A DNA stretch of 64,000 nucleotides. Origin: Thermoflexibacter ruber. Its GTDB lineage: Bacteria; Bacteroidota; Bacteroidia; Cytophagales; Thermoflexibacteraceae. How positions within the stretch are numbered: the stretch's first letter is position 1; every line of letters starts with the position of its first letter. Shown here one piece after another: positions 1 to 64,000 of the stretch. Position numbers and translations under genes: made by a program. The stretch covers positions 124,001-188,000 of the forward strand of contig NZ_FONY01000003.1 of assembly GCF_900113045.1 (NCBI RefSeq), given 5' to 3'. A model generated the notes under the pieces. That model was not told the origin of the DNA. It did no database searches and saw only the letters and a list, made by a program, of their open reading frames with translations.

Positions 1-248
1 CAGGCAATACGTGGATGATTACACAAAACTCACGGCAAGGTTCTCAATTCTTGTTACAAAATTTTTGGCGTGAGATTGCTGTCGGTACGGGACTTGGTTT
101 GCGATTTGATTTTTCTTTAGTGATTATGCGCTTTGATTTTGGCATCAAAGTCTGGAATCCTGCCCTGCCCCTCAATCAAAGGTTTGTACTTACCCAATGG
201 ACTCCCAAAGAAACTACCTTTAACTTAGGAATCGGGTATCCTTTTTAG
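1..248 (+). CDS. C-terminal fragment of an Omp85/BamA-TamA family outer-membrane beta-barrel protein
   Basis: The reading frame is open from the window edge (first full codon at base 3) to the TAG at 246-248, so only the last 81 or so residues are visible. They contain alternating aromatic and polar beta-strands, including a GLGLRFDFS stretch followed by MRFDFGIKV, and end in Tyr-Pro-Phe. These are typical of the last strands of a bacterial surface-antigen (D15/BamA/TamA-like) barrel and of the terminal-Phe outer-membrane insertion signal. Such proteins insert beta-barrels into the outer membrane or translocate proteins. Which subfamily this is (BamA, TamA or a Bacteroidota TamL lipoprotein) cannot be decided without the N-terminal POTRA region. 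The ATG at 15 is internal, not the start. Confidence 0.72.
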   Translation, partial: GNTWMITQNSRQGSQFLLQNFWREIAVGTGLGLRFDFSLVIMRFDFGIKVWNPALPLNQRFVLTQWTPKETTFNLGIGYPF

Positions 249-274
249 AGTGAGTTCCATTCATAGCAAAAAAG

Positions 275-299
275 CCTATAAGGTCTGTTGCCTTATAGG
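275..299. terminator. Bidirectional terminator hairpin between convergent genes
   Basis: A perfect 9-bp inverted repeat (275-283 with 291-299, CCTATAAGG) encloses a 7-base loop. A-rich sequence lies before it and T-rich sequence after it, so it can act for both the barrel gene (+) and the regulator gene (-). Confidence 0.7.
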
Positions 300-315
300 T
301 CTAAGTGCTTTTTAT

Positions 316-1104
316 CTAACTCTTCATTTCTATTCGGTCTAAACGAGCCTCCAAAGAAGTCAATTTGGACAAAATATCGCTACCACTTTCGTTTTCCAAC
401 CATGAAGATAGTTTCCAAGTTACTTTCCAAATTTCCAAAATCTCATCATGTCGGAGATTAAAAGCAGGGTGTCTTTGGAAATTATCAGAAAGACAAGTAA
501 TGTAATTAGGATTTTCTTTGTTAGCAATACGCTTGATTTGCAAGCCATTAGGCTCAGAAGCGATTACGCATATATCTCCATTTTTGAGATAATCCCACTC
601 TGTTCTATCACAGCGATAGCAAAAAACATAGTCCCCATCATGCAAAGTAGGCATCATACTATCCCCACTTACTTGGAGGGCATAATATTGCTTACCACTG
701 AGCAAAGAGGAAGGTAGCTGTACAGCATCTAACTGCTCAAAATACTCTTGTGATTGATAGCCACTCAAAAAATTAGCCGCTGCACGGCGGTTTATCAGAG
801 GTATCGTTTTGTTGCCCGCTAAGTCTTGGGTAGTTACTATCCATCTTTCTTGTGGCGTTTTGTTGCTTTCGCTTTTGAGCATCTCTCCTCTGCCTGTAAG
901 TAGCCAATCTACGTTTACATCAGGATAATAATTAGCAATTTTGTTAAGTACCTCAAACCCGGGTTTGCTTTGTTGTTTTCCTTTTGTATAATTATTGATA
1001 ACCGCAGGTTTTACGCCCAAAGAATCTGCGAATCTTTTTTCATTGCCATCTGCGAAATAGTCTATAATCGCAGTAAGCCTTTGACTAACAACATTTTGAT
1101 TCAT
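316..1104 (-). CDS. XRE/S24 (LexA/CI-like) transcriptional repressor
   Basis: The 262-residue protein has an N-terminal helix-turn-helix of the kind common in Bacteroidota (about residues 5-72, ending in the VDWLLTGRGEM motif seen in many of these proteins). A C-terminal LexA-type S24 peptidase domain covers about 100-232. The expected catalytic pair is present: Ser149 in SGDSMMPTL and Lys191 in LQIKRI. A short coiled-coil-like tail follows. The family binds operators as a dimer, and many members self-cleave at an Ala-Gly bond when RecA filaments form. Here the corresponding segment (RRAAANFLSGY, about 106-116) reads Ala-Asn rather than Ala-Gly, so SOS-type cleavage is doubtful. The gene diverges from the small gene at 1358 across an AT-rich region with three regularly spaced repeats, which are candidate operators. 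Targets are not known. Confidence 0.85.
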   Translation of the reverse strand: MNQNVVSQRLTAIIDYFADGNEKRFADSLGVKPAVINNYTKGKQQSKPGFEVLNKIANYYPDVNVDWLLTGRGEMLKSESNKTPQERWIVTTQDLAGNKTIPLINRRAAANFLSGYQSQEYFEQLDAVQLPSSLLSGKQYYALQVSGDSMMPTLHDGDYVFCYRCDRTEWDYLKNGDICVIASEPNGLQIKRIANKENPNYITCLSDNFQRHPAFNLRHDEILEIWKVTWKLSSWLENESGSDILSKLTSLEARLDRIEMKS

Positions 1105-1184
1105 ATATCTTATCTTTTTTTATATTAAAAATGTTGAATTCCTATCTTTAAAGAAGTCAAAAATAAAAATTAATTTAATATGAA

Positions 1185-1262
1185 AATATTTATTGAATTA
1201 CGCTTGCTTTTATCAATTAATATTTATTAACTTTGTTACAGCAAAATAAATTAATATTTATT
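1185..1262. promoter_or_regulatory. Three direct repeats at exact 34-bp spacing in a divergent intergenic region (candidate operators)
   Basis: The 10-mer AATATTTATT occurs at 1185-1194, 1219-1228 and 1253-1262, each start exactly 34 bp from the next. The second and third copies extend to 14 identical bases (1215-1228 and 1249-1262). They lie between the S24 repressor and the divergent 74-residue gene. I infer operators for the neighbouring repressor. The region is AT-rich, so chance recurrence of the 10-mer is possible, but the equal spacing is suggestive. Confidence 0.45.
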
Positions 1263-1357
1263 TATTTTCCAAATATAATTAGCAGAAATTTAAGAAATTA
1301 ACGAAAGTTTCTTTTTTAATTTTTAAAAATTTATCTTTTTATCAATATTTAATCTCT

Positions 1358-1582
1358 ATGGAAACTTTAAAAAATGATGTATTTTTCCAAAATTTTGTGG
1401 AAGAATTAGGAGATAAGCAGGTATTACTTATCAATAAAAATAAAAAAAATATTTTGGTGTGTTATGACTTGTTGGAAGGTATGCAGACAAAAAAGCATTT
1501 ACCGCAAAGTATAATAACTAAGGAGGTAAATGCTTTAACAGGAGAGTTTTATGCAAAAATAGAGCGTGAAAATATCCTTTAA
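1358..1582 (+). CDS. Small protein of unknown function (74 aa), divergent from the S24 repressor
   Basis: A 74-residue acidic and lysine-rich soluble protein with no signal peptide, membrane segment or motif that I recognise. It starts at ATG 1358 after an AT-rich stretch and ends with TAA at 1580-1582, which overlaps the stop codon of the convergent aminopeptidase gene. No clear Shine-Dalgarno sequence is visible, which is usual for this phylum. Its position opposite a LexA-like repressor, with regularly spaced repeats between them, suggests it may be under that repressor's control. It is not a recognised antirepressor or toxin. It is supported as a gene mainly by its reading frame and context. 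Confidence 0.5.
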   Translation: METLKNDVFFQNFVEELGDKQVLLINKNKKNILVCYDLLEGMQTKKHLPQSIITKEVNALTGEFYAKIERENIL

Positions 1583-3048
1583 AACTGACTGAGGAAATTG
1601 GTTAAAAGGCGAACTCCGTAGCCTGTGGCACTTCTCGCTGAAGAATAGGGATTGTCTGTAAATGCTACGCCTGCAATATCCAAATGTACCCAAGCAGGGT
1701 GTTTATCTATAAATTTTTCTAAGAACTTAGCGGCGGTAACTGCTCCCGCAGGACGTCCTCCTAAATTTTTGACATCTGCCATGTCTGACTTTATCTGCTT
1801 GTCGTACTCTTCCCAAAGGGGCAATCTCCAAACTTTTTCTCCTGTCTGCTCTCCTATTTTGCTAAGTTGGATTGCCAATTCATCATTGTTGGTAAACATA
1901 CCCGCCGCATGATAACCTAAGGCAACCACACATGCCCCAGTCAAGGTCGCTAAGTCTATGATAACATCTGGCTCAAAGTTTTTCTTTATATAAGCCAATC
2001 CGTCAGCTAAAATCACTCGCCCTTCTGCATCGGTATCCTCTATCTCTACGCTTAGCCCTGAGTAGGTTTTTATGATGGAACCAGGATAGATGGCTTTCCC
2101 ACTCAGCATATTGTCAGTAGCAGGAACAACTCCTATCACATGCACAGGCAGGGCTAAGCGTGCCGCCGCCTCTACCGCACCTATGACTGCTGCTGCCCCT
2201 GCCATGTCGCACTTCATTTGCCACATTCCTTCTGACGGTTTGATAGAGATGCCTCCTGTATCAAAAGTTACCCCTTTGCCCACTAAGCCTACTTTCTTGG
2301 TAGTTTGTTTTTCAGGTTTATACTCCATGATAATAAAAGTAGGAGGTGTATCACTGCCTTGATTAATTGCCAGCAAGCCTCCTAAGCCAATCGCTTTGAT
2401 TTCTTCTAAGTGTAAAACTTTTACACTAAAATTATATGCTTTCCCTGCCTCCTCAGCAAACTCAGCTAATTTTAATGAATTAAGGATATTGGGAGGAAGA
2501 TTTACCAAATCAAATACTTTTTGTTGGGTAGAGGCGAGAATCACCCCCCTTTTAATTGCTTGTTGGGTTAAAGAATTTAGATGAGTAGGAAAAACAAAAG
2601 ACACATTTTGAGGGAACTTAGCAGGCTTTTCTTCTTGCTTAAATTTGGCTATTTGATAAGTGGCTAATTCTGCTCCATTTGCACAAGCCTCTACGGCTGT
2701 GGCTACTTCCTGCTCCACTGCCTTTTCTACAACATAGTCAAGGTGTATGATGACCTCTTCGCCTAATTTTTCTTTCTGCTTGTGAAATACAAGTCTGATA
2801 GCATTTCTCAAAGTTTCTGTTTTGAAATTGTCTCCTAAACCTAACAGCAAGATTTTTTCACTTAGCCCTGCTTGGCTACCGTAGATAAGTAAGGTTTCCT
2901 CATTGCTTGCTTTGAAGTCTTGTGCTACGGCACTTGGCAAGCCAAAATTGGTAGTAAGACTTTCCAAATTTAATACTAAATCCTTTGTAGTCAAAGGAAT
3001 AATGAGGGTATGCTTTTTATCCGCTTTTTCTATTACTTGAAAGTTCAT
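1579..3048 (-). CDS. pepA: Leucyl aminopeptidase (M17 family)
   Basis: A 489-residue cytosolic M17 zinc aminopeptidase that removes N-terminal residues from peptides, normally as a hexamer with two metal ions. All expected residues are present and sit 12 positions before their E. coli PepA counterparts: metal ligands Lys258, Asp263, Asp281, Asp340 and Glu342, and catalytic Lys270 and Arg344. The usual NTDAEGR signature reads DTDAEGR here, with Asn changed to Asp just before the metal-binding Asp. The N-terminal macro-like domain (about 1-170) is diverged as usual. The gene lies 95 bp downstream of moaC on the same strand. A TATATTTG sequence on the minus strand (3088-3081) could be its own -7 promoter element. 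The stop codon overlaps that of the small plus-strand gene. Confidence 0.95.
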   Translation of the reverse strand: MNFQVIEKADKKHTLIIPLTTKDLVLNLESLTTNFGLPSAVAQDFKASNEETLLIYGSQAGLSEKILLLGLGDNFKTETLRNAIRLVFHKQKEKLGEEVIIHLDYVVEKAVEQEVATAVEACANGAELATYQIAKFKQEEKPAKFPQNVSFVFPTHLNSLTQQAIKRGVILASTQQKVFDLVNLPPNILNSLKLAEFAEEAGKAYNFSVKVLHLEEIKAIGLGGLLAINQGSDTPPTFIIMEYKPEKQTTKKVGLVGKGVTFDTGGISIKPSEGMWQMKCDMAGAAAVIGAVEAAARLALPVHVIGVVPATDNMLSGKAIYPGSIIKTYSGLSVEIEDTDAEGRVILADGLAYIKKNFEPDVIIDLATLTGACVVALGYHAAGMFTNNDELAIQLSKIGEQTGEKVWRLPLWEEYDKQIKSDMADVKNLGGRPAGAVTAAKFLEKFIDKHPAWVHLDIAGVAFTDNPYSSARSATGYGVRLLTNFLSQF

Positions 3049-3143
3049 ATTTTTAAATCAATAAAGAATAAAGTATTTTACAAATATAGGCACATTGCAG
3101 GAACTTGCTCTTGCTTTTGTGTAATTCTTTTTGCCATAGCGGA

Positions 3144-3620
3144 TTAAGGATTTCTTACAAAATCGCTTTTCCCTCCTTTTTTTTCTAATAATTTGATTTC
3201 TTTGATGAGAATATCATGCGAAAAAGCCTTGCACATATCGTAAATCGTCAAAGCCGCAATGCTTGCCCCTGTGAGAGCCTCCATTTCTACTCCTGTTTTA
3301 GCCGTGATAGTTGCTGTACAGTGGATAATTACTTCATTTTGAGTACTAACTTGTATAGTAATATGGCAATTTTCCAAGCCTAAACTATGGCAAAGCGGAA
3401 TCAACTCTCCTGTTTTTTTCGCTCCCATGATGCCTGCGATTATGGCTGTTTGGAAAACACTTCCTTTTTTAGTATGTATATCATTATTAACCAAATGCCG
3501 TAAAATATCATCATTCAAAACGACAATAGCTTGTGCTTTGGCTATTCGCTTGGTAGCTTTTTTCTCGCTCACATCTACCATGTTAGGATTACCTGATTCG
3601 TCTAAGTGGGAAAAACTCAT
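3144..3620 (-). CDS. moaC: Cyclic pyranopterin monophosphate synthase MoaC (molybdenum cofactor biosynthesis)
   Basis: A 158-residue protein covering the whole MoaC family length. It converts the MoaA product (3',8-cyclo-GTP) to cyclic pyranopterin monophosphate in the first stage of molybdopterin synthesis and acts as a hexamer in the cytosol. Recognisable family blocks are MVDVSEKKATKR near the N-terminus, KKGSVFQTAIIAGI with AKKTGELIPLCHSL in the middle, and GVEMEALTGAS followed by DMCKA near the C-terminus. The start ATG at 3620 gives the normal N-terminus. No other moa or moe gene is in the window, so the pathway must be completed elsewhere. Confidence 0.95.
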   Translation of the reverse strand: MSFSHLDESGNPNMVDVSEKKATKRIAKAQAIVVLNDDILRHLVNNDIHTKKGSVFQTAIIAGIMGAKKTGELIPLCHSLGLENCHITIQVSTQNEVIIHCTATITAKTGVEMEALTGASIAALTIYDMCKAFSHDILIKEIKLLEKKGGKSDFVRNP

Positions 3621-3773
3621 CTTTGATATTATTTTTTTAACATATTTTTACTTTTATACAAAAATAACTCTTTTCCTCTGATTTTAAGTAATCCTTTTTA
3701 ATTTTGAATCCGAAAAACGCAATTAATCATTTATTTGTCAGTTTTTAGAAAACAGCAACAAACCAATCAAAAA

Positions 3774-5096
3774 ATGCAAGAATCCAAAAGTAGTATCACT
3801 TTTGAGGTAACAGGTGGTACACCCTTAAAAGGAGAAATTACTCCTCAAGGAGCAAAAAATGAGGCTTTACAAATTCTATGTGCCGTTTTACTTACTCCCG
3901 AGACAGTAACTATTCATAACATACCCAATATCAGAGATGTGAATAAATTGATAGAACTTTTAACGGACTTGGGGGTAGAAGTCAAAAAAATAAGTGCAGA
4001 TACTTATAGCTTTACAGCAAAACATGTAAATCTCAATTTTTTAGAAACCCCTGATTTCAAGCAAAAGGCAGCGGCTTTGCGTGGCTCTATTATGATTTTA
4101 GGTCCTCTTTTGGCTCGCTTTGGCAAGGCAAAAATGCCCAAACCGGGAGGCGACAAGATAGGACGACGAAGGCTGGATACGCACTTTCTTGGTTTCCAGA
4201 GATTAGGGGCAAGGTTTAACTATGATGCCGACGATAATTTTTATGAAATAGATGCCTCTCAGCTACAAGGTTGCTATATCCTTCTGGACGAGGCATCAGT
4301 AACAGGAACAGCCAATGTAGTGATGACGGCTGTATTGGCAAAAGGGAAAACAACTATTTATAATGCCGCTTGCGAGCCTTATCTCCAACAACTTTGCCTT
4401 ATGTTGAACCGCATGGGTGCAAAAATTTCTGGGGTCGGCTCTAATTTGCTACACATAGAAGGGGTAGAGAGTTTAGGAGGAACTGAGCATACGATGTTAC
4501 CTGATATGATTGAAATAGGTAGTTTTATTGGCATGGCGGCGATGACTGCCTCTGAAATCACGATTAAAAATGCACGCATAGACCAATTAGGTCTGATTCC
4601 TACGATTTTCCAACGCTTAGGAATCCAACTGGAGTTTCGCAATGATGACATCTATATTCCTGCTCAGGAGCATTACGAGATTGAAAAGTTCATAGATGGC
4701 TCTATTTTGACCATTGCCGATGCCCCTTGGCCTGGATTTACGCCAGACTTGCTTAGCATAGTTTTAGTAACTGCTACCCAAGCCAAAGGCACAGTACTTA
4801 TTCATCAAAAAATGTTTGAAAGTCGTTTGTTTTTCGTAGATAAACTAATAGACATGGGTGCGCAGATTATTCTTTGCGACCCTCACAGAGCCACGGTCAT
4901 TGGCTTAGACAGAACCTATCCGCTAAGGGCAATCTCTATGACCTCTCCCGACATTCGCGCAGGGGTTTCTCTGCTGATTGCCGCTATGTCAGCTAATGGC
5001 ACGAGCATCATTCGCAATGCCGAGCAAATAGATAGAGGTTATCAAGAAATAGATACAAGGTTAAATGCCTTAGGTGCAAAAATTAAAAGGATATAG
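3774..5096 (+). CDS. murA: UDP-N-acetylglucosamine 1-carboxyvinyltransferase MurA, Asp-type (fosfomycin-insensitive form)
   Basis: A 440-residue EPSP-synthase-fold enzyme that transfers enolpyruvate to UDP-GlcNAc, the committed first step of peptidoglycan synthesis in the cytosol. The N-terminal block (FEVTGGTPLKGEI, then PQGAKNEALQ) and the DMIEIGSFIGMAA and TSPDIRAG blocks are clear. The active-site loop reads KPGGDKIGRRR, so residue 127 is Asp where E. coli has Cys115. Asp forms are known in Bacteroidota, chlamydiae and mycobacteria and are not alkylated by fosfomycin. I chose ATG 3774 because the frame upstream only offers TTG at 3735, which would add a 13-residue tail not typical of the family. 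It stands alone and converges with the transaldolase-CBS gene. Confidence 0.95.
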   Translation: MQESKSSITFEVTGGTPLKGEITPQGAKNEALQILCAVLLTPETVTIHNIPNIRDVNKLIELLTDLGVEVKKISADTYSFTAKHVNLNFLETPDFKQKAAALRGSIMILGPLLARFGKAKMPKPGGDKIGRRRLDTHFLGFQRLGARFNYDADDNFYEIDASQLQGCYILLDEASVTGTANVVMTAVLAKGKTTIYNAACEPYLQQLCLMLNRMGAKISGVGSNLLHIEGVESLGGTEHTMLPDMIEIGSFIGMAAMTASEITIKNARIDQLGLIPTIFQRLGIQLEFRNDDIYIPAQEHYEIEKFIDGSILTIADAPWPGFTPDLLSIVLVTATQAKGTVLIHQKMFESRLFFVDKLIDMGAQIILCDPHRATVIGLDRTYPLRAISMTSPDIRAGVSLLIAAMSANGTSIIRNAEQIDRGYQEIDTRLNALGAKIKRI

Positions 5097-5213
5097 CTTG
5101 AAAGGCGAATTTAATTAGTTCAACTTTTTTGTGCGTTCTTTTAATTCCTACGGCACTGAATAAAAAAACGTTTTAATTTGCTCAATTACTTATAATCCCT
5201 CATTTGATTCATA

Positions 5214-5256
5214 AAACCCACAGCAGTTAGCAATGATTTGCAACTACTGTGGGTTT
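5214..5256. terminator. Long bidirectional terminator hairpin between murA and the transaldolase-CBS gene
   Basis: An imperfect inverted repeat (5214-5233 with 5238-5256) begins with ten paired positions (AAACCCACAG against CTGTGGGTTT) and continues AGTT and GCAA with one mismatch and one bulge. The loop is short. The A-rich left flank and T-rich right end suit termination in both directions. Confidence 0.75.
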
Positions 5257-5270
5257 ACACATAATTCCTA

Positions 5271-6293
5271 CTAATAAATGTCCAATCCCACCAAGTCCTG
5301 CACATCTATCATGCCTATGGGCTTGCCGTTCTCTGCGACTACGATATTGTCTATTTCTTTCTTTTTAAAAATCTGATGCGCCTCTTGGAGCAGAGCAGAA
5401 GGGCTGATGGTAATAGGAAGATTGAATTGGAAGTCAGTGAGTTTCTTTTGCAATACGCTTTCACCCTGCTCTTGCAAGTTTCTTCTCAAATCTCCGTCAG
5501 TGAATACGCCAATAAGTTTTTGGTTTTCATCTATTATCGAAACCGCTCCAAATCCATGCTTGCTCATTTCTACCAAAGCGTCTAAAATCGTATCCGACAG
5601 GGAAATAGTGGGGTTGGCAGATTTCATTACTTCGCTTACTTTCATAGTCATCAGCTTAGTATGCTCTATGAATTGCTGAGTCCCAAGCGTAGTAAAGTTA
5701 TTCTCTGTCAAGGCTTTCATCACCTTCCAAGGCACTGTACAAGTATGTACGCCTATATTGATAGCGTTTCTTACATGTTCGGCATGACGTACAGAAGAAA
5801 ACATGATTTTAGAGTTGTAGCCGTAGTAATTTACTGCTTGTACGCACTGCTCTACCAAAGCAAGGGCATCATGTCCTTGGTCTTGCAAGCGACCGACCAA
5901 TGGGCAAACGTAAGTTGCACCTGCGGCCATTGCCATATAAGCCTGTTGCAAGGTGTAAACCAAGTGAACATTGACCATCAAACCCTCATCTACTAATTTC
6001 TTGCAAGCCGCAACTCCATGCAAAGAAACAGGAATTTTAAATACAGTAGTTTTTGGGTCTAAACCCAAGCCCAACAAGCGATGTGCCTCATTGACAATTT
6101 CTTCCACACTTTCTCCTAAGGCTTCTATTTGCAGGATAGGCACCATCTTCGCCAATTTCAAAATCATGCCATCTATATCTGTTACACCTTCTCTGTGCAT
6201 GAAAGTAGGCGTTGTCGTCAGTCCTGTCAAAAAGCCCAACTTGAATGCTTCCTCGATTTCTTTTATATCTACGGAGTCTAAATAAAGTTCCAT
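5271..6293 (-). CDS. Transaldolase/fructose-6-phosphate-aldolase-like enzyme fused to a KpsF-type CBS domain pair
   Basis: A 340-residue protein. Residues 1-215 form a small (TalC/FSA-type) class I aldolase barrel. Visible landmarks are LYLD (Asp6), TTTPT at 26-30 where FSA has TTNPS, Glu57 where FSA has Gln59 and transaldolase B has Glu96, Schiff-base Lys86 in FKIPVS, and Arg135 in VGRLQD. The Glu suggests transaldolase rather than simple aldolase chemistry. Residues 216-340 are two CBS domains whose VFTDGDLRR segment matches the regulatory tail of arabinose-5-phosphate isomerase KpsF/KdsD much better than generic CBS proteins. I infer that the CBS pair senses a nucleotide or sugar phosphate and controls the aldolase. 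It follows a KDPG aldolase gene (170-bp gap, same strand). The reading frame is continuous, so the fusion is not a frameshift product. Confidence 0.82.
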   Translation of the reverse strand: MELYLDSVDIKEIEEAFKLGFLTGLTTTPTFMHREGVTDIDGMILKLAKMVPILQIEALGESVEEIVNEAHRLLGLGLDPKTTVFKIPVSLHGVAACKKLVDEGLMVNVHLVYTLQQAYMAMAAGATYVCPLVGRLQDQGHDALALVEQCVQAVNYYGYNSKIMFSSVRHAEHVRNAINIGVHTCTVPWKVMKALTENNFTTLGTQQFIEHTKLMTMKVSEVMKSANPTISLSDTILDALVEMSKHGFGAVSIIDENQKLIGVFTDGDLRRNLQEQGESVLQKKLTDFQFNLPITISPSALLQEAHQIFKKKEIDNIVVAENGKPIGMIDVQDLVGLDIY

Positions 6294-6463
6294 GATTGGA
6301 GTAATAAATTATGAGTTGTAAGTTATAAGTTATTAAAAATGAATAACTGCTAAATAACCATTGACAATTAGATTTATCAATTAGTCATTATTGCTAAAAG
6401 TGCCGCAAAGTTAATGCGTATTTTTGAAAGATTAAATTTTGAAGGTGAAAGTTTTATCTTCCT

Positions 6464-7144
6464 TTACTTTGTATGCTGTACTCTCCATGCTTGGAGTATG
6501 CCGATAGCTGTTTTTACTTTGTCTTCAATAAATTGAAAATCTTTGCGTTGTAATACTTCTTTGGGAAAAAGTTGAGAACCCATGCCCACGCAGCTTACTC
6601 CTGCGCCAAACCATTCTTCTATGCTTTCTTGGGTAGGGCTAACTCCTCCTGTTACCATGACATTTGTCCAAGGCATGGGGGCTTTCAAAGCCTTCACAAA
6701 AGAAGGTTTAAATACTTCGCCGGGGAATACTTTGACTACTTCAGCTCCTAACTCCTCCGCTTTGGAGATTTCGCTTAGTGTGGCACAACCCGGTATCCAT
6801 AAAATCTTTCTACGATTGCAAGTATAAGCCGTTTCAGGATGCAAAATAGGAGAAACTACAAAATTTGCTCCTAATTGAATATACAAGGCGGCAGTACTTG
6901 CGTCCATTATCGTACCTACCCCCATTATCATTTCAGGAAAGTTTTTTGTTGCATATTTGCTGAGTTCGGCAAAAACCTCATGGGCAAAATCATCTCTGTT
7001 AGTAAACTCAAAAATGCGAATTCCCCCTTGGTAACAGGCTTGTAATACGCCTTTACAGACCTCAATATCAGGGTGATAAAAAACAGGAATGATGCCTGTG
7101 GCTTCCATTTTTAAAAATACATCAATGCGTCTGAATCGTGCCAT
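6464..7144 (-). CDS. eda: KDPG/KHG aldolase (2-dehydro-3-deoxyphosphogluconate aldolase)
   Basis: A 226-residue class I aldolase that cleaves 2-keto-3-deoxy-6-phosphogluconate to pyruvate and glyceraldehyde 3-phosphate (Entner-Doudoroff and uronate catabolism) and can act on 4-hydroxy-2-oxoglutarate. Family marks are Glu46 and Arg50 in FEFTNRDD, the MGVGT block at about 74-78, the IPGC block at about 117-120, Schiff-base Lys138 in VVKVFPG, and VTGGVSP near 164. It lies upstream of the transaldolase-CBS gene on the same strand with a 170-bp AT-rich gap, so the two may share regulation without being tightly coupled. No KDPG dehydratase or uronate gene is nearby, so the physiological substrate is inferred only from the family. 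Confidence 0.9.
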   Translation of the reverse strand: MARFRRIDVFLKMEATGIIPVFYHPDIEVCKGVLQACYQGGIRIFEFTNRDDFAHEVFAELSKYATKNFPEMIMGVGTIMDASTAALYIQLGANFVVSPILHPETAYTCNRRKILWIPGCATLSEISKAEELGAEVVKVFPGEVFKPSFVKALKAPMPWTNVMVTGGVSPTQESIEEWFGAGVSCVGMGSQLFPKEVLQRKDFQFIEDKVKTAIGILQAWRVQHTK

Positions 7145-7677
7145 ATATCTTGGATAATTAGTTTAGTGGAACAAAGGTAGAGAAATAATATCTTTTATTT
7201 ACAAAATACCTAATTCAGACAACCTTTATTTTACACTTTCGTATAAGGAAATTTAAAAAAAATAATTATTTGTATAACCGTTTTCGCAAATAAAAATAGA
7301 TATATATTTTTGATCAAAATCGCATAAACGAATATTAATAATATGTTAAATCAGCTTTTTTTATGATTAACTTTTCAAAAAAACTTACATTCTATTGAAA
7401 AAATCAAAACCTTTTTATTTAAAATATTGATTTTAAGCGCTTTAATTTTATATATTTTATTTTTAATAGATTTCAATAAAATTTGACAAAATAGAAGGGC
7501 AAATTAAATAGCTGTTTTTAAGCAACTTATGTTTTTAAGCTCTACTAAGCCTTACATGACAAAATCTTTACAAGCCTCCCCTCGATTTGCTTTGTATTAG
7601 AAAATTTGCAAATTTTGCAACGAAATATTTTAAATATTTCAAAAAATTATTCTTTAACTAAAACTTTTTTAAAAAGA
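7145..7677. other. Long AT-rich intergenic region with two perfect palindromes before a secreted-protein gene
   Basis: No gene is visible in these 533 bases. The end closest to the next gene contains a perfect 16-bp palindrome (7601-7616, AAAATTTGCAAATTTT) and a perfect inverted repeat GAAATATTT-T-AAATATTTC (7622-7640). Both lie within 80 bp of the ATG at 7678. They may be operator sites or leader-RNA structures. The length is exceptional for this compact window and suggests complex regulation or a long leader. Confidence 0.4.
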
Positions 7678-8283
7678 ATGAAAACAATCATGACTAAAGC
7701 CTTTATGTTAATCGCTGTATTAATGTTAGGCGTAGCAACTTTGGGTTCTGCAAATGGTGCATCTGTAGAAGAAACTGCGGCAGGTGATTTCAAATATGTA
7801 ACTTATGTAGTGAAGAACAAGCAACAATTTGTATTCGCTTACGCAACTAAAAGCGTTCAAAGAGTATCTCTTGTTATTCGCGACATAGAAGGTAATGAAT
7901 TACACAGAGATTTCTTCGTAGAAAAAGAAGTAGGTAGAGTGTATGACTTGAGCAAGTACGGTAACGGAACTTATATCTTAGAAGTGAAAACGGGTGATTT
8001 TTATGAGAGAAAAGAAATCGTTATCAACGTAGAGCCTTCTTTGGTTACAAGCGTAAATACTTTGGAAAATAAGAAAGTAGCTCTTACTTACAAAAACACT
8101 GCGGAATCTCCTGTATATATCTACATCAACAATGTAAACGGGGAAACTGTCTATGAAGAGTCTTCTGATTTGAAAAAATACAATCGCGTGTTTGACCTTG
8201 CTAACTTGCCTAATGGAGAATACGTTATCTTAGTAACAAATAACGAGAAAACTATTGGTCAAGTAGTAAAAATTAAGAAGTAA
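7678..8283 (+). CDS. Secreted protein with two tandem beta-sandwich domains related in pattern to T9SS sorting domains
   Basis: Starting at ATG 7678 the 201-residue product begins with a clear Sec signal peptide (about 28 residues, ending near Ala-Asn-Gly-Ala). The mature part is two copies of a domain of about 70 residues. Each runs from a strand region through a segment like VYDLSKYGNGTYILEV or VFDLANLPNGEYVILV. This last motif recalls the final strands of T9SS type A C-terminal domains and of related Bacteroidota periplasmic or surface proteins. The function is unknown. Clean codon use, a long leader region and a strong terminator suggest high expression. The frame extends 24 codons further upstream to 7606, but that would place a charged stretch before the signal peptide, so I reject that start. 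Confidence 0.75.
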   Translation: MKTIMTKAFMLIAVLMLGVATLGSANGASVEETAAGDFKYVTYVVKNKQQFVFAYATKSVQRVSLVIRDIEGNELHRDFFVEKEVGRVYDLSKYGNGTYILEVKTGDFYERKEIVINVEPSLVTSVNTLENKKVALTYKNTAESPVYIYINNVNGETVYEESSDLKKYNRVFDLANLPNGEYVILVTNNEKTIGQVVKIKK

Positions 8284-8288
8284 GGATT

Positions 8289-8345
8289 GGTTCAGGTTTA
8301 GTAATAAGGTGTAAAATCGCCTACTAAACAGTACTAACCTGAACC
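8289..8345 (+). terminator. Strong terminator after the tandem-domain secreted protein
   Basis: Arms 8289-8303 and 8332-8345 pair over 14 positions (GGTTCAGGTTAGTA type) with one bulged base. They enclose 28 bases that can form a small inner stem, and a T-run follows at 8352-8358. Confidence 0.75.
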
Positions 8346-8437
8346 TTCTAATTTTTTTACACTTAATTGGTACTTACTGTCAGTGGAATATGAAAATGAA
8401 ATTTTCCACTTTGAAAAAAGTCAAATTTCAGCGATGT

Positions 8438-10369
8438 CTAATTTACTAACTGTAAGCCTAAAAAAGAAGCCGCAATGCTCATCACAGCTATGGCAATAAG
8501 CATCAGAAAGCACTTAATAAGTACTAACCACCAAGCCTGTTTGTAGCAAGCAATAGAAGCGTAATAGTACCAACCCAACAGCACAGCTACATACCCCAAA
8601 ATAACAAAAAAGCGAGAAGAAGTAGGCAAAGCAGTAAAAGCATAACCTTGAATAAATAGTGGAAGCACAAAAAGATTAGTTCCTGCAAGCAAGAAAAACA
8701 GCAAAATGGCATACCAAACTCCCTGAGCGCATAAGAAAAGTTGAATAATCAAATGCTCAGTCAGATATAACCTTTTAGTAAAATAAAGCACAAATACCAA
8801 CAAGGTCAAATAAATAGGTGTACCATAAAATACTCCATAAAGAGCAACCCTACGCTCTATATCAGATTTGCTAACTACCCTTAGCTCATCATCATTGTGC
8901 CTAATCAGATTATCAACCGTATTGGTATAGCTAAAGGAACGATAAATACTATCCCTACCTACTTCTGAGTGTACTAACAAGCTAAGTTCTGCTGGGTTGC
9001 GTCGGTAACTTTCCCCATAAAGCGAATCTAAAAGATGCAATCTATTCTCAAAAACAGTACGGTCTTTGGCATAATTTGCTTCTATTCTTTTTTTCTCTAC
9101 TGCCTCACTGTCCTCAAGAATACTAACATCTACCTGCTCCCATGAACCTGTGGCTATACTTACTGCAATAATCCCAATAGTCATAGCTGTCAAAAAATAA
9201 GACAAAGGAGGATAGTAAGGTTTTGTCTTCCCATTCAAATAGGCTACAATGGTACGACTTGGACGCAAGGCAAGGTGGACAAAATTTGTTATCAAACCTC
9301 TGTCATAAGATAATACAGCCAAAATCTCTCCCCAAATGTAATCAAAAGTAAACCTCCCTTGCTTGCGCTGTCCGCACTGAAGGCAATAGTTAGCATGAGT
9401 TTCATGTCCACAATTTGCGCATTTTCCTTCCAAACCAGCTTTGAAACCTTGTTTCGCACATTGCCAACTTACATAAACTCCTGCTACCAAGCCTCCGATA
9501 GCTACCAAGCCAATGAAAACCAAGTATATCACGCTTAGGCTTTGAGGAATTTCATTAGTTTTTGCAAGTAATTTATAAGTCCAAGAAACAAAAAGCACTA
9601 CCCCCAAGCTCAAGCAAATCAGCCAAAGGGTCTGACTAAAAGTATATAGTTGAATAATCAAATGCTCCGTGAAAAGCAAGTTGCTTTTTCGGAAAATAAA
9701 AAAAGCTATCAAAGCAAAAAAGAAAGGTAATAGATACAAAATGCCATATTTGATTTTTTCAATATGCGCTTTTTCATCTTCTTTTTTGGACAGCATTTTC
9801 AGATTTTCTTGATGTTTTTTGCTGTCCAATAGCCAAAGATGTACTTTTTTGTGCAAGCTATCTCCCAAAGGTTGGGTAACGGCACTGTCCTCGTCCCGCA
9901 GACTGTCTAACTGCCTTGTCAGTTCACTGAGTTCTATTTGTTGAAGTTTTCTTTTTTTGTAATAGGCTGATTTTGTATCTTCTATTTCTTTTTCCACTGT
10001 TTTTACCTCAAAAACATAGTTTACTTTTTCTGCAAAGTGCTTGCCTATGTACTCCGCTCCAAAGACCAGCAAAAGAATCAAAATGGTAGTAGCCGTTAAA
10101 AAATAAGGCAGAGGAGGATAAAAAGTCTTGGTTTTGCCTTTGAGATAGTCGCTAAGGTTCTGGACAGGACGAGAAGTAAGATAGTAAAAGTTGTAGAAAA
10201 ATCCTTTGTCATAGTTGAGCAGGGCAATCAGCTCGCCTAAAACATACGTAATAGTAAAACGACCTTGTTTGCGTTGCCCACAGTTTTCACAAAAAGCATC
10301 ATGGGTTTCCCAACCACAATTTTCGCAATGATTGTCCTTTTTTTGAATGATTTGTTTGTTTTTAGCCAT
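8438..10369 (-). CDS. Membrane protein made of two fused DUF3667 modules
   Basis: The 643-residue protein contains the same architecture twice: module 1 from about residue 14 and module 2 from residue 317. Each starts with a four-Cys zinc-ribbon (Cys15, 18, 27, 30 and Cys317, 320, 329, 332) in the pattern CxNCG...CxxCGQRKQGRFT. A conserved segment ending in PPLPYFLTA or PPLSYFLTA and then several hydrophobic helices follow. A polar helical insert lies between the first and later membrane segments of each module. DUF3667 proteins are common in Bacteroidota and normally have one such module. Their function is not established. The doubled form here indicates an internal gene duplication. It is an inner-membrane protein by prediction. 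Confidence 0.85.
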   Translation of the reverse strand: MAKNKQIIQKKDNHCENCGWETHDAFCENCGQRKQGRFTITYVLGELIALLNYDKGFFYNFYYLTSRPVQNLSDYLKGKTKTFYPPLPYFLTATTILILLLVFGAEYIGKHFAEKVNYVFEVKTVEKEIEDTKSAYYKKRKLQQIELSELTRQLDSLRDEDSAVTQPLGDSLHKKVHLWLLDSKKHQENLKMLSKKEDEKAHIEKIKYGILYLLPFFFALIAFFIFRKSNLLFTEHLIIQLYTFSQTLWLICLSLGVVLFVSWTYKLLAKTNEIPQSLSVIYLVFIGLVAIGGLVAGVYVSWQCAKQGFKAGLEGKCANCGHETHANYCLQCGQRKQGRFTFDYIWGEILAVLSYDRGLITNFVHLALRPSRTIVAYLNGKTKPYYPPLSYFLTAMTIGIIAVSIATGSWEQVDVSILEDSEAVEKKRIEANYAKDRTVFENRLHLLDSLYGESYRRNPAELSLLVHSEVGRDSIYRSFSYTNTVDNLIRHNDDELRVVSKSDIERRVALYGVFYGTPIYLTLLVFVLYFTKRLYLTEHLIIQLFLCAQGVWYAILLFFLLAGTNLFVLPLFIQGYAFTALPTSSRFFVILGYVAVLLGWYYYASIACYKQAWWLVLIKCFLMLIAIAVMSIAASFLGLQLVN

Positions 10370-10428
10370 CTATCTACTCACTTTTTGACTCTTCCGACTT
10401 TTTAAGCATAGCGTAATTCATCAGTACG

Positions 10429-10450
10429 TTTCATGTGTTATCACATGAAA
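10429..10450. promoter_or_regulatory. Perfect 9-bp hairpin with 4-base loop between the oxidoreductase and DUF3667 genes
   Basis: TTTCATGTG (10429-10437) pairs with CACATGAAA (10442-10450) around TTAT. It lies about 106 bp after the oxidoreductase stop and 60 bp before the DUF3667 start, both on the minus strand. It could be a terminator for the former or an operator for the latter. On the minus strand the left arm is followed by no long T-run. Confidence 0.4.
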
Positions 10451-10555
10451 AGCTAAGTTTTGCACTAAAATTGTTAATGAATCACTTTTTTAAGCAAAAC
10501 TAATAGAATAGCTGTAAAAATCAAATTTCTAATTTTTAAAGAAAACAAAGCGAAC

Positions 10556-11173
10556 CTACCTCTTAATCACCTTAAAAGCCATATTCCTACCATGCCCTTG
10601 CATAATTGCCAAATTTATCCAAGAGAGGGCAAAATATTCCAAGAGTTGTACCTTGTCATCGCCTCCAAAGTCCCAACAAGTGCTAAATCCTGCATCGAGG
10701 GCTAATTGCTTGGCTATTTCTTTGCCCTTTGATGAACTCCCCGCTACGAACATATCTATGCCTTCTCCATGATAAATGGGGTTTTGCATATTTTCAAAAC
10801 CTGTAGAGTTAAAACACTTTACTATTTCGCTTTCAGGCAGATAGCTTTTCAAAGCCTCAAAGGAATTGTTAAATCCATTGGGCTTAGTGCGTACAGAGTT
10901 CATCGCATCTATGATGAACTTTCCTTTGACAAACTCTCTGATTTGCTCTGCAATAGACTGACTCGCTTGTGGCACTGCTGCAATCAAAATAACTTCCGCT
11001 TCTTTGCTACTTTCTGCAATAGTATGCAGGCTTGTTTGAGGATTCTCTAAGAGGTGCTTATCCTCGAACTTAGCTAAGTCCCTCGTGCCAAGTAAAATTT
11101 GGTGTCCCGCTTTTGCCCATCTTGTAGCCAAAGCCCCACCTACATTTCCTGTTCCTATAATACTGATTTTCAT
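10556..11173 (-). CDS. NADP-dependent oxidoreductase, F420-reductase-like family
   Basis: A 205-residue Rossmann-fold protein with the dinucleotide motif GTGNVGGAL at about residues 7-15 and a basic residue pattern after strand 2 (GTRD) that suits NADP(H). The family (PF03807-type, NADP oxidoreductase coenzyme F420-dependent) includes F420:NADP reductases and many F420-independent relatives. Bacteroidota generally lack F420, and no F420 gene is present here, so a different small substrate is likely. It lies 13 bp downstream of the bestrophin gene on the same strand, suggesting co-transcription with the bestrophin and DUF481 genes. Confidence 0.8.
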   Translation of the reverse strand: MKISIIGTGNVGGALATRWAKAGHQILLGTRDLAKFEDKHLLENPQTSLHTIAESSKEAEVILIAAVPQASQSIAEQIREFVKGKFIIDAMNSVRTKPNGFNNSFEALKSYLPESEIVKCFNSTGFENMQNPIYHGEGIDMFVAGSSSKGKEIAKQLALDAGFSTCWDFGGDDKVQLLEYFALSWINLAIMQGHGRNMAFKVIKR

Positions 11174-11186
11174 ATTTTTATACTAT

Positions 11187-12125
11187 TTACATTAATGCTC
11201 CGTCCAAAGGTGCTATGATGCTTGGTAATTCTATTTCTCCCAATGTTTCTCTCAAATCTCTTTCTATCGTATTGCAAATCGAGGTCATAGGCACATCAGT
11301 ACGCAAATTTTCAAAAGGAGCTTCGTTTACCTCGCCTACTTTGGCGATTGTCCCGAAAACAAAGCTGATGAAAACAGAAATAGGAATCATCATGCTGGTA
11401 ATTCCTAATTTGTGAAAATCTCCAATCAAACAAAAAGGTAATAGAATCATAAAAGCATACAAAAATAATAAGGTAAAAAAGTGATACTGACGCAGTAAAG
11501 GCGTATTTTTTATCCTTTCACAACCGCCTTGATAGTTTGCCAAAGCCAATAACTGCCCTTCCATTTGAAAGCTATCAAACCCTCCTAAAGTCCCGTCTGC
11601 CATAGCAGTATAAATCTGTCTGCCCATCATGATTTGCAAGTAGTTAGGCTTGTTTTGGCTTGCCATAAGTTCCTTAAACTCGCGTTCTGATAAAAAAGGT
11701 TTGATTTCCTGCCAATTTTCTTGCTTTCTCAAATGCAATCGCAAGGCATGCACCCAAGCAATTTGCTTGTAAATCAATGATTTTTTAAAGTTTTCACTCC
11801 TATCTTTTTGATAATTGGCTTGGTGCGAATGACTATCCGTAAAAGTTACGACCAAGCGAGCCAATACCCGACTCGAATTGACAATACCTGCCCAAAGTTG
11901 GCGAGCTTCCCACCACCGTCCATAAGAGGAATTGTTGCGGAAGCCTAAAAATATCGCCAATGCACCACCCAAAGTTGCTGCAATGGAAAAAGGCAAAGCC
12001 ATGCCTTGTATCTCTAAATGAACGAATAAAACCCATACCAAAATAGCTAAAGCGGTAGAAAAAAGTAGCTCATATCGCATATAGCTGACTACTTTTCGCG
12101 GGTCAAAAATTTTTCTTAAAAGCAT
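11187..12125 (-). CDS. Bestrophin-family (UPF0187) anion channel protein
   Basis: A 312-residue inner-membrane protein with hydrophobic helices near the N-terminus (about residues 20-65) and again near 210-260. It carries the bestrophin-like motif FRNNSSYGRWWEAR (about 60-73). Bacterial bestrophins form pentameric ion channels. The upstream in-frame ATG at 12158 would overlap the preceding gene, so I prefer ATG 12125, which leaves only 4 bases after the stop of the DUF481 gene and gives the normal N-terminus. It is part of a three-gene run with the DUF481 protein before it and the oxidoreductase after it. Confidence 0.88.
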   Translation of the reverse strand: MLLRKIFDPRKVVSYMRYELLFSTALAILVWVLFVHLEIQGMALPFSIAATLGGALAIFLGFRNNSSYGRWWEARQLWAGIVNSSRVLARLVVTFTDSHSHQANYQKDRSENFKKSLIYKQIAWVHALRLHLRKQENWQEIKPFLSEREFKELMASQNKPNYLQIMMGRQIYTAMADGTLGGFDSFQMEGQLLALANYQGGCERIKNTPLLRQYHFFTLLFLYAFMILLPFCLIGDFHKLGITSMMIPISVFISFVFGTIAKVGEVNEAPFENLRTDVPMTSICNTIERDLRETLGEIELPSIIAPLDGALM

Positions 12126-12129
12126 ATTT

Positions 12130-12891
12130 TTATTTTTTAAATTGGTAAGAAAACCCAAAAGTCAAAATGCTGTCTTGATTTTTTTGCCTTTCTGCTACAA
12201 TGCTCTCATAGGTATAAATGAAATTACTTGAAAAACCCAACCCCTTCCAAAGCGGAATGTCTAAACCTACTTCTGCTTGCCACCGCAAATTATTGCTCTG
12301 CTCTACAGAAGGTTGGGCGTAAAAGTCGTAATGAAAAATTAACTTTCTGCGGGCTAACTGATGCCTTCCGAAAAGCCAAAAAGTAGTGCGCCAAGTCTGG
12401 ATAAATTGATTTCCATTGTATTGGCTTGCGTTGAAAGTTGTTTTGACAAAGTCTGAACTTTCATAAATCCCTGATAGAGCTACTTTTAGCAAGTGCTTTT
12501 GATGCCTTATCACCTGCCAAGTAAGTCCAAGCCCTACGAAATAGCGAAAATCAATCTCTCGCCTAAAATTGGTGGAAAGAAAAGCTATCGCAAATGGGTA
12601 AACTTGGGCTTGTGGATTCAAGTAAAGAAAATTTCTGCTAAAAATATCTTCGTCAGCCTGCCTTTTAAAAAACTCTTGGTACAAGTACGAATTTTGACTT
12701 TTAAAAACTACCTTTTTCACTGGGGCAAAAGATACATCAGCTCTGCCCCGCCATGCCAACATTTCTACATTTCCTGTCTGCCAATTCCCCGAAAGAGAAA
12801 GCCTTGCTTGAAAAAGCATAGTATCGCTCTCATTGATTTGAGCAAAAGCAAAAGAAGGGAGAAGTAAGGTTATAACCAGTAGTTTTTTCAT
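12130..12891 (-). CDS. DUF481-like outer-membrane barrel protein
   Basis: From ATG 12891 the 253-residue product begins with a signal peptide (about 18 residues, ending Phe-Ala-Gln). It continues as alternating beta-strands with features of the DUF481 family: an early LSLSGNWQTGNVEML segment, repeated aromatic strand ends, and a final strand ending in Tyr-Gln-Phe-Lys-Lys. DUF481 proteins are small outer-membrane barrels of unclear role, some induced by salt. An ATG 33 bp upstream would put a charged 11-residue tail in front of the signal peptide, so it is less likely. The stop codon is 4 bases before the bestrophin start, indicating an operon. Confidence 0.75.
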   Translation of the reverse strand: MKKLLVITLLLPSFAFAQINESDTMLFQARLSLSGNWQTGNVEMLAWRGRADVSFAPVKKVVFKSQNSYLYQEFFKRQADEDIFSRNFLYLNPQAQVYPFAIAFLSTNFRREIDFRYFVGLGLTWQVIRHQKHLLKVALSGIYESSDFVKTTFNASQYNGNQFIQTWRTTFWLFGRHQLARRKLIFHYDFYAQPSVEQSNNLRWQAEVGLDIPLWKGLGFSSNFIYTYESIVAERQKNQDSILTFGFSYQFKK

Positions 12892-12937
12892 CTTAAGTAA
12901 ATTTTTACTACAAAATTTTTGCATTTTCTTGTGAATC

Positions 12938-12981
12938 TTGTGTTCTTGTGGTTAAAAACAATATCTACCACAAGAACACAA
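12938..12981. repeat. Perfect 15-bp inverted repeat, likely dispersed intergenic palindrome and terminator
   Basis: TTGTGTTCTTGTGGT (12938-12952) pairs exactly with 12967-12981 around a 14-base loop. It sits between the Hsp31-like gene (ending at 13016) and the DUF481 gene start. Sequences of this TTGTG..CTTGTGGT type are frequent intergenic repeats in Bacteroidota genomes as I know them. It could terminate the Hsp31-like transcript. Confidence 0.55.
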
Positions 12982-13015
12982 ATAGCACAAGGCTTTTGTG
13001 TTTTAGTAATCAACA

Positions 13016-13762
13016 TCAAACCCCCAAAGCCTCAATCATCAACTTTGCCGCTGCCGCCCCACTAAACTGCTGTTGCCCTGTAATCAAGTTGCCATCTCGC
13101 ACAGCAAAAGCCCTGAACATTCCCCCTGTGATAAAGTTGGTATTTGCTATTTTCTTGGCTTCTTCCTCAATCCAAAAAGGTTGAATTTTTTGCCCTACGA
13201 AGTTATCAGCAAATTTTTCCTCGTCATCTGCAAAGCCTGTCCATGTTTTTCCCTCTACCAAAAGTTTTCCATCGGAAGTTTTTGCCTTTAACAACACACA
13301 AGTAGCGTGGCAAACGATGCCTACTGCTTTCTTAGCTTCATAAAAAGCCACCACTAAACGATGTAATTTTTCATTGTCTATGAAAGTGTACATAGGACTT
13401 TGCCCACCTGTGAGGAAAATGCCGTCGTAGTCTGTTACTTTGATTTGGTCGATAGAAGGCGTATTTTCTACCAATTTAGCATGATGAGCCGATTTTTTAA
13501 AGCCTAAGGAAATCAAATCGTGAGCAGAGTAGCCGCTTGCATCCTCGGGGTCAGAAAAGCCATCAGCCACCAAAGTCCCACCTTCTGGAGAGTAAATATC
13601 TACTTGGTAGCCTTTTTCCACAAATTCCCAATAAGGGTGAGTCAGTTCTGCCCACCAAAAGCCAATATGCCAGCCTGTTTGCTTGCTCACAGAAGCATTG
13701 GCAGCGATTAGCGCAATTTTCTTAGGTTTTTCACTATTCAAAACATTCAATGATGCACTCAT
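13016..13762 (-). CDS. DJ-1/PfpI superfamily protein, Hsp31/glyoxalase-like
   Basis: A 248-residue class I glutamine-amidotransferase-like fold protein. The nucleophile elbow is GIVCHATC, with Cys151 followed by His152. A conserved Glu is seen in SPEGG (Glu60), and the TGGQSPMYTF block suits the Hsp31-like subfamily. Members act as glutathione-independent glyoxalases, deglycase-like enzymes or chaperones. I cannot say which activity applies. I chose ATG 13762 because upstream codons to 13804 add a basic tail lying in the promoter region. The gene diverges from an HxlR regulator whose family often controls the adjacent gene in response to electrophilic or oxidative stress. Confidence 0.85.
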   Translation of the reverse strand: MSASLNVLNSEKPKKIALIAANASVSKQTGWHIGFWWAELTHPYWEFVEKGYQVDIYSPEGGTLVADGFSDPEDASGYSAHDLISLGFKKSAHHAKLVENTPSIDQIKVTDYDGIFLTGGQSPMYTFIDNEKLHRLVVAFYEAKKAVGIVCHATCVLLKAKTSDGKLLVEGKTWTGFADDEEKFADNFVGQKIQPFWIEEEAKKIANTNFITGGMFRAFAVRDGNLITGQQQFSGAAAAKLMIEALGV

Positions 13763-13819
13763 AGTAATTGTTATTTTAAATTTTTTAATGAAATATATGT
13801 ACAAATATAAATGATATAT

Positions 13820-13893
13820 TATCTTTGCACAAGTACATACTGTAAAGTACTATACTTACTTTTTAGATAGTAATATGCTTACTTTGAAGTAAG
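13820..13893. promoter_or_regulatory. Divergent promoter/operator region for the hxlR-type gene
   Basis: TATCTTTG at 13820-13827 matches the Bacteroidota -7 consensus TAnnTTTG on the plus strand. Just downstream, near the expected start site, are a GTAC...GTAC repeat (13833-13850) and a 16-bp palindrome CTTACTT-TG-AAGTAAG (13878-13893). These suit operator sites for the dimeric HxlR protein encoded at 13962. No good -33 box is visible. Confidence 0.5.
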
Positions 13894-13961
13894 AATTTTG
13901 AAAGAATGAGTAAAACAAAGATGAGGTTAAAAGTTAAAATAAGTTAAATTTTAAAAATACT

Positions 13962-14327
13962 ATGCCTAAGTTTGAATTTGGTGGAAAAGAGTATAACAAC
14001 CCTGTGGAATTAGCCTTAGATGTAATCGGGGGGAAATACAAAATGCCTATCCTTTGGCGATTGAAAGACAAGGTTTGGCGTTATGGTGAATTGAAAAAAG
14101 ATTTAGGAAAAATTACCCACAAAATGCTTACCGAGCAGTTGCGGGAATTAGAAAGCGATGGGCTTATTCATAGGAAGGTCTATCCTGAAATTCCTCCCAA
14201 AGTGGAATATTTTATCACAGAACTTGGGCAAAAAGCCATTCCTGCTATAGAAACGCTCAGAAAATTTGGGCATGACTTTTACGTGATTAAAAATGCGCAA
14301 CCAAAAATAGAGAATAAAGACGATTAA
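13962..14327 (+). CDS. HxlR-family winged-helix transcriptional regulator
   Basis: A 121-residue DNA-binding protein matching the HxlR (YodB/HypR-like) family length. The conserved block from ALDVIGGKYKMPILWRL through KITHKMLTEQLRELESDGLI to the wing segment PPKVEYFITELG is present. The family acts as dimers, and several members sense thiol-reactive compounds through a Cys near the N-terminus. No Cys is visible in this protein, so sensing would have to be different. It is transcribed divergently from the Hsp31-like gene across a region with palindromes, so it probably controls that gene and itself. The serine hydrolase gene begins 49 bp downstream. Confidence 0.92.
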   Translation: MPKFEFGGKEYNNPVELALDVIGGKYKMPILWRLKDKVWRYGELKKDLGKITHKMLTEQLRELESDGLIHRKVYPEIPPKVEYFITELGQKAIPAIETLRKFGHDFYVIKNAQPKIENKDD

Positions 14328-14376
14328 ACCATCTCCTTACTTGATTAGTCTAAATTAAAAAACCTTAAATTCCAAT

Positions 14377-15471
14377 ATGAAAGAAATACTTTTGATGCTG
14401 TTAATGGTATGTTTGTTTGTCAGTTGCAAAAAACAAGTAGCCGATGAGCCTACTCCCCAGAATAATACTCTCTATTTTCCCCCTTCTAACTCAGATACTT
14501 GGGAAAGCATTACCCCGCAGTCATTAGGCTGGAATACCAATGAAATTAATAGCCTATATTCCTTCTTGGAGCAGAAAAATACAAGAGCTTTTTTAGTGCT
14601 AAAAGATGGGAAAATAGTGTTAGAAAAATATTTTGGCAATGACATTCAAAACCGTCCTTTTACCAACAAAAGTCTTTGGTACTGGGCTTCGGCGGGCAAA
14701 ACGCTGACCGCTTTTTTAGTAGGTAAAGCCCAAGAGGAAGGCTTTTTAAAAATTTCAGATAGAACTTCTCAATACTTAGGCAGGGGGTGGACAAGGCTGA
14801 CTAATCAGCAAGAAGATGCTATTACTATTCGTCATCAGCTCACTATGACCTCTGGACTCAACGATAATGTAGCAGATAGGGACTGTACCAGACCCGAGTG
14901 CTTGCAATACCTCGCTCCTGCGGGGAGTAGGTGGGCGTATCACAATGCTCCTTATACACTTTTGGAAAAGGTGGTCAGTACGGCAACGAAACAATCCTTC
15001 AACAACTACTTCAACAAAGTTTTAGGAAATAAAATAGGCATGGAAGGCTCTTGGCTAAGTATAGACTTTAATAATGTCTATTTCAGTCCTCCTCGTGCTA
15101 TGGCGAGGTTTGGTCTATTGATTTTAAATAAAGGAAAATGGGATAAAGAAGTCATTATGCAAGACCAAGAATTTTTTACCCAAATGATTAATACCTCTCA
15201 AAATCTCAATTTGTCTTACGGCTATCTATGGTGGCTCAATGGAAAAACAAGCACTATGATACCTTACCTTCAGACTGTTTTCCCTCGTTCTCTTACTCAA
15301 AACGCCCCTATGGACATGTTTGCCGCTATGGGAAAAAATGGACAATTGCTCAACATTGTACCAAGTAAAAATTTGATAATGATTCGCATGGGAGAAAACC
15401 CTGATGTGGGAGATGTGCCTTTCACTATCCAAGAAGAAATTTGGGAAAGGCTCAATAAAATCATAAAATAA
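14377..15471 (+). CDS. Serine hydrolase, class C beta-lactamase-like lipoprotein
   Basis: A 364-residue penicillin-binding-protein-fold hydrolase. The N-terminus is a lipoprotein signal with lipobox LFVSC (Cys17). The catalytic motifs are Ser105-Ala-Gly-Lys108 (SxxK), Tyr188-His-Asn190 (YxN), and GKNG near residue 312 in place of the KTG/HxG motif. The family includes esterases, D-aminopeptidases and peptidoglycan-related enzymes, and most are not true beta-lactamases. It is probably anchored in the outer or inner membrane facing the periplasm or the surface. It follows the hxlR-type gene by 49 bp and may be co-transcribed. It converges with the GH127 gene. Confidence 0.85.
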   Translation: MKEILLMLLMVCLFVSCKKQVADEPTPQNNTLYFPPSNSDTWESITPQSLGWNTNEINSLYSFLEQKNTRAFLVLKDGKIVLEKYFGNDIQNRPFTNKSLWYWASAGKTLTAFLVGKAQEEGFLKISDRTSQYLGRGWTRLTNQQEDAITIRHQLTMTSGLNDNVADRDCTRPECLQYLAPAGSRWAYHNAPYTLLEKVVSTATKQSFNNYFNKVLGNKIGMEGSWLSIDFNNVYFSPPRAMARFGLLILNKGKWDKEVIMQDQEFFTQMINTSQNLNLSYGYLWWLNGKTSTMIPYLQTVFPRSLTQNAPMDMFAAMGKNGQLLNIVPSKNLIMIRMGENPDVGDVPFTIQEEIWERLNKIIK

Positions 15472-15486
15472 GTGCAAAACTTCGTT

Positions 15487-17451
15487 TCATTCATCATAAT
15501 TTATCCTTATGGAATGAACTCGTCTTGGCAGCCATACTTGCATTTGTGTTTTGCCACGATTGCACCAAGTATAATAAGGAATAGCTGTAATTTTCTTTTT
15601 TTCAGGTTTTAAACCTTGCCCGTCAGGAGTAGGTTTAAAAGTAATGGCTTCTGTCTGCAAGGCAATGATAGGTTCGTGAAGTATCTGCTGTTTACTCTCT
15701 GTAAACTTAGCATTATCAGGCAGATAGAAGTCCCACGCTTTGCCGTTATTGTCTATGCCCTCCACACAGTAAATCAAAGCCCCTCTTTGCAAAGCTACTC
15801 GGTCTTTATTTTGGCTTACTTCTTCTCTTGCAATTACTCTCCTTACGTCCATAGGCAAAGAAAAACTTACCTCATCTCTTGCCTCCCATTGCCTTTCTAT
15901 CACAGCGTACCCTTTTTCAACTTTTACTTCTACTTTCTTTCCATTGACAAAAAAAGAAATATTAGATTGGTAGTTAGTCAAATATTTGTACAAATTTCCT
16001 GAAACAGGCTCGCCATCCGCCCAACTTGGAATACGAATATAAAGAGCAAATCTATTTTGAGTAGAAGGCGAAAGAGAAATTTTTACTTTCCCTTCCAAAG
16101 GAAAATTAGTTTGCATACTTACACTTACCTCATTATCAGCTAATTTTATTTTTGCATCGCTACTAACAAATAAGTTTACCCAAATTCCATTGGCAGATTT
16201 AGCATAAATATAGTCCCCCAAAGAAGCCACCAAACGAGCAATATTAGAAGGGCAGCAAGCCGTTCCAAACCATTCTTTTCTCTCGTGAGTTGCATTAGAA
16301 GCAAGCGGATTGCCATAGAAAAAGCGGTCGCCACTTAAAGAAAGTCCATCTAATGCTCCGTTGTAAAGGCTTCTTTCTAAGACATCTATGTATTTGCTTT
16401 CTCCTGTCAGCGCGTTCATGCGTTGATTCCAAAATACCATACCTACCGAAGCACAAGTTTCGCAATAGGCAGACTCGTTAGGCAGGTCGTAGTCTTGGCT
16501 AAATCCTTCATTACGCCCAGACGAGCCAATGCCTCCCGTTACATACATATTCCTATGCACTACATCTTCCCAAACCGTTTTCATTGCCTTCATGTAGCCT
16601 GTATCTCCTGTATTTACAGCTACATCTGCTGCGCCTGTATAGAGATACATCGCCCTAACTGCGTGTCCTGTGATTTCTTTTTGCTCTTTGACAGGTACGG
16701 CATCTTGGCAGTAGGCTGGGTCTTTCCAGCTATCCCAAATTACTCCTTTGCCAAAACCTCTCCCTCTTTGTGCTAAGAACCAATCTGCCAATTTTAAATG
16801 TCTTTCCTCTTGACTTACTTTATACAATTTGACCAAAGCCAATTCAATTTCTTGATGTCCTGATACCCATGGACGGTTGGCAAGCCTGAAAGTGCTATCT
16901 ATGTGATTTGCAAAACGAATGGCTACGTCTAAAAGTTTTCGCTTGCCTGTGGTATTGTAATAAGCGACTGCCGCCTCTATCAAATGCCCTGCACAATAGT
17001 CTTCGTGCTTTTCCATATCTGTCCAGCGATTTTCTAATTCATTAAGTGTATAGTAGGTATTCAAGTAGCCATCTGGGAGTTGGGCGGCGGCGATTTTGTC
17101 AATCCACTCATCAGCTTTCTTCTCTAATGCAGGGTCAGGGTGAGTTTTCAAAGCATAAGCAATGGCTTCCAAAGCCTTATATACATCAGAATCATCGTAA
17201 TAAATCCCTTCATGTTTTTCTCCTTGCTTGCGAGCTACTTTTTCAAAATTGCGAATACGTGGGGTTTTTACCTCAGTTTGCAAAATGCAAGTTTGCAAGG
17301 TAGTGGTAGCAACTTTTTCCATTTTAGGCTTCCAAAAGGCATCTGTAATGCTGACCTCAGAAAAGCCTATAGGTGTAAGGACTTGCTGGTTTTGCCCTTG
17401 CAAAGTACGGGTAATAGAAAGTAGAAATATAAAAATATATAACTGTTTCAT
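15487..17451 (-). CDS. Secreted GH127-family glycosidase (beta-L-arabinofuranosidase-like, DUF1680)
   Basis: A 654-residue protein with an N-terminal signal peptide (about 20 residues) and the GH127 alpha/alpha-barrel followed by beta-domains. Characterised members remove beta-L-arabinofuranose residues using a zinc-bound Cys nucleophile. The corresponding residues are visible: Glu331 and Cys333 in CETCAS, the Cys399-Cys400 pair in GTACCPSN, and Glu315 in RNEGF at the spacing expected for the acid/base. It suggests use of plant or algal glycans, but no SusC/SusD pair or other glycosidase is nearby, so it is not in a typical polysaccharide utilisation locus. The substrate is inferred from family only. 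Confidence 0.88.
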   Translation of the reverse strand: MKQLYIFIFLLSITRTLQGQNQQVLTPIGFSEVSITDAFWKPKMEKVATTTLQTCILQTEVKTPRIRNFEKVARKQGEKHEGIYYDDSDVYKALEAIAYALKTHPDPALEKKADEWIDKIAAAQLPDGYLNTYYTLNELENRWTDMEKHEDYCAGHLIEAAVAYYNTTGKRKLLDVAIRFANHIDSTFRLANRPWVSGHQEIELALVKLYKVSQEERHLKLADWFLAQRGRGFGKGVIWDSWKDPAYCQDAVPVKEQKEITGHAVRAMYLYTGAADVAVNTGDTGYMKAMKTVWEDVVHRNMYVTGGIGSSGRNEGFSQDYDLPNESAYCETCASVGMVFWNQRMNALTGESKYIDVLERSLYNGALDGLSLSGDRFFYGNPLASNATHERKEWFGTACCPSNIARLVASLGDYIYAKSANGIWVNLFVSSDAKIKLADNEVSVSMQTNFPLEGKVKISLSPSTQNRFALYIRIPSWADGEPVSGNLYKYLTNYQSNISFFVNGKKVEVKVEKGYAVIERQWEARDEVSFSLPMDVRRVIAREEVSQNKDRVALQRGALIYCVEGIDNNGKAWDFYLPDNAKFTESKQQILHEPIIALQTEAITFKPTPDGQGLKPEKKKITAIPYYTWCNRGKTQMQVWLPRRVHSIRINYDE

Positions 17452-17672
17452 AATGTTTATGAACTTAGATGAATGACTAAAAAATGCACAAGCAATATAG
17501 TAAGAATTTACTTTGATAGCCTACCGCCAAAAAGATAGCACCAAATCGGTTAAAATTGTAAAATTTTCAGCATAAATTTCTATCTTTTCTTTATCATTGT
17601 AAGAAAGCATGCCTGCTTTTTTGCTATGCAATTATTTTAATCAATTTACTTAACCCATCAACTTTCAATAAC

Positions 17673-18383
17673 ATGCTTATAATCAAATATTTAGTTTCAT
17701 TATTTGTTTTTACTTGTTTATCTTTTCAAGAAAAAGATGAACTTGCAGGGGCTTGGCGCCAAAAACATAGCAACAACGAAGAAACAGTGAAAATCTATGC
17801 TGATGGCTATTTCATGTTTGCCAGATTTGACAAGGAAGGTAAAAAGTTTGTAGCGGCCGGCGGCGGGACTTACTCGCTCCAAGGCAAGGAATACAAGGAA
17901 AACATAGAGTTTTTTACTATGGATTCTACGCAAGTAGGGCAGACGTGGGACTACAAAGTATCTTCTTTGAAAGACAAAAAATTGGTGCTTGAGGGTAAAA
18001 AAGGCAAAGAAAACTGGGAACGCATAGACGGAAGCCAAACCGTGCTTACAGGAAATTGGCGAATCACGGCAAGGGCAAATGCTCAAGGTGAAATGAGTCC
18101 CATACAACGCTCTGCACGCAAGACCTTGAAAATTCTTTCGGGTACACGTTTCCAATGGGCGGCTATCAACACGGAAACCAAACAGTTTTTTGGCATGGGA
18201 GGAGGCACTTATACCGCAAAAGATGGCAAATACACAGAAAATATTGAAGTATTTTCCAGAGATAATTCGCGTGTAGGAGCAAGTTTGACTTTTGACTATG
18301 AAGTACAAGGTAATGATTGGGTACATTCTGGCTTGAGTTCCAGAGGCGACAAAATCAAAGAGGTTTGGTCAAGAGAAAAGTAA
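17673..18383 (+). CDS. Secreted protein with two tandem lipocalin-like domains, function unknown
   Basis: The 236-residue product starts with a signal peptide (about 18 residues). Two related beta-rich domains of about 100 residues follow (about 22-118 and 126-236). Each begins with a Gly-x-Trp-Arg motif and contains the same core, GGGTYS or GGGTYT, followed by a Lys-Tyr-x-Glu-Asn-Ile-Glu segment. The pattern resembles small lipocalin-like Bacteroidota proteins (DUF4488-like). It is encoded 32 bp upstream of the sortilin-like propeller gene and is probably co-transcribed with it. No enzymatic residues can be assigned. Confidence 0.72.
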   Translation: MLIIKYLVSLFVFTCLSFQEKDELAGAWRQKHSNNEETVKIYADGYFMFARFDKEGKKFVAAGGGTYSLQGKEYKENIEFFTMDSTQVGQTWDYKVSSLKDKKLVLEGKKGKENWERIDGSQTVLTGNWRITARANAQGEMSPIQRSARKTLKILSGTRFQWAAINTETKQFFGMGGGTYTAKDGKYTENIEVFSRDNSRVGASLTFDYEVQGNDWVHSGLSSRGDKIKEVWSREK

Positions 18384-18415
18384 AAAAAGCTCTCAAAACT
18401 ACAAATTTTTAGCTT

Positions 18416-20749
18416 ATGAAACAGTTTTATTTACTTATCTATGTATTGCTTTTTACTTCCTTTGTCTTTGCCCAAGAAGTCGTCAATAACAAACGTGCTT
18501 CCTCAGGCAAAGAGCGAGTGAAAGCCTTTCAAACGCATGAAAAACTTTTAGCTTCTTCCCCTTACAAAAATATCACTTGGAGATTGGTAGGACCTAATAC
18601 GCGAAGTGGTCGTAGTACTGACGTGTGGGGGATTGCTGGTAAGCCTAATATCATGTATGCCGCTTTTGCTACTGGAGGTTTTTGGAAAACAGAAGATGCG
18701 GGCAGTTCTTGGATTCCCCTTTTTGATAAACAGGGTACGCAAGCCATAGGCAACTTTGCCCTCGCTCCTTCTAACCCTGACATTATCTACTTAGGTACAG
18801 GCGAAGCAAATATTTTCCGCGCTTCTTTGGCAGGAATGGGCATTTACAAAAGCACTGACGGTGGGAAGTCATGGCAACATTTGGGCTTAGAAAATACAGG
18901 AACGATTGCACGTATCATCGTACACCCCCAAAATCCAGATATTGTCTATGTCGCCGCAAGTGGCAATGAGTGGTCTTATAATTCAGAAAGAGGGGTTTAT
19001 CAAAGCACAAATGGTGGAAAATCTTGGAAAAAGATTCTTTATGTAGATGAAAAAACAGGCTGCATAGATTTGGTCATAGACCCCTCTGATGCCAACACTT
19101 TGTATGCTTCTATGTGGAACAGAATCCGCAAACGTTGGTCTGACCCTGTTCCCGAAGACGGCGATTACATCTATAAAAGTACAGACGGAGGGAAAACTTG
19201 GCGAATCATCAATAAAGGTTTACCCGATACTAAGTACACAGGAAGAATAGGTTTAGCTGTAGCCCCATCTAAGCCCAATGTAGTTTATGCCTTTATAGAC
19301 AATCACTTAGAAAAACGTAAACCCAAAGAAGGAGAAACAGATTCTTACGAAAGACCCGTTGAAAAAATAGTCATAGGGGCAGAGGTGTGGAAAAGTGAAG
19401 ACAAAGGCGAGTCTTGGACGAAACAAGGAGAAGTTCATGATTTTCTAACCCCGTTCTCAGGTACTTATGGTTGGGTATTTGGGCAAATCCGTGTATTGCC
19501 TACCGATGCGAACACCATCTTTGTATTAGGAGTACAAATGGCAAAATCTACCGATGGAGGCAAAACTTGGAAAGTACTCCAGCCTACTGACAAAGAAAGC
19601 GATTGGATACACGGGGATAATCACGGACTTTGGATAGACCCTACTAATCCTGAACGAATGATTTTAGGGAATGACGGAGGGGTGAGCGTAACTTATAATG
19701 GTGGTGCAAAGTGGAAAAATTTTTTTGATAAGATTCTCACTACTCAGTTTTATACCATTACTTACGATATGCAACAACCTTTCAATATTTTCGGCTCAGT
19801 CCAAGACGAAGGAAGCATGGGCGGAAGTATAGAAAACACCTTTGGTAAGCCTCAGAACCCCAACGTCAAGGCTTGGGACTTTACACCAGGAGGTGAAGGT
19901 ACGCAAATTTGCATAGACCCAATAGAGCCAAATATTGTCTATTCATCAAGTTTTTACGGCAGGCTGATGCGAAGCGACATGACCAAAAGTCGTAGAAATT
20001 GGAGTACACGCATACACCCGCCCAAAGCAAGCGATGAGGAATCTCATCGTGGAGAATGGTTAGCGGGGACTTTGCTCTCGCCTCACGATAGAAAAACTGT
20101 TTATCATGGCATGCAATACTTGTTCAAATCTGAAAATCAGGGAGATAGCTGGAAAAGAATTAGTCCGGATTTAAGTTATAACAACAAACAAAAATTTGGT
20201 AAATATCCTTATCTTATCTACCACCAAGCTATCACGGCTATTGATGAATCTTTTTTGAAAAAAGGCTTACTTTATGTAGGTACTGACGACGGCAGAGTTT
20301 GGCTAACTGAAAATGATGGAGCAGACTGGACAGAAATCACTAAGGGACTACCTTCCAATGCTCATGTAGCTAAAATTCAGGCTTCTCGCTTCAACGAGGG
20401 ACGTGTCTATGTCGCCCTAAGTGATAGGCGCGAAGACAACATTACTCCATATATTTTTGTATCTGAGGACAGAGGGAAAACCTGGACAAATATAGGCAAA
20501 AGACTGCCTCAAGCCCCTACCAATGTTATTATAGAAGATTTGGACAACGAGCAGGTACTTTATTGCGGTACAGATATGGGAATTTATATGAGCAAGGACA
20601 AGGGCAAAACTTGGGTAGCTATCCAAGCCAATCTCCCCGCCTCTGTATCTGTCCAAGATATGTTTATCCACCCAAGGGATAAAAAGTTGGTAATTGCTAC
20701 CTACGGCAGAGGAGTATATGTATTGGATAGCTTAGAGGTTTTAAAGTGA
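18416..20749 (+). CDS. Secreted sortilin/VPS10-like beta-propeller with BNR/Asp-box repeats
   Basis: A 777-residue protein with a signal peptide ending in Phe-Ala-Gln. The rest is a propeller with many Asp-box type motifs (STDGGKSW, STNGGKSW, STDGGKTW, SEDKGESW, SEDRGKTW, SKDKGKTW), spaced through the protein as in VPS10/WD40-like BNR proteins. Annotation pipelines often call such proteins glycosyl hydrolases, but there are no convincing sialidase catalytic residues here, so a binding or scaffold role is equally likely. There is no T9SS sorting domain at the end. The small tandem lipocalin-like gene lies directly upstream. Confidence 0.82.
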   Translation: MKQFYLLIYVLLFTSFVFAQEVVNNKRASSGKERVKAFQTHEKLLASSPYKNITWRLVGPNTRSGRSTDVWGIAGKPNIMYAAFATGGFWKTEDAGSSWIPLFDKQGTQAIGNFALAPSNPDIIYLGTGEANIFRASLAGMGIYKSTDGGKSWQHLGLENTGTIARIIVHPQNPDIVYVAASGNEWSYNSERGVYQSTNGGKSWKKILYVDEKTGCIDLVIDPSDANTLYASMWNRIRKRWSDPVPEDGDYIYKSTDGGKTWRIINKGLPDTKYTGRIGLAVAPSKPNVVYAFIDNHLEKRKPKEGETDSYERPVEKIVIGAEVWKSEDKGESWTKQGEVHDFLTPFSGTYGWVFGQIRVLPTDANTIFVLGVQMAKSTDGGKTWKVLQPTDKESDWIHGDNHGLWIDPTNPERMILGNDGGVSVTYNGGAKWKNFFDKILTTQFYTITYDMQQPFNIFGSVQDEGSMGGSIENTFGKPQNPNVKAWDFTPGGEGTQICIDPIEPNIVYSSSFYGRLMRSDMTKSRRNWSTRIHPPKASDEESHRGEWLAGTLLSPHDRKTVYHGMQYLFKSENQGDSWKRISPDLSYNNKQKFGKYPYLIYHQAITAIDESFLKKGLLYVGTDDGRVWLTENDGADWTEITKGLPSNAHVAKIQASRFNEGRVYVALSDRREDNITPYIFVSEDRGKTWTNIGKRLPQAPTNVIIEDLDNEQVLYCGTDMGIYMSKDKGKTWVAIQANLPASVSVQDMFIHPRDKKLVIATYGRGVYVLDSLEVLK

Positions 20750-20842
20750 AATAATGTCAAAAGCGTTGTTAGCTAATTAGGGGCGTATTCTTTCATTGGT
20801 AAAAAAAGAGAAAGTAATTAATTTTAGGCATTGTTAGCTATT

Positions 20843-23281
20843 TTAGACTCTAAACCCCATCACCAAAATATCATCTATCTGCTTATGGTCTTTTCCTTTC
20901 CATGCTTCTATGGTTTGGTCAAGTAACTGTTTTTGTGCTTGTATTGGTTCAGAATGTAGGCTAAAAAGCAGTTCTCTGAATCGCTTAACCATGAATTTTT
21001 TGCCATGCTCTCCTCCAAATTGGTCTTGAAAGCCGTCAGAATACATATATGTCATGGTAGGAATAGAAATATCTATGGTATGTTTAGTAAAAAGGTGATT
21101 TTCTTTGGTATCGCCTCCTATGGCACGCTTGTCTGCTTTGATTTCACGCAGTTCATTATTTTGCACAATGCAGATAGGGTTCATTGCTCCTGCAAATTCC
21201 ATGAATTTTTTGTATTGGTCTATGACACAAATCGCCATGTCCATGCCATCTTTGGCATCAGCCTCTCCTTTACGAAGAGCTTGCTTAATTCCCTTGTCTA
21301 ACTCACTCAAAATCAAATCAGGAGAAATAATGCCTTTTTCTAATACAATTTGATTGAGTAAGGAATCGCCTATCATGCTCATAAATGCACCAGGCACTCC
21401 ATGCCCTGTGCAATCCACTACTGCAATGACACAAAGTTTCTCAGAGATAGGGGCAAACCAATAAAAATCCCCACTTACGATGTCTCTCGGCTTATAAAGA
21501 ATAAAAGATTCAGGTAAGTACTGTTGAATGAGGCTTGTAGGAGGTAAAATTGCTTCTTGGATTCGCTTGGCATAGGTAATACTGGCTTTGATGTTGTTAT
21601 AGGCTAAGTCTAATTCCTGAGTTTTTAGGGCAAGCGTATCTCTCTGAGATTTAAGTTCTTCTTGGGTTTGTTCTAACTCAGTGTTTTTTACCTCAATTTC
21701 GTCTTTTTGTTGGGCAAGCAACTTATTCTTTTTTCGTACATTAAAGAGAGCATAAATGGCTATTAAGGTAGAGATAAGGATAAAAAGCAGCACAGCATAG
21801 AGAAAATTATTTTCTTCTGCTTGTTGGAGTGCCTCCAAAGTTTGAATCTTTTTTTCTTGCTCTAACTGAGCTATTTGTCTTTGCCTTTCTTTGTCTGCCG
21901 CCTTATTTTTTTCTATTTCTAAATCTTGTTTTACTTTTTCTTTTTCTAATTCTGCAATAGCTAATTTATCTTTTTCTGCTTCTCTTTGCTGTTTTAAAAT
22001 CTCCAATTCTTTCAAGGCAAGTGCGGCTCTGGCTTGTGCTTGTTGCTTTTCAGCTTTTTCTTTTTCCTCATCTGCTCTTAGCTTTTCTGCTTCTTTTTCC
22101 ATTGCCAACCTTTGCCTTTCTATCTCGCCTTTTATCTGCTGGATTTCTGCTTTTCGGGCTTCTTCGTTAGCAATTTCATCACTGATGTTTTTTTCATTCC
22201 TTTCTACTAAAAACTGCTGTTGGAGGAGTTCCTGTTGGGCTATTCTCTCGGATAATTCCAAAGAATCTCTGATAGCGGCATATTTTTTATAAAAAGAAAG
22301 GGCATTTTGGAAATCTTCTTTTACTTGCAAAATATTGGACTTGGTTTCATAAACAGCTTGTAAGAGGTAAGGATTTCTTAAGTTTTCTGCTATTTCCACA
22401 GAAGATTCATTATAATTTTCTGCATTATAAAGGTCTTTGCTATTGAGATAGACTACAGCAATGAGGTCTTGAATTTTGCAGATTTCGTGTATATCCTTTT
22501 GTTTTTGAGCAATTTGTAAGGCTTGCAAAAGATTATCAAGTGCATTCGTGTAATTCCCTATATTTTGATTGACTACACCGATATTGACTAAGGTAATGAC
22601 TTGTTCTTTCAAACTTTCTTTGAGTGTTCTTTGAAGTACAAGGGTTTGACTGAGAAAATCTAAGGCTTTGGTATAGTTTTTCAAATATCGATGAATGTAG
22701 CCAAGATTATTAAGTGAAGTTAGTTCTTCTCCTTTATCTTTGGCTTGGCGAGCCAAGTTAAGTATCTCTATATTACTTTCTAATGCTTTTTCGTATTGGT
22801 TGAGTTTTTTATACGCATTGGCTATTTGCCGTAAGTTTCTAATAATGGCTGGGTAATTGTTTTCAGTGCGATATGTTTTTAAAGCTTTGTTATAATAACT
22901 AATCGCTTCCTCATATTTTCTCGATTCCAATAGCTCATCTGCAATCTGTTCGTTGGTATTGGCTTTTTCATCAAGTTCATTGGATTTTTTGAAATAAGTC
23001 AAAGCGTTTTCATGTAGGTTGCCTTCCTCATAGATTTGTCCTATTTCTATATAGATAGGAGCTAATTTTTCTTTTATTTCAGGACGTTTTTCTTGCTCTT
23101 TTTCAAGAATTTTTATCGCTTGTAGATAATTTCTTAGAGCAGTTGGCAAGTCTTTTTCTACTTTAGCAGCGCGAGCAGTGGTCAGTAGGCTATCTGAGTT
23201 TTGTGCAAAAATAGATTGGACTATTGAAATGTACAATAGCACAAAAAAAGAGAAAATATATTTTAGAAATGCTTTACTCAT
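20843..23281 (-). CDS. TPR-containing membrane sensor with SpoIIE-type PP2C phosphatase output
   Basis: The 812-residue protein has a signal peptide, then about seven tetratricopeptide repeats (about 35-330) expected in the periplasm, a charged coiled coil (about 335-490) and one transmembrane helix (about 494-517). A second short coiled coil leads to a cytoplasmic SpoIIE/PP2C-like domain (about 590-812). The phosphatase motifs are present: RDIVSGDFYWF near 597, VVDCTGHGVPGAFMS near 620-650, and the Asp-rich DGMDMA block. Such domains dephosphorylate anti-anti-sigma (STAS) proteins in partner switching, but none is encoded here. It overlaps the preceding TonB-dependent receptor gene by 4 bases (ATGA), so the two are translationally coupled. 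Confidence 0.9.
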   Translation of the reverse strand: MSKAFLKYIFSFFVLLYISIVQSIFAQNSDSLLTTARAAKVEKDLPTALRNYLQAIKILEKEQEKRPEIKEKLAPIYIEIGQIYEEGNLHENALTYFKKSNELDEKANTNEQIADELLESRKYEEAISYYNKALKTYRTENNYPAIIRNLRQIANAYKKLNQYEKALESNIEILNLARQAKDKGEELTSLNNLGYIHRYLKNYTKALDFLSQTLVLQRTLKESLKEQVITLVNIGVVNQNIGNYTNALDNLLQALQIAQKQKDIHEICKIQDLIAVVYLNSKDLYNAENYNESSVEIAENLRNPYLLQAVYETKSNILQVKEDFQNALSFYKKYAAIRDSLELSERIAQQELLQQQFLVERNEKNISDEIANEEARKAEIQQIKGEIERQRLAMEKEAEKLRADEEKEKAEKQQAQARAALALKELEILKQQREAEKDKLAIAELEKEKVKQDLEIEKNKAADKERQRQIAQLEQEKKIQTLEALQQAEENNFLYAVLLFILISTLIAIYALFNVRKKNKLLAQQKDEIEVKNTELEQTQEELKSQRDTLALKTQELDLAYNNIKASITYAKRIQEAILPPTSLIQQYLPESFILYKPRDIVSGDFYWFAPISEKLCVIAVVDCTGHGVPGAFMSMIGDSLLNQIVLEKGIISPDLILSELDKGIKQALRKGEADAKDGMDMAICVIDQYKKFMEFAGAMNPICIVQNNELREIKADKRAIGGDTKENHLFTKHTIDISIPTMTYMYSDGFQDQFGGEHGKKFMVKRFRELLFSLHSEPIQAQKQLLDQTIEAWKGKDHKQIDDILVMGFRV

Positions 23282-25653
23282 TCCATTTTAAAGGAAATAC
23301 CTATTTGAATATTTCTGCCTAACTGAGGGGTATATTTCATATCTACATCAAAACCTGTGGCGTTTAAACCACCATATTGAGCATCAAAAACATTAATAAT
23401 TTTAAGAAAACTACTTATATTTTTGTTGAATGTATAACGAGCCGTCATGTCTAAAGTATAATACCCTTTGATGAAATTTTTAAACAGCTCTCTACCGATG
23501 TCGAGGTCTGTGTCTATGTATTTCCTATACCAGCCACTCATGGCTACGTTATCAAAATTCAAGTATAATTTTTTCAGCGGATTTAAGGAAATATTCCACT
23601 GCAAAGTATGTCTTGGTACTTGGCGGTATTCATTGAGTCGTCCTGTCAAATCTCCTCCTAAATCTTCAAAACCAAACTGATAGGTATAAGCAAAGTTGGT
23701 ATTTAGCCCTATGGCAGGAATCAAATCTCTGGCGCGTAAAGCTACTTGGAAACCTGTCAGTGCTGCTAAGGTGCTTGCTTCATTCCGATAACTCCTAACC
23801 AAACCTCCTGTCGCTTTAGGGTATTCAGTACGATTTATCGTATCTAAGAATGCTACAATCAAGTTGGAAACGGAATTAACAAAGCCTGATACGTCTAAAT
23901 AGGTATTGGTATTAATCGCGTATCGTAGCCCAAAATCAATCGCTCCTAATTCCTCAGGAGCCAAGTTAGGACTTGGAACTACTTGATAACTAATAGAATC
24001 ATTAAACTTTCCGTAAGTTCCTGTAGTAAAATCAATTTCTCTATCAGGGAAAGCCACAGAGTTATAAGAAATGGAGAGAGCAGGTGCTTTGAAAGCATAT
24101 CCTCCTGACAATCTGAGAGAAGTTTTATTAGTTAGCTTATACATTACTGCGATGCGGTTATAACTTTGGTCAGAATAATTAGAGGGATTGTCATAACGCC
24201 AACCAAAGACAATATTCCAACGCTTCGAGCTATAATATCCTTGAATAAATGCCCCAAAATTATTAAAACTCGTAGGATTGATACCAAAATTACCAAGTAG
24301 AGGGTCTGGCGGTGGTCTGTGGCCAGTAAAAGGCTTATAATCAGATGGGTTAAAAGGAGAAGCTAAATCATTTGTTTGTGGCAAGGCACTCGATAGCTTG
24401 TAGGAAACTCCTCCTGTCAATTCTATTTTCTTACTCAAATTGTAATTTACAACTGCTTCTCCAAAAATATCGTCTGAGGCTTGGTAAATATAGCTTTTAC
24501 CCTCATTGCTATAATTAGTTGCCAAAGACGAATACTTGTCATACCTTTCTTTCAAATACATAAGGTTAGAAGTAAAAGTAAATTTATCCCAAGAAGTTGT
24601 ATAATTCAATGAAGTGATTTGCATTTTTTGTCCTATTCTATTTTCAGGGTTTTGATATCCAAAATAAAAAGGTCGCCTACCAATAGAAGAGTGGTCTTCA
24701 CGGTACATTTCATTAAAAGAAAGCTGTAAACCTCTGTAATTCAAGCTAAAACCTAATAAATAACTTTCTTGTGGAAGTTCGTTAAGAGGTGCATTTACAT
24801 AGCCATCTTTGCTATAATATGGAGATTGTAAAGCGAGAAAAAGCCCTAATTCTTTATCAAATCTTGGGTCGTTCACTATTGCTTGTAACTCTGCATCGCT
24901 CAAATTTTCAAGTTCTTCTATTTGTCTTAAAGGGCTATAAAGTTTCTTATACTCTCCATGCTTGATATTTTGGTCTGCTCTTACTCCTCTATTTGCATAA
25001 ATATTGTAATGAATCACATTTTTATTCTTACCTAATTTTCCACCAGCCATAAAATTAACATGACGGTACCCATACTGACCTGCCAGCGCATTGGCTTGAG
25101 CAAAAGTAGAGCTTTGTGTACTTTTTGTAATGATGTTAATGACTCCTGCCATAGCATCTGCTCCATATACCGCAGAAGAGGGTCCATAAATTACTTCTAT
25201 CCTATCTACTTGTGCAATAGGTAACTGCTCTCCAATGCTTAAAGCACTATTTGAGGAAGGCTGGATGGGAAGATTGTTAAGTAAAATTTTAGTATAAACA
25301 TTGCCCTCTAAGCCGCGCAATAGGAAAGCCTCTCCGAATATCCCACTACCCGGTTTGGAAACCCTGATACCTGGTACCATTTTTAGAACGTCCACCAAAG
25401 TAGTATAGCCATTTTTCAAAATATCTTCTTGGGTAATTACATAGACTGTAATAGGTAAATCTTCTAATTTTTTGACTGAGCGGCTTGCCCCTACTATTTT
25501 TTCTTCAGTAATCGCCTTGCCTTGAATCAACTCGTCTATCCCAAGTCTATCCATTTTTGCAAAAATGCTATCGCCTTGATTACTGCTATTTTGAGCAAAA
25601 ATCAAAGTGTAGAAAAAAATAAATTTTGTTAAAAGTATGATTTTTAATTTCAT
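23278..25653 (-). CDS. TonB-dependent outer-membrane receptor
   Basis: A 791-residue receptor with a signal peptide of about 20 residues, a plug domain (about 50-180) containing TVYVITQEDILKNGY and IEVIYGPSSAVYG-type motifs, then a 22-strand barrel ending in aromatic Phe-Lys-Met-Glu. It lacks the N-terminal carboxypeptidase-like domain typical of SusC proteins. It is closer to ColI/siderophore or vitamin receptor types, and the ligand cannot be told. The short segment before the plug is too small for an STN signalling domain. The stop codon overlaps the start of the TPR/SpoIIE gene in an ATGA, an unusual partner for a receptor. Confidence 0.92.
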   Translation of the reverse strand: MKLKIILLTKFIFFYTLIFAQNSSNQGDSIFAKMDRLGIDELIQGKAITEEKIVGASRSVKKLEDLPITVYVITQEDILKNGYTTLVDVLKMVPGIRVSKPGSGIFGEAFLLRGLEGNVYTKILLNNLPIQPSSNSALSIGEQLPIAQVDRIEVIYGPSSAVYGADAMAGVINIITKSTQSSTFAQANALAGQYGYRHVNFMAGGKLGKNKNVIHYNIYANRGVRADQNIKHGEYKKLYSPLRQIEELENLSDAELQAIVNDPRFDKELGLFLALQSPYYSKDGYVNAPLNELPQESYLLGFSLNYRGLQLSFNEMYREDHSSIGRRPFYFGYQNPENRIGQKMQITSLNYTTSWDKFTFTSNLMYLKERYDKYSSLATNYSNEGKSYIYQASDDIFGEAVVNYNLSKKIELTGGVSYKLSSALPQTNDLASPFNPSDYKPFTGHRPPPDPLLGNFGINPTSFNNFGAFIQGYYSSKRWNIVFGWRYDNPSNYSDQSYNRIAVMYKLTNKTSLRLSGGYAFKAPALSISYNSVAFPDREIDFTTGTYGKFNDSISYQVVPSPNLAPEELGAIDFGLRYAINTNTYLDVSGFVNSVSNLIVAFLDTINRTEYPKATGGLVRSYRNEASTLAALTGFQVALRARDLIPAIGLNTNFAYTYQFGFEDLGGDLTGRLNEYRQVPRHTLQWNISLNPLKKLYLNFDNVAMSGWYRKYIDTDLDIGRELFKNFIKGYYTLDMTARYTFNKNISSFLKIINVFDAQYGGLNATGFDVDMKYTPQLGRNIQIGISFKME

Positions 25654-25842
25654 TGCTTGTTATTTTTCCTCTAAAAAAACTTGAAAATATAACATAGCAT
25701 AGTAGTTGTAATCAATCAGAAAGGAAGTAAATATTTTTATATCAAAATATAGACGGTACAAGATAGCAAAAGGTTGATAAATCGCACAAATATTTTAACT
25801 TTTAATAATCAATATTGCTTCTTACTCCTCGTATCCTCTGTA

Positions 25843-28800
25843 TTACTCTTTCACTATCTTCCTGATTATCTTGCCTTTGTTTGTAATTACTTCTACAAAA
25901 TACAATCCCCGTGCTTGATTTTCTAAATCTATCTGATACTTTGCTGGACTTATAGACTTAATTTTTTCATTGTAATATTTCCCAAGTGCGTTGAATAATT
26001 GGATTTTACTTGCTTTTTCCTCTCCTAATTCAAGGTAGAAAATAGCAGTAGAAGGATTTGGATAAATGCTGATTTCACCTTCATAAATATTTTCTTCTGC
26101 ACTTACTACGTTTACAATGAGTGAGTTAGAAATGCTACGGCAACCGTTTACGTCTGTAACCCTCACTTTGTACGTGCCTACCTCTACGGGCGAGTACGTG
26201 CCTTGAGTAGCTTCGGGAATAATCCTATCGTTCAAGAACCATTCATAGTTGCTTATCTGTCTGCCTGCCGTTACGATGGCTTGCAAGGTAAGCTGATTTT
26301 GCACTAAATTAACCGAATATTCAGGAAGCACGCTAATCCTTAGCTCATCAGAAAGCAAGCTACAACCGTCCCTTGTAAAGATTTGTACCCGATAGCTCCC
26401 TGCATCTTGGGCTAAGATATTGTTTCTGTTGCTATTGCTGATTTGAATACCGTTAAAAAACCACTGGTAAGCACTGATATTGGCATTTTCAGGAGTAGTA
26501 AGTCGAGCATTAACAGGCTCTAAGCCACAAAAAACGCTCGCTCCTTCTATACTGATAAGGGGCTTACTTCCTGCTTGCACTTGACCGCAATCCGCTATGA
26601 CTATTATGCTGTTGCTTTGTAAGGTCAAAGCAGGTACTAAACTATTATTGACTTGCAATATATAAGTACCCACATCTTGTACGGTAAGGCTCGGAATAGT
26701 AAATGTAGCACTATTAGCCCCCGCAATAGGTACGTTATTTTTGAACCATTGGTACTGATTAGCTGTACCTGTGGTTTCTATTTTCAAAGTAAGAGGCGAA
26801 CCCACTTGGACAATGAGTTCTTGGGGTTGCCCAATTTTACCCTGAGGAGAGTAGATAATGTTTACGCTGCGCTGCCCCACTGCCCACCAGTTTCGCAAGG
26901 GTTCTAAGCTACCAAACTCTAAGAAATTGTCATAAGTAGTAAACAAAGTAAGATTTTGCAAATTGGTCATACCATTGGGCAAGACTTTAATGAAATTGTC
27001 GTGCATAAGCAAGGTCTCCAAAGAAAGCAAATTGACTATGCTTTGAGGCACTGCGACTAAGTTATTATTTGAAATATCCAAATATTTGAGTTTGCTTAAC
27101 TTACCAATAGCATCGGGAAGAGTTTTCAACTCATTTCCTTGTAGGCTCAACAGTTCCAAATTTGGCGAATCTCCTATGTTATCGCTGAGTTTCTCTAAAT
27201 TGTTATGTTGTAAAAATAAGTTTTTCAAATTAGGAAGTTTAGCAAAATCAATGTCTATTTCTGTAAATTGATTGTAAGCTAACCAAAGAGTAACCAAATT
27301 GGTAAGTGAATTAATTTCACTACCAATTTTGCCAGAGAGTAGGTTATTACTCAAATCTAAGTATTCTAAATTGTTGAGATTTTTAAGATTTATGGGAATT
27401 TGTCCTGTAATCTTGTTTCCAGAGAGATTGATGTATCTCAAACTTTTACTTATCAAAATGCCGTCAATCATTACTGCATCAGAGAGTTTTCCTACCAGAT
27501 TGTTGGTAGGCAAAGACAATGCAATGACGTTACCGTCTTCGTCTAATTCTACTCCTTTCCAAGTAGTTACAGGTTTTTCTAAGTCCCAAGGCTCTATCCA
27601 ATCTTTGCCTCCCATATCATTAAAAAATTTGACTAAGGCAGAGTAGTCTTGTGGGGAGGGTGCAGAGGCGGCAATTTTTTGAGCAATTCCCTCTTCTACA
27701 GGGTCTTTACCTTGTTTAGTTACTGTATTAGCAAATTCTATGTCATCAAACTTTACACTGTTGATTTTGATTTCATTGCCTTGCTTTGCCTCTGCGGATA
27801 TGTTCACGGAAAGCAAAATATAACCTTTGCCATTTCTTGAGAATTTTACTTGCTCTGCTAATCTCGATAAATCAAAAATCAGAGGCGAACCCGATGCGAT
27901 ACGCCGAGCAGTGAGCAAGATTCTATCTTTTTCATCTAATTCTTCATCATTGGACAACCATAATGTAAACCCTGTTTCCTTTAAATCTGCTAATTGGTAG
28001 CTTCCTGCCGTAGTAAACTTGAGAGAGCCTAATACAGATTCGCCTCCTGTACTGAAAAATTCTAAGCGATAAAGCAAGTGATTGTTTTTATCAGGAGGCA
28101 CGATTCGAGAAATCAAAGGAACATTCTGAATATTGACTACAGGAATCACTGTAAATGGTAAGGAATTAGAAACTCCGCCGCCGGGCGAAGGATTTGTTAC
28201 TGAAATAGGGAAAGTTCCTGCTTCAAAAAGTCGGTTATCAGGGACTTCAGCAGTCAAGGTAGTAGCGTTGATGAAAGTAGTAACAAGCGGTTGCCCAAAC
28301 CACAAAGCCCGCGTTTCTCTGATAAAACCATTCCCATTCAGTTGCATAACAAAGCCTCTATCCCCTACCGTTTTTAAGTTAGGTGAAATAGAAGTGAGTG
28401 AGGGCAAAGGCGAGAGTGTGCGGAACTCGCCTGACAATGGATTGATTTTATTATAAGCCGTATTATTTCCACTACCATTAAAAGCAAAAATATCAACTAT
28501 ATAGACAGTAGCGGGAAGCAGACCTGTCAAATTAAATGAGGTATTAGCACCAGAAAAAACTACCACTTGACCACCAAAAAACCGCGTTCCTACTGTGTAT
28601 TCTGCTCCATCAGCAGGCGATTGAGGTACATCTGTAGGTCTGCGAATTACTGCTAAGTAACCTTCTGCGGCAGGATTAGCAGGAGTAAAGGAAACTGTAG
28701 CGGTGGAGGTGGTAATATTAAAAAAGGTAATGCCTGTTGGCTGGCTTTGAGGAGCAGTTGACAAAGTAGAAATAAAAGCAGGATTACCCATAGCAGGGGC

Positions 28801-31800
28801 AGTGTTGTAGATAGTAGAAGTACCTGTACCATTATATTCGAATACATGGAAATAGTATTGAGTTTCTGGAACAAGGTTATTGGCTGTAGCAATATTTCCA
28901 CTTCCGTTGTAAATGACAAGTCCTGTACCAATGTTCTGCCCTACAAGATAATCTGAACCATTGGTAGGTGGGGTAAAAAATGGGCTTGCACTCATCACCA
29001 CTAACCTATTTTGACCGTTGCCATTTGTCCAGCGTAAGCCAATGCTATTAGAAGTAACAGAAGTAAATTGAATATTTGATGCCTGAACACTCGGCATTGA
29101 GGACGAGAAAGCCACTACAAACTCACGATGCGTCGCCGTAACGGCAGGAGTGGGGGGACTCATGAATTTGTTAGAAGGCATAGTAAAGCCAAAGTTAGTA
29201 GGCACAAGAGGCACACTCCAAGCAGGGTCGGCGTTGTTGTCCCTTTCTAAGAAAACGGCACTAAATTCCTGCGGAGTTCCATTAATATTGGGGTTTGCAT
29301 CGTATTTATAAGTAATGTCCACATTGGGAGCATTCACTTTAAAAACACCAAAATACCTGCTTGTTTCCATCAGAGTTGCCCCAGTAGGAAGTAAGGTAAC
29401 GTTAGGGGCTTCCCGGACCTTGTAAACATGAACACCTTGACCTGCGGTTAAGGGTGTAGCAAAATTTGCTGTAAATTGGTCTGTATCCACTACACTTGCT
29501 AATACTCCTCCGTCGTATTGATTGACACTAATGTCCCCCAAAGCCGCTCCAGAAGTAATCCAAGTAGGGCTATTGACCAATGTACCATCAAAGCCATTTT
29601 TCCAATCATAGGTGCTTATTCCTGTACCTTCATCAAGTCTGTAATAACTTATTAAACCTAATTCTGAGCCAGTAAGTTTTTGACACATGGTGTTTCTGAT
29701 GTCTATAGCACTACGTACTACACTCCAAATCCTGACTTCGTCTATCTGCCCCTGAAAGAAGTTAGTAGAAGAAAGCAATGAAGCACCAATTCTCGCATTA
29801 TCAGTCCCATTAGGAATAATAATTAGGGGGGTTATGCCTGTGTTTTGTAACACCCCATTTTGGTATATTTGCAAGAGGTATGAGCCATCATAGGTAACTG
29901 CTATATGAGTCCACTCATCATTGGGAATGGGTACCAAAGTAGTAATACCACCCGTACTGATACCATTCCCTACAAGAATCCCCGCCCTGCGTGTAGTCCC
30001 ACTAACATCAAAGCGATAAGCAACATTAGTATTATTTATGCCTTTTCCCAAAATAGTATGCTGCTGTGCGGCAATAGTGGCAGGCATTTTTATCCATGCT
30101 TCTAAGGTAAAGGGGGTACCTGCCAAATCTAAGGTATCATTACTTCCTAAATCTACATATTGATTTGTACCATTAAAAGTCAAAGCATTTCCTGACCCGG
30201 GTCGCAAAGGTAAGGTTACATTTCTCCTTCCGGCAATGAACTCGAGCCTACTTGTAAGTCCTGGTAGAGAAATTGTATTGGCAGTAGTATTGAGATTGCC
30301 AGCATTAGAGGCTATATCCCATACTGTTCCTACATTATTGGCTCTTCTACCTAACCTTAGTTCATTTTCTGTAGCAGTTCCCGTATTTTGCAAAGGCTTT
30401 CCTGTATAATCATAAGTAATATTCACAGAAGGGACATTAACCAAAAATACACCAAAATACTCTGTTGGGAAAATGGAAGTTAATCCACTGAAAGTCAAAG
30501 TATTTGGTACATCTGTAACCTTATAAATTTGCACTCCCCTGTCTAAACCTCCTGTGCCAAAGAAAGCAGAAAAATCAGGAAAACTCACCGTACCAGGAGT
30601 TACATATCTATGGTTGCTTACATCGCCTAAAGCAGCCCCAGAAATTAGCCTAACTGCCCCATTGAAAATGCCTTCACTCTTACTACCTATGGCTCTATTT
30701 TCAGTTTTGATACCTGTAAGTTCATCAAAGCGATAGTAAGCAAGCAGATTGGTTTCGTTCCCGATTAATTTTTGACACATAAAATTACGAATCTGAACCG
30801 TAGAACGAGCCATCTTCCAAATGCGCAATTCGTCTATTTCTCCATTGAATACGTCTGTAGGTGGTTCGTTAGGGTCATCAGTAGGACTACCAACTGTTCC
30901 ACGCGTAGCACCTATGCGTAAGAAACCATTATTGGAGAAATCAATAGTATTTACTCCACCAATCAGCGGAATACCATTGATATAAAAAGTAATATTTCCA
31001 GTAGCATCTCTACTTACCGCTACGTGAGTCCATTGATTCGCAGGCACAGGAGAACCTCCAGTAGCGATAGTAGCGGGAGATGCCCCATCAGAAATATCTA
31101 AATGCAAGTCGCCAGAAGATACATAAAATCGCCAGTATTTTTCATCAAAGTAGTTAAATGTCAGTTCGTTGCTATGAGCAATGGTTCTATCTACTCCACC
31201 ATCGTCTTTAATCCATGCTTCTATGGTAAATGTACCCGTGCCAAAAGTAGTATCGAGCGGTTTATCACTTTGTATGTATGAGGTACTTCCGTCAAATAGT
31301 ACAGCCCTATGCGACCCGGGTGCAGGAGGAACGACTACTGTTCTTATATTAGAAAAATTAGGTGCGCCTGTGTTACGCACTCTGTAATAATAGGTAGCAC
31401 CAGCAGAAGGCACATTGATAGAGGCAGAAGTACCTGTAAGATTTGGAAGAAGTGTAGCCCCTGTAAAAGCTAAGTTATTAGCAAACTCTACATCATAGGT
31501 AGCTGCTCCTGTACTTGTCCAGTTGGCAAAAAAGCCCGCAGTAGTTACGTTGGTAGCGGCGAGGGCTATCGGAGGGGCGAGTGCGTACAAAGAAACAATG
31601 ACTCCACCCGCACTGTATTGAGAAGTAACAAAGTCAGGTTTCCCGTTTTTATCAAAATCGCCAACAGCTACCTTTTGAATGTTCCCTGCACCGAAAGGCG
31701 ATAAATCTACAGGAATAATAGTGAAGCTACTGCCTGAATTATCACCCAGCAAGAGCCTTAATTGGTCTGTATAACCATTAGCAATGATTAAATCGTCTAT

Positions 31801-34800
31801 GCCATCAGCATCTAAATCTGCAATGCTCATTCCTGTACTGGCAAAAGCTCCCGTAGAAACCGTCTGTGGAGAAAAGTTAAAATCTCCATCTCCTAAAAGA
31901 ATGATTACTCCCGCAGAATACTGTAAAATACCGATGTCTATATGGTTATCACCATTAAAATCTCCTATTACTAACTCCCTTACATTGAATGCGCCTGTAT
32001 GGATAGCACTGCCTAAGGTCAAGTTTCCACTGCCGTCATTGGTCAAAGCTCTTAGGTTGCTATTAATCATTACTGCGGCATCTAAATCACCATCTTCATC
32101 AAAATCTCCTGTAACAATTTCAGTAGGTGAGTTACCTGCCCCAGGGTTAATAGTAGTAGAGGAAAAAGACGTTCCAGTACCGTTATTAAGCAAAATATTA
32201 ATGAAGTTGGTCATGGGAGCAAAACCTGCATTGGTAATGATGAGGTCTATATCTCCGTCTTTATCAAAATCACCAGTGGCTAATCCTGCGGGGATAGAAC
32301 CATCCGTAGAGATATAAGTAGGCATAAAAGATGTTCCTGTACCGTCATTTAAAAGAATAGCTAACTCATCATCATCATTTATCACTGCAATATCTAAATC
32401 TCCATCACTATCAAAGTCAGCAAGTTGATTTTTCCCTGCGAAAGGGGTAGAACCGCTACCCGCAGGGAAGCTATTTTGTGTAGGGAAGTTACCATTCCCA
32501 TCGCCTAACAGTACGGTTACAGTAAAGTCATTCCTATTGGAAACTACTATATCAGCATTACCGTCATTGTTCATATCGCCAACGCTTAATTCATCAGCCC
32601 CATCTCTTGTACTAATAAAAGGCAAATGAGCATAGTTTTCCTGTGCAATACTCAAAAAAGGAGTATGAAGTAAATTAAACAATGGAGTAGAGGAAGTAAG
32701 CGAGCTTGCTTGCAAGTTATTAGCATTATTTCTTACTACAATCGGGAAAATAGAAGCTACTCCCGCAGGAACGTTCACCGTAATTTGTGTACCTGTGGCA
32801 TTCGCATTTGCAGTTAATTTGACTGCGCCAAAATAGACATCGTTAGGAGCGTTAGGATTAAATCCACTTCCATTAATGGTAATTGGAGTACCTATTGCGC
32901 CTTCCGTAGGAGAAATAGAAGTAATAGCAGGTGGAGGGAAAGGTACAATAAAAGCATTGGAAAAAGGAGAGGTATTGTTTGTAAGGCTCGTTGCTGTGGC
33001 AGTAACCCTATCCCCTACGGCAAAAGTTCCCGGGAATGTCCAAGTAGTGCCTATGGTGGTCGCTGTTCCTAAGAATACTCTACCTTGGTTAGTCGTGCCT
33101 GTTTGCGGATTATCCTTGAATACTTCTACTGTATCTCCCGCTTGGCAAGTCCCACTTGCCAAGGTTGGCGTAACAGAGGTAATAAATGGAGCAACCTTCC
33201 CTGCATTCCCACCTCCCACAAGTGCAATACCTCCGCCTGTATTTCCAAAAATACTATTTCCTGAGATTCTATTTCCTTCGGAGCCAAAACTTCCATTTTC
33301 TATTAAAACCCCTACTCCGCTGTTATTGGCAATGATATTAGCTTCTCCTGCTCCTGTACCGCCTATGAGTGTGTTATTAGTCGCAGAAAATATATTCCCT
33401 GTTACTGTAATCCCGTTGCCGTTGTTAGGAATACTTCCTGTGCCATCTGCTCTTGTTCCTATTCTGTTCCCGCGCACTACCGTATTATTGGCAGAATTTT
33501 GGATATATACCCCTCCTTCAAAACCATTCCCACTGATAAGATTATTTAAAATTTGATTGCCTGTTCCTGCCGAAGTTGCTACTACTCCTCTTTGACCATT
33601 AGGCACTGCGACTGTGCCTGAAACGTCTGTCCCTATATAATTCCCTTGAACAAGATTATTTATACCAGCCACTACTATCCCTTGAAAAATAGTATTGCTA
33701 ATTACATTGAACTTTTTAGGGTCTATCGTTCCTGACCAGCCTAATACATTGTTAGTACCCCCTATTTCTACTCCATTCATGTTGGCGGGTGCAGTGCTAC
33801 CATCGGCTAAAAAACCTATGTAGCAACCCTCAATAGCATTATTTGCACTTGTCCCTTTAATACCAATAGCATTTTGAGAACCCCATGCAGAAGGCACGCT
33901 AAATATAGATAGCCCTTTAATCAAACTATTGTTGGTATTATTAATGGTTAAAGCATTATGCAGAGGCAGAGGAAAAGTAGGTGAACCTATGCCAACCGCA
34001 TTAATTTCTATTCTTAATTGGGCATTATTACCTGCATTAAAGGCACTAATATTGGGTATAGAACCAAAGGCTGAGTAACCATCTATGATAATAGACTGTG
34101 TAATATCAGATAAAGGAGAAGTAAGAGTAATAGTACTTATAGTAGTAGGAATATCTTGTTGAATACTAAAGTCTATGTAATCAGTATCTGTATCTGTGTT
34201 AGCTTCATTGATAGCCCAACGCAAAGAACCAGCAGATCCGTCATCAAGAGTATTGGTGGTGCGCAATGCCCAAAGTGCATCATAGGAGTCTGGTGAGGCT
34301 GTTATCCCCAAGTACCCATTTACCCCGCTCGTTCCCAGATTAGTCAGTACTTGTCCTGTGCTTTCATCTAAATTAAAATAATGTAAGGCTCCATTAGGTG
34401 TAGATGAGCCCATATCCGTCTGTATAGCAGTTGCTGTCAGTACCGAAGTATAAACCCTGATATCATCTATTTCTCCAGCTCTTGTAAAGCCATTAAAACT
34501 TCCAAATTGGTAATTTCCTGTAGAGTTAATCGTACCTGAGGCTGGTAGTGAACCTATTAAAATACCATTGACGTATAAGACAGTAGCACTACCATTATAG
34601 GTTGCCGCAATGTGTATCCATCGTTTTAAAGGTACAGTATAGCCAGTAAAGAGATTCATTATCCTGCCTCCATCATACCCTACACTTAGCCTAATGTTAC
34701 TTCCTACTCTTTCTACCCAAAATGCTGTCTGAGTGCCATTAGGATTGATGGCAAGCACGGCATCGCCTGCATTAGTGAGAGATTTATACCAAAACTCTAC

Positions 34801-37800
34801 CGTAATAGTTGAGGTAGTAGGTACAGGAGGAATAGTTACCATACCATCATTCAACTCGTCAAAATATACACCCCTGTTGCCTAAGGGCTGAGTAGGTGGG
34901 GGAGGTGTATAGCCGACTACGGCAAAGCGCACAGGGCTGCCACTCCCCGCAAAAAAGGGAGCAGGGGTAGTGAAAGTAGTACCCGTAGAGGGTGGATTAT
35001 TGTAAACTTGTCCTGTAGTTACCCAAGTCGCGCCTCCGTCATCGCTCCTTATCAAGGGGTCTCCATCGTTCAATACTCCATTTACATTGGCTGGTACTTG
35101 CCAATCCATAAAAATATTGGCATTTGTACCTACAGGCTTTAATACTTCCCACACCACTTTGGTATTGGAAGAGGTACTAAGCGGAGGGAAAGTAGTTGCA
35201 GAAATAGCCTTTACACTATGATTGCCCGCAGGAGGAGTAGCCCCATAAGAAAAAGCAAAAAGATTGTAACCTTCTGTGTCTGTGCCTACAGGGAAATAAT
35301 GAGTTCCGGGAACGCTCAAATTAGTACGCACTAAATTAGCATTGTTTACTCCTGTTTTTGTTCTTACATAGCTCAAGCTACTATACCCTGTAATTGACAC
35401 TCCTGCCCCTTGCACAGTCAAATCGTTGCCATTGGTTAAAACAACTATACCATTCATGAGCGAAAGATTATTGGCAACTATAGTAGGGTTATTAAGCGTT
35501 ACAGTAGAGGTTAGCGATTGGTTAATACTTAGGTTGTGAAAAATGCTCGCTCCTGTAACAGTTTGGGCGGCAGCTCCATTAAAAGTAACTGTGGTATTGT
35601 TTGTAGTTGCATCGAAATTAGCCACACCTGCATTATTGATAAAATTTCCTGCAATGCTAATATTTCCCAATAAGGTTTTCATATTTGCATTGGTCAGGGT
35701 CAGCCTTCCATAACCTCCAGAAGAAGGAGCAAAAATATTTTGAGCAGCAATACCATTGTAATTAATAAGGCTATTGGGTTGAGCATTGAGCGTACCTGTA
35801 AAAGAGCTATTTTGTTGTACTATATTCATAGTTGCCGTATTCCCCAATATTAGCGTGCCTGTTCCTTGCAATGCCCCAACCGTAATCGTGTTATTTCCTG
35901 CATCAAGCGTTCCACTTTGCAAGTTAAGCACGTTAGGTAAGGTGGCATCTGGGTTTAAGGGAGAGTTAAGAGTTACCGTGCCAGAAGGTTTATTCACAGC
36001 TATTTCAAGGGTGGAGTTTACCGACGTACCAAAAGTTAAACCAAGTCCATTGACGCTTTGATTATTTGTACCTACAAAAACAAATTTGGCAGTAGCAGGG
36101 ACAGTTGTTCCTACACTTAAAAAGCCTGTTGTAGTACGATTAAAGTTACCTTTCAAATACACCTCTCCTAATATGGCTTGGCTACGTACCAGACCTAAAT
36201 TGCCAGAGGTACCAATTTTAGAAAAATCCCCATCTATATTTAAAATGATGCTTGCATTATTGCCCGCAATATCAAAACTTCCACCAGAGTGTATAAAGTC
36301 CCCAAGAATATTTACTGTCCCGCCTCCTAAAGTACCTACATTATAGAAAGATAAACCTGTTCCTGCGCCTGTCCCTGCAATTTCAAAATTGCCTTGAATA
36401 GTTAGGGTATTGGAACTACCTGATAAAAAAATACTTGTGTTGATAGTAGAAGAAGTACTATTCCAAGTAAGATTTCCCAAAGTCTGTCCTGAAAAACCAG
36501 TAGGCGAAGTATTGATAATGCCTGTAACAATGCAATTAGAAGCCGCTGCCCAAGTAGCGGTAGGAATTGCCCCCCCATTGCGAGCATGATTATATACAGA
36601 ACCATTGGCAAAAGTAAGCCCATCTGGGAATATGCCTGTTGTTTGGCGATTGATAGTTCCGTTGATAGTGGTCGTAGCAGGGCTGGCTAAGTTAAAATTA
36701 CCTGCTACCAAGTTAATGACAGAACCTGCTGAAGTGATTAAAGTTTGGATAGGGTTAGTATTGCCATTGTTAAGGGTAAGTGTACCAGCTACATTAATGG
36801 TATTACTCGTTCCGATGTTTGCCGCAGTAGCTACGGAAACAGTATGCCCACTTTTAATATTTACAGTTGCATTAGCTACCCCTGCAGGATTACAAATACA
36901 ATCAGGACCGCCGTCTGTACTTGACCAATTCCCGTTGGCGTTCCAAGAGGCATTGCCAATAGTATAAAAAGTTGGAGGAGGAGTATATCTATTGACCTTA
37001 ATAGCTGAACCGTCAGTAGAGGCAACAAAATCTATAAATCCATCACCATTAAAATCTGCTGCATCAAATCTGGCACTTCCTGTGCCAGAAGCACTCGCAG
37101 AGGTCATCACTATTGGTGTGTTTAGTCCAGAACCGTTATTTAAAAAAATCATAGGATTCCTACTTGCATCGTACCTTACAGAAAGTACATCGTGCAAGCC
37201 ATCTCCATTCAAATCTACGGTAATACTTCCTCTTGGGTCAGTAGCACTAATAGTAGAAGGCATACCTAATGCCCCGGTATTGTTTTGCATCAAAGTCAAA
37301 GCACTCCCAAAGTAAGGACTAACTACCATATCAGGATAGGTATCGCTCCCAAGAAAATACCCTAATGCTGCATTTGCCGCAGAAGTGCCTGCTCCATAGG
37401 CAGTACCAGCATCAAAGCCTCCTGCCCCATTGCCTAAAAAGCGTACTACCTGATTAGGGCTATATGCACAAGAAAGGAAATCTAAGTTTCCGTTTTTATC
37501 AAAATCTCCTATCGCAATGCTCTCAGAATCATTTGAGCCACCAATCTGTGTAGGCGTACCAAAGGTCATTCCCCCTGTATTAAGTGTCAAATGCGCCCTA
37601 CCACGCCCATTCGTAATAATATCAAGTCTGCCATCATTGTTATAATCTGCCAAATAAATTTCTCTTGCGGTATCTGTATTGGTAAAAGAAGTAAGTACTG
37701 TAAACACGCCTGTACCATCATTTCGCAAGATATGAATTTGATTAGAACCAACATTATATGTATTAGCCACCAAATCTAAGTCCCCATCATTATCTATATC

Positions 37801-38400
37801 GCCCGCTTTGATACTAAAAATAGAACGCGAATTGGCATTTCCATAGTAAACGGGTGCATCAAAGCCCGAACCGTTATTTATCAGTATCCCTATGTTATCC
37901 ATAGGGGAAGTATCATTAATCCCTACGGCAATATCAGGTCGCCCATCTCCATTAAAATCCCCGATAGCTACTGCTTCGCCTGTACCAGCCACAGTAATAT
38001 TTTGTTGGACGAAAGAAGAAGACGTAATACTAATCGGAGTACTGTAGATTACTGTAAAATAGGCGGCATTAGTTCCTGTTACCTTCAAAGAAGAGGCTTG
38101 TAGGTTGGTTATCAAATTCACCACAGTAATAGGAGCGACAGAGGTAGCCCCTGCGGGAACAGTTACTGTGAGCGAAGTTGCTGTTCCTGCGGAGGAAGTT
38201 GCTCGCGCTCCACCAAAATACACTACATTATTGGTATGTGGCACTGCAAAGCCCGAGCCATTAATGGTTACAGTAGAACCAAAATTCCCTGAAACTGGAG
38301 AAAAAGAGGAGATAATAGGTTGGGCAAATGAGATACCTCCATTAAAAATAAAAAGTAGAACAAAGAAGTAAAAAGTGAAAAGGTAAAGAGAATGTTTCAT
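25843..38400 (-). CDS. Giant (4185 aa) mosaic secreted surface protein with T9SS sorting domain
   Basis: Approximate domain order: signal peptide (1-26), IPT/TIG (28-115), FG-GAP/VCBS propeller block with Asp-rich DFNGDG-type loops (130-470), a G8-like/beta-solenoid stalk with Asn-Thr-rich repeats (480-1165), LamG (1175-1350), and parallel beta-helix with NGxxIxxN repeats (1390-1745). Then come a second TIG (1823-1910), a second FG-GAP block (1927-2267), FN3 (2270-2357), LamG (2363-2533), LamG (2737-2900), two FN3-like domains (3100-3320), a third TIG (3330-3420), leucine-rich repeats (3587-3830), three Ig-like domains (3850-4097) and a type A T9SS sorting domain (4107-4185, with ISIYPNPS). 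It should be exported by Sec and then the type IX system and fixed to or released from the cell surface. The repeated calcium-loop, LamG and Ig modules suggest adhesion to glycans or cells, but no enzyme domain is evident. Confidence 0.9.
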   Translation of the reverse strand: MKHSLYLFTFYFFVLLFIFNGGISFAQPIISSFSPVSGNFGSTVTINGSGFAVPHTNNVVYFGGARATSSAGTATSLTVTVPAGATSVAPITVVNLITNLQASSLKVTGTNAAYFTVIYSTPISITSSSFVQQNITVAGTGEAVAIGDFNGDGRPDIAVGINDTSPMDNIGILINNGSGFDAPVYYGNANSRSIFSIKAGDIDNDGDLDLVANTYNVGSNQIHILRNDGTGVFTVLTSFTNTDTAREIYLADYNNDGRLDIITNGRGRAHLTLNTGGMTFGTPTQIGGSNDSESIAIGDFDKNGNLDFLSCAYSPNQVVRFLGNGAGGFDAGTAYGAGTSAANAALGYFLGSDTYPDMVVSPYFGSALTLMQNNTGALGMPSTISATDPRGSITVDLNGDGLHDVLSVRYDASRNPMIFLNNGSGLNTPIVMTSASASGTGSARFDAADFNGDGFIDFVASTDGSAIKVNRYTPPPTFYTIGNASWNANGNWSSTDGGPDCICNPAGVANATVNIKSGHTVSVATAANIGTSNTINVAGTLTLNNGNTNPIQTLITSAGSVINLVAGNFNLASPATTTINGTINRQTTGIFPDGLTFANGSVYNHARNGGAIPTATWAAASNCIVTGIINTSPTGFSGQTLGNLTWNSTSSTINTSIFLSGSSNTLTIQGNFEIAGTGAGTGLSFYNVGTLGGGTVNILGDFIHSGGSFDIAGNNASIILNIDGDFSKIGTSGNLGLVRSQAILGEVYLKGNFNRTTTGFLSVGTTVPATAKFVFVGTNNQSVNGLGLTFGTSVNSTLEIAVNKPSGTVTLNSPLNPDATLPNVLNLQSGTLDAGNNTITVGALQGTGTLILGNTATMNIVQQNSSFTGTLNAQPNSLINYNGIAAQNIFAPSSGGYGRLTLTNANMKTLLGNISIAGNFINNAGVANFDATTNNTTVTFNGAAAQTVTGASIFHNLSINQSLTSTVTLNNPTIVANNLSLMNGIVVLTNGNDLTVQGAGVSITGYSSLSYVRTKTGVNNANLVRTNLSVPGTHYFPVGTDTEGYNLFAFSYGATPPAGNHSVKAISATTFPPLSTSSNTKVVWEVLKPVGTNANIFMDWQVPANVNGVLNDGDPLIRSDDGGATWVTTGQVYNNPPSTGTTFTTPAPFFAGSGSPVRFAVVGYTPPPPTQPLGNRGVYFDELNDGMVTIPPVPTTSTITVEFWYKSLTNAGDAVLAINPNGTQTAFWVERVGSNIRLSVGYDGGRIMNLFTGYTVPLKRWIHIAATYNGSATVLYVNGILIGSLPASGTINSTGNYQFGSFNGFTRAGEIDDIRVYTSVLTATAIQTDMGSSTPNGALHYFNLDESTGQVLTNLGTSGVNGYLGITASPDSYDALWALRTTNTLDDGSAGSLRWAINEANTDTDTDYIDFSIQQDIPTTISTITLTSPLSDITQSIIIDGYSAFGSIPNISAFNAGNNAQLRIEINAVGIGSPTFPLPLHNALTINNTNNSLIKGLSIFSVPSAWGSQNAIGIKGTSANNAIEGCYIGFLADGSTAPANMNGVEIGGTNNVLGWSGTIDPKKFNVISNTIFQGIVVAGINNLVQGNYIGTDVSGTVAVPNGQRGVVATSAGTGNQILNNLISGNGFEGGVYIQNSANNTVVRGNRIGTRADGTGSIPNNGNGITVTGNIFSATNNTLIGGTGAGEANIIANNSGVGVLIENGSFGSEGNRISGNSIFGNTGGGIALVGGGNAGKVAPFITSVTPTLASGTCQAGDTVEVFKDNPQTGTTNQGRVFLGTATTIGTTWTFPGTFAVGDRVTATATSLTNNTSPFSNAFIVPFPPPAITSISPTEGAIGTPITINGSGFNPNAPNDVYFGAVKLTANANATGTQITVNVPAGVASIFPIVVRNNANNLQASSLTSSTPLFNLLHTPFLSIAQENYAHLPFISTRDGADELSVGDMNNDGNADIVVSNRNDFTVTVLLGDGNGNFPTQNSFPAGSGSTPFAGKNQLADFDSDGDLDIAVINDDDELAILLNDGTGTSFMPTYISTDGSIPAGLATGDFDKDGDIDLIITNAGFAPMTNFINILLNNGTGTSFSSTTINPGAGNSPTEIVTGDFDEDGDLDAAVMINSNLRALTNDGSGNLTLGSAIHTGAFNVRELVIGDFNGDNHIDIGILQYSAGVIILLGDGDFNFSPQTVSTGAFASTGMSIADLDADGIDDLIIANGYTDQLRLLLGDNSGSSFTIIPVDLSPFGAGNIQKVAVGDFDKNGKPDFVTSQYSAGGVIVSLYALAPPIALAATNVTTAGFFANWTSTGAATYDVEFANNLAFTGATLLPNLTGTSASINVPSAGATYYYRVRNTGAPNFSNIRTVVVPPAPGSHRAVLFDGSTSYIQSDKPLDTTFGTGTFTIEAWIKDDGGVDRTIAHSNELTFNYFDEKYWRFYVSSGDLHLDISDGASPATIATGGSPVPANQWTHVAVSRDATGNITFYINGIPLIGGVNTIDFSNNGFLRIGATRGTVGSPTDDPNEPPTDVFNGEIDELRIWKMARSTVQIRNFMCQKLIGNETNLLAYYRFDELTGIKTENRAIGSKSEGIFNGAVRLISGAALGDVSNHRYVTPGTVSFPDFSAFFGTGGLDRGVQIYKVTDVPNTLTFSGLTSIFPTEYFGVFLVNVPSVNITYDYTGKPLQNTGTATENELRLGRRANNVGTVWDIASNAGNLNTTANTISLPGLTSRLEFIAGRRNVTLPLRPGSGNALTFNGTNQYVDLGSNDTLDLAGTPFTLEAWIKMPATIAAQQHTILGKGINNTNVAYRFDVSGTTRRAGILVGNGISTGGITTLVPIPNDEWTHIAVTYDGSYLLQIYQNGVLQNTGITPLIIIPNGTDNARIGASLLSSTNFFQGQIDEVRIWSVVRSAIDIRNTMCQKLTGSELGLISYYRLDEGTGISTYDWKNGFDGTLVNSPTWITSGAALGDISVNQYDGGVLASVVDTDQFTANFATPLTAGQGVHVYKVREAPNVTLLPTGATLMETSRYFGVFKVNAPNVDITYKYDANPNINGTPQEFSAVFLERDNNADPAWSVPLVPTNFGFTMPSNKFMSPPTPAVTATHREFVVAFSSSMPSVQASNIQFTSVTSNSIGLRWTNGNGQNRLVVMSASPFFTPPTNGSDYLVGQNIGTGLVIYNGSGNIATANNLVPETQYYFHVFEYNGTGTSTIYNTAPAMGNPAFISTLSTAPQSQPTGITFFNITTSTATVSFTPANPAAEGYLAVIRRPTDVPQSPADGAEYTVGTRFFGGQVVVFSGANTSFNLTGLLPATVYIVDIFAFNGSGNNTAYNKINPLSGEFRTLSPLPSLTSISPNLKTVGDRGFVMQLNGNGFIRETRALWFGQPLVTTFINATTLTAEVPDNRLFEAGTFPISVTNPSPGGGVSNSLPFTVIPVVNIQNVPLISRIVPPDKNNHLLYRLEFFSTGGESVLGSLKFTTAGSYQLADLKETGFTLWLSNDEELDEKDRILLTARRIASGSPLIFDLSRLAEQVKFSRNGKGYILLSVNISAEAKQGNEIKINSVKFDDIEFANTVTKQGKDPVEEGIAQKIAASAPSPQDYSALVKFFNDMGGKDWIEPWDLEKPVTTWKGVELDEDGNVIALSLPTNNLVGKLSDAVMIDGILISKSLRYINLSGNKITGQIPINLKNLNNLEYLDLSNNLLSGKIGSEINSLTNLVTLWLAYNQFTEIDIDFAKLPNLKNLFLQHNNLEKLSDNIGDSPNLELLSLQGNELKTLPDAIGKLSKLKYLDISNNNLVAVPQSIVNLLSLETLLMHDNFIKVLPNGMTNLQNLTLFTTYDNFLEFGSLEPLRNWWAVGQRSVNIIYSPQGKIGQPQELIVQVGSPLTLKIETTGTANQYQWFKNNVPIAGANSATFTIPSLTVQDVGTYILQVNNSLVPALTLQSNSIIVIADCGQVQAGSKPLISIEGASVFCGLEPVNARLTTPENANISAYQWFFNGIQISNSNRNNILAQDAGSYRVQIFTRDGCSLLSDELRISVLPEYSVNLVQNQLTLQAIVTAGRQISNYEWFLNDRIIPEATQGTYSPVEVGTYKVRVTDVNGCRSISNSLIVNVVSAEENIYEGEISIYPNPSTAIFYLELGEEKASKIQLFNALGKYYNEKIKSISPAKYQIDLENQARGLYFVEVITNKGKIIRKIVKE

Positions 38401-38431
38401 GACTTACTTGGTTGTATGACAAAATACCACT

Positions 38432-38468
38432 AAAATGAAAATTTGAAATGCTTTGTAATTTTCATTTT
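38432..38468. promoter_or_regulatory. Perfect 11-bp inverted repeat upstream of the giant gene
   Basis: AAAATGAAAAT (38432-38442) pairs with ATTTTCATTTT (38458-38468) across 15 bases, 32-68 bases before the giant gene's ATG at 38400. It could be an operator or a leader hairpin. AT-rich composition weakens the case. Confidence 0.35.
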
Positions 38469-38543
38469 TTAACGTAAAAAGCATACCAAAGTTAAGAAAA
38501 ATTAGCCCAATTTAGCTGAAATTGTATAGATTTAATATTTCTC

Positions 38544-39821
38544 TCATGCACTCGCCAATTCCTTCAACAATCTTTTCTTAAACTTATGATAGTCCACCGT
38601 AATAGTATGTCTTGGTGTTTTATCTTGCTGATAGTCAGGATTTTTTAAGTCTTTTTTTATCAATTCTTCTATATTTTTAGGTCTTTGCCACTTTCCTGTG
38701 ATTTCCCTTGCCATGATTTTGGATTGCAACTCTGCGGCAGGCCATATACAGCCCAAAGGTTGGAAAAGCCCAATGAAATATAGGTTTTTAATTGTAGGGT
38801 GCAACATTCGCAAATAAAGCGGGACTTCCCCTTCTGAATAATCAATGAAATCCTTATCAAAGAATGGGTGAGCAATAATGTAACCTGTACACGCAATAAT
38901 GGTATCGTACTCTGCACTTGTGCCATCTATAAAATGCACCGTTTTTCCGTCCAAACGTTTAATATCTTTCTTAGGGTGAATTTTCCCGTGTCGGATAAAA
39001 TACATCAACTCGTCGTTGATAGTAGGATGGGTATAGCCGATAGGGTGAGTAGGTTTTTGCAATCCGTAGCGTTCCCAACTCCCAAATTTGAGCCAAATGC
39101 TAAACTGTGAAAGCCTCTGCCACAACCACTTAGGCAGAAAGCGAATCCTACTACTTACTACATCAGTAGGCTCGCCGTAGAGAAACTTTGGCACAATCCA
39201 GTACCCTTTGCGCCAGCTCAAATCTGTTCTTTGCGAAAAGCGACTTGTTTCTACAGCTACATCACAAGCAGAGTTTCCCCCACCAATGACTAAAACTCTT
39301 TCGTTTTTGAAGTCTGCAAACCGCTTAACCTGATGTGAGTGAATAAACTTTCCTGTAAAACTTCCTTCGTATTCAGGCATTCTGGGCTTCCAATGATGCC
39401 CATTAGCAACTACCAAATAATCAAAAACTGCTGTTTTTTCTATGCCATTTTTGAGGCTCGTTACCAGCCACTTCCCTTCTGTGTTGAGTTCAGCATGAGT
39501 TACTTCTGTTTCAAATTCTATGTACTTGTATAAGCCAAAATGCTTGGCGTAACTTTGAAAATACTTTGCCAACTGCCAATGCGAAGGATAATCAGGGTAG
39601 TCCGCAGGGAAAGGGAAGTCTGCATATTCCGAAAGTGTTTTAGAGCTGATAATGTGTGTAGTTTCAAATACGCTGGAGTGCGAAGTATTCTCAGAAAATA
39701 CCCAATTTCCTCCGACTTCCTTGCCGTAATCGTAAACGGTGATGTCCAAACCTTCATCTAATAGATTTTTTGCCGCAGTGATGCCTGAGGGTCCCGCCCC
39801 TATGATACATATTTTTTGCAT
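38544..39821 (-). CDS. Flavin-containing monooxygenase-like protein
   Basis: A 425-residue cytosolic flavoprotein with two nucleotide-binding motifs: GAGPSG (residues 8-13) for FAD and GGGNSACD near residue 179 for NADPH. Between them is FTGKFIHSHQV, which corresponds to the FMO signature FxGxxxHxxx(Y/F). A C-terminal Rossmann segment contains ACTGYIIAHPF. The family oxygenates nucleophilic N or S atoms of small molecules, or performs Baeyer-Villiger reactions. The natural substrate is not predictable. It stands alone between the giant surface protein and a repeat-bearing intergenic region. Confidence 0.88.
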   Translation of the reverse strand: MQKICIIGAGPSGITAAKNLLDEGLDITVYDYGKEVGGNWVFSENTSHSSVFETTHIISSKTLSEYADFPFPADYPDYPSHWQLAKYFQSYAKHFGLYKYIEFETEVTHAELNTEGKWLVTSLKNGIEKTAVFDYLVVANGHHWKPRMPEYEGSFTGKFIHSHQVKRFADFKNERVLVIGGGNSACDVAVETSRFSQRTDLSWRKGYWIVPKFLYGEPTDVVSSRIRFLPKWLWQRLSQFSIWLKFGSWERYGLQKPTHPIGYTHPTINDELMYFIRHGKIHPKKDIKRLDGKTVHFIDGTSAEYDTIIACTGYIIAHPFFDKDFIDYSEGEVPLYLRMLHPTIKNLYFIGLFQPLGCIWPAAELQSKIMAREITGKWQRPKNIEELIKKDLKNPDYQQDKTPRHTITVDYHKFKKRLLKELASA

Positions 39822-39933
39822 GGTTTGTGCTTTTCTACTTTTTTACCTACTTTTCAATCTTTATTTTTTTAGGTATTGATGCTCTTAAAATGGTGTCAAG
39901 TTTTATAAAAATTAAGTACATGAGCAAAAATAA

Positions 39934-40041
39934 CCACCCCCTCCCCAACCCTTCAGTTGCACTGCGCCCTCTTAAGAAGGGAGTCAAGTATTTGATTATC
40001 AAGAAGTATTTCCCTTTTGGGGAAAGATTTAGACAGGGGCA
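39934..40041. repeat. Dispersed-type palindromic intergenic repeat in the 342-bp gap before ccmF
   Basis: No gene is supported between 39822 and 40163. The element starts ACCCCCTCCCCAACCC, contains an imperfect palindrome around CCCTCTTAAGAAGGG (39967-39981) and a second hairpin TTTCCC-TTTT-GGGAAA (40009-40025), and ends AGACAGGGGCAG. Its GC-rich, twice-palindromic layout contrasts with its AT-rich surroundings. It matches a class of intergenic repeats that I recall as frequent in Bacteroidota genomes. Only one copy is in this window. Confidence 0.5.
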
Positions 40042-40163
40042 GAAAAATATTATAATTTGTTGAATCACTTACTTCCAAATCAAAAAATATCCGATATTTC
40101 CACTGTGGTTTGAAAAACTTGAGTTAGCTTAGCAAATCAGACCTACAAGCAGGAAATAAAAAA

Positions 40164-42728
40164 TTACACCAATTCTTTCTCTCTTTTTTCTTTGTTCTGT
40201 TTCTCCTTCAAGTTTTTAAACTCCTGATAGCGTCTTACCGTAGCAATGCCAAAACCAATAGAAACTAAAATTACCCCTGTCCAAAGTATATTGATGAAGG
40301 GCATCTCTATGGCTTTGAGAATAATCCAATCTTGCTGAGTAGTGCTTGCAGAAAAAATAAACTTCGCTGGCTCGTTAGTACCTTCGGTGGGCGGTTTTAT
40401 TTCTTCTATAGCTACCCTAATACCCAATGCCACGTTTGTATCAGGTTGTTTTTGTACGGCACTTTGCTGTAAATTAATCAAGTAAGCTGGCTTTAAGGTA
40501 TAGTCCTTATCTCTTCCTAAGATGCGGATATTGGCATACACCACAGCATCAGCATTTTGCGTTCTTTCCCCTTGATAGACATTATCAAAAATAGCGATGT
40601 AATCATTGACTATAAAGGTATCCCCTACCACCAAATTATATTTTTCGGGTTCAGACCATTTTTTTTCTTCTTCTGGGTCAGGGATATTGGTTACGTGGGT
40701 GTATAAGTCTGCCCTCCAATAGCGGCTAATGTCAGGGCTGACTACTGTTCCCATTTGAGGATTAATTTGTACTCTTGGGTAAAGCGTAAATACTTGACCA
40801 TCATCTTTTTTGTATTCTATTTCATAGTAGGTATTTTCGTTAAATACTTGCAAAGTGTCGCCTTTGGTGAAATAGGTTTTTCCCTTGTAAACCAAATCCT
40901 GACTCGTAATCATGCGATGAGGCTCTGCGGTTGCTCTTAGCACTTCTTGGTCAATGTAGGTGGGAAATTCTTTAGACTCCATGCGCGTACCTTTGTAGGT
41001 AAGGGTATAGTCCTTCATCTTTTGAGGTTTGTGCCTAAAAAGCAAGAGGTTTTCCTTGTTCATTTCGTCAGGGAAGTTTTTGTTATAGACAAAACCTGTA
41101 TTGTTGAGAGAGATTACTTTGGAGTAACCCGCCGAGGCTAAAATTCCTAACAGCATAAGGGCAACGCCAATATGAGCCACTGAGCCACCTACCAGTTTGA
41201 CATTAGACTTTGCTAACTTTATCAAAATAGATAAATTAGAAATCAAAGAATATAAGCAAACCGTTAGTAAAATAATATGTTTCCAATCTTTGATTTCTGT
41301 AATAAGGATAAAAACAGAAGAAGTAAGCATAGTTAAAATCAGCGGTACACTGATTGCTTTCCAAAGGCTATCTTTGTCCATGCGTTTCCAAAAGAAAAAC
41401 TGCCCTGTGCCTGAAAGCAAGGCAATAAATACCCCTGCCCAAAGTTGGAACTTGCTGTAAAACTGCACTTGGTCGGCGGGGGGAGCGACTTTGGAGGAGA
41501 TACCTAAGGCAGAGAGTAAACTGTTGTAGGCAGGAATAGAAGTAGCGACAATGACCTGAAATGCCGCCAAACTTAAAACTGTAGCCCCTATAAAAATCCA
41601 AAACTCTCGTGAGTAGGTGCTTACTTCCTCCTCTGCCGTAGGAATGTCCTTCCATGCTTTAGCTAAATAAAATACAGCTACACCTAAAAAAGCAAGCAAG
41701 TAAACCAACAATTGTCCTGAAAGTCCTAAGTCAGTGAAGGAGTGAACCGAAGCCTCGCCCAGGACGCCGCTGCGAGTCAAGAAAGTAGAATACAAAATCA
41801 AAATGAAAGTAGTAACAGTCAAGATAAAGGAGGCTTTGAGTGCAATGTTGCTTTTTTGGAAGGTAATCATTACGTGAATACTTGCTACCAAAATGAGCCA
41901 AGGTACATACACCGCATTTTCCACAGGGTCCCAATTCCAATAACCGCCAAAATTCAAGGTTTCATACGCCCAGTATCCGCCCATCATAATGCCTACTCCT
42001 AAAACTAATGCTCCAAAATGCGACCAAGGCAAGGCTGGGCGTACCCAGTCTCTGTATTTTTTTTCTCTCAAACCTGCTATTGCAAAGGCAAAAGGTACTA
42101 AGGTAAGGGCAAAACCCAAGAACAAAGTAGGTGGGTGAATGACCATCCAGTAATTCTGCAAAAGAGGATTCAGTCCTGTGCCGTCTTTGGGAATAAAATC
42201 CGGGTTGATTTGGAAAGCCTCATCGTTAGGAAATACCTCTCTGAGCAACAAAAAAGGCGAACTGCCAATTTTCATTTCTCCAAAAAGTACCACACCCAAA
42301 ATCATAGAAGTTAAAAAAGCCTGCACCAAAGCAAAAATCTGCATGACCGATGCCTCCCAATGCTTGCTTGTATGTATAAGTAAAATGCCAATGAGTACGT
42401 GCCAAAAAGCCCACAAAAGAAAACTGCCCTCTTGCCCTTCCCAGAAGCAGGAAATCATGTAGTGTGTAGGTAAATTGTTAGATGAATGACTCCAAGCATA
42501 GTGGTATTCGTAATAGTGATTGTAAATGATATAAAACAAAGCAGCTATAACCCCCACTACGGCAAGTCCATGCACATAAAAAGCCCCTCTGGCAAACTTT
42601 ATCCAGCTAATTTGTTCACTATCAATAGAATTACTTACTTTATGATAAGCATATACGGCTATCAGTGCGGTAACAAAAGCAGTAATGACGAAGAAATGTC
42701 CTAAGTTCCCTACGAATGTATGTAACAT
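40164..42728 (-). CDS. ccmF: Cytochrome c biogenesis heme-lyase component CcmF/CcsA family
   Basis: An 854-residue multi-pass inner-membrane protein. The heme-handling WWD signature is visible in the segment GGYWNWDPVENAVYVPW (about residues 267-283). It sits among about fourteen hydrophobic helices, followed by a large periplasmic region (about 540-800) and a last helix near 820. CcmF-type proteins present heme to apocytochrome c for covalent attachment at CxxCH motifs. This suits an organism with c-type cytochromes such as the di-heme peroxidase at 48645. No other ccm gene is next to it. The ABC transporter genes upstream on the same strand are separated by 150 AT-rich bases and belong to another family (MacB-like), so they are not CcmAB. 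Confidence 0.9.
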   Translation of the reverse strand: MLHTFVGNLGHFFVITAFVTALIAVYAYHKVSNSIDSEQISWIKFARGAFYVHGLAVVGVIAALFYIIYNHYYEYHYAWSHSSNNLPTHYMISCFWEGQEGSFLLWAFWHVLIGILLIHTSKHWEASVMQIFALVQAFLTSMILGVVLFGEMKIGSSPFLLLREVFPNDEAFQINPDFIPKDGTGLNPLLQNYWMVIHPPTLFLGFALTLVPFAFAIAGLREKKYRDWVRPALPWSHFGALVLGVGIMMGGYWAYETLNFGGYWNWDPVENAVYVPWLILVASIHVMITFQKSNIALKASFILTVTTFILILYSTFLTRSGVLGEASVHSFTDLGLSGQLLVYLLAFLGVAVFYLAKAWKDIPTAEEEVSTYSREFWIFIGATVLSLAAFQVIVATSIPAYNSLLSALGISSKVAPPADQVQFYSKFQLWAGVFIALLSGTGQFFFWKRMDKDSLWKAISVPLILTMLTSSVFILITEIKDWKHIILLTVCLYSLISNLSILIKLAKSNVKLVGGSVAHIGVALMLLGILASAGYSKVISLNNTGFVYNKNFPDEMNKENLLLFRHKPQKMKDYTLTYKGTRMESKEFPTYIDQEVLRATAEPHRMITSQDLVYKGKTYFTKGDTLQVFNENTYYEIEYKKDDGQVFTLYPRVQINPQMGTVVSPDISRYWRADLYTHVTNIPDPEEEKKWSEPEKYNLVVGDTFIVNDYIAIFDNVYQGERTQNADAVVYANIRILGRDKDYTLKPAYLINLQQSAVQKQPDTNVALGIRVAIEEIKPPTEGTNEPAKFIFSASTTQQDWIILKAIEMPFINILWTGVILVSIGFGIATVRRYQEFKNLKEKQNKEKREKELV

Positions 42729-42878
42729 GAGTAATAATAAATTATAACTTACTAATTATGAATGACTAATCACTATTTCATTACATCAATAATCATTTGT
42801 CATTAGTAATTGTTTTGATGTTTTCGCAAAGATAGGAAGTAAAAAGGAAATATAGTTGCCGTAGCTGTTTTTTTGTTG

Positions 42879-45344
42879 TTACAAGCTTTTGATAGCCTCT
42901 ACGGGAGTTTGTAGGGCTATTTTGAAAGTATGAAAACCGATGATAAATACAGTAATAAAGACAATAATAGAACCTGAGTAAGCAAAAATATCAGGGGTGA
43001 GTTGGATACGGTAAGGGAAGCTACTGAGCCAAATGTGCATGAGGATAAAGCCCAAAGGGGCAGCTACTAAGATACTGACAAAGACCAATCTTATTAGCTT
43101 TTGAGATAAGAAGAATACAATTTCCAAAGTAGTCGCTCCTATGGCTCTACGGATACCTACGTCTTTTCTTTGTTTTTCCACAATAAAAGAAGCTAAGCCA
43201 AAGAAACCCATGCAAGCAATAAAAATGGCGGCTACAGAAAACTGTAAAGAAATCTCACTCCATTTTTGTTCTTTCATGTATAGCTTATTGAGCTTATCTT
43301 CTAAGAAAAAGTAATCTAAGGCGTGATTAGGGTTTACTTTTTTCCATACATTTTGTAAGGTTACAATCGCCTCTTCACTTCGGTTTTTATCTATTTTAAT
43401 AGCAACATATTTTAAGTGTAGCCTTTGAGTACGCCTATCTGCCAAATCAATGACAAAAGGTTGCAGAGGGGTATGCAGAGAGGCAATGTGAAAATCTTTC
43501 ACTACTCCAATAATTTTTTCTGCCCCTTCTTCTCCGCTCCTAAATTCCTGTCCTATAGCATCTTGGGGAGTAACGTAACCTAAGTACTTGACCATAGATT
43601 CATTAATGATGACTGCATTTTCTTCATCATCCTCGAAATAGGTCAAGAAATCTTCTTCCCGTATGTAGCTATTATTTTGGTAGCTTTCTAAAAGTTTAGT
43701 TTTGTCTATGAAATCTCGTCCAGCGACTATCTCGATATTGAATGTCTGAAGGAAATCATGTGCAACAGTAATAGTAGGGTAGTAGGCGGCTTTGTTAATT
43801 GAAGTTCTATATTCATGCGTTTGGTAATTATTTCCTAAGACCTCTTCTGTGCTTGTAACAGAAAGAATAGAAGGGTGCTGTAGCAGATTGCGTTTGATGT
43901 CATCATATAGCAAAACGCTGGACGAGCCTCCTATGGATACGATGAGTACATAGTCTTTATCAAAACCCAACTTAGCATTTTTCATATAATTTAGCTGCCT
44001 AATACTCACAAAAGTACTTACTAACATTAAAATGGCTATCACGAATTGTACTACCACTAAGACACTGCGGAAGCGAGGTTCAGTAATGCCAGACAGTACG
44101 CTGCCCCTATACATTTTGGTAGGGTCAAAAGAAGCCAAATAAATGGCAGGATAAATTCCTGATAACAAGCCAATAAAAAGTCCCGTAAAGAGTACGTATT
44201 TGATGATATTCCAATCGTTTTTGATATAATTGCTGATAGGACTTCCTGACAAGTCGCTCAAGTGTGGAGAGGCTAATTCTACCACAATAAAAGCAAAAAC
44301 TAAGGCAACGGCACTCATTAAGACCGACTCTACTAAAAACTGCTTAATCAATTCTTCTTTGTCGGCTCCAATCATTTTACGAACTACCACCTCTCTGGCT
44401 CTTAAAAATGCCCTTGCATTGGAAAGATTCATAAAATTGATGCTGGCAATGACCAAGATAAGTATGGCTGTTACCCAAAAAATATAAACATATTTAATAT
44501 CTCCATTAGGAGAAATTTCATAGTCCAGGTTAGATTTGAGGTGTATATCTGTGAGGGCTTGTAAAGAGAGCGTTACATTGTCCTTCATTTTATCCTCGAA
44601 ATATTTTTGGACAAAAGTAGGGAACTGTGCCTCCAACTCACTTGCAAAACTTTTATCTCTCAGCACAATATAAGTCCAACAAGGATTCCATACCCAACGA
44701 TTCATAATAGGTTCTGGAATGGTGCTTTCCAAAGTAGAAAACGAAGCAATAAAGTCAAACTGCAAGTGAGAAGGTTTATTAGTAGTTTCAAAAACACCTG
44801 TAACTATCAAGGGGATTCTGTTCCAAAAGATAATTTTCTTTCCCAGAGGATTTTCTTTTCCAAAATATTTTTTTGCTATTATTTCGCTAATGATAACAGT
44901 ATGAGGCTTTGAAAGAGCAAATTCTGCATCACCCTGAGCAAGAGGAAAATTAAAAACTTCTAAAAATGTAGAATCTGCAAAGAAAAATTTACTTTCATTA
45001 TATGTTTTATTCTGGTAACTAATAGAAAGAGAAGGCATTTGATAGTTAAAAAGACGTACACTTTTTTCTATCCATTTTGGATAGTCTTTTTGAAGTGTTG
45101 AGGCGGTAGGAAAGGGAACGCTTGCGGAGTGTTCACCAACGCCGTGTTGGTCTATAGTTTCTACTACTCTGAATATGCGGTCTTTGAAAGGGTGAAATTG
45201 GTCGTAGCTTGTTTCGTGTTTGATGAGCAAGAAAAGTACTGTAGAGGAAGCAATGCCAAATGCTAACCCTAAAATATTGATGAGCGAGTAAAGTTTATGC
45301 TTGAGCAAGTTTCTCGCTGTAATAAGTAAGTAACTTCTAAACAC
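42879..45344 (-). CDS. ABC transporter permease of the FtsX/MacB superfamily
   Basis: An 821-residue permease with the duplicated MacB-periplasmic-core/FtsX layout usual in Bacteroidota: an N-terminal helix (about 20-42), a periplasmic domain (about 45-280), three helices around 285-420, a second periplasmic domain (about 450-690), and three C-terminal helices (about 700-810). The start MFRSYLLITARNLLKHKLYS is typical. It works with the ATPase encoded 16 bp upstream. Members of this group act as mechanotransmission transporters for antibiotics, peptides or lipoproteins. The substrate is unknown, and no HlyD/MacA adaptor gene is present. Confidence 0.9.
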   Translation of the reverse strand: MFRSYLLITARNLLKHKLYSLINILGLAFGIASSTVLFLLIKHETSYDQFHPFKDRIFRVVETIDQHGVGEHSASVPFPTASTLQKDYPKWIEKSVRLFNYQMPSLSISYQNKTYNESKFFFADSTFLEVFNFPLAQGDAEFALSKPHTVIISEIIAKKYFGKENPLGKKIIFWNRIPLIVTGVFETTNKPSHLQFDFIASFSTLESTIPEPIMNRWVWNPCWTYIVLRDKSFASELEAQFPTFVQKYFEDKMKDNVTLSLQALTDIHLKSNLDYEISPNGDIKYVYIFWVTAILILVIASINFMNLSNARAFLRAREVVVRKMIGADKEELIKQFLVESVLMSAVALVFAFIVVELASPHLSDLSGSPISNYIKNDWNIIKYVLFTGLFIGLLSGIYPAIYLASFDPTKMYRGSVLSGITEPRFRSVLVVVQFVIAILMLVSTFVSIRQLNYMKNAKLGFDKDYVLIVSIGGSSSVLLYDDIKRNLLQHPSILSVTSTEEVLGNNYQTHEYRTSINKAAYYPTITVAHDFLQTFNIEIVAGRDFIDKTKLLESYQNNSYIREEDFLTYFEDDEENAVIINESMVKYLGYVTPQDAIGQEFRSGEEGAEKIIGVVKDFHIASLHTPLQPFVIDLADRRTQRLHLKYVAIKIDKNRSEEAIVTLQNVWKKVNPNHALDYFFLEDKLNKLYMKEQKWSEISLQFSVAAIFIACMGFFGLASFIVEKQRKDVGIRRAIGATTLEIVFFLSQKLIRLVFVSILVAAPLGFILMHIWLSSFPYRIQLTPDIFAYSGSIIVFITVFIIGFHTFKIALQTPVEAIKSL

Positions 45345-45360
45345 GTATAAATGTTAAAAA

Positions 45361-46053
45361 TTAAAAGCTGTATTGATTTACTTTTCCTGTAACTATGTGA
45401 CCATCAAATAGTTGTATGATTCTATTAGCAAACTCCGCATTGGCAGTAGAGTGAGTAACCATGACTACCGTAGTTCCTGCTTCATTAAGTTCGGACAGTA
45501 TTTCCATGACCTCTTGTCCGTGCTTAGAATCTAAGTTTCCCGTTGGCTCATCAGCAAAAAGCACCAAAGGACTCGCTACAATTGCCCTTGCAACTGCTAC
45601 CCTTTGTTGATGTCCTCCAGACAATTGCATAGGGAAAAACCGTTGCTTATGGGCTACATCTAAACGTTCCATAACTGCTCTTACTCTCTGCGCTCTTTCT
45701 GAGGGAGGCATACGGAGATAAACTAAAGGCAGTTCAATATTCTCATATACCGAAAGTTCTTCTATTAGATTAAAATTTTGAAATACAAAACCTATATATT
45801 TTCTCCTAAATTCCGCTCTTTTTCTATCGCTCATTTTTGAAGTGGACTGCTCCATAAAAAAAACTTCCCCTCTTGTGGGCAAATCCATTAGTGAAATCAA
45901 ATTTAAAAGCGTGGACTTACCACAGCCCGAAGGTCCCATGATGCTAACAAACTCCCCCTGCTCTATCTCAAGATTTACCTTGTTTAGTGCCACAGTGTCC
46001 ACGTCGAAACTTGTGTAAATTTTCTCTACATTGACTGTCTTTATTATCTTCAT
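45361..46053 (-). CDS. ABC transporter ATP-binding protein, LolD/MacB type
   Basis: A 230-residue ATPase with Walker A GPSGCGKST (40-48), Q-loop near 92, signature LSGGH (144-148, where most have LSGGQ), Walker B LVLFADEP (163-170) and H-loop His201. The segment order and length fit the LolD/MacB/SalX subfamily. It is the first gene of a two-gene operon, with the permease starting 16 bp downstream. It opens divergently from the copper locus across 414 bp of non-coding sequence. Confidence 0.92.
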   Translation of the reverse strand: MKIIKTVNVEKIYTSFDVDTVALNKVNLEIEQGEFVSIMGPSGCGKSTLLNLISLMDLPTRGEVFFMEQSTSKMSDRKRAEFRRKYIGFVFQNFNLIEELSVYENIELPLVYLRMPPSERAQRVRAVMERLDVAHKQRFFPMQLSGGHQQRVAVARAIVASPLVLFADEPTGNLDSKHGQEVMEILSELNEAGTTVVMVTHSTANAEFANRIIQLFDGHIVTGKVNQYSF

Positions 46054-46467
46054 TCAGTATTTCTCTTAAACCTTTGATGATTTCACTATAATATTCAATT
46101 CATTAGGTTTTTATGATAAGTTAATTTGACGATGTAACTATTTCAAATAGTTTTACGTATATTCTTGACAAAAAAAATACCACCAAATACATTAGACTGA
46201 TTATCAGCTTTATAAGCTAAGTTAGAAATAAGGATTTGTATTTTTCTGTTCGCTCTTATACAAAAGAGTGTACGAAAATGAACAAATTTGATAATATTCT
46301 ATGTTATTCTCACAAAAATAGATTTTTTATTCATCATTCACAACCAATAATTCATTAAAACAACCTTTCAGTTTCTCATCTTGGCTAATTTTGTGTTAAA
46401 ATATAAGGAAAGTCAAATTTTCTGAACTACCTTTGCAACAAGGTTACACTAACCAAATTTAATCAAA
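46054..46467. promoter_or_regulatory. Divergent intergenic region with a consensus -7 element for the copper-locus genes
   Basis: No gene is seen in these 414 bases. TACCTTTG at 46428-46435 is an exact TAnnTTTG -7 element on the plus strand, placing a start site about 25 bases before the ATG at 46468. A well-placed -33 TTTG is not evident; the nearest is at 46390-46393. A weak 7-bp inverted repeat with a wobble pair lies at 46251-46270. I see no obvious metal-regulator operator. Confidence 0.5.
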
Positions 46468-46845
46468 ATGAAACAGACAATATCCATTTTTCTTGCTTTG
46501 GTGGTGCTTTTTTCACCACTCCAAAAGATGTGGCTTGTCGTTTCTTTCCAACTCAACCAAGAATACATTGCTAAATATCTTTGTGAAAACAAAGCTAAGC
46601 CCAAGTTGCAATGTAAAGGTCAGTGTCAGTTGAAAAAGCAACTGAAAAAAGTAGAAAAAGAAGAAGAACAACAGTTGCCTACTTCACAAAAAGGGAAAGT
46701 AGAGATTACGCTTTTCTATGCCCTTGTGCCTACTTTTGATTTTTGCTTTTTTGACCAAACCTCTGCCGTTTTCTACCCTGAGTTGAACGACCATTCTAAG
46801 CCACTTGTCGTTATTTCTGACATTTTCCAACCGCCTCGAGCTTAG
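46468..46845 (+). CDS. Small Cys-containing exported protein at the head of the copper locus
   Basis: A 125-residue protein. The first 25 residues are a hydrophobic signal or membrane segment. Next comes a compact motif with Cys39, Cys49 and Cys53 (LCENKAKP..LQCKGQCQLKKQL), a highly basic and acidic helix, a hydrophobic strand region with Cys93 and a C-terminus ending PPRA. I recall similar small proteins in Bacteroidota beside MbnP-like and heme-peroxidase genes, but no function has been shown. The clustered thiols suggest metal binding, which is inference. An array of ACGAATT-type repeats starts at its stop codon. Confidence 0.7.
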   Translation: MKQTISIFLALVVLFSPLQKMWLVVSFQLNQEYIAKYLCENKAKPKLQCKGQCQLKKQLKKVEKEEEQQLPTSQKGKVEITLFYALVPTFDFCFFDQTSAVFYPELNDHSKPLVVISDIFQPPRA

Positions 46846-46958
46846 CCACGAATTGCACGAATTTTCACGAATTATTCATTGTAAGGTGTGAGCCACGAAT
46901 TGCACGAATTATTCATTGTAAGGTGTGAGCCACGAATTGCACGAATTTTCACGAATTT
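46844..46958. repeat. Tandem array of ACGAATT-containing repeat units
   Basis: Unit 1 is 46844-46890 (47 bp), unit 2 is 46891-46927 (37 bp, missing the ten bases TTCACGAATT), and partial unit 3 is 46928-46958. Each begins AGCCACGAATTGCACGAATT, and the first two end TTCATTGTAAGGTGTG. The first unit overlaps the stop codon of the upstream gene. The same CCACGAATT(A/G)CACGAATT core forms the palindromes around the GxxExxY gene 3 kb downstream. Confidence 0.9.
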
Positions 46959-47091
46959 GTATAAGTCAGACTTTTATTATCTGATTTATAACTTGTTGTT
47001 TATCAAAATTTTATTTTGTTTTTTTTCATTATCGTTTTCTTAAAAAACGATGGCTAAATCTTATTTTCAAAAATTTTAAACAGTAAAAATC

Positions 47092-47913
47092 ATGAACTTT
47101 AAATATTCTTTTTTAGCAATTTTAATAGTTATTTGCTCATTTTTGAGTTGTACTAAGGCACAAGTAGAGCCTGAAATAGACCCTAATAGGAAAGGGGAGA
47201 TTACCTTAAATTTTGACAATATTGCAGGCACAAAAGACCTCAAACTTGGTGAAAACTACACCAATGCCGCAGGCGAACAGTTCAATTTGGATATGTTCCA
47301 ATACTACATCAGCAACATCAAATTAAAAACAGAAGACTGTAGGGAATATGTAGTTCCGCAAGATGAAAGCTACTTTTTGGTAAAGGAAGAAGATACTAAA
47401 TCTCAGTTGATTACACTCAAAAATGTTCCAGAAGGCAACTACAATTCTGTAACTTTTACTATTGGGGTGGATAGTCTCCGCAATACGATGGACGTAAGTA
47501 AGCGTACAGGGGTTTTAGATATAGGCAATGCAGGTATGGCAAAAGGAATGTACTGGTCTTGGAACTCAGGATACATTTTTGTAAAAGCAGAAGGCATCTC
47601 GTCGCAAGCACCCGCAGGACCTGATGGGCAAAGAAAATTCCGTTATCATATTGGAGGCTTTGGTGGATATAGTTCCAAGACTATCAATAATATCAAAACC
47701 AAGACCTTAGACTTAGGCAGAGATAGGGCAAAGGTTCGACAAGGCAAAAATCCCGAAGTGCATATTATAGTAGATGTACTAAAAATGTTTTCTGGTGCTA
47801 CCAATATCAGTTTTGCTACCCACCCAACCGTGATGTTTTCACCTTTTTCAGTCAATATTGCAGCTAACTATGTAAATATGTTTGAGTATCACCATGTGCA
47901 TAATGAGCAGTAG
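47092..47913 (+). CDS. MbnP-like copper-binding lipoprotein
   Basis: A 273-residue lipoprotein (lipobox LSC, Cys20). The body shows marks of the MbnP family: an early beta-strand ITLNFDNIAG, the block QYYISNIKLK (about 70-79), IGVDSLRN (124-131), and the Trp-containing motif GMYWSWNSGY (152-161) leading to a FRYHIGG segment (His186). The C-terminus is His-rich (EYHHVH, 265-270). MbnP of methanotrophs binds copper through a site that needs a kynurenine made from Trp by the partner di-heme enzyme MbnH. An MbnH/CCP-like peroxidase is encoded two genes downstream, which strongly supports the same type of pair here. Assigning Trp155 or Trp157 as the modified residue is inference. Confidence 0.82.
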   Translation: MNFKYSFLAILIVICSFLSCTKAQVEPEIDPNRKGEITLNFDNIAGTKDLKLGENYTNAAGEQFNLDMFQYYISNIKLKTEDCREYVVPQDESYFLVKEEDTKSQLITLKNVPEGNYNSVTFTIGVDSLRNTMDVSKRTGVLDIGNAGMAKGMYWSWNSGYIFVKAEGISSQAPAGPDGQRKFRYHIGGFGGYSSKTINNIKTKTLDLGRDRAKVRQGKNPEVHIIVDVLKMFSGATNISFATHPTVMFSPFSVNIAANYVNMFEYHHVHNEQ

Positions 47914-47924
47914 ATAATAAATCG

Positions 47925-47951
47925 CCCTATAAACCTAAAAAATTTATAGGG
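47925..47951 (+). terminator. Intra-operon hairpin between the MbnP-like and DUF2911 genes
   Basis: A 9-bp perfect stem (CCCTATAAA, 47925-47933, with 47943-47951) and 9-base loop lie 12 bases after the MbnP-like stop, followed by TATAAAAAATAT. It could be a partial terminator or an mRNA-stabilising 3' end that sets lower expression of the downstream genes. Confidence 0.55.
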
Positions 47952-47975
47952 TATAAAAAATATCAAAGTAAAGCC

Positions 47976-48623
47976 ATGAAAATCAACAACTTATTTTTTA
48001 TTGTTATTCTATTCTTTCTGTTTGCTTGTGGGAGCGCAAGCCAAGAAACATCTTTGGAAGACCACAGCCAGCACGGAAGCGAAGTTCCCCAAAAGAATTT
48101 AGCTGATGTGCTTAATGGCATGGCAAGTTACATAGACAGTGTAAATGCTGAATTAAAGCCTGATAATTTCAAGGGTAGCCCAAGACGAGAAACTATAGGA
48201 AATATTGGAGATTTAGCAATTACTATCAACTATGGTTCACCGGGAGTAAAAGGTCGCAATATTTGGGGTGGTTTGGTGGGCTACGACCAAGTTTGGGTAA
48301 CAGGAGCGCATATGGCTACGATGATTAATTTTAGCAAAGATGTGCTGATTGAGGGGCAGAAAATTACTGCGGGAACGTATGCTTTTTTTACCATTACTAA
48401 GCCAGAAGAATGGACAATCATTCTGAACAAGAACTATCAACAGCACTTAACTGATGACTACAAAGAAGCAGAGGACATACTGCGGTTAAAAGTGAAGCCA
48501 GAAACAAGCGAAAAAATATTGCAAAGGCTTCAATATGAGGTGCTGACGGAAGATAGTAGCACAGGAATAATTACCATGACTTGGGAGAAAATAAAAATTG
48601 CTTTGGAAGTAAAAGCAGTGTAA
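47976..48623 (+). CDS. DUF2911 lipoprotein
   Basis: A 215-residue lipoprotein (lipobox LFAC, Cys18), followed by a His- and acid-rich stretch (DHSQHGSE) that might bind metal. The rest is a DUF2911 domain (about 70-210), with the landmarks SPRRETIG, INYGSPGVKGRNIWG, VWVTGAHMATMINF and ITAGTYAFFTI. The family is common in Bacteroidota and has no established function. The first Ala-rich DUF2911 block normally reads WRTGANEAT; here it is VTGAHMAT, adding a His and a Met. It sits between the MbnP-like gene and the heme peroxidase with 62- and 21-bp gaps, so it probably belongs to the same operon. Confidence 0.85.
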   Translation: MKINNLFFIVILFFLFACGSASQETSLEDHSQHGSEVPQKNLADVLNGMASYIDSVNAELKPDNFKGSPRRETIGNIGDLAITINYGSPGVKGRNIWGGLVGYDQVWVTGAHMATMINFSKDVLIEGQKITAGTYAFFTITKPEEWTIILNKNYQQHLTDDYKEAEDILRLKVKPETSEKILQRLQYEVLTEDSSTGIITMTWEKIKIALEVKAV

Positions 48624-48644
48624 ATCATTAAAATAAAGATACTT

Positions 48645-49658
48645 ATGAAAAATAAACTTTTACTCATTGCTTTTTTGGTTTTTGCTTTTATTTCCTGCCA
48701 AAATCAAAATATAGAGCCAGAAGTACAGTTTTATGTTCCTAAAAACTTCCCCCAACCCGTATATGATTTGTCAAAAAATCCTGTTACTACAGCGGTTTTT
48801 GCACTGGGAAAGGCTCTTTTTTACGACGGCATCTTGAGTAGAGATGGCACTATTAGCTGTGGGAGTTGTCATCAGCAGCAGTCAGGGTTTACCCAACATG
48901 GACATGATTTAAGTCATGGCATTGATGACTTGCTTACACTTCGCAACTCTTTGCCTATTCAGAATTTGGCTTGGCAGAAGGAGTTTTTCTGGGACGGTGG
49001 TGTATTTGATTTGGATTTATTTGCCGTTTCGCCTATTGAGGCACACAACGAAATGGACGAAACTTTGCCTAATGTATTGAATAAATTGCGTAATCATGCT
49101 AAATACCCAAGTATGTTTGAAAAGGCTTTTGGAACAAAGGAAATTAGTACAGAAAGATTTTTAAAGGCTCTTTCCCAATTCCAATTGATGTGTATTTCTG
49201 CCAATTCTAATTACGATAAATATGTTCGTAATGAAGGAGTTATGCTAAGCACTGAGGAATTAACAGGCTTGCAACTTTTCAAACAAAAGTGTGCTACTTG
49301 CCATTCAGGAGAGTTATTTTCCGATTTTTCTTATCGCAATAATGGGTTGCCTGTCGGAAATCCAGAAGATACAGGGAGAGAACGTATTACGCTCAACGAG
49401 CAAGATAAGTACAAGTTTCGCGTGCCAAGTCTTCGCAATGTAGAGGCTACTCGTCCTTATATGCACGATGGGCGGTTCAGGAGTTTGGAAGCGGTGCTTG
49501 ACCATTATGAAAAAGGAATCGTACAAAGTCCAACGTTGGATAGCCAACTAAAAAATGGGATAGCACTTAGTACAGATGAAAAACAAAAAATCATTGCTTT
49601 TTTGAAAACCTTGACAGATGAGGAGTTTATGAATAACAGGTTACTTTCTGAATTTTAA
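48645..49658 (+). CDS. Di-heme cytochrome c peroxidase / MbnH-MauG-like lipoprotein
   Basis: A 337-residue lipoprotein (lipobox FISC, Cys18) with two c-type heme sites, Cys72-Gly-Ser-Cys75-His76 and Cys216-Ala-Thr-Cys219-His220, spaced as in the bacterial CCP/MauG family. The conserved C-terminal PYMHDGRF segment (271-278) is present. The family reduces hydrogen peroxide or, in MauG and MbnH, uses a high-valent di-heme state to modify aromatic residues in a partner protein. The adjacent MbnP-like gene makes an MbnH-type role likely. I cannot decide between a CCP-type and a MauG-type axial ligand from sequence alone. It requires cytochrome c maturation, for which ccmF lies 6 kb away. Confidence 0.88.
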   Translation: MKNKLLLIAFLVFAFISCQNQNIEPEVQFYVPKNFPQPVYDLSKNPVTTAVFALGKALFYDGILSRDGTISCGSCHQQQSGFTQHGHDLSHGIDDLLTLRNSLPIQNLAWQKEFFWDGGVFDLDLFAVSPIEAHNEMDETLPNVLNKLRNHAKYPSMFEKAFGTKEISTERFLKALSQFQLMCISANSNYDKYVRNEGVMLSTEELTGLQLFKQKCATCHSGELFSDFSYRNNGLPVGNPEDTGRERITLNEQDKYKFRVPSLRNVEATRPYMHDGRFRSLEAVLDHYEKGIVQSPTLDSQLKNGIALSTDEKQKIIAFLKTLTDEEFMNNRLLSEF

Positions 49659-49671
49659 GCCACGAATGTTT

Positions 49672-49728
49672 GCCACGAATTACACGAATTAGCACTAATT
49701 AATTCGTGAAAACTCGTGTAATTCGTGG
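49672..49728. repeat. 57-bp imperfect palindrome, left flank of the GxxExxY gene
   Basis: It is identical to the copy at 50164-50220 except for one base (A at the position that is G in the other copy). The two halves pair at 24 of 28 positions (outer arm CCACGAATTACACGA), so the whole element could fold into one long hairpin or cruciform. A shorter degenerate GCCACGAAT piece precedes it at 49659-49668. Confidence 0.9.
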
Positions 49729-49753
49729 TAGAATCAAGTCATACGATTTGTGG

Positions 49754-50128
49754 CTACAAAACAACTCGCTTGCTTTCAAAACTGTCATTGCTAAAATTGG
49801 CGATAATACCAAGTTTGCATTTGGAAACGGCTAAGTAGTTGATAACTTGTTTATAATGTTCATCAAGAATTCCTTTTTGGCATTTGGCTTCTGAGATGAT
49901 TTTATCAAATACAATAAAATCAGCAATATACGTGCGTGCTAATACAATGCTTTTATAAGAAATCTTATACTCTTTTTCTCTTTCAAAGGGAATGTTTCTT
50001 AGTTTAAATTCATGCTCTAAGGCATCTTTATACACAATTTCTAAAAAGCCTCGCCCCAAAATGCTATGAACTTCCATGCAAGCACCTATGATTTGATAAG
50101 ATTCATCTTTGTAGATTAGGTCGGTCAT
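49754..50128 (-). CDS. GxxExxY family protein, antisense insertion in the copper locus
   Basis: A 124-residue protein containing the family motif Gly-Phe-Leu-Glu-Ile-Val-Tyr in GRGFLEIVYKDAL (about 25-37) and the ARTYIADFIVFDKII segment that recalls a restriction-endonuclease-like (PD-(D/E)xK-type) core. The biochemical function is not known. The family is known for odd genomic spread and for sitting beside short repeats. Here it lies opposite to the surrounding operon. It is framed by 57-bp palindromes, and its last codons and stop (TAG at 49756-49754) lie in a 16-bp direct repeat that recurs at 50217-50232. I infer it is part of a small repeat-associated mobile cassette. Confidence 0.85.
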   Translation of the reverse strand: MTDLIYKDESYQIIGACMEVHSILGRGFLEIVYKDALEHEFKLRNIPFEREKEYKISYKSIVLARTYIADFIVFDKIISEAKCQKGILDEHYKQVINYLAVSKCKLGIIANFSNDSFESKRVVL

Positions 50129-50163
50129 AATTGTGAAAGGTTAAATGTGTATTACTAACTCCT

Positions 50164-50220
50164 GCCACGAATTACACGAATTAGCACTAATTAATTCGTG
50201 AAAGCTCGTGTAATTCGTGG
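50164..50220. repeat. 57-bp imperfect palindrome, right flank of the GxxExxY gene
   Basis: This is the second copy of the palindrome at 49672-49728 with one mismatch, in the same orientation. It ends only 18 bases before the ATG of the outer-membrane protein gene, so it forms part of that gene's 5' region and could affect its expression. Confidence 0.9.
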
Positions 50221-50238
50221 CTACAAAACAACAATAAT

Positions 50239-51147
50239 ATGAAAAAATACTTTGTTCTTTTCTTAGTTCTTTTAATAAAATCAAATGTATTGGCTTGCGA
50301 TATATGTGGCTGTGGGGCAGGAAGTTATTATATTGGATTGATGCCTCAGTTTCACAAAAACTTTATAGGGGTGCGTTATCGCTATTCTGTTTTTGATTCG
50401 CACTTAGGGCGTTCTTCGCAGAACAGTGTTTTCGCCACACAAGAGGTTTTCCGTACTACTGAGTTTTGGGCAAGATTTTATCCGCATCAAAAAGTACAAA
50501 TCTTAGCTTTTCTGCCTTATCAGTTCAACACACAATTAGAGAAAGGCATATCCAAAAATTTACAAGGCATAGGCGATGGAATGATGATAGCTAACTATAA
50601 TGTTTTCAATACTTTATATGATACTACTATCTTTAAACATAGTTTCTGGCTCGGTGGTGGGATAAAATTTGCTACAGGAAAATATCAGTATGATGTATCG
50701 AATCATCAGCAAGTAGCCAATCCTAATTTCCAGTTAGGCACAGGAAGTTATGATTTTTTACTAACGGCAAACTATACCATTCGCTACCGCAAGTTTGGAA
50801 TCAATGCAGATGTTTCTTATAAAATCAATACGCAAAATAGTCAGTATTACCGTTTTGGGAATCGTCTAAGTGCTAATCTTCAGCTATTTTATATTCGCAA
50901 TATAGGAAATGTTGGCTTGATGCCCAATGCGGGTTTTTACTTTGAAAGCTCTGCAAGTGATACAAGAAATAAATACTATGTGGAAAATACGGGAGGGAAT
51001 TTAATAGCAACTGCTGCGGGGGTAGATATTTTCTTTAAAAGTATCTCCGCAGGGCTAAACTACCAAATTCCCACTATACAAAACTTAGCCGATGGGCAAA
51101 TCAAGGCTCAGAATAGGACTTTCATACATTTGACTTTGTTGTTTTAA
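50239..51147 (+). CDS. Outer-membrane barrel protein with N-terminal CxxCxC motif
   Basis: A 302-residue protein. A signal peptide of about 19 residues is followed directly by Cys20-Asp-Ile-Cys23-Gly-Cys25-Gly-Ala-Gly, then about twelve amphipathic beta-strands (for example IGVRYRYSVFDSHLG, FWLGGGIKFATGKYQYD, FGINADVSYKINT) ending in a final strand FIHLTLLF. Cys20 could be lipidated or, with Cys23 and Cys25, bind a metal. I recall related proteins next to MbnP-like and peroxidase genes in Bacteroidota, so this is probably the outer-membrane part of the copper locus. It resembles a transporter or pore but has no TonB plug. The 5' region is made of repeat sequence. Confidence 0.75.
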   Translation: MKKYFVLFLVLLIKSNVLACDICGCGAGSYYIGLMPQFHKNFIGVRYRYSVFDSHLGRSSQNSVFATQEVFRTTEFWARFYPHQKVQILAFLPYQFNTQLEKGISKNLQGIGDGMMIANYNVFNTLYDTTIFKHSFWLGGGIKFATGKYQYDVSNHQQVANPNFQLGTGSYDFLLTANYTIRYRKFGINADVSYKINTQNSQYYRFGNRLSANLQLFYIRNIGNVGLMPNAGFYFESSASDTRNKYYVENTGGNLIATAAGVDIFFKSISAGLNYQIPTIQNLADGQIKAQNRTFIHLTLLF

Positions 51148-51153
51148 ATCTAA

Positions 51154-51180
51154 GTGGGGAGAATATGGTTAAATCCCCAC
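51154..51180. terminator. Bidirectional terminator overlapping the M61 peptidase stop codon
   Basis: GTGGGGA (51154-51160) pairs with TCCCCAC (51174-51180) around 13 bases. The right arm lies in the last codons of the minus-strand peptidase gene, and the left arm is just after the plus-strand outer-membrane gene. Confidence 0.55.
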
Positions 51181-53097
51181 CTTTAACCAAGCATTTCGTA
51201 GTTTGACCTGCTCTGGCGTTGCTTTTTCGTCTATTGCCAAAGGGAAATATACTTTATCCTCGACCATGACCATCGTGCCTTTAACCTTTTTCTCTTTGCG
51301 TTTGCCATTTTCCTCTCTGACAATGACAATGGTAACTTTGTCGCCTTCTTTGTTGGTCTTTTTTACCTCCTCAAAAACATCGCGGTAGTTTTGTTGAGTA
51401 ACTTTTGTTTTATTGATAGCTACTAAAAAATCGCCTTTTTGGAAGCCACTTTTTTCGTTGATTTCGTTGATGTCCTCTATAACAAAATGCCCTGTACTTT
51501 CATCAAAAGAGAGTTGCAAGCCTAAGGAAAGGCGTTTTTGGGTTTCCGTAACATCGTAGCGAAGCCCAACGGATTTAAAAATTTCTTTAAAAGGAAGTGG
51601 TTTTTCCCCTTCAACGTAATCAGCAAAAAATTTCCTTAACTCAGGGAATTTGGTAATTTCCACTATTTTATCGAATAACTCCTCGTCATCAAAAGGCTTA
51701 TCTTTGCCATACTGCTTTGAGAGGTCTATTATCAAATCTTGCAAGCCGTATTTGCCATTGGAAAACTGCCTAAGTTTGATGTCCAAACACATACCTATCA
51801 ATGCACCTTTGGCATAGACATTCTGGTACTGAGATTTATGCTCGTGCAGACAGCCCTTGCTCATGACCGTAAAAGGCAGACGGTCTTGGTATCCTTTCGC
51901 CTCATTGATTTTCCCTAAAATCACATTGAAATAATCCTGCTCGCTCATCAAACCATGCTTTACCTGCACATGACCCGCAAAATACTCTATACAGCCCTCA
52001 TACAGCCATAAGTGCTTGGACATCTGCGGATTAATGAAATCAAAATCATGGATTTCTTTGGAATGAATACTGAGCGGAGTAACGATATGGAAAAACTCAT
52101 GAGCAGCTACATCTTTAATCATTTGTGCCAAATCTTCTGGCTCTATTTCTGGTAAAAAATAAACAGAAGAATAGGAGTGTTCCAAAGCTCCATACGCGCC
52201 CGAGCGCGTAAAGCCCCTGAAAAGATAGATGATAAAAGCATAGCGATTTACGGGTAACTTACCTCCTAAGTAATCTTTTTGAGCCATGAGGATAGGTTTG
52301 ATTTGCTCTGCTACAAACTTGGAAGTGAGCTTCTTAGAGGGTGAGTAAACGGAAATCAGAATATCTGCCCCTCCTACTTGCATGACTGTTGTGTCGGGTT
52401 GGCTATACATGATAGGGGCATCGGCTAACTGCACATAGTCTCCCATGAGAAATTTGTCAGAAGTGGCAGTAGTGCTAACTGCTTGCATAGAAGTTGCTCC
52501 AAAAAATCCTTCAGGTTTGGTAATATTTACCTCATAATCATTGAATTTCATACCTTCTATGTAGCCAAAGAAGCCGTAGGTATTTATCATGAAGTTCGTT
52601 TTTTCTTCTATATTCGTTCCCGCAGGCTCAAAAACTACATTTTTTTTGTTGGAATCATAAGAGTCCTCTACCCAATAAGTAATCTTGTATAAGTTTTTGG
52701 CATCATTAATCTTCCAACGATTTTCGTCTAATACACTTACAGTAAGCTGTTCCCCTTGGGCATTATAAGCCTTGAAGTCAGAGAGAAAGCGACCAAAGTC
52801 ATAAATGCTGTATGTACCGGGAACTATCTTTGGCATACAATAAACTACTTCATTTTCAGTAATTTTAGGAGCTATCAACTCTACCATGAGTTTGTCATCT
52901 TGTACTTTGGTCAAATCCAAAGAAAACTGATAGTTCTCTGTTTGAGGGATAGCAGGAGATGGAGGTACAACTTCTTGTTGAACAGGCTTTCCTCCTTTTA
53001 CTTTTTTCTCTTGCGTTTTTTTCTGGGCAAAAGTCAAAGGAAGTTGAGATACAGAGATGAACAAAATAAGAATAAAAGAGAACCACAATTTTTTCAT
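51169..53097 (-). CDS. M61-family glycyl aminopeptidase with PDZ domain
   Basis: A 642-residue exported zinc peptidase. A signal peptide (about 25 residues) and a basic linker are followed by an N-terminal beta-domain, then the catalytic domain with His333-Glu334-Phe-Phe-His337 and the downstream glutamate in WLYEGCIEYFAG (about 28 residues later). A PDZ domain near the C-terminus (about 530-610) contains the SGFQKGDFLVAINK block. M61 enzymes cleave N-terminal Gly or Ala from peptides. It is transcribed alone. Probable location is the periplasm or cell surface. Confidence 0.9.
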   Translation of the reverse strand: MKKLWFSFILILFISVSQLPLTFAQKKTQEKKVKGGKPVQQEVVPPSPAIPQTENYQFSLDLTKVQDDKLMVELIAPKITENEVVYCMPKIVPGTYSIYDFGRFLSDFKAYNAQGEQLTVSVLDENRWKINDAKNLYKITYWVEDSYDSNKKNVVFEPAGTNIEEKTNFMINTYGFFGYIEGMKFNDYEVNITKPEGFFGATSMQAVSTTATSDKFLMGDYVQLADAPIMYSQPDTTVMQVGGADILISVYSPSKKLTSKFVAEQIKPILMAQKDYLGGKLPVNRYAFIIYLFRGFTRSGAYGALEHSYSSVYFLPEIEPEDLAQMIKDVAAHEFFHIVTPLSIHSKEIHDFDFINPQMSKHLWLYEGCIEYFAGHVQVKHGLMSEQDYFNVILGKINEAKGYQDRLPFTVMSKGCLHEHKSQYQNVYAKGALIGMCLDIKLRQFSNGKYGLQDLIIDLSKQYGKDKPFDDEELFDKIVEITKFPELRKFFADYVEGEKPLPFKEIFKSVGLRYDVTETQKRLSLGLQLSFDESTGHFVIEDINEINEKSGFQKGDFLVAINKTKVTQQNYRDVFEEVKKTNKEGDKVTIVIVREENGKRKEKKVKGTMVMVEDKVYFPLAIDEKATPEQVKLRNAWLKVGI

Positions 53098-53331
53098 TGC
53101 TTATCAGATATTTAAAGGTTAAAGTGTTACAGTAAAATACGCAACTTGGTGAAATACGAGTGAAGTACGGTGATATATTTTTTAAAATAACATTAACTTA
53201 ACTGCAAAATTAAGACAAAAACAGCATTTTATCTTAAAATTCTCGTAACTTTTCTGCATCATACTTTACTGAAATGTGGAATGATTTTCGTATTTTTATC
53301 TATGAAAAATATAAACGGTATAAGTAATTTG

Positions 53332-54753
53332 ATGAAAACTACCATGAAACCAATAAAACCTAATGCCCTATTTTTAGGCGTACTTTCTTTTTATGTTTCT
53401 ATTTATCAAGTATTTGCACAAAATATTTTGATAAAAAATTTACCTTTGGACAGCATACAAGTCGTCAATGCGATTATTACAGATGCAGAAAATACAGTGT
53501 GGCTTGGAACGGCAAAAGGTTTGGTAAGTATAAATAGAAATAGTGAAGTAAAAGTTCATAAAGTAGTCGTAGATACTTTTAGAAGCAGTCCTATTAGTTG
53601 TATTTTTATGGATAGCGAGCAGAACAAGTGGATTGGAACTTATACAGGGCAGGTTTTCAAAATCAATTTTCAAGGTATAACAAGCCGTTATGATTTTTCA
53701 AAATTTGGCAATCATCTCATTACCAATATTTTATTGGACAAAAATAATAATCTTTGGCTGAGTACAGCGGGTAACGGTATCTATACGATGAACCCTACAG
53801 GCGATATGCTAAATTTTAATTCCCAAAATTCTCCCTTGCCCAACGACCAAGTATTTGCTTTGCATTTGGACAATCAAGGTGTAGCGTGGATAGGAACAGG
53901 GAAAGGGCTGATAAAACTTTCAGGCATCAATCGCTGGGACAGAGAAAAGAAGATAGAAGGCGAAATCAGTGCCTTGGCGGAGTACAATGGCGACCTATGG
54001 GTGGGCGTGATTGGCTTGCAAGAAACAGAACTTTGGAAATACGAAAGCTATCGCAAATGGGTAAAAATAGAACTGCCAAATTTCATGAGATACACCCGCT
54101 TTATGAAATTTGCCTTTGATAAAAACGGAAAATTGTGGGTCGCTACCTCGCAAGTAGCCAATTTTGACAACGGAATATGGAATCTGTATGGAGAGGAGCA
54201 GGGGCTTACGTCCAAATCAGTAACTTGCCTGCAATTTGACCAAGAAAATCATTTGTGGATTGGTTCTGATGGCAAAGGGGCTTTTACCACTGCTCCAATC
54301 CAAATCCCTGAGAAAAAAGAAGAAAAGCTACCTTTTGTATTCATAGAAGAGAAACCTTACATAGACGAGGAGGGTTTAGTGCCTGACAAGGTAGATGAGT
54401 CTATCCTGAACAAACCCATCACTTTGAAAATCCAATTCCAGCAAAGTCGCTCTGAGCTTTTACCTACTTCTATCATAGAATTAGAAAAATTAGTAGAGAT
54501 TTTGAATAAAAATCCTAATTGGCTCGTAGAAATTTCAGGGCATACTGACAATGTAGGGAATCCTAAACTCAATCTGGAACTCTCCGAGCAGAGAGCGGCA
54601 GTAGTAAGAGATTATATTATGCAAAGAGGTGTAGCCATGAGCCGCATTACTACTCTGGGTTTTGGAGGTACAAGACCCATTGCCAGCAATAGTAACTCTA
54701 AAGACAGAGAAAAAAATAGGCGAGTAGAAATAGTTTTGAGGAAGAGAATGTGA
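53332..54753 (+). CDS. Outer-membrane-associated protein: Reg_prop beta-propeller fused to OmpA-like domain
   Basis: From ATG 53332 the product is 473 residues. It has a signal peptide ending Val-Phe-Ala-Gln, then propeller repeats of the two-component-regulator type, recognised by VWLGTAKGLVSI, KWIGTYTGQVFKI, LWLSTAGNGIYTM, AWIGTGKGLIKL and LWIGSDGKGAFTT. The C-terminal 110 residues are an OmpA/MotB peptidoglycan-binding domain with ISGHTDNVGNPKLNLELSEQRA and a final NRRVEI. An earlier ATG at 53281 and a later one at 53344 are in frame; the start is uncertain by a few residues. Such proteins tie outer-membrane or periplasmic structures to peptidoglycan. There is no histidine kinase part, so it is not a classical hybrid sensor. 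Confidence 0.82.
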   Translation: MKTTMKPIKPNALFLGVLSFYVSIYQVFAQNILIKNLPLDSIQVVNAIITDAENTVWLGTAKGLVSINRNSEVKVHKVVVDTFRSSPISCIFMDSEQNKWIGTYTGQVFKINFQGITSRYDFSKFGNHLITNILLDKNNNLWLSTAGNGIYTMNPTGDMLNFNSQNSPLPNDQVFALHLDNQGVAWIGTGKGLIKLSGINRWDREKKIEGEISALAEYNGDLWVGVIGLQETELWKYESYRKWVKIELPNFMRYTRFMKFAFDKNGKLWVATSQVANFDNGIWNLYGEEQGLTSKSVTCLQFDQENHLWIGSDGKGAFTTAPIQIPEKKEEKLPFVFIEEKPYIDEEGLVPDKVDESILNKPITLKIQFQQSRSELLPTSIIELEKLVEILNKNPNWLVEISGHTDNVGNPKLNLELSEQRAAVVRDYIMQRGVAMSRITTLGFGGTRPIASNSNSKDREKNRRVEIVLRKRM

Positions 54754-54782
54754 TAAGAGCATATAACTCTGCCTCTTTTTAT

Positions 54783-55514
54783 TTATGATACTTCTATGAT
54801 ATTTTTCTGCTTGACTATGGGCAAATTTTGCAGACAAAGATAAAGTTGGGCAGTAGTAATTACATCATTACGGCAATAGGAGGCAATGCGTTCCAAATTT
54901 TTATCTTTATAGTAAATACTTGAAACCATGCTCCCGTCTATGGCATCATGGTAAGGAGGCAAACCAAAAAGATGTGCTAATAAGCGTAAGGAAGAGTAGT
55001 TTTTTCTATCGCCAAACTTCCACATCTCCATAGTATCCAAGTGAGGATTGTCCCAAGGTTTGTTTCGTAAATGTTGGAAAATAGCAGGCAGACCCAAGCC
55101 ATGAATCAACATTCGCCTGCATAAAAATGGGTAATCAAACTCTTTGCCGTTGTGTGCTACTAAGCGTTTTCTTTTGCTTAACCTTTTTTCTAAAAGGTCT
55201 TTGAACTCTTGTAAAAGTTTTTTTTCATCATCGTTACTAATAGACTTTACTCGCAAACCTAATTCACTTTGTTCGTTCAAGTAAAAAAAGCCAAGTCCAA
55301 TGCTGACTATTTGACAAAACTCGGCGTGAAGCGCGGCATACTTTTCAAATGCCTCAGCAGGTACTTCGTCTTGCTCTTGGTATATTTTTGCTCTCTTTTC
55401 CCAGAAATTTTGCATAGGATTGGGCAAATCTTGATAAGAAGAAGCACAGCTAACTGTTTCAATATCAATAAAAAGTAAATATTTGAGTTCTTGATGATAG
55501 ATTTTCATGTTCAA
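54783..55514 (-). CDS. PolB-type DEDDy 3'-5' exonuclease-like protein
   Basis: A 243-residue cytosolic nuclease of the RNase H fold. Motif I is FIDIET (Asp-x-Glu), motif II lies in VAHNGKEFDYPFL (Asn-x-x-x-Phe-Asp), and motif III is YCRNDV (Tyr-x-x-x-Asp), matching DEDDy exonucleases related to the proofreading domain of DNA polymerase B (predicted PolB exonuclease-like family). It lacks a polymerase part. It probably acts on DNA or RNA 3' ends in repair or turnover; the substrate is not known. It is a single gene, convergent with the propeller/OmpA gene. Confidence 0.82.
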   Translation of the reverse strand: MNMKIYHQELKYLLFIDIETVSCASSYQDLPNPMQNFWEKRAKIYQEQDEVPAEAFEKYAALHAEFCQIVSIGLGFFYLNEQSELGLRVKSISNDDEKKLLQEFKDLLEKRLSKRKRLVAHNGKEFDYPFLCRRMLIHGLGLPAIFQHLRNKPWDNPHLDTMEMWKFGDRKNYSSLRLLAHLFGLPPYHDAIDGSMVSSIYYKDKNLERIASYCRNDVITTAQLYLCLQNLPIVKQKNIIEVS

Positions 55515-55737
55515 AATGATTCAAGCATAAAATTAGTGTTTTTCTTCTTAAAATATATGTATTGAACTATCTTCTTTTTATCATGTCATAATGTCTGATT
55601 GCTTCCTTGCTTTTTATTCGAACAATTGACATATTGACATAGTTTATTACTTGGCTTTTTATTTGATGAAGTGCATAGTAAGATTATAATGAAATCGTAA
55701 CAAATATTTTTCCTATCATATATAAACACTTGTCATT

Positions 55738-56136
55738 ATGAGCGTTACCAATGAATTGACCAAGCAGTTAGCACATTTAGCCAATGTGAACAGTGTCATA
55801 GGGGGAGGGATTAGCTCTATGAACGAAAGAATTAGGGAATTGAAAGACGGAGTATTGTTGGAGGTATCTATGCCAAGCGTAAGTCCAGATGCTTACAGGG
55901 TACGTATCAAAGATAATATATTGATGGTAATAATGAGCTTGAGTGTAATAGAAAATATTGATAGTGAGGAGGAGAGGGTATTCTCACCTTCTTTGATTCG
56001 TGCTTTTCCGATACCTCATTTTATAGATGTGGACAACATTCAAGCACAGTACAACTACGAAGAGGGAAAGTTGCAAGTATTTGCACCATATAATAACCTT
56101 CGCAACTATGCCAAAGATGTAGATATTAGGTTTTAG
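55738..56136 (+). CDS. Diverged Hsp20-like (alpha-crystallin fold) protein
   Basis: A 132-residue protein with the strand pattern of a small heat-shock protein: LEVSMPSVSPDAYRVRIKDNILMVIMS resembles the early crystallin strands, and IRAFPIPHFIDVDNIQAQYNYEEGKLQVFAPY resembles the region that in classical Hsp20 reads F.LP..VD...I.A.Y.nGvL.v..PK. The final PK and the IXI motif are missing. It is therefore a divergent relative, perhaps with altered oligomerisation. A canonical Hsp20 lies 2 kb away at 57975. A strong hairpin terminator follows. Confidence 0.65.
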   Translation: MSVTNELTKQLAHLANVNSVIGGGISSMNERIRELKDGVLLEVSMPSVSPDAYRVRIKDNILMVIMSLSVIENIDSEEERVFSPSLIRAFPIPHFIDVDNIQAQYNYEEGKLQVFAPYNNLRNYAKDVDIRF

Positions 56137-56171
56137 GTAAGCTATTGCTTCGAAAAAAAAGCCGTTTAAAG

Positions 56172-56202
56172 AACCTGTAAGATTTGAAGAGTCTTACAGG
56201 TT
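56172..56202 (+). terminator. Terminator after the diverged Hsp20-like gene
   Basis: A perfect 11-bp stem AACCTGTAAGA (56172-56182) pairs with 56192-56202 around 9 bases, with T-rich sequence following. The ACCTGTAAGA...TCTTACAGGT form is also a common Bacteroidota intergenic palindrome, so it may be a dispersed repeat recruited as a terminator. Confidence 0.75.
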
Positions 56203-56275
56203 TTTATTTTTTATACCCAAGCAAAATTAGTTTACAAACTTATTTGAGTGAAAAAGTATTATCAATCTTTTACAT

Positions 56276-56300
56276 CTGACAAGTTTGCGAAATTTGTCAG
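56276..56300. repeat. Short palindrome in the 293-bp gap before the Rieske gene
   Basis: CTGACAA (56276-56282) pairs with TTGTCAG (56294-56300) around 11 bases. The rest of the 56137-56429 gap shows no gene. The sequence belongs to a CTGACAA..TTGTCAG type often seen between genes in this phylum. Confidence 0.45.
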
Positions 56301-56429
56301 GTGTGAATATAAAAATGATTTTTGGGGTTGTCTTTTGGGGCTTTTATCTAAACTATAAAACTCTTTATACGTACTATTAGTTATGATTTTGGAGCTTTAT
56401 ATTCACTAAAACCTAACCATTCCTAATTT

Positions 56430-56909
56430 ATGACACGATTAGAATTTTTGAAAAGTCTTGATTTAAGCGGTGCCGCTTTGTTCTCAGTATTAGCCACTTG
56501 TACTTTAGAAAGCTGCTCCTCTAAGGGGAGTGATACGCCTACTCCTAACAATCCCAGTGGAGGCTCGAGTACGGCAGGTTTTACGGGGACAGCAACAGGC
56601 AACAACATAGATTTTACTATCGATTTGACTAACTCCGCCAACTCCTCTCTTGCGAGCGTAGGAGGAGCAAGAGTCTTTGGTGATGTAATTGTGGCTCGTA
56701 CAGGGGCAAATACGTTTGTGGCTGTTTCTAAGGCGTGTACGCATCAGGGAACTACCGTAGAATATAGACACGCACAAGGGCATTTCTTCTGCCCTAATCA
56801 CGGCTCGATTTTTGGCTTGAATGGAAGCGTTATACGCGACCCCGCTACCCAACCACTTAAAGCCTTTAGTACGACCCTTAATGGGAACAATCTAAGAGTT
56901 TTCGCTTAG
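56430..56909 (+). CDS. Rieske [2Fe-2S] domain protein, exported
   Basis: A 159-residue protein. The N-terminal part (MTRLEFLKSL then a hydrophobic run) looks like an export signal, possibly lipoprotein-like near LESC, followed by a Ser/Thr/Gly/Pro-rich linker (about 30-50). The Rieske cluster ligands are Cys-Thr-His in KACTHQGTTV and Cys-Pro-Asn-His in FFCPNHGSIF. The family transfers electrons; small stand-alone forms in Bacteroidota have no defined partner. Its stop codon (TAG 56907-56909) overlaps the stop of the convergent patatin gene. Confidence 0.88.
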   Translation: MTRLEFLKSLDLSGAALFSVLATCTLESCSSKGSDTPTPNNPSGGSSTAGFTGTATGNNIDFTIDLTNSANSSLASVGGARVFGDVIVARTGANTFVAVSKACTHQGTTVEYRHAQGHFFCPNHGSIFGLNGSVIRDPATQPLKAFSTTLNGNNLRVFA

Positions 56910-57808
56910 TTTGATACTTCTTTTGATGCCCACTGCTCAAGGGCGGTGTGCATCATACGTCTGCCGTATTCTATCATTTCAGTAGCTTTATAAAATTCAA
57001 AAGTACCACAAGCCTGACGAGAGATATTTACAAGTATGTCGGGCTTGTGTTGCTCTAAGGTAAATTCGGCTACTCTATCCTGCATCATATCAAAAGATTT
57101 ATTAAGCAGTTCAAAAAAGCCTAATGTCTTTTTAGGTGATTCTGATTTAGGAAGTAGGCTAAGCCACTTTTCCATAAAAGAGCTAATTTTCATGCGATAA
57201 TTATTTTCCTCTTCTATATTTTTTTCTCTGTTCTTTATCTCTTTGTAGTAAGGAATGTTAGCATTAAGATTGACCACTACCAGTATATCCTGTTCTGTTC
57301 GTTTGACACGGCCTATTGGTATAGGATTGACTACTCCACCATCTACCAATATCTGATTTTCTTTGACAAAAGGCTTTAAAATCGTAGGAATAGCTACGGA
57401 GGCACGCATAGCATCAAAAAGGCTTCCACTTTCAAATACTACTTCGCAGTTATTGGTAACATCAGAGGCTACTGCGGTGAAGTGTATAGGCAGACTTTCT
57501 ATGGCTACATCAGGAATAAACTTTTGAAGCTCTGCAAATACACGCTCCCCTTTGACAAATCCTTGTGAGCTAAAAGTAAAATCAAAGAGATTAAACACGT
57601 CTAACTTGTCTAAATTGCACATCCATTTCTTGTACGCCTCCAAGTGCCCAGCAGCATAAATCCCTCCTATAACTGCCCCAATAGAAGTACCTGAAATTGC
57701 TTGAATTTCAAACCCTTGTGATTCTAATGCTTCTATTGCTCCGATATGTGCTAAGCCTCGCGCACCGCCACTGGAAAGAACTAACGAAACTTTGTTTGTC
57801 TGTTTCAT
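56906..57808 (-). CDS. Patatin-like phospholipase
   Basis: A 300-residue Ser-Asp dyad lipase of the RssA/NTE-like patatin family. The oxyanion motif GGARGLAH is at 14-21, nucleophile Ser42 sits in GTSIG (40-44) and the catalytic Asp156 in DGG (156-158). It lacks a signal peptide, so it is probably cytosolic or membrane-associated and acts on phospholipids or related esters. It is a single gene with a convergent Rieske gene sharing the stop region. Confidence 0.9.
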   Translation of the reverse strand: MKQTNKVSLVLSSGGARGLAHIGAIEALESQGFEIQAISGTSIGAVIGGIYAAGHLEAYKKWMCNLDKLDVFNLFDFTFSSQGFVKGERVFAELQKFIPDVAIESLPIHFTAVASDVTNNCEVVFESGSLFDAMRASVAIPTILKPFVKENQILVDGGVVNPIPIGRVKRTEQDILVVVNLNANIPYYKEIKNREKNIEEENNYRMKISSFMEKWLSLLPKSESPKKTLGFFELLNKSFDMMQDRVAEFTLEQHKPDILVNISRQACGTFEFYKATEMIEYGRRMMHTALEQWASKEVSN

Positions 57809-57882
57809 AGGATTTGCTTATTGATTCCTTGTCAATAATAAGAATTTATGATAGAATCATAAAATATTTGCTTCACAACAAA

Positions 57883-57911
57883 AGCCACAAGCACCAAAGG
57901 CACTTGTGGCT
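57883..57911 (-). terminator. Terminator after hsp20
   Basis: A 9-bp stem (AGCCACAAG, 57883-57891, with CTTGTGGCT, 57903-57911) has an 11-base loop. Read on the minus strand it is followed by TTTTGTTGT, suitable for ending the hsp20 transcript. Confidence 0.7.
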
Positions 57912-57974
57912 AACACTTTTAAACTAAACCTAAAAAACCATCGTCAATTAATCTATTTACTACTTAATGCTTGC

Positions 57975-58403
57975 TTAGTCTATGTTGATGTTTTTACCCG
58001 TTTTAGGCTGAGCAATTTTAGGTAAAACTACGTACAAGATTCCATCGCTATATCTGGCTGAGATATTATCGGTATCTACCTTATCAGACAGGGTAAAAGT
58101 GCGTTTGAAATTACCAAAACCAAACTCTTTGCGAGCATATTTCTTTGCATTTTCTTGCGTTTTCACTTGTGTCCAAATCGTCAATTTGTCATTCTTTACC
58201 TCGATGTTAAAGTCCTCTTTTTGCAAGCCCGGTGCGGCTACCTCCAGCGTAAAATCGCTTTCATTATCTACAATGTTTACTGCGGGATGACCAAATTGCA
58301 TTACTTCTTGCAATTTCTCCTGCCAGTCTGTACCACAGGCATCAGCCCATACTCTGAAAAAAGGTGCGTAACCGTAGTTACCTTTGCGTGTGCCAAATCT
58401 CAT
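57975..58403 (-). CDS. Small heat-shock protein, Hsp20/alpha-crystallin family
   Basis: A 142-residue ATP-independent holdase chaperone. After an N-terminal arm (about 1-40) the crystallin domain contains VNIVDNESDFTLEVAAPGLQKEDFNIEVKNDKLTIW, then FGFGNFKRTFTLSDKVDTDNISARYSDGILYVVLPK, which is the family signature. It ends with a short tail with Lys-Asn-Ile-Asn-Ile, an IXI motif that anchors oligomers. It is transcribed alone with a clear terminator. Upstream repeated TGACA boxes may be its heat-shock control. Confidence 0.93.
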   Translation of the reverse strand: MRFGTRKGNYGYAPFFRVWADACGTDWQEKLQEVMQFGHPAVNIVDNESDFTLEVAAPGLQKEDFNIEVKNDKLTIWTQVKTQENAKKYARKEFGFGNFKRTFTLSDKVDTDNISARYSDGILYVVLPKIAQPKTGKNINID

Positions 58404-58734
58404 AGTTTTATCGTTTTTGTGATGATGAAATAATTTTTAGTTTTTGGGATTCGTGTATCTTCTTTATTTGGCAATTTTACTTACACTTTAGAGCAGTTAC
58501 ACCAAGCCTCAAACCTTACCCTTCCTCATTCAATAAACAAACCAAAGTAAAATTTAGGAAAAATAATGACAAAATGTCTTATTTTTATTAAAATAGTAGA
58601 TTAAGATAATGACAATTTGACATTTTTTAAAATTTATTAAGAAGAAGTTAATGGTAATTCGATAAATTAGATTGAATTTTTGGCATAGTTATTACGCTAA
58701 ATAATTTGTTTGGCACTTAAAATCCTTAAAAATA
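58404..58734. promoter_or_regulatory. Divergent AT-rich region with repeated TGACA boxes upstream of hsp20
   Basis: No gene is visible. GACAAAATGTC, an inverted repeat of GACA, lies at 58568-58578. A TGACA-ATT-TGACA direct repeat lies at 58610-58622. These sit about 165-220 bp before the hsp20 ATG and about 110-170 bp before the plus-strand gene. Their role is unproven; a heat-shock or stress operator is one possibility. Confidence 0.35.
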
Positions 58735-59736
58735 ATGAGAAAACCACATTTCATCTTTTCATTGATAGTTGCTTTTGCCTTGTTTTTATTTACTTTATCT
58801 TTTCCCATAACTCTATCGTTTGCCCAATCCAATGTAGAAAAATTTAAAAACCTTGCTGTGGGGAAGCATTGGGGAATGCGTTACTTTATTGAGAAATACC
58901 CTGTGAAAAATGAAAAAGAAAGCAGAAAAATTTTGGCTGAGGGGAAAAAAATCATACCATTAGACGGAAAACCTTTTGTCATAGATACTTTGATTAGAGT
59001 GTATGATTGCTTGCAAGAATACTTGCAGTTGAGGGCTAACAATACTTTTGCTTCCACCAATGTAGAAGAAGGCGGGACTTGGGCGACCGAAGGAACAGAT
59101 AGAATTATTTTTCGCAAGAGAAATGGTGCAAAATATATTAGTGCCAATATTAGCTTTGTCAGCGAAGATAGCTTGGTTTTGATTGATGAGGAGAACCCTA
59201 ATGATGTTTTTATCCAAATTTTTAAAGTCTGCAAGGATAATGATAGCACCTTTATAGACTCGCGAGAGGTCTATAAAGTATGGAATATTTGGGGGATAAT
59301 AGGAGGCTACCAACGCTGGGAACAGAATGGACTCATAGAGTTAGGGCTTACCCGTTGGAAGCAATTTGAATGGAACAGAGTAATTTATGCTTTTTCTGCC
59401 AATGTAGAAATAGACCCTATCAACTCCATGCACGGTGCTTCGGTCAATCTGTGGACAGAGGACAAATTTTTTGCTTATGGCATTGCCGCTACCGCACACA
59501 GCGATTTCAAAGATTTTTTTGTAGGTATCAAGCCTATGGCAGGTTTTAGTTTCAATCGCCTTTTTAGCAACTCTGGCTATACTGTTCATGCCTTGTACGG
59601 TTATAATTTCAACTTAGGCGAAAAGTCGTCTGACTTTGTGAATAGGCACTCTATTACCGTCAGATTGAACGTTCCTTTCTTTAGGTCTTTCAAAAATGTT
59701 ATTAGAAAACCTGACCAAGAAAACGATTATAATTAG
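58735..59736 (+). CDS. Exported protein of unknown function with C-terminal barrel-like region
   Basis: A 333-residue protein with a long signal peptide (about 30 residues, ending Ser-Phe-Ala-Gln). A first beta-rich domain of about 140 residues follows, with a lipocalin-like rhythm (GGTWATEGTDRIIFRK, then YISANISFVSEDSLVLIDE). The C-terminal part (about 200-320) has short amphipathic strands ending in aromatic residues and a final SITVRLNVPFF, as in a small outer-membrane barrel or a barrel-tethered domain. I do not recognise the family. It is transcribed divergently from hsp20 and lies 75 bp before mltG, with a small hairpin between them. Confidence 0.65.
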   Translation: MRKPHFIFSLIVAFALFLFTLSFPITLSFAQSNVEKFKNLAVGKHWGMRYFIEKYPVKNEKESRKILAEGKKIIPLDGKPFVIDTLIRVYDCLQEYLQLRANNTFASTNVEEGGTWATEGTDRIIFRKRNGAKYISANISFVSEDSLVLIDEENPNDVFIQIFKVCKDNDSTFIDSREVYKVWNIWGIIGGYQRWEQNGLIELGLTRWKQFEWNRVIYAFSANVEIDPINSMHGASVNLWTEDKFFAYGIAATAHSDFKDFFVGIKPMAGFSFNRLFSNSGYTVHALYGYNFNLGEKSSDFVNRHSITVRLNVPFFRSFKNVIRKPDQENDYN

Positions 59737-59748
59737 AATTGTTTTTTA

Positions 59749-59785
59749 TAATTTTGTGCCAATGTGCCAAGAATAAAAATCTTGG
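59749..59785 (+). promoter_or_regulatory. -7-like element and small hairpin before mltG
   Basis: TAATTTTG (59749-59756) fits TAnnTTTG on the plus strand, about 56 bases before the mltG ATG. A 6-bp hairpin CCAAGA/TCTTGG (59767-59772 with 59780-59785) follows. No -33 box is convincing, so this is tentative. Confidence 0.35.
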
Positions 59786-59811
59786 TAAATCGGGTAAATA
59801 CCTAAAGCACA

Positions 59812-60849
59812 ATGAACAAAAGATATAAAATCCTCGTAGGGATATTCATAGGTTTGGCAGTGTTGCTTATCACTGCCGTTTTTTATGCTTTCCAATTATT
59901 TTTTACTGCCAATGTTCTTGTCGACAAATCCGATAAGGCTGTACTTATTCCTGAAAATACCTCTTTCAAAGAGTTGTTGCAAATCATGGAAAAAGACACT
60001 ATGCTTACGGATAAAATTTCCTTTGCTTTTGTGGCTAAACTTTTGGATTATCAGGGAAATATAAAAAGTGGGCGATATTTGCTTCGCAAAAATATGAGTA
60101 ACTTGCAAGCAGTCAGGAAGTTGCGTTCTGGAGCGCAGGATCCTGTCAAAGTTACTTTTAACAATGCACGTCTTAAAAGCGATTTGGCGGGAAAAATCTG
60201 TAAGAACCTTGCCCTTGACTCCGCAGCGTTTTTGAAACTGTTGAATACCCCAAGTTTCACAGCTAAGTATGGCTTTGATACCACGACGATTATGTGCTTG
60301 TTTTTGCCCAATACGTATGAGTTCTACTGGACAGTTTCCGTAGAAAAACTCATGGACAACATCAAAAAAGAATATGATAAGTTTTGGACAAAAGAAAGAC
60401 TGGAAAAAGCCGATAAGATTGGGCTTACACCTTTGCAAGTCAGTATTTTAGCCTCTATAGTAGAGTCAGAAACCAAGAAAAAAGACGAAGCCAAAAGAAT
60501 TGCAGGTGTATATATGAATCGCCTGAATCAGAACGACTTGCTGAGGGCTGACCCTACTGTAATTTATGCGATTGGAGATTTTAGCAAGCGCAGGGTACTG
60601 CTCCGAGATTTGCAGTTTGACTCTCCTTACAATACCTACAAATACTCAGGTCTGCCTCCGGGTCCTATTTATCAGCCCTCTATTCATTCCATAGATGCCG
60701 TATTGAACTACGAAAGGCATAAGTATATGTTTTTCTGTGCCAAAGAAGACTTTTCTGGCTATCATGCCTTTGCAGTTACTTTTGAGGAGCATAAAAAGAA
60801 CAGCAAAAAATTCCAAGATGCTTTGGACAGGTTAGGGATTAAAAATTAA
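59812..60849 (+). CDS. mltG: Endolytic murein transglycosylase MltG
   Basis: A 345-residue inner-membrane protein with one N-terminal helix (about 7-30), a LysM-like segment (about 40-110) and a YceG catalytic domain. The catalytic glutamate is in ASIVESET (Glu218, same number as in E. coli). Downstream are ADPTVIYAI, DSPYNTYKYSGLPPGPI and the YHAFAVTFEEH block typical of the family. The enzyme cuts nascent glycan strands in the periplasm and may set glycan chain length. The DUF6671 gene starts 8 bp downstream and is probably co-transcribed. Confidence 0.93.
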   Translation: MNKRYKILVGIFIGLAVLLITAVFYAFQLFFTANVLVDKSDKAVLIPENTSFKELLQIMEKDTMLTDKISFAFVAKLLDYQGNIKSGRYLLRKNMSNLQAVRKLRSGAQDPVKVTFNNARLKSDLAGKICKNLALDSAAFLKLLNTPSFTAKYGFDTTTIMCLFLPNTYEFYWTVSVEKLMDNIKKEYDKFWTKERLEKADKIGLTPLQVSILASIVESETKKKDEAKRIAGVYMNRLNQNDLLRADPTVIYAIGDFSKRRVLLRDLQFDSPYNTYKYSGLPPGPIYQPSIHSIDAVLNYERHKYMFFCAKEDFSGYHAFAVTFEEHKKNSKKFQDALDRLGIKN

Positions 60850-60857
60850 ATTTTGGT

Positions 60858-61694
60858 ATGCACCCTTTGCAACATCAGCAAGCCCTCATTGCCACTATGC
60901 ACCAAAAGGAAAAAATCATTGCTCCGCTTTTGGAAAAGGCTTTTGATTTGCGATGCTTTACTTTGCAAAACTTTGATACTGACCAATTTGGAACTTTTAG
61001 TGGGGAGATTGACCGTCCTGCCAGCCAGTTGGAAACCTTGCGAATGAAATGCTTACACGGTTTGGCACAAGCTATTGAAAATGTGCATATTGGGCTTGCA
61101 AGCGAAGGAGCTTTTGGCTCGCACCCGCTCATGCCTTTCGTCCCTGCCAATATAGAAATGGTCATGCTCATAGACACGCAAAACCAATTGGAAATAGTAG
61201 GGCAAGCCATAAGTACAGAAACAAATTTTGCCCATGCAAATCTTGCTTCTTGGGAAGAAGTAGAAAAATTTGCCTTGCAAGCAGGTTTCCCCACCCACGC
61301 CCTCATTATTAAGTCGTCTCAACAAATTTTTAAAGGAATTGATGAAAAAATAATTTTACAAGACATTGCTGATGAAGTATTAAAGAAAGAAAAAAGCCTT
61401 TACATAGAAACAGACATGAGAGCAATGCACAACCCTACTCGTCGGAAAGTCATTGCTCAGGCTACAGAAGACTTGATAAAAAAACTAAACTCTCCTTGTC
61501 CTCAGTGCGGAACGCTTGGATTTTACCAAACAGAAGTTCGCTTAGGTTTGCCCTGTGCCTATTGTAGCTTACCTACTCAAAAAATATTAGCAAGCATCTG
61601 GCAATGCGGTAAATGTAGTTTTGTTCAAGAGCATCTCTATCCCGAAGGCATACAAGAAGCCGAGCCAATGTATTGTAGTTTTTGTAATCCTTGA
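60858..61694 (+). CDS. DUF6671 family protein with C-terminal zinc-ribbon
   Basis: A 278-residue protein probably in the cytosol. The N-terminal part (about 5-200) contains a QKEKIIAPLLEKAF stretch, GTFSGEIDRPASQLETLRMK and GLASEGAFGSHPLMPF, which are marks of the DUF6671 family. Its function is unknown. The last 60 residues hold four CxxC pairs (CPQC, CAYC, CGKC and CSFC), which can form one or two zinc-ribbons. It follows mltG by 8 bp. A link to cell-wall work is suggested only by this position. Confidence 0.8.
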   Translation: MHPLQHQQALIATMHQKEKIIAPLLEKAFDLRCFTLQNFDTDQFGTFSGEIDRPASQLETLRMKCLHGLAQAIENVHIGLASEGAFGSHPLMPFVPANIEMVMLIDTQNQLEIVGQAISTETNFAHANLASWEEVEKFALQAGFPTHALIIKSSQQIFKGIDEKIILQDIADEVLKKEKSLYIETDMRAMHNPTRRKVIAQATEDLIKKLNSPCPQCGTLGFYQTEVRLGLPCAYCSLPTQKILASIWQCGKCSFVQEHLYPEGIQEAEPMYCSFCNP

Positions 61695-61773
61695 AAATTT
61701 TGAAAATTTCACTTTTCCTTTCTAACAAAAAAACAAACACTCTGTTTAAAAAGTAAACAAACGCAAAATCAGA

Positions 61774-63090
61774 GTGGAAAAAATTATTGTTTGGTTCAGA
61801 AATGACCTTAGACTACACGACAATGAGATGCTTTACAAGGCTTTGCAAAAGTCATCTCAGTTAATACCTTTGTATTGCTTTGACCCAAGACAGTTTGAAA
61901 TGACTGAGTTGGGTTTTCCAAAAACAGGTAGTTTTAGAGCAAAATTCTTGATAGAATCTGTAACAGATTTAAAGTACAATTTACAAAAAATAGGTAGTAA
62001 TCTGCTTATCCGTATCGGCAGACCCGAGCAAGTGATTCCAGAGTTACAGAAATTGACGGGAGCAAAAGCGGTCTATGCGAGCAAGGAAGTTACAAGCGAG
62101 GAGATAAACATAGAAAATAAATTAGAAGAACAACTTTTTAAGGTCGGTTGTAAGTTAAACCTCTATTGGCAATCAAGCCTTTATCACTTAGACGATTTGC
62201 CTTTCCCTATCAAAATGCTTCCTGATGTCTATACAGAATTTAGAAAGGAGGTAGAGAAAGTAGTAAAGATTCGCAAGCAGTTTCCTACTCCTGAGCGAAT
62301 GACTTTTATAGACTTGGAGATAGAATTGGGCAAATTGCCAACTCTATGTGAATTAGGATTGGAGGAAGCGGTACAAGATGAAAGAAGCGTGCTAATTTTC
62401 AAAGGAGGAGAAAGTAGCGGCAAAAAGCGTTTAAAAGAATATTTTTGGGAAAAAGACTTGCTCAAAGTTTACAAAGAAACAAGAAATGGGCTAATTGGGG
62501 CAGATTATTCCTCGAAGTTCTCTGCTTGGCTGGCTTTGGGTTGTTTATCGCCCCGTTATATCTATGATGAGGTCAAGAAATACGAGCAGGAAAGAGTTAA
62601 GAACGACTCTACTTATTGGCTGATTTTTGAGCTGATATGGAGAGATTATTTCCGCTTTGTTGCCAAAAAATATGGCAATCGCATCTTTCAATATGGAGGG
62701 ATTCGCAATCAAAACTTGCCTTTGAAAGAGGATAAGCGGCTTTTTGAAAAGTGGAAAGAAGGCAAAACAGGACTGACATTCATAGATGCCAACATGAGAG
62801 AGCTAAAAAATACAGGTTTCATGTCCAATAGAGGCAGGCAAAACGTAGCCAGCTATTTGGTAAAAGACCTCAAAGTGAACTGGCAGTGGGGAGCAAGCTG
62901 GTTTGAATCTCAACTGATTGATTATGATGTATGTAGCAACTGGGGAAATTGGAACTATGTAGCGGGTATCGGCAACGACCCAAGAGAGAACCGCTACTTC
63001 AATATTAGCAGTCAAGCCCAAAAATACGACCCCAAAGGCGAATACGTGAAACTTTGGCTGGAGGAGAATCCTAATTTGGTGCTTTTGTAG
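61774..63090 (+). CDS. Cryptochrome/photolyase, DASH type
   Basis: A 438-residue flavoprotein beginning with GTG at 61774. The N-terminal photolyase domain (about 1-130) has VWFRNDLRLHDNEML and PLYCFDPRQF with KTGSFRAKFLIESV. The FAD-binding domain (about 200-430) contains SSKFSAWLALGCLSPR, FELIWRDYFRF, TGLTFIDANMRELKNTGFMSNRGRQ and the C-terminal WGNWNYVAGIGNDPRENRYFN. The Phe-Asp-Pro and the GIGNDPR segment are DASH features. DASH proteins repair cyclobutane dimers mainly in single-stranded DNA, and some act as light sensors. The stop codon lies at the base of a perfect terminator stem. Confidence 0.92.
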   Translation: MEKIIVWFRNDLRLHDNEMLYKALQKSSQLIPLYCFDPRQFEMTELGFPKTGSFRAKFLIESVTDLKYNLQKIGSNLLIRIGRPEQVIPELQKLTGAKAVYASKEVTSEEINIENKLEEQLFKVGCKLNLYWQSSLYHLDDLPFPIKMLPDVYTEFRKEVEKVVKIRKQFPTPERMTFIDLEIELGKLPTLCELGLEEAVQDERSVLIFKGGESSGKKRLKEYFWEKDLLKVYKETRNGLIGADYSSKFSAWLALGCLSPRYIYDEVKKYEQERVKNDSTYWLIFELIWRDYFRFVAKKYGNRIFQYGGIRNQNLPLKEDKRLFEKWKEGKTGLTFIDANMRELKNTGFMSNRGRQNVASYLVKDLKVNWQWGASWFESQLIDYDVCSNWGNWNYVAGIGNDPRENRYFNISSQAQKYDPKGEYVKLWLEENPNLVLL

Positions 63091-63113
63091 GAAGTTTATT
63101 TTTAAACTTCCTA
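63088..63113. terminator. Perfect bidirectional terminator that contains both convergent stop codons
   Basis: TAGGAAGTTTA (63088-63098) pairs with TAAACTTCCTA (63103-63113) around TTTT. The photolyase TAG is 63088-63090 and the MoxR TAG is 63113-63111 on the other strand, so the two stops form the base of the stem. Confidence 0.85.
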
Positions 63114-64000
63114 CACATCTATTTTAGAAATTACCCCCATTTTTTCAAAGAGTTCAGAAAGAGAAAGTTGTGTTTGGCGAATATCTTGCCAATCTTTAAG
63201 AATGACCCCTAAGGTTTCCTCTACAATAGACTTCTCTAAGTGGTCTATATGCAAGGAGGACAAAGCCATTGCCCAGTCCAAGGTTTCTGCTATGCCCGGT
63301 ACTTTTTCTAATTTTTGCTTCCTAACTTCCTGCATAAATACGCAAATTTGTGTTCCCAACTGAGTATCTATCTGAGGGACTTTACTTTTGACTATGGCTA
63401 ATTCTTTGTCAAAACTTGGATAGTCTATCCACAAATACAGGCAACGGCGACGCAGGGCTTCCGATAACTCTCTGACTCTGTTGCTGGTAACTATCACGTA
63501 AGGAATATGAGAGGCTTTGATAGTACCTAATTCGGGAATAGTAATCTGCCACTCTGCCAGTACTTCCAAGAGGAAGCTTTCAAATTCCTCATCTGCCCTA
63601 TCTATTTCATCTATGAGCAAAACAGGACTTTTCTCTTGAGTAATTGCCTTCAAAAGAGGACGTTTGAGTAAAAAATTATCACTAAAGATTACTTTTTCTT
63701 TCTCCTCGATAGATTTATTTTCCTGTTCCTCTAATTTGAGATAAAGCAGCTGACGCTGATAATTCCACTCATACAAGGCATGAGTAGCATCTAAACCCTC
63801 ATAACATTGTAAGCGAATAAGTTGAGTATCAAGAGCTTTTGCCATGACCTTAGCAATCTCGGTTTTGCCTACACCTGCCGGACCTTCTATGAGTAAGGGT
63901 TTGCCTAATTCCATAGAAAGAAAAATAGACATAGCAGTACTTTTTTCGCTGATATAACCTTGGCTTTCTAATATTTGCTGAACTTGCTCAAATTTATTTT
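63111..64000 (-). CDS. MoxR-family AAA+ ATPase, 5' end outside the window
   Basis: The frame is open through base 64000, so the product is at least 296 residues and the ATG at 63932 is probably internal. Upstream codons read like the family N-terminus (QVQQILESQGYISEKSTA). Walker A is EGPAGVGKTE and Walker B is VLLIDEIDRAD. Sensor 1 lies in VIVTSNRVREL and the Arg finger region in LRRRCLYLW. MoxR ATPases act as metal-insertion or folding chaperones, often with von Willebrand A-domain partners such as a CoxE/VWA protein that would lie beyond the window. It converges with the photolyase gene. Confidence 0.9.
   Translation of the reverse strand, partial: NKFEQVQQILESQGYISEKSTAMSIFLSMELGKPLLIEGPAGVGKTEIAKVMAKALDTQLIRLQCYEGLDATHALYEWNYQRQLLYLKLEEQENKSIEEKEKVIFSDNFLLKRPLLKAITQEKSPVLLIDEIDRADEEFESFLLEVLAEWQITIPELGTIKASHIPYVIVTSNRVRELSEALRRRCLYLWIDYPSFDKELAIVKSKVPQIDTQLGTQICVFMQEVRKQKLEKVPGIAETLDWAMALSSLHIDHLEKSIVEETLGVILKDWQDIRQTQLSLSELFEKMGVISKIDV

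Follow-up and report, generated by a model that had tools for sequence, protein, structure and literature searches.

A transaldolase-like barrel joined to KdsD-type CBS domains as a probable stand-in for arabinose-5-phosphate isomerase in Kdo synthesis

What does a transaldolase-type barrel do when it carries the regulatory tail of arabinose-5-phosphate isomerase? We met this question in a 64,000-nucleotide stretch of Thermoflexibacter ruber DNA (here called the window), in which one gene fuses two such parts into a single protein. Here we argue, with a probability of about 0.78 and from sequence comparisons, that the fusion is a non-orthologous displacement of the D-arabinose 5-phosphate (A5P) isomerase KdsD that has kept the KdsD-type regulatory CBS pair; such replacement appears to have occurred repeatedly, in many environmental bacteria. 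Neither the fusion nor a replacement of KdsD by one turned up in the open-licence PMC literature, and an earlier description elsewhere is possible.

The architecture proposed in the earlier note—a TalC/FSA barrel in place of the SIS domain, fused to KpsF-type CBS domains—is borne out on the minus strand by both Pfam and NCBIfam (Table 1). The Pfam family TAL_FSA (PF00923) covers residues 3-220 (E 8e-34; 117.8 bits, above the cut-off of 27) and is followed by two CBS domains (E 7e-22). Among NCBIfam profiles, fsa_talC (TIGR00875) matches residues 1-210 (E 1e-45) with 155.6 bits, below its equivalog cut-off of 245.95, and kpsF (TIGR00393) matches residues 215-329 (E 9e-22) with 78 bits, below its cut-off of 203.7; the latter match spans only profile positions 153-267, the CBS part, and the SIS catalytic domain is absent. 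In the AlphaFold model (pLDDT 87.9) the barrel matches the Thermoplasma acidophilum transaldolase 3s0c with Z 28.9 and an rmsd of 1.4 over 194 residues; among experimental structures, the barrel comes closest to small transaldolases and the tail to the KdsD CBS pairs 4o9k, 3k2v, and 3fna.

Table 1. Positions of the fusion gene, its domains and diagnostic codons (window coordinates), and of example partner genes (locus or contig coordinates).
Feature	Position	Strand	Basis or remark
Fusion CDS, 340 aa, TAL/FSA barrel + CBS pair	5271..6293	minus	ORF; Pfam, NCBIfam; proposed A5P source replacing KdsD
TAL/FSA TIM barrel, residues 1-215	5649..6293	minus	Pfam and AlphaFold model
CBS pair, KdsD/KpsF type, residues 217-335	5289..5645	minus	Pfam, NCBIfam, tree, structure matches
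TDGDLRR motif, KdsD hallmark, residues 265-271	5481..5501	minus	Motif comparison
Thr28 codon, in place of TAL/FSA Asn28	6210..6212	minus	Thr in all 84 fusions; Asn in all 25 canonical homologues
Glu57 codon, transaldolase-type Glu (FSA Gln59)	6123..6125	minus	Glu in all 84 fusions and all 25 canonical homologues
Lys86 codon, equivalent of Schiff-base FSA Lys85	6036..6038	minus	Lys in all 84 fusions and all 25 canonical homologues
His110 codon, in place of TAL/FSA catalytic Thr	5964..5966	minus	His in all 84 fusions; Thr in all 25 canonical homologues
Leu132 codon, in place of Phe (TAL)/Tyr131 (FSA)	5898..5900	minus	Leu in all 84 fusions; Phe in all 25 canonical homologues
KdsA'	L122:1453-2304; own genome C120:90438-91286		Subfamily of divergent KDO8P synthases; invariant KDNRSS motif, Met106, Arg188
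HAD'	L018:2277-2972; L196:8969-9700 (own genome C78)		About 231 aa, DWDGVFN motif

A scan of GTDB species genomes, with the window protein as query, revealed a conserved family: orthologues with near-whole-protein coverage and 62-87% identity occur at 80 loci. Full-length orthologues at this level of identity in 80 other genomes indicate that the architecture is not a product of chance. The hosts are mainly Bacteroidota (Cytophagales, Chitinophagales-like, Marinilabiliales, and Cryomorphaceae-like), along with several Desulfobacterales and one Chlorobiota MAG. The comparisons of active sites and gene neighbourhoods below rest on 84 full-length fusion copies.

The active site of the barrel is conserved at one end and altered at the other. 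All fusions share Asp6, Glu57, Lys86, Arg135, Ser167, and Arg169 with canonical transaldolases; the Schiff-base lysine is thus retained throughout. Position 28 carries Thr for Asn, position 110 His for the catalytic Thr, and position 132 Leu for Phe; in addition, an invariant Ser166 takes the place of the Ala (Ala165) that is invariant in the 25 canonical homologues, and position 130 is Cys or Thr where Ser is canonical (FSA numbers follow the E. coli FsaA sequence, used for numbering only). We take Thr28, His110, and Cys/Thr130 to lie where the dihydroxyacetone moiety binds in transaldolase. With the lysine and the phosphate end kept and N, T, F, and A replaced, the donor end of the pocket has been rebuilt. 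The earlier note had seen two changes here, Asn28 to Thr and Gln59 to Glu57; both are present, but only the first is unusual, as Glu is the normal transaldolase state. It did not list the changes to His110, Leu132, or Ser166, each invariant in all 84 fusions.

Could the protein still be an ordinary regulated transaldolase or fructose-6-phosphate (F6P) aldolase, with an incidental link to Kdo genes? Its fold, its lysine, and its 33-36% identity to canonical transaldolases would fit; however, the replacement of the conserved Asn and the catalytic Thr in every copy, the separate canonical transaldolase of the same genome (36% identity, a 223-aa frame without CBS domains), the near-perfect exclusion with KdsD, and the operons shared with kdsA', HAD', and kdsB (the latter two points are taken up below) make this reading very improbable. 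The residues at positions 28, 110, and 132 argue against an ordinary transaldolase, and the transaldolase-like chemistry previously suggested from the active-site changes is not supported, given these replacements and the second enzyme. A simple regulated F6P aldolase was likewise rejected on the active site and the genomic exclusion.

The CBS pair points in a different direction from the barrel. In a tree of limited sample and with some long branches, the fusion CBS pairs cluster together beside those of KdsD (support 98/95), apart from stand-alone and IMPDH CBS domains, so that the tail is indeed of the KpsF kind. The motif GVFTDGDLRR (residues 262-271), singled out earlier as a KpsF/KdsD hallmark, keeps that standing: TDGD[LIMV]RR occurs in 83 of the 84 fusions and in 13/13 KdsD proteins, and in none of seven other CBS proteins. 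A ligand common to the CBS pairs of fusion and KdsD is likely on these comparisons. CMP-Kdo is our candidate, drawn from KdsD CBS structures, among which 3k2v presumably holds CMP-Kdo; a literature search on whether the CBS domains of KdsD bind this compound yielded no usable result.

If the fusion stands in for KdsD, the two genes should avoid each other, and a separate kdsD was looked for in the window genome. DISPLACEMENT of KdsD: none was found by profile search in this genome, which is 99.6% complete and does encode a KDO8P synthase (KdsA'). Its SIS matches above the cut-off are a GlmS-like two-SIS frame of 618 aa, a Pgi/Pmi-type isomerase, and a MurQ-like protein, with GmhA scoring just below; no hidden KdsD or SIS-only isomerase was found among these matches. 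This inventory agrees with the fusion being the only dedicated A5P source beside the KDO8P synthase. Across 194 genomes of the window's order, with calls that rest on draft genomes and profile cut-offs, 69 carry the fusion and 90 carry KdsD, and two carry both where 32 would be expected (Fisher 2e-22, kinship ignored). Counted by genus, the fusion occurs in 37 and KdsD in 45 of 93, with two shared against 18 expected (Fisher 2e-12, kinship again ignored). Kinship is not the explanation: in a breakdown restricted to genomes with matches, fusion carriers and KdsD carriers occur side by side in eight families of the order, so that no single clade's history accounts for the exclusion, and genus g205 is itself mixed, with the fusion in one species and KdsD in two. 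Both genomes that hold the two genes together come from a single genus, g188. Neither gene was found in 37 of the 194 genomes, some of them small or incomplete; other such members may lack Kdo or use another A5P source.

The same pattern extends beyond the order. Among 55 fusion genomes from several phyla only three carry KdsD: the kpsF search gave three full-length matches on top, and its other strong matches lie in the CBS part only. These three are G306, G312, and G322 (Desulfobacterales), one of which is also in the order-sample pair; G306 and G312 carry a canonical KdsA as well, and thus probably a second Kdo pathway. Of 296 Bacteroidota genomes drawn evenly, 209 have KdsD, which is missing from all five that carry the fusion.

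The lack of KdsD alone does not prove a gap in A5P supply, because the eukaryotic GlmS (GFAT) can turn ribulose 5-phosphate (Ru5P) into A5P by isomerisation and complements an E. coli delta-kdsD delta-gutQ strain (PMC11301363). As the window genome encodes a GlmS-like two-SIS protein, GlmS might supply A5P in KdsD-less genomes, leaving the fusion with another job on the branch, for example the degradation of surplus A5P. However, the E. coli strain is an auxotroph that its own GlmS fails to rescue (PMC11301363), and the presence of the fusion exactly where KdsD is missing would go unexplained; we regard this account as highly unlikely, and an A5P gap in the KdsD-less genomes as likely.

Gene neighbourhoods place the fusion in a pathway. 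The ORFs around the 84 copies were clustered to find partners, and at least one of kdsA', kdsB, kdtA, kdnA/kdnB, or HAD' lies near the fusion in 63 of the 84 loci, often in the strings (kdtA)-kdsB-kdsA'-fusion-HAD' or kdnA-kdnB-kdsA'-fusion-HAD'. In 34/84 loci the gene kdsA' immediately precedes the fusion on the same strand (median gap 26.5 bp), and in 44/84 HAD' immediately follows it (median gap 8.5 bp); kdsB is also nearby, as is kdtA in Desulfobacterales. A DegT aminotransferase and an iron alcohol dehydrogenase occur as a pair (23 loci each), which by family type we take to be KdnA/KdnB of 8-amino-Kdo synthesis. In the window genome the three genes are scattered over contigs (fusion on C73, kdsA' on C120, HAD' on C78). 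There the fusion adjoins a bifunctional KHG/KDPG aldolase of PRK07114 type (6464-7144, minus strand; above cut-off), which the earlier note had mentioned; it does not recur in the 84 loci, and a functional link was rejected. The window also encodes a MurA-like protein of the EPSP-synthase family (3735-5096, plus strand), whose listed TTG start extends the N-terminus; translation probably begins at an ATG further on.

The downstream partner HAD' has no Pfam family and weak sequence similarity to KdsC; its model (pLDDT 93.9) has KdsC/YrbI as top structure matches (Z about 22), and it retains D34xD36, K107, and D130/D131. It is present in 53 of the 55 fusion genomes and in one of 25 KdsD-bearing controls, and is probably a divergent KDO8P phosphatase with the KdsC fold. 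Loss of KdsC was considered as a further co-marker and dropped, the TIGR01670 matches being mixed (45/80 above cut-off).

The upstream partner KdsA' raises the question of which sugar is made. Proteins 64-100% identical to the window genome's KdsA' occur in 55/55 fusion genomes and in 1/25 KdsD-bearing controls, while canonical KdsA (39-45% identity) is found in 24/25 KdsD-bearing relatives. KdsA' differs invariantly from the canonical enzyme at six positions near the active site (A47D, F103Y, R106M, K125H, Q188R, and P190Y; A. aeolicus numbering), and the differences at conserved positions, Asp47, Met106, and Arg188, could point to a substrate other than A5P. Together with the near-exclusive pairing of the two genes, they allow for a different aldose phosphate, made by the fusion and used by KdsA' on the way to a non-Kdo octulosonate. 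We consider this unlikely, since KdsA' still scores above the KDO8P synthase cut-offs in profile search, the operons contain kdsB, kdtA, and kdnA/kdnB, and one genome offers a natural swap. This genome, G249 (a single contig, family f4), has a complete Kdo8N-type operon, kdnA-kdnB-kdsA'-HAD'-kdsB, without the fusion (L175, G249:C1:3617000-3631000) and an SIS+CBS KdsD elsewhere; it is the only control with both KdsA' and HAD'. On the simplest reading, KdsA' can be supplied equally by KdsD or by the fusion and the product is A5P, although this is an inferential argument from one lineage.

For the replacement of KdsD by the fusion, we can therefore outline a pathway as it would run. The barrel would make A5P, the product that we infer; KdsA' would condense it with PEP, HAD' would remove the phosphate as a KdsC-like phosphatase, and KdsB would form CMP-Kdo, or, in bacteria with KdnA/KdnB, CMP-Kdo8N. 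The CBS pair would most likely sense an end product of the branch, with CMP-Kdo as first candidate, and throttle A5P formation. Of the "Kdo, pentose or sedoheptulose" branch named in the earlier note, the Kdo part stands, as an A5P-supplying step; the remainder was too vague.

How the barrel would make A5P is a more tentative matter. Our working suggestion, to which we lean weakly, is that ribose 5-phosphate (R5P) or Ru5P would be converted to A5P by way of an imine/enamine between C1 and Lys86, His110 and Glu57 serving as acid-base groups. The fusion could then be a new type of enzyme, though we put this forward with less than even confidence: a Lys-imine pentose-5-phosphate isomerase/C2-epimerase that captured the KdsD CBS pair and displaced KdsD many times. 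We know of no such activity in the transaldolase fold. The C1 imine of A5P on the lysine nonetheless has chemical precedent—FsaA forms A5P from glycolaldehyde and glyceraldehyde 3-phosphate (G3P) (PMC9947464, PMC6298115), and A5P covalently inhibits transaldolase, as PMC7895386 states citing Light and Anderson 2014. One structure match to the barrel, 3upb, shows a transaldolase with A5P attached covalently.

The same role could be filled by an A5P aldolase, in which a glycolaldehyde enamine on Lys86 adds to G3P as in FSA. FsaA and FsaB prefer glycolaldehyde as donor and GAP as acceptor, giving A5P (PMC6298115, PMC9947464), the fusion retains Lys86, Asp6, Arg135, and Ser167, and Thr28, His110, and Cys/Thr130 could shrink the donor pocket to C2. 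However, no continuous supply of glycolaldehyde sufficient for LPS synthesis is known, and FSA already runs the reaction with N28/T109/Y131, which would make the remodelling superfluous. The aldolase route is a close second in probability; because free glycolaldehyde is scarce and FSA performs the aldol reaction without the His, Thr, and Leu changes, pentose-phosphate chemistry is slightly favoured.

Kdo is an essential sugar of the outer membrane. If the displacement of KdsD is correct, it fills a hole in the Kdo pathway of bacteria that have KDO8P synthase and lack a known A5P-making enzyme, and it shows clearly, in nature, how one catalytic domain can be exchanged for another while the regulatory domain is conserved, alongside a divergent KdsA' and HAD'. 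Annotations of the fusion proteins as "transaldolase" or "F6P aldolase" would then need correction.

Several known systems resemble the fusion in part. KdsD/KpsF/GutQ (TIGR00393) shares with it the CBS pair—sister in the tree, with TDGDLRR and the kpsF 153-267 match—as well as the inferred pathway position and probably the product; however, the fusion has an unrelated TIM-barrel catalytic domain with other active-site residues in place of SIS. The single-domain transaldolases and F6P aldolases (PF00923; TIGR00875) have in common with it the fold, Asp6, Lys86, Glu57, and the phosphate-site Arg135/Ser167, whereas the fusion adds the CBS pair and has T28, H110, L132, and S166 for N, T, F/Y, and A. 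FsaA, which serves synthetic glycolaldehyde pathways as an A5P aldolase (PMC9947464, PMC6298115), shares the TAL/FSA fold and the A5P product, proposed in the case of the fusion. In contrast, that use of FsaA is engineered or promiscuous in E. coli, comes with neither CBS pair nor Kdo operon, and is not a natural replacement of KdsD. The A5P isomerase of Bacteroides fragilis presumably retains SIS for catalysis and has no CBS domains, the reverse of the fusion. This single-domain, SIS-only enzyme, the API control in PMC11301363, is like the fusion in being another Bacteroidota departure from canonical KdsD.
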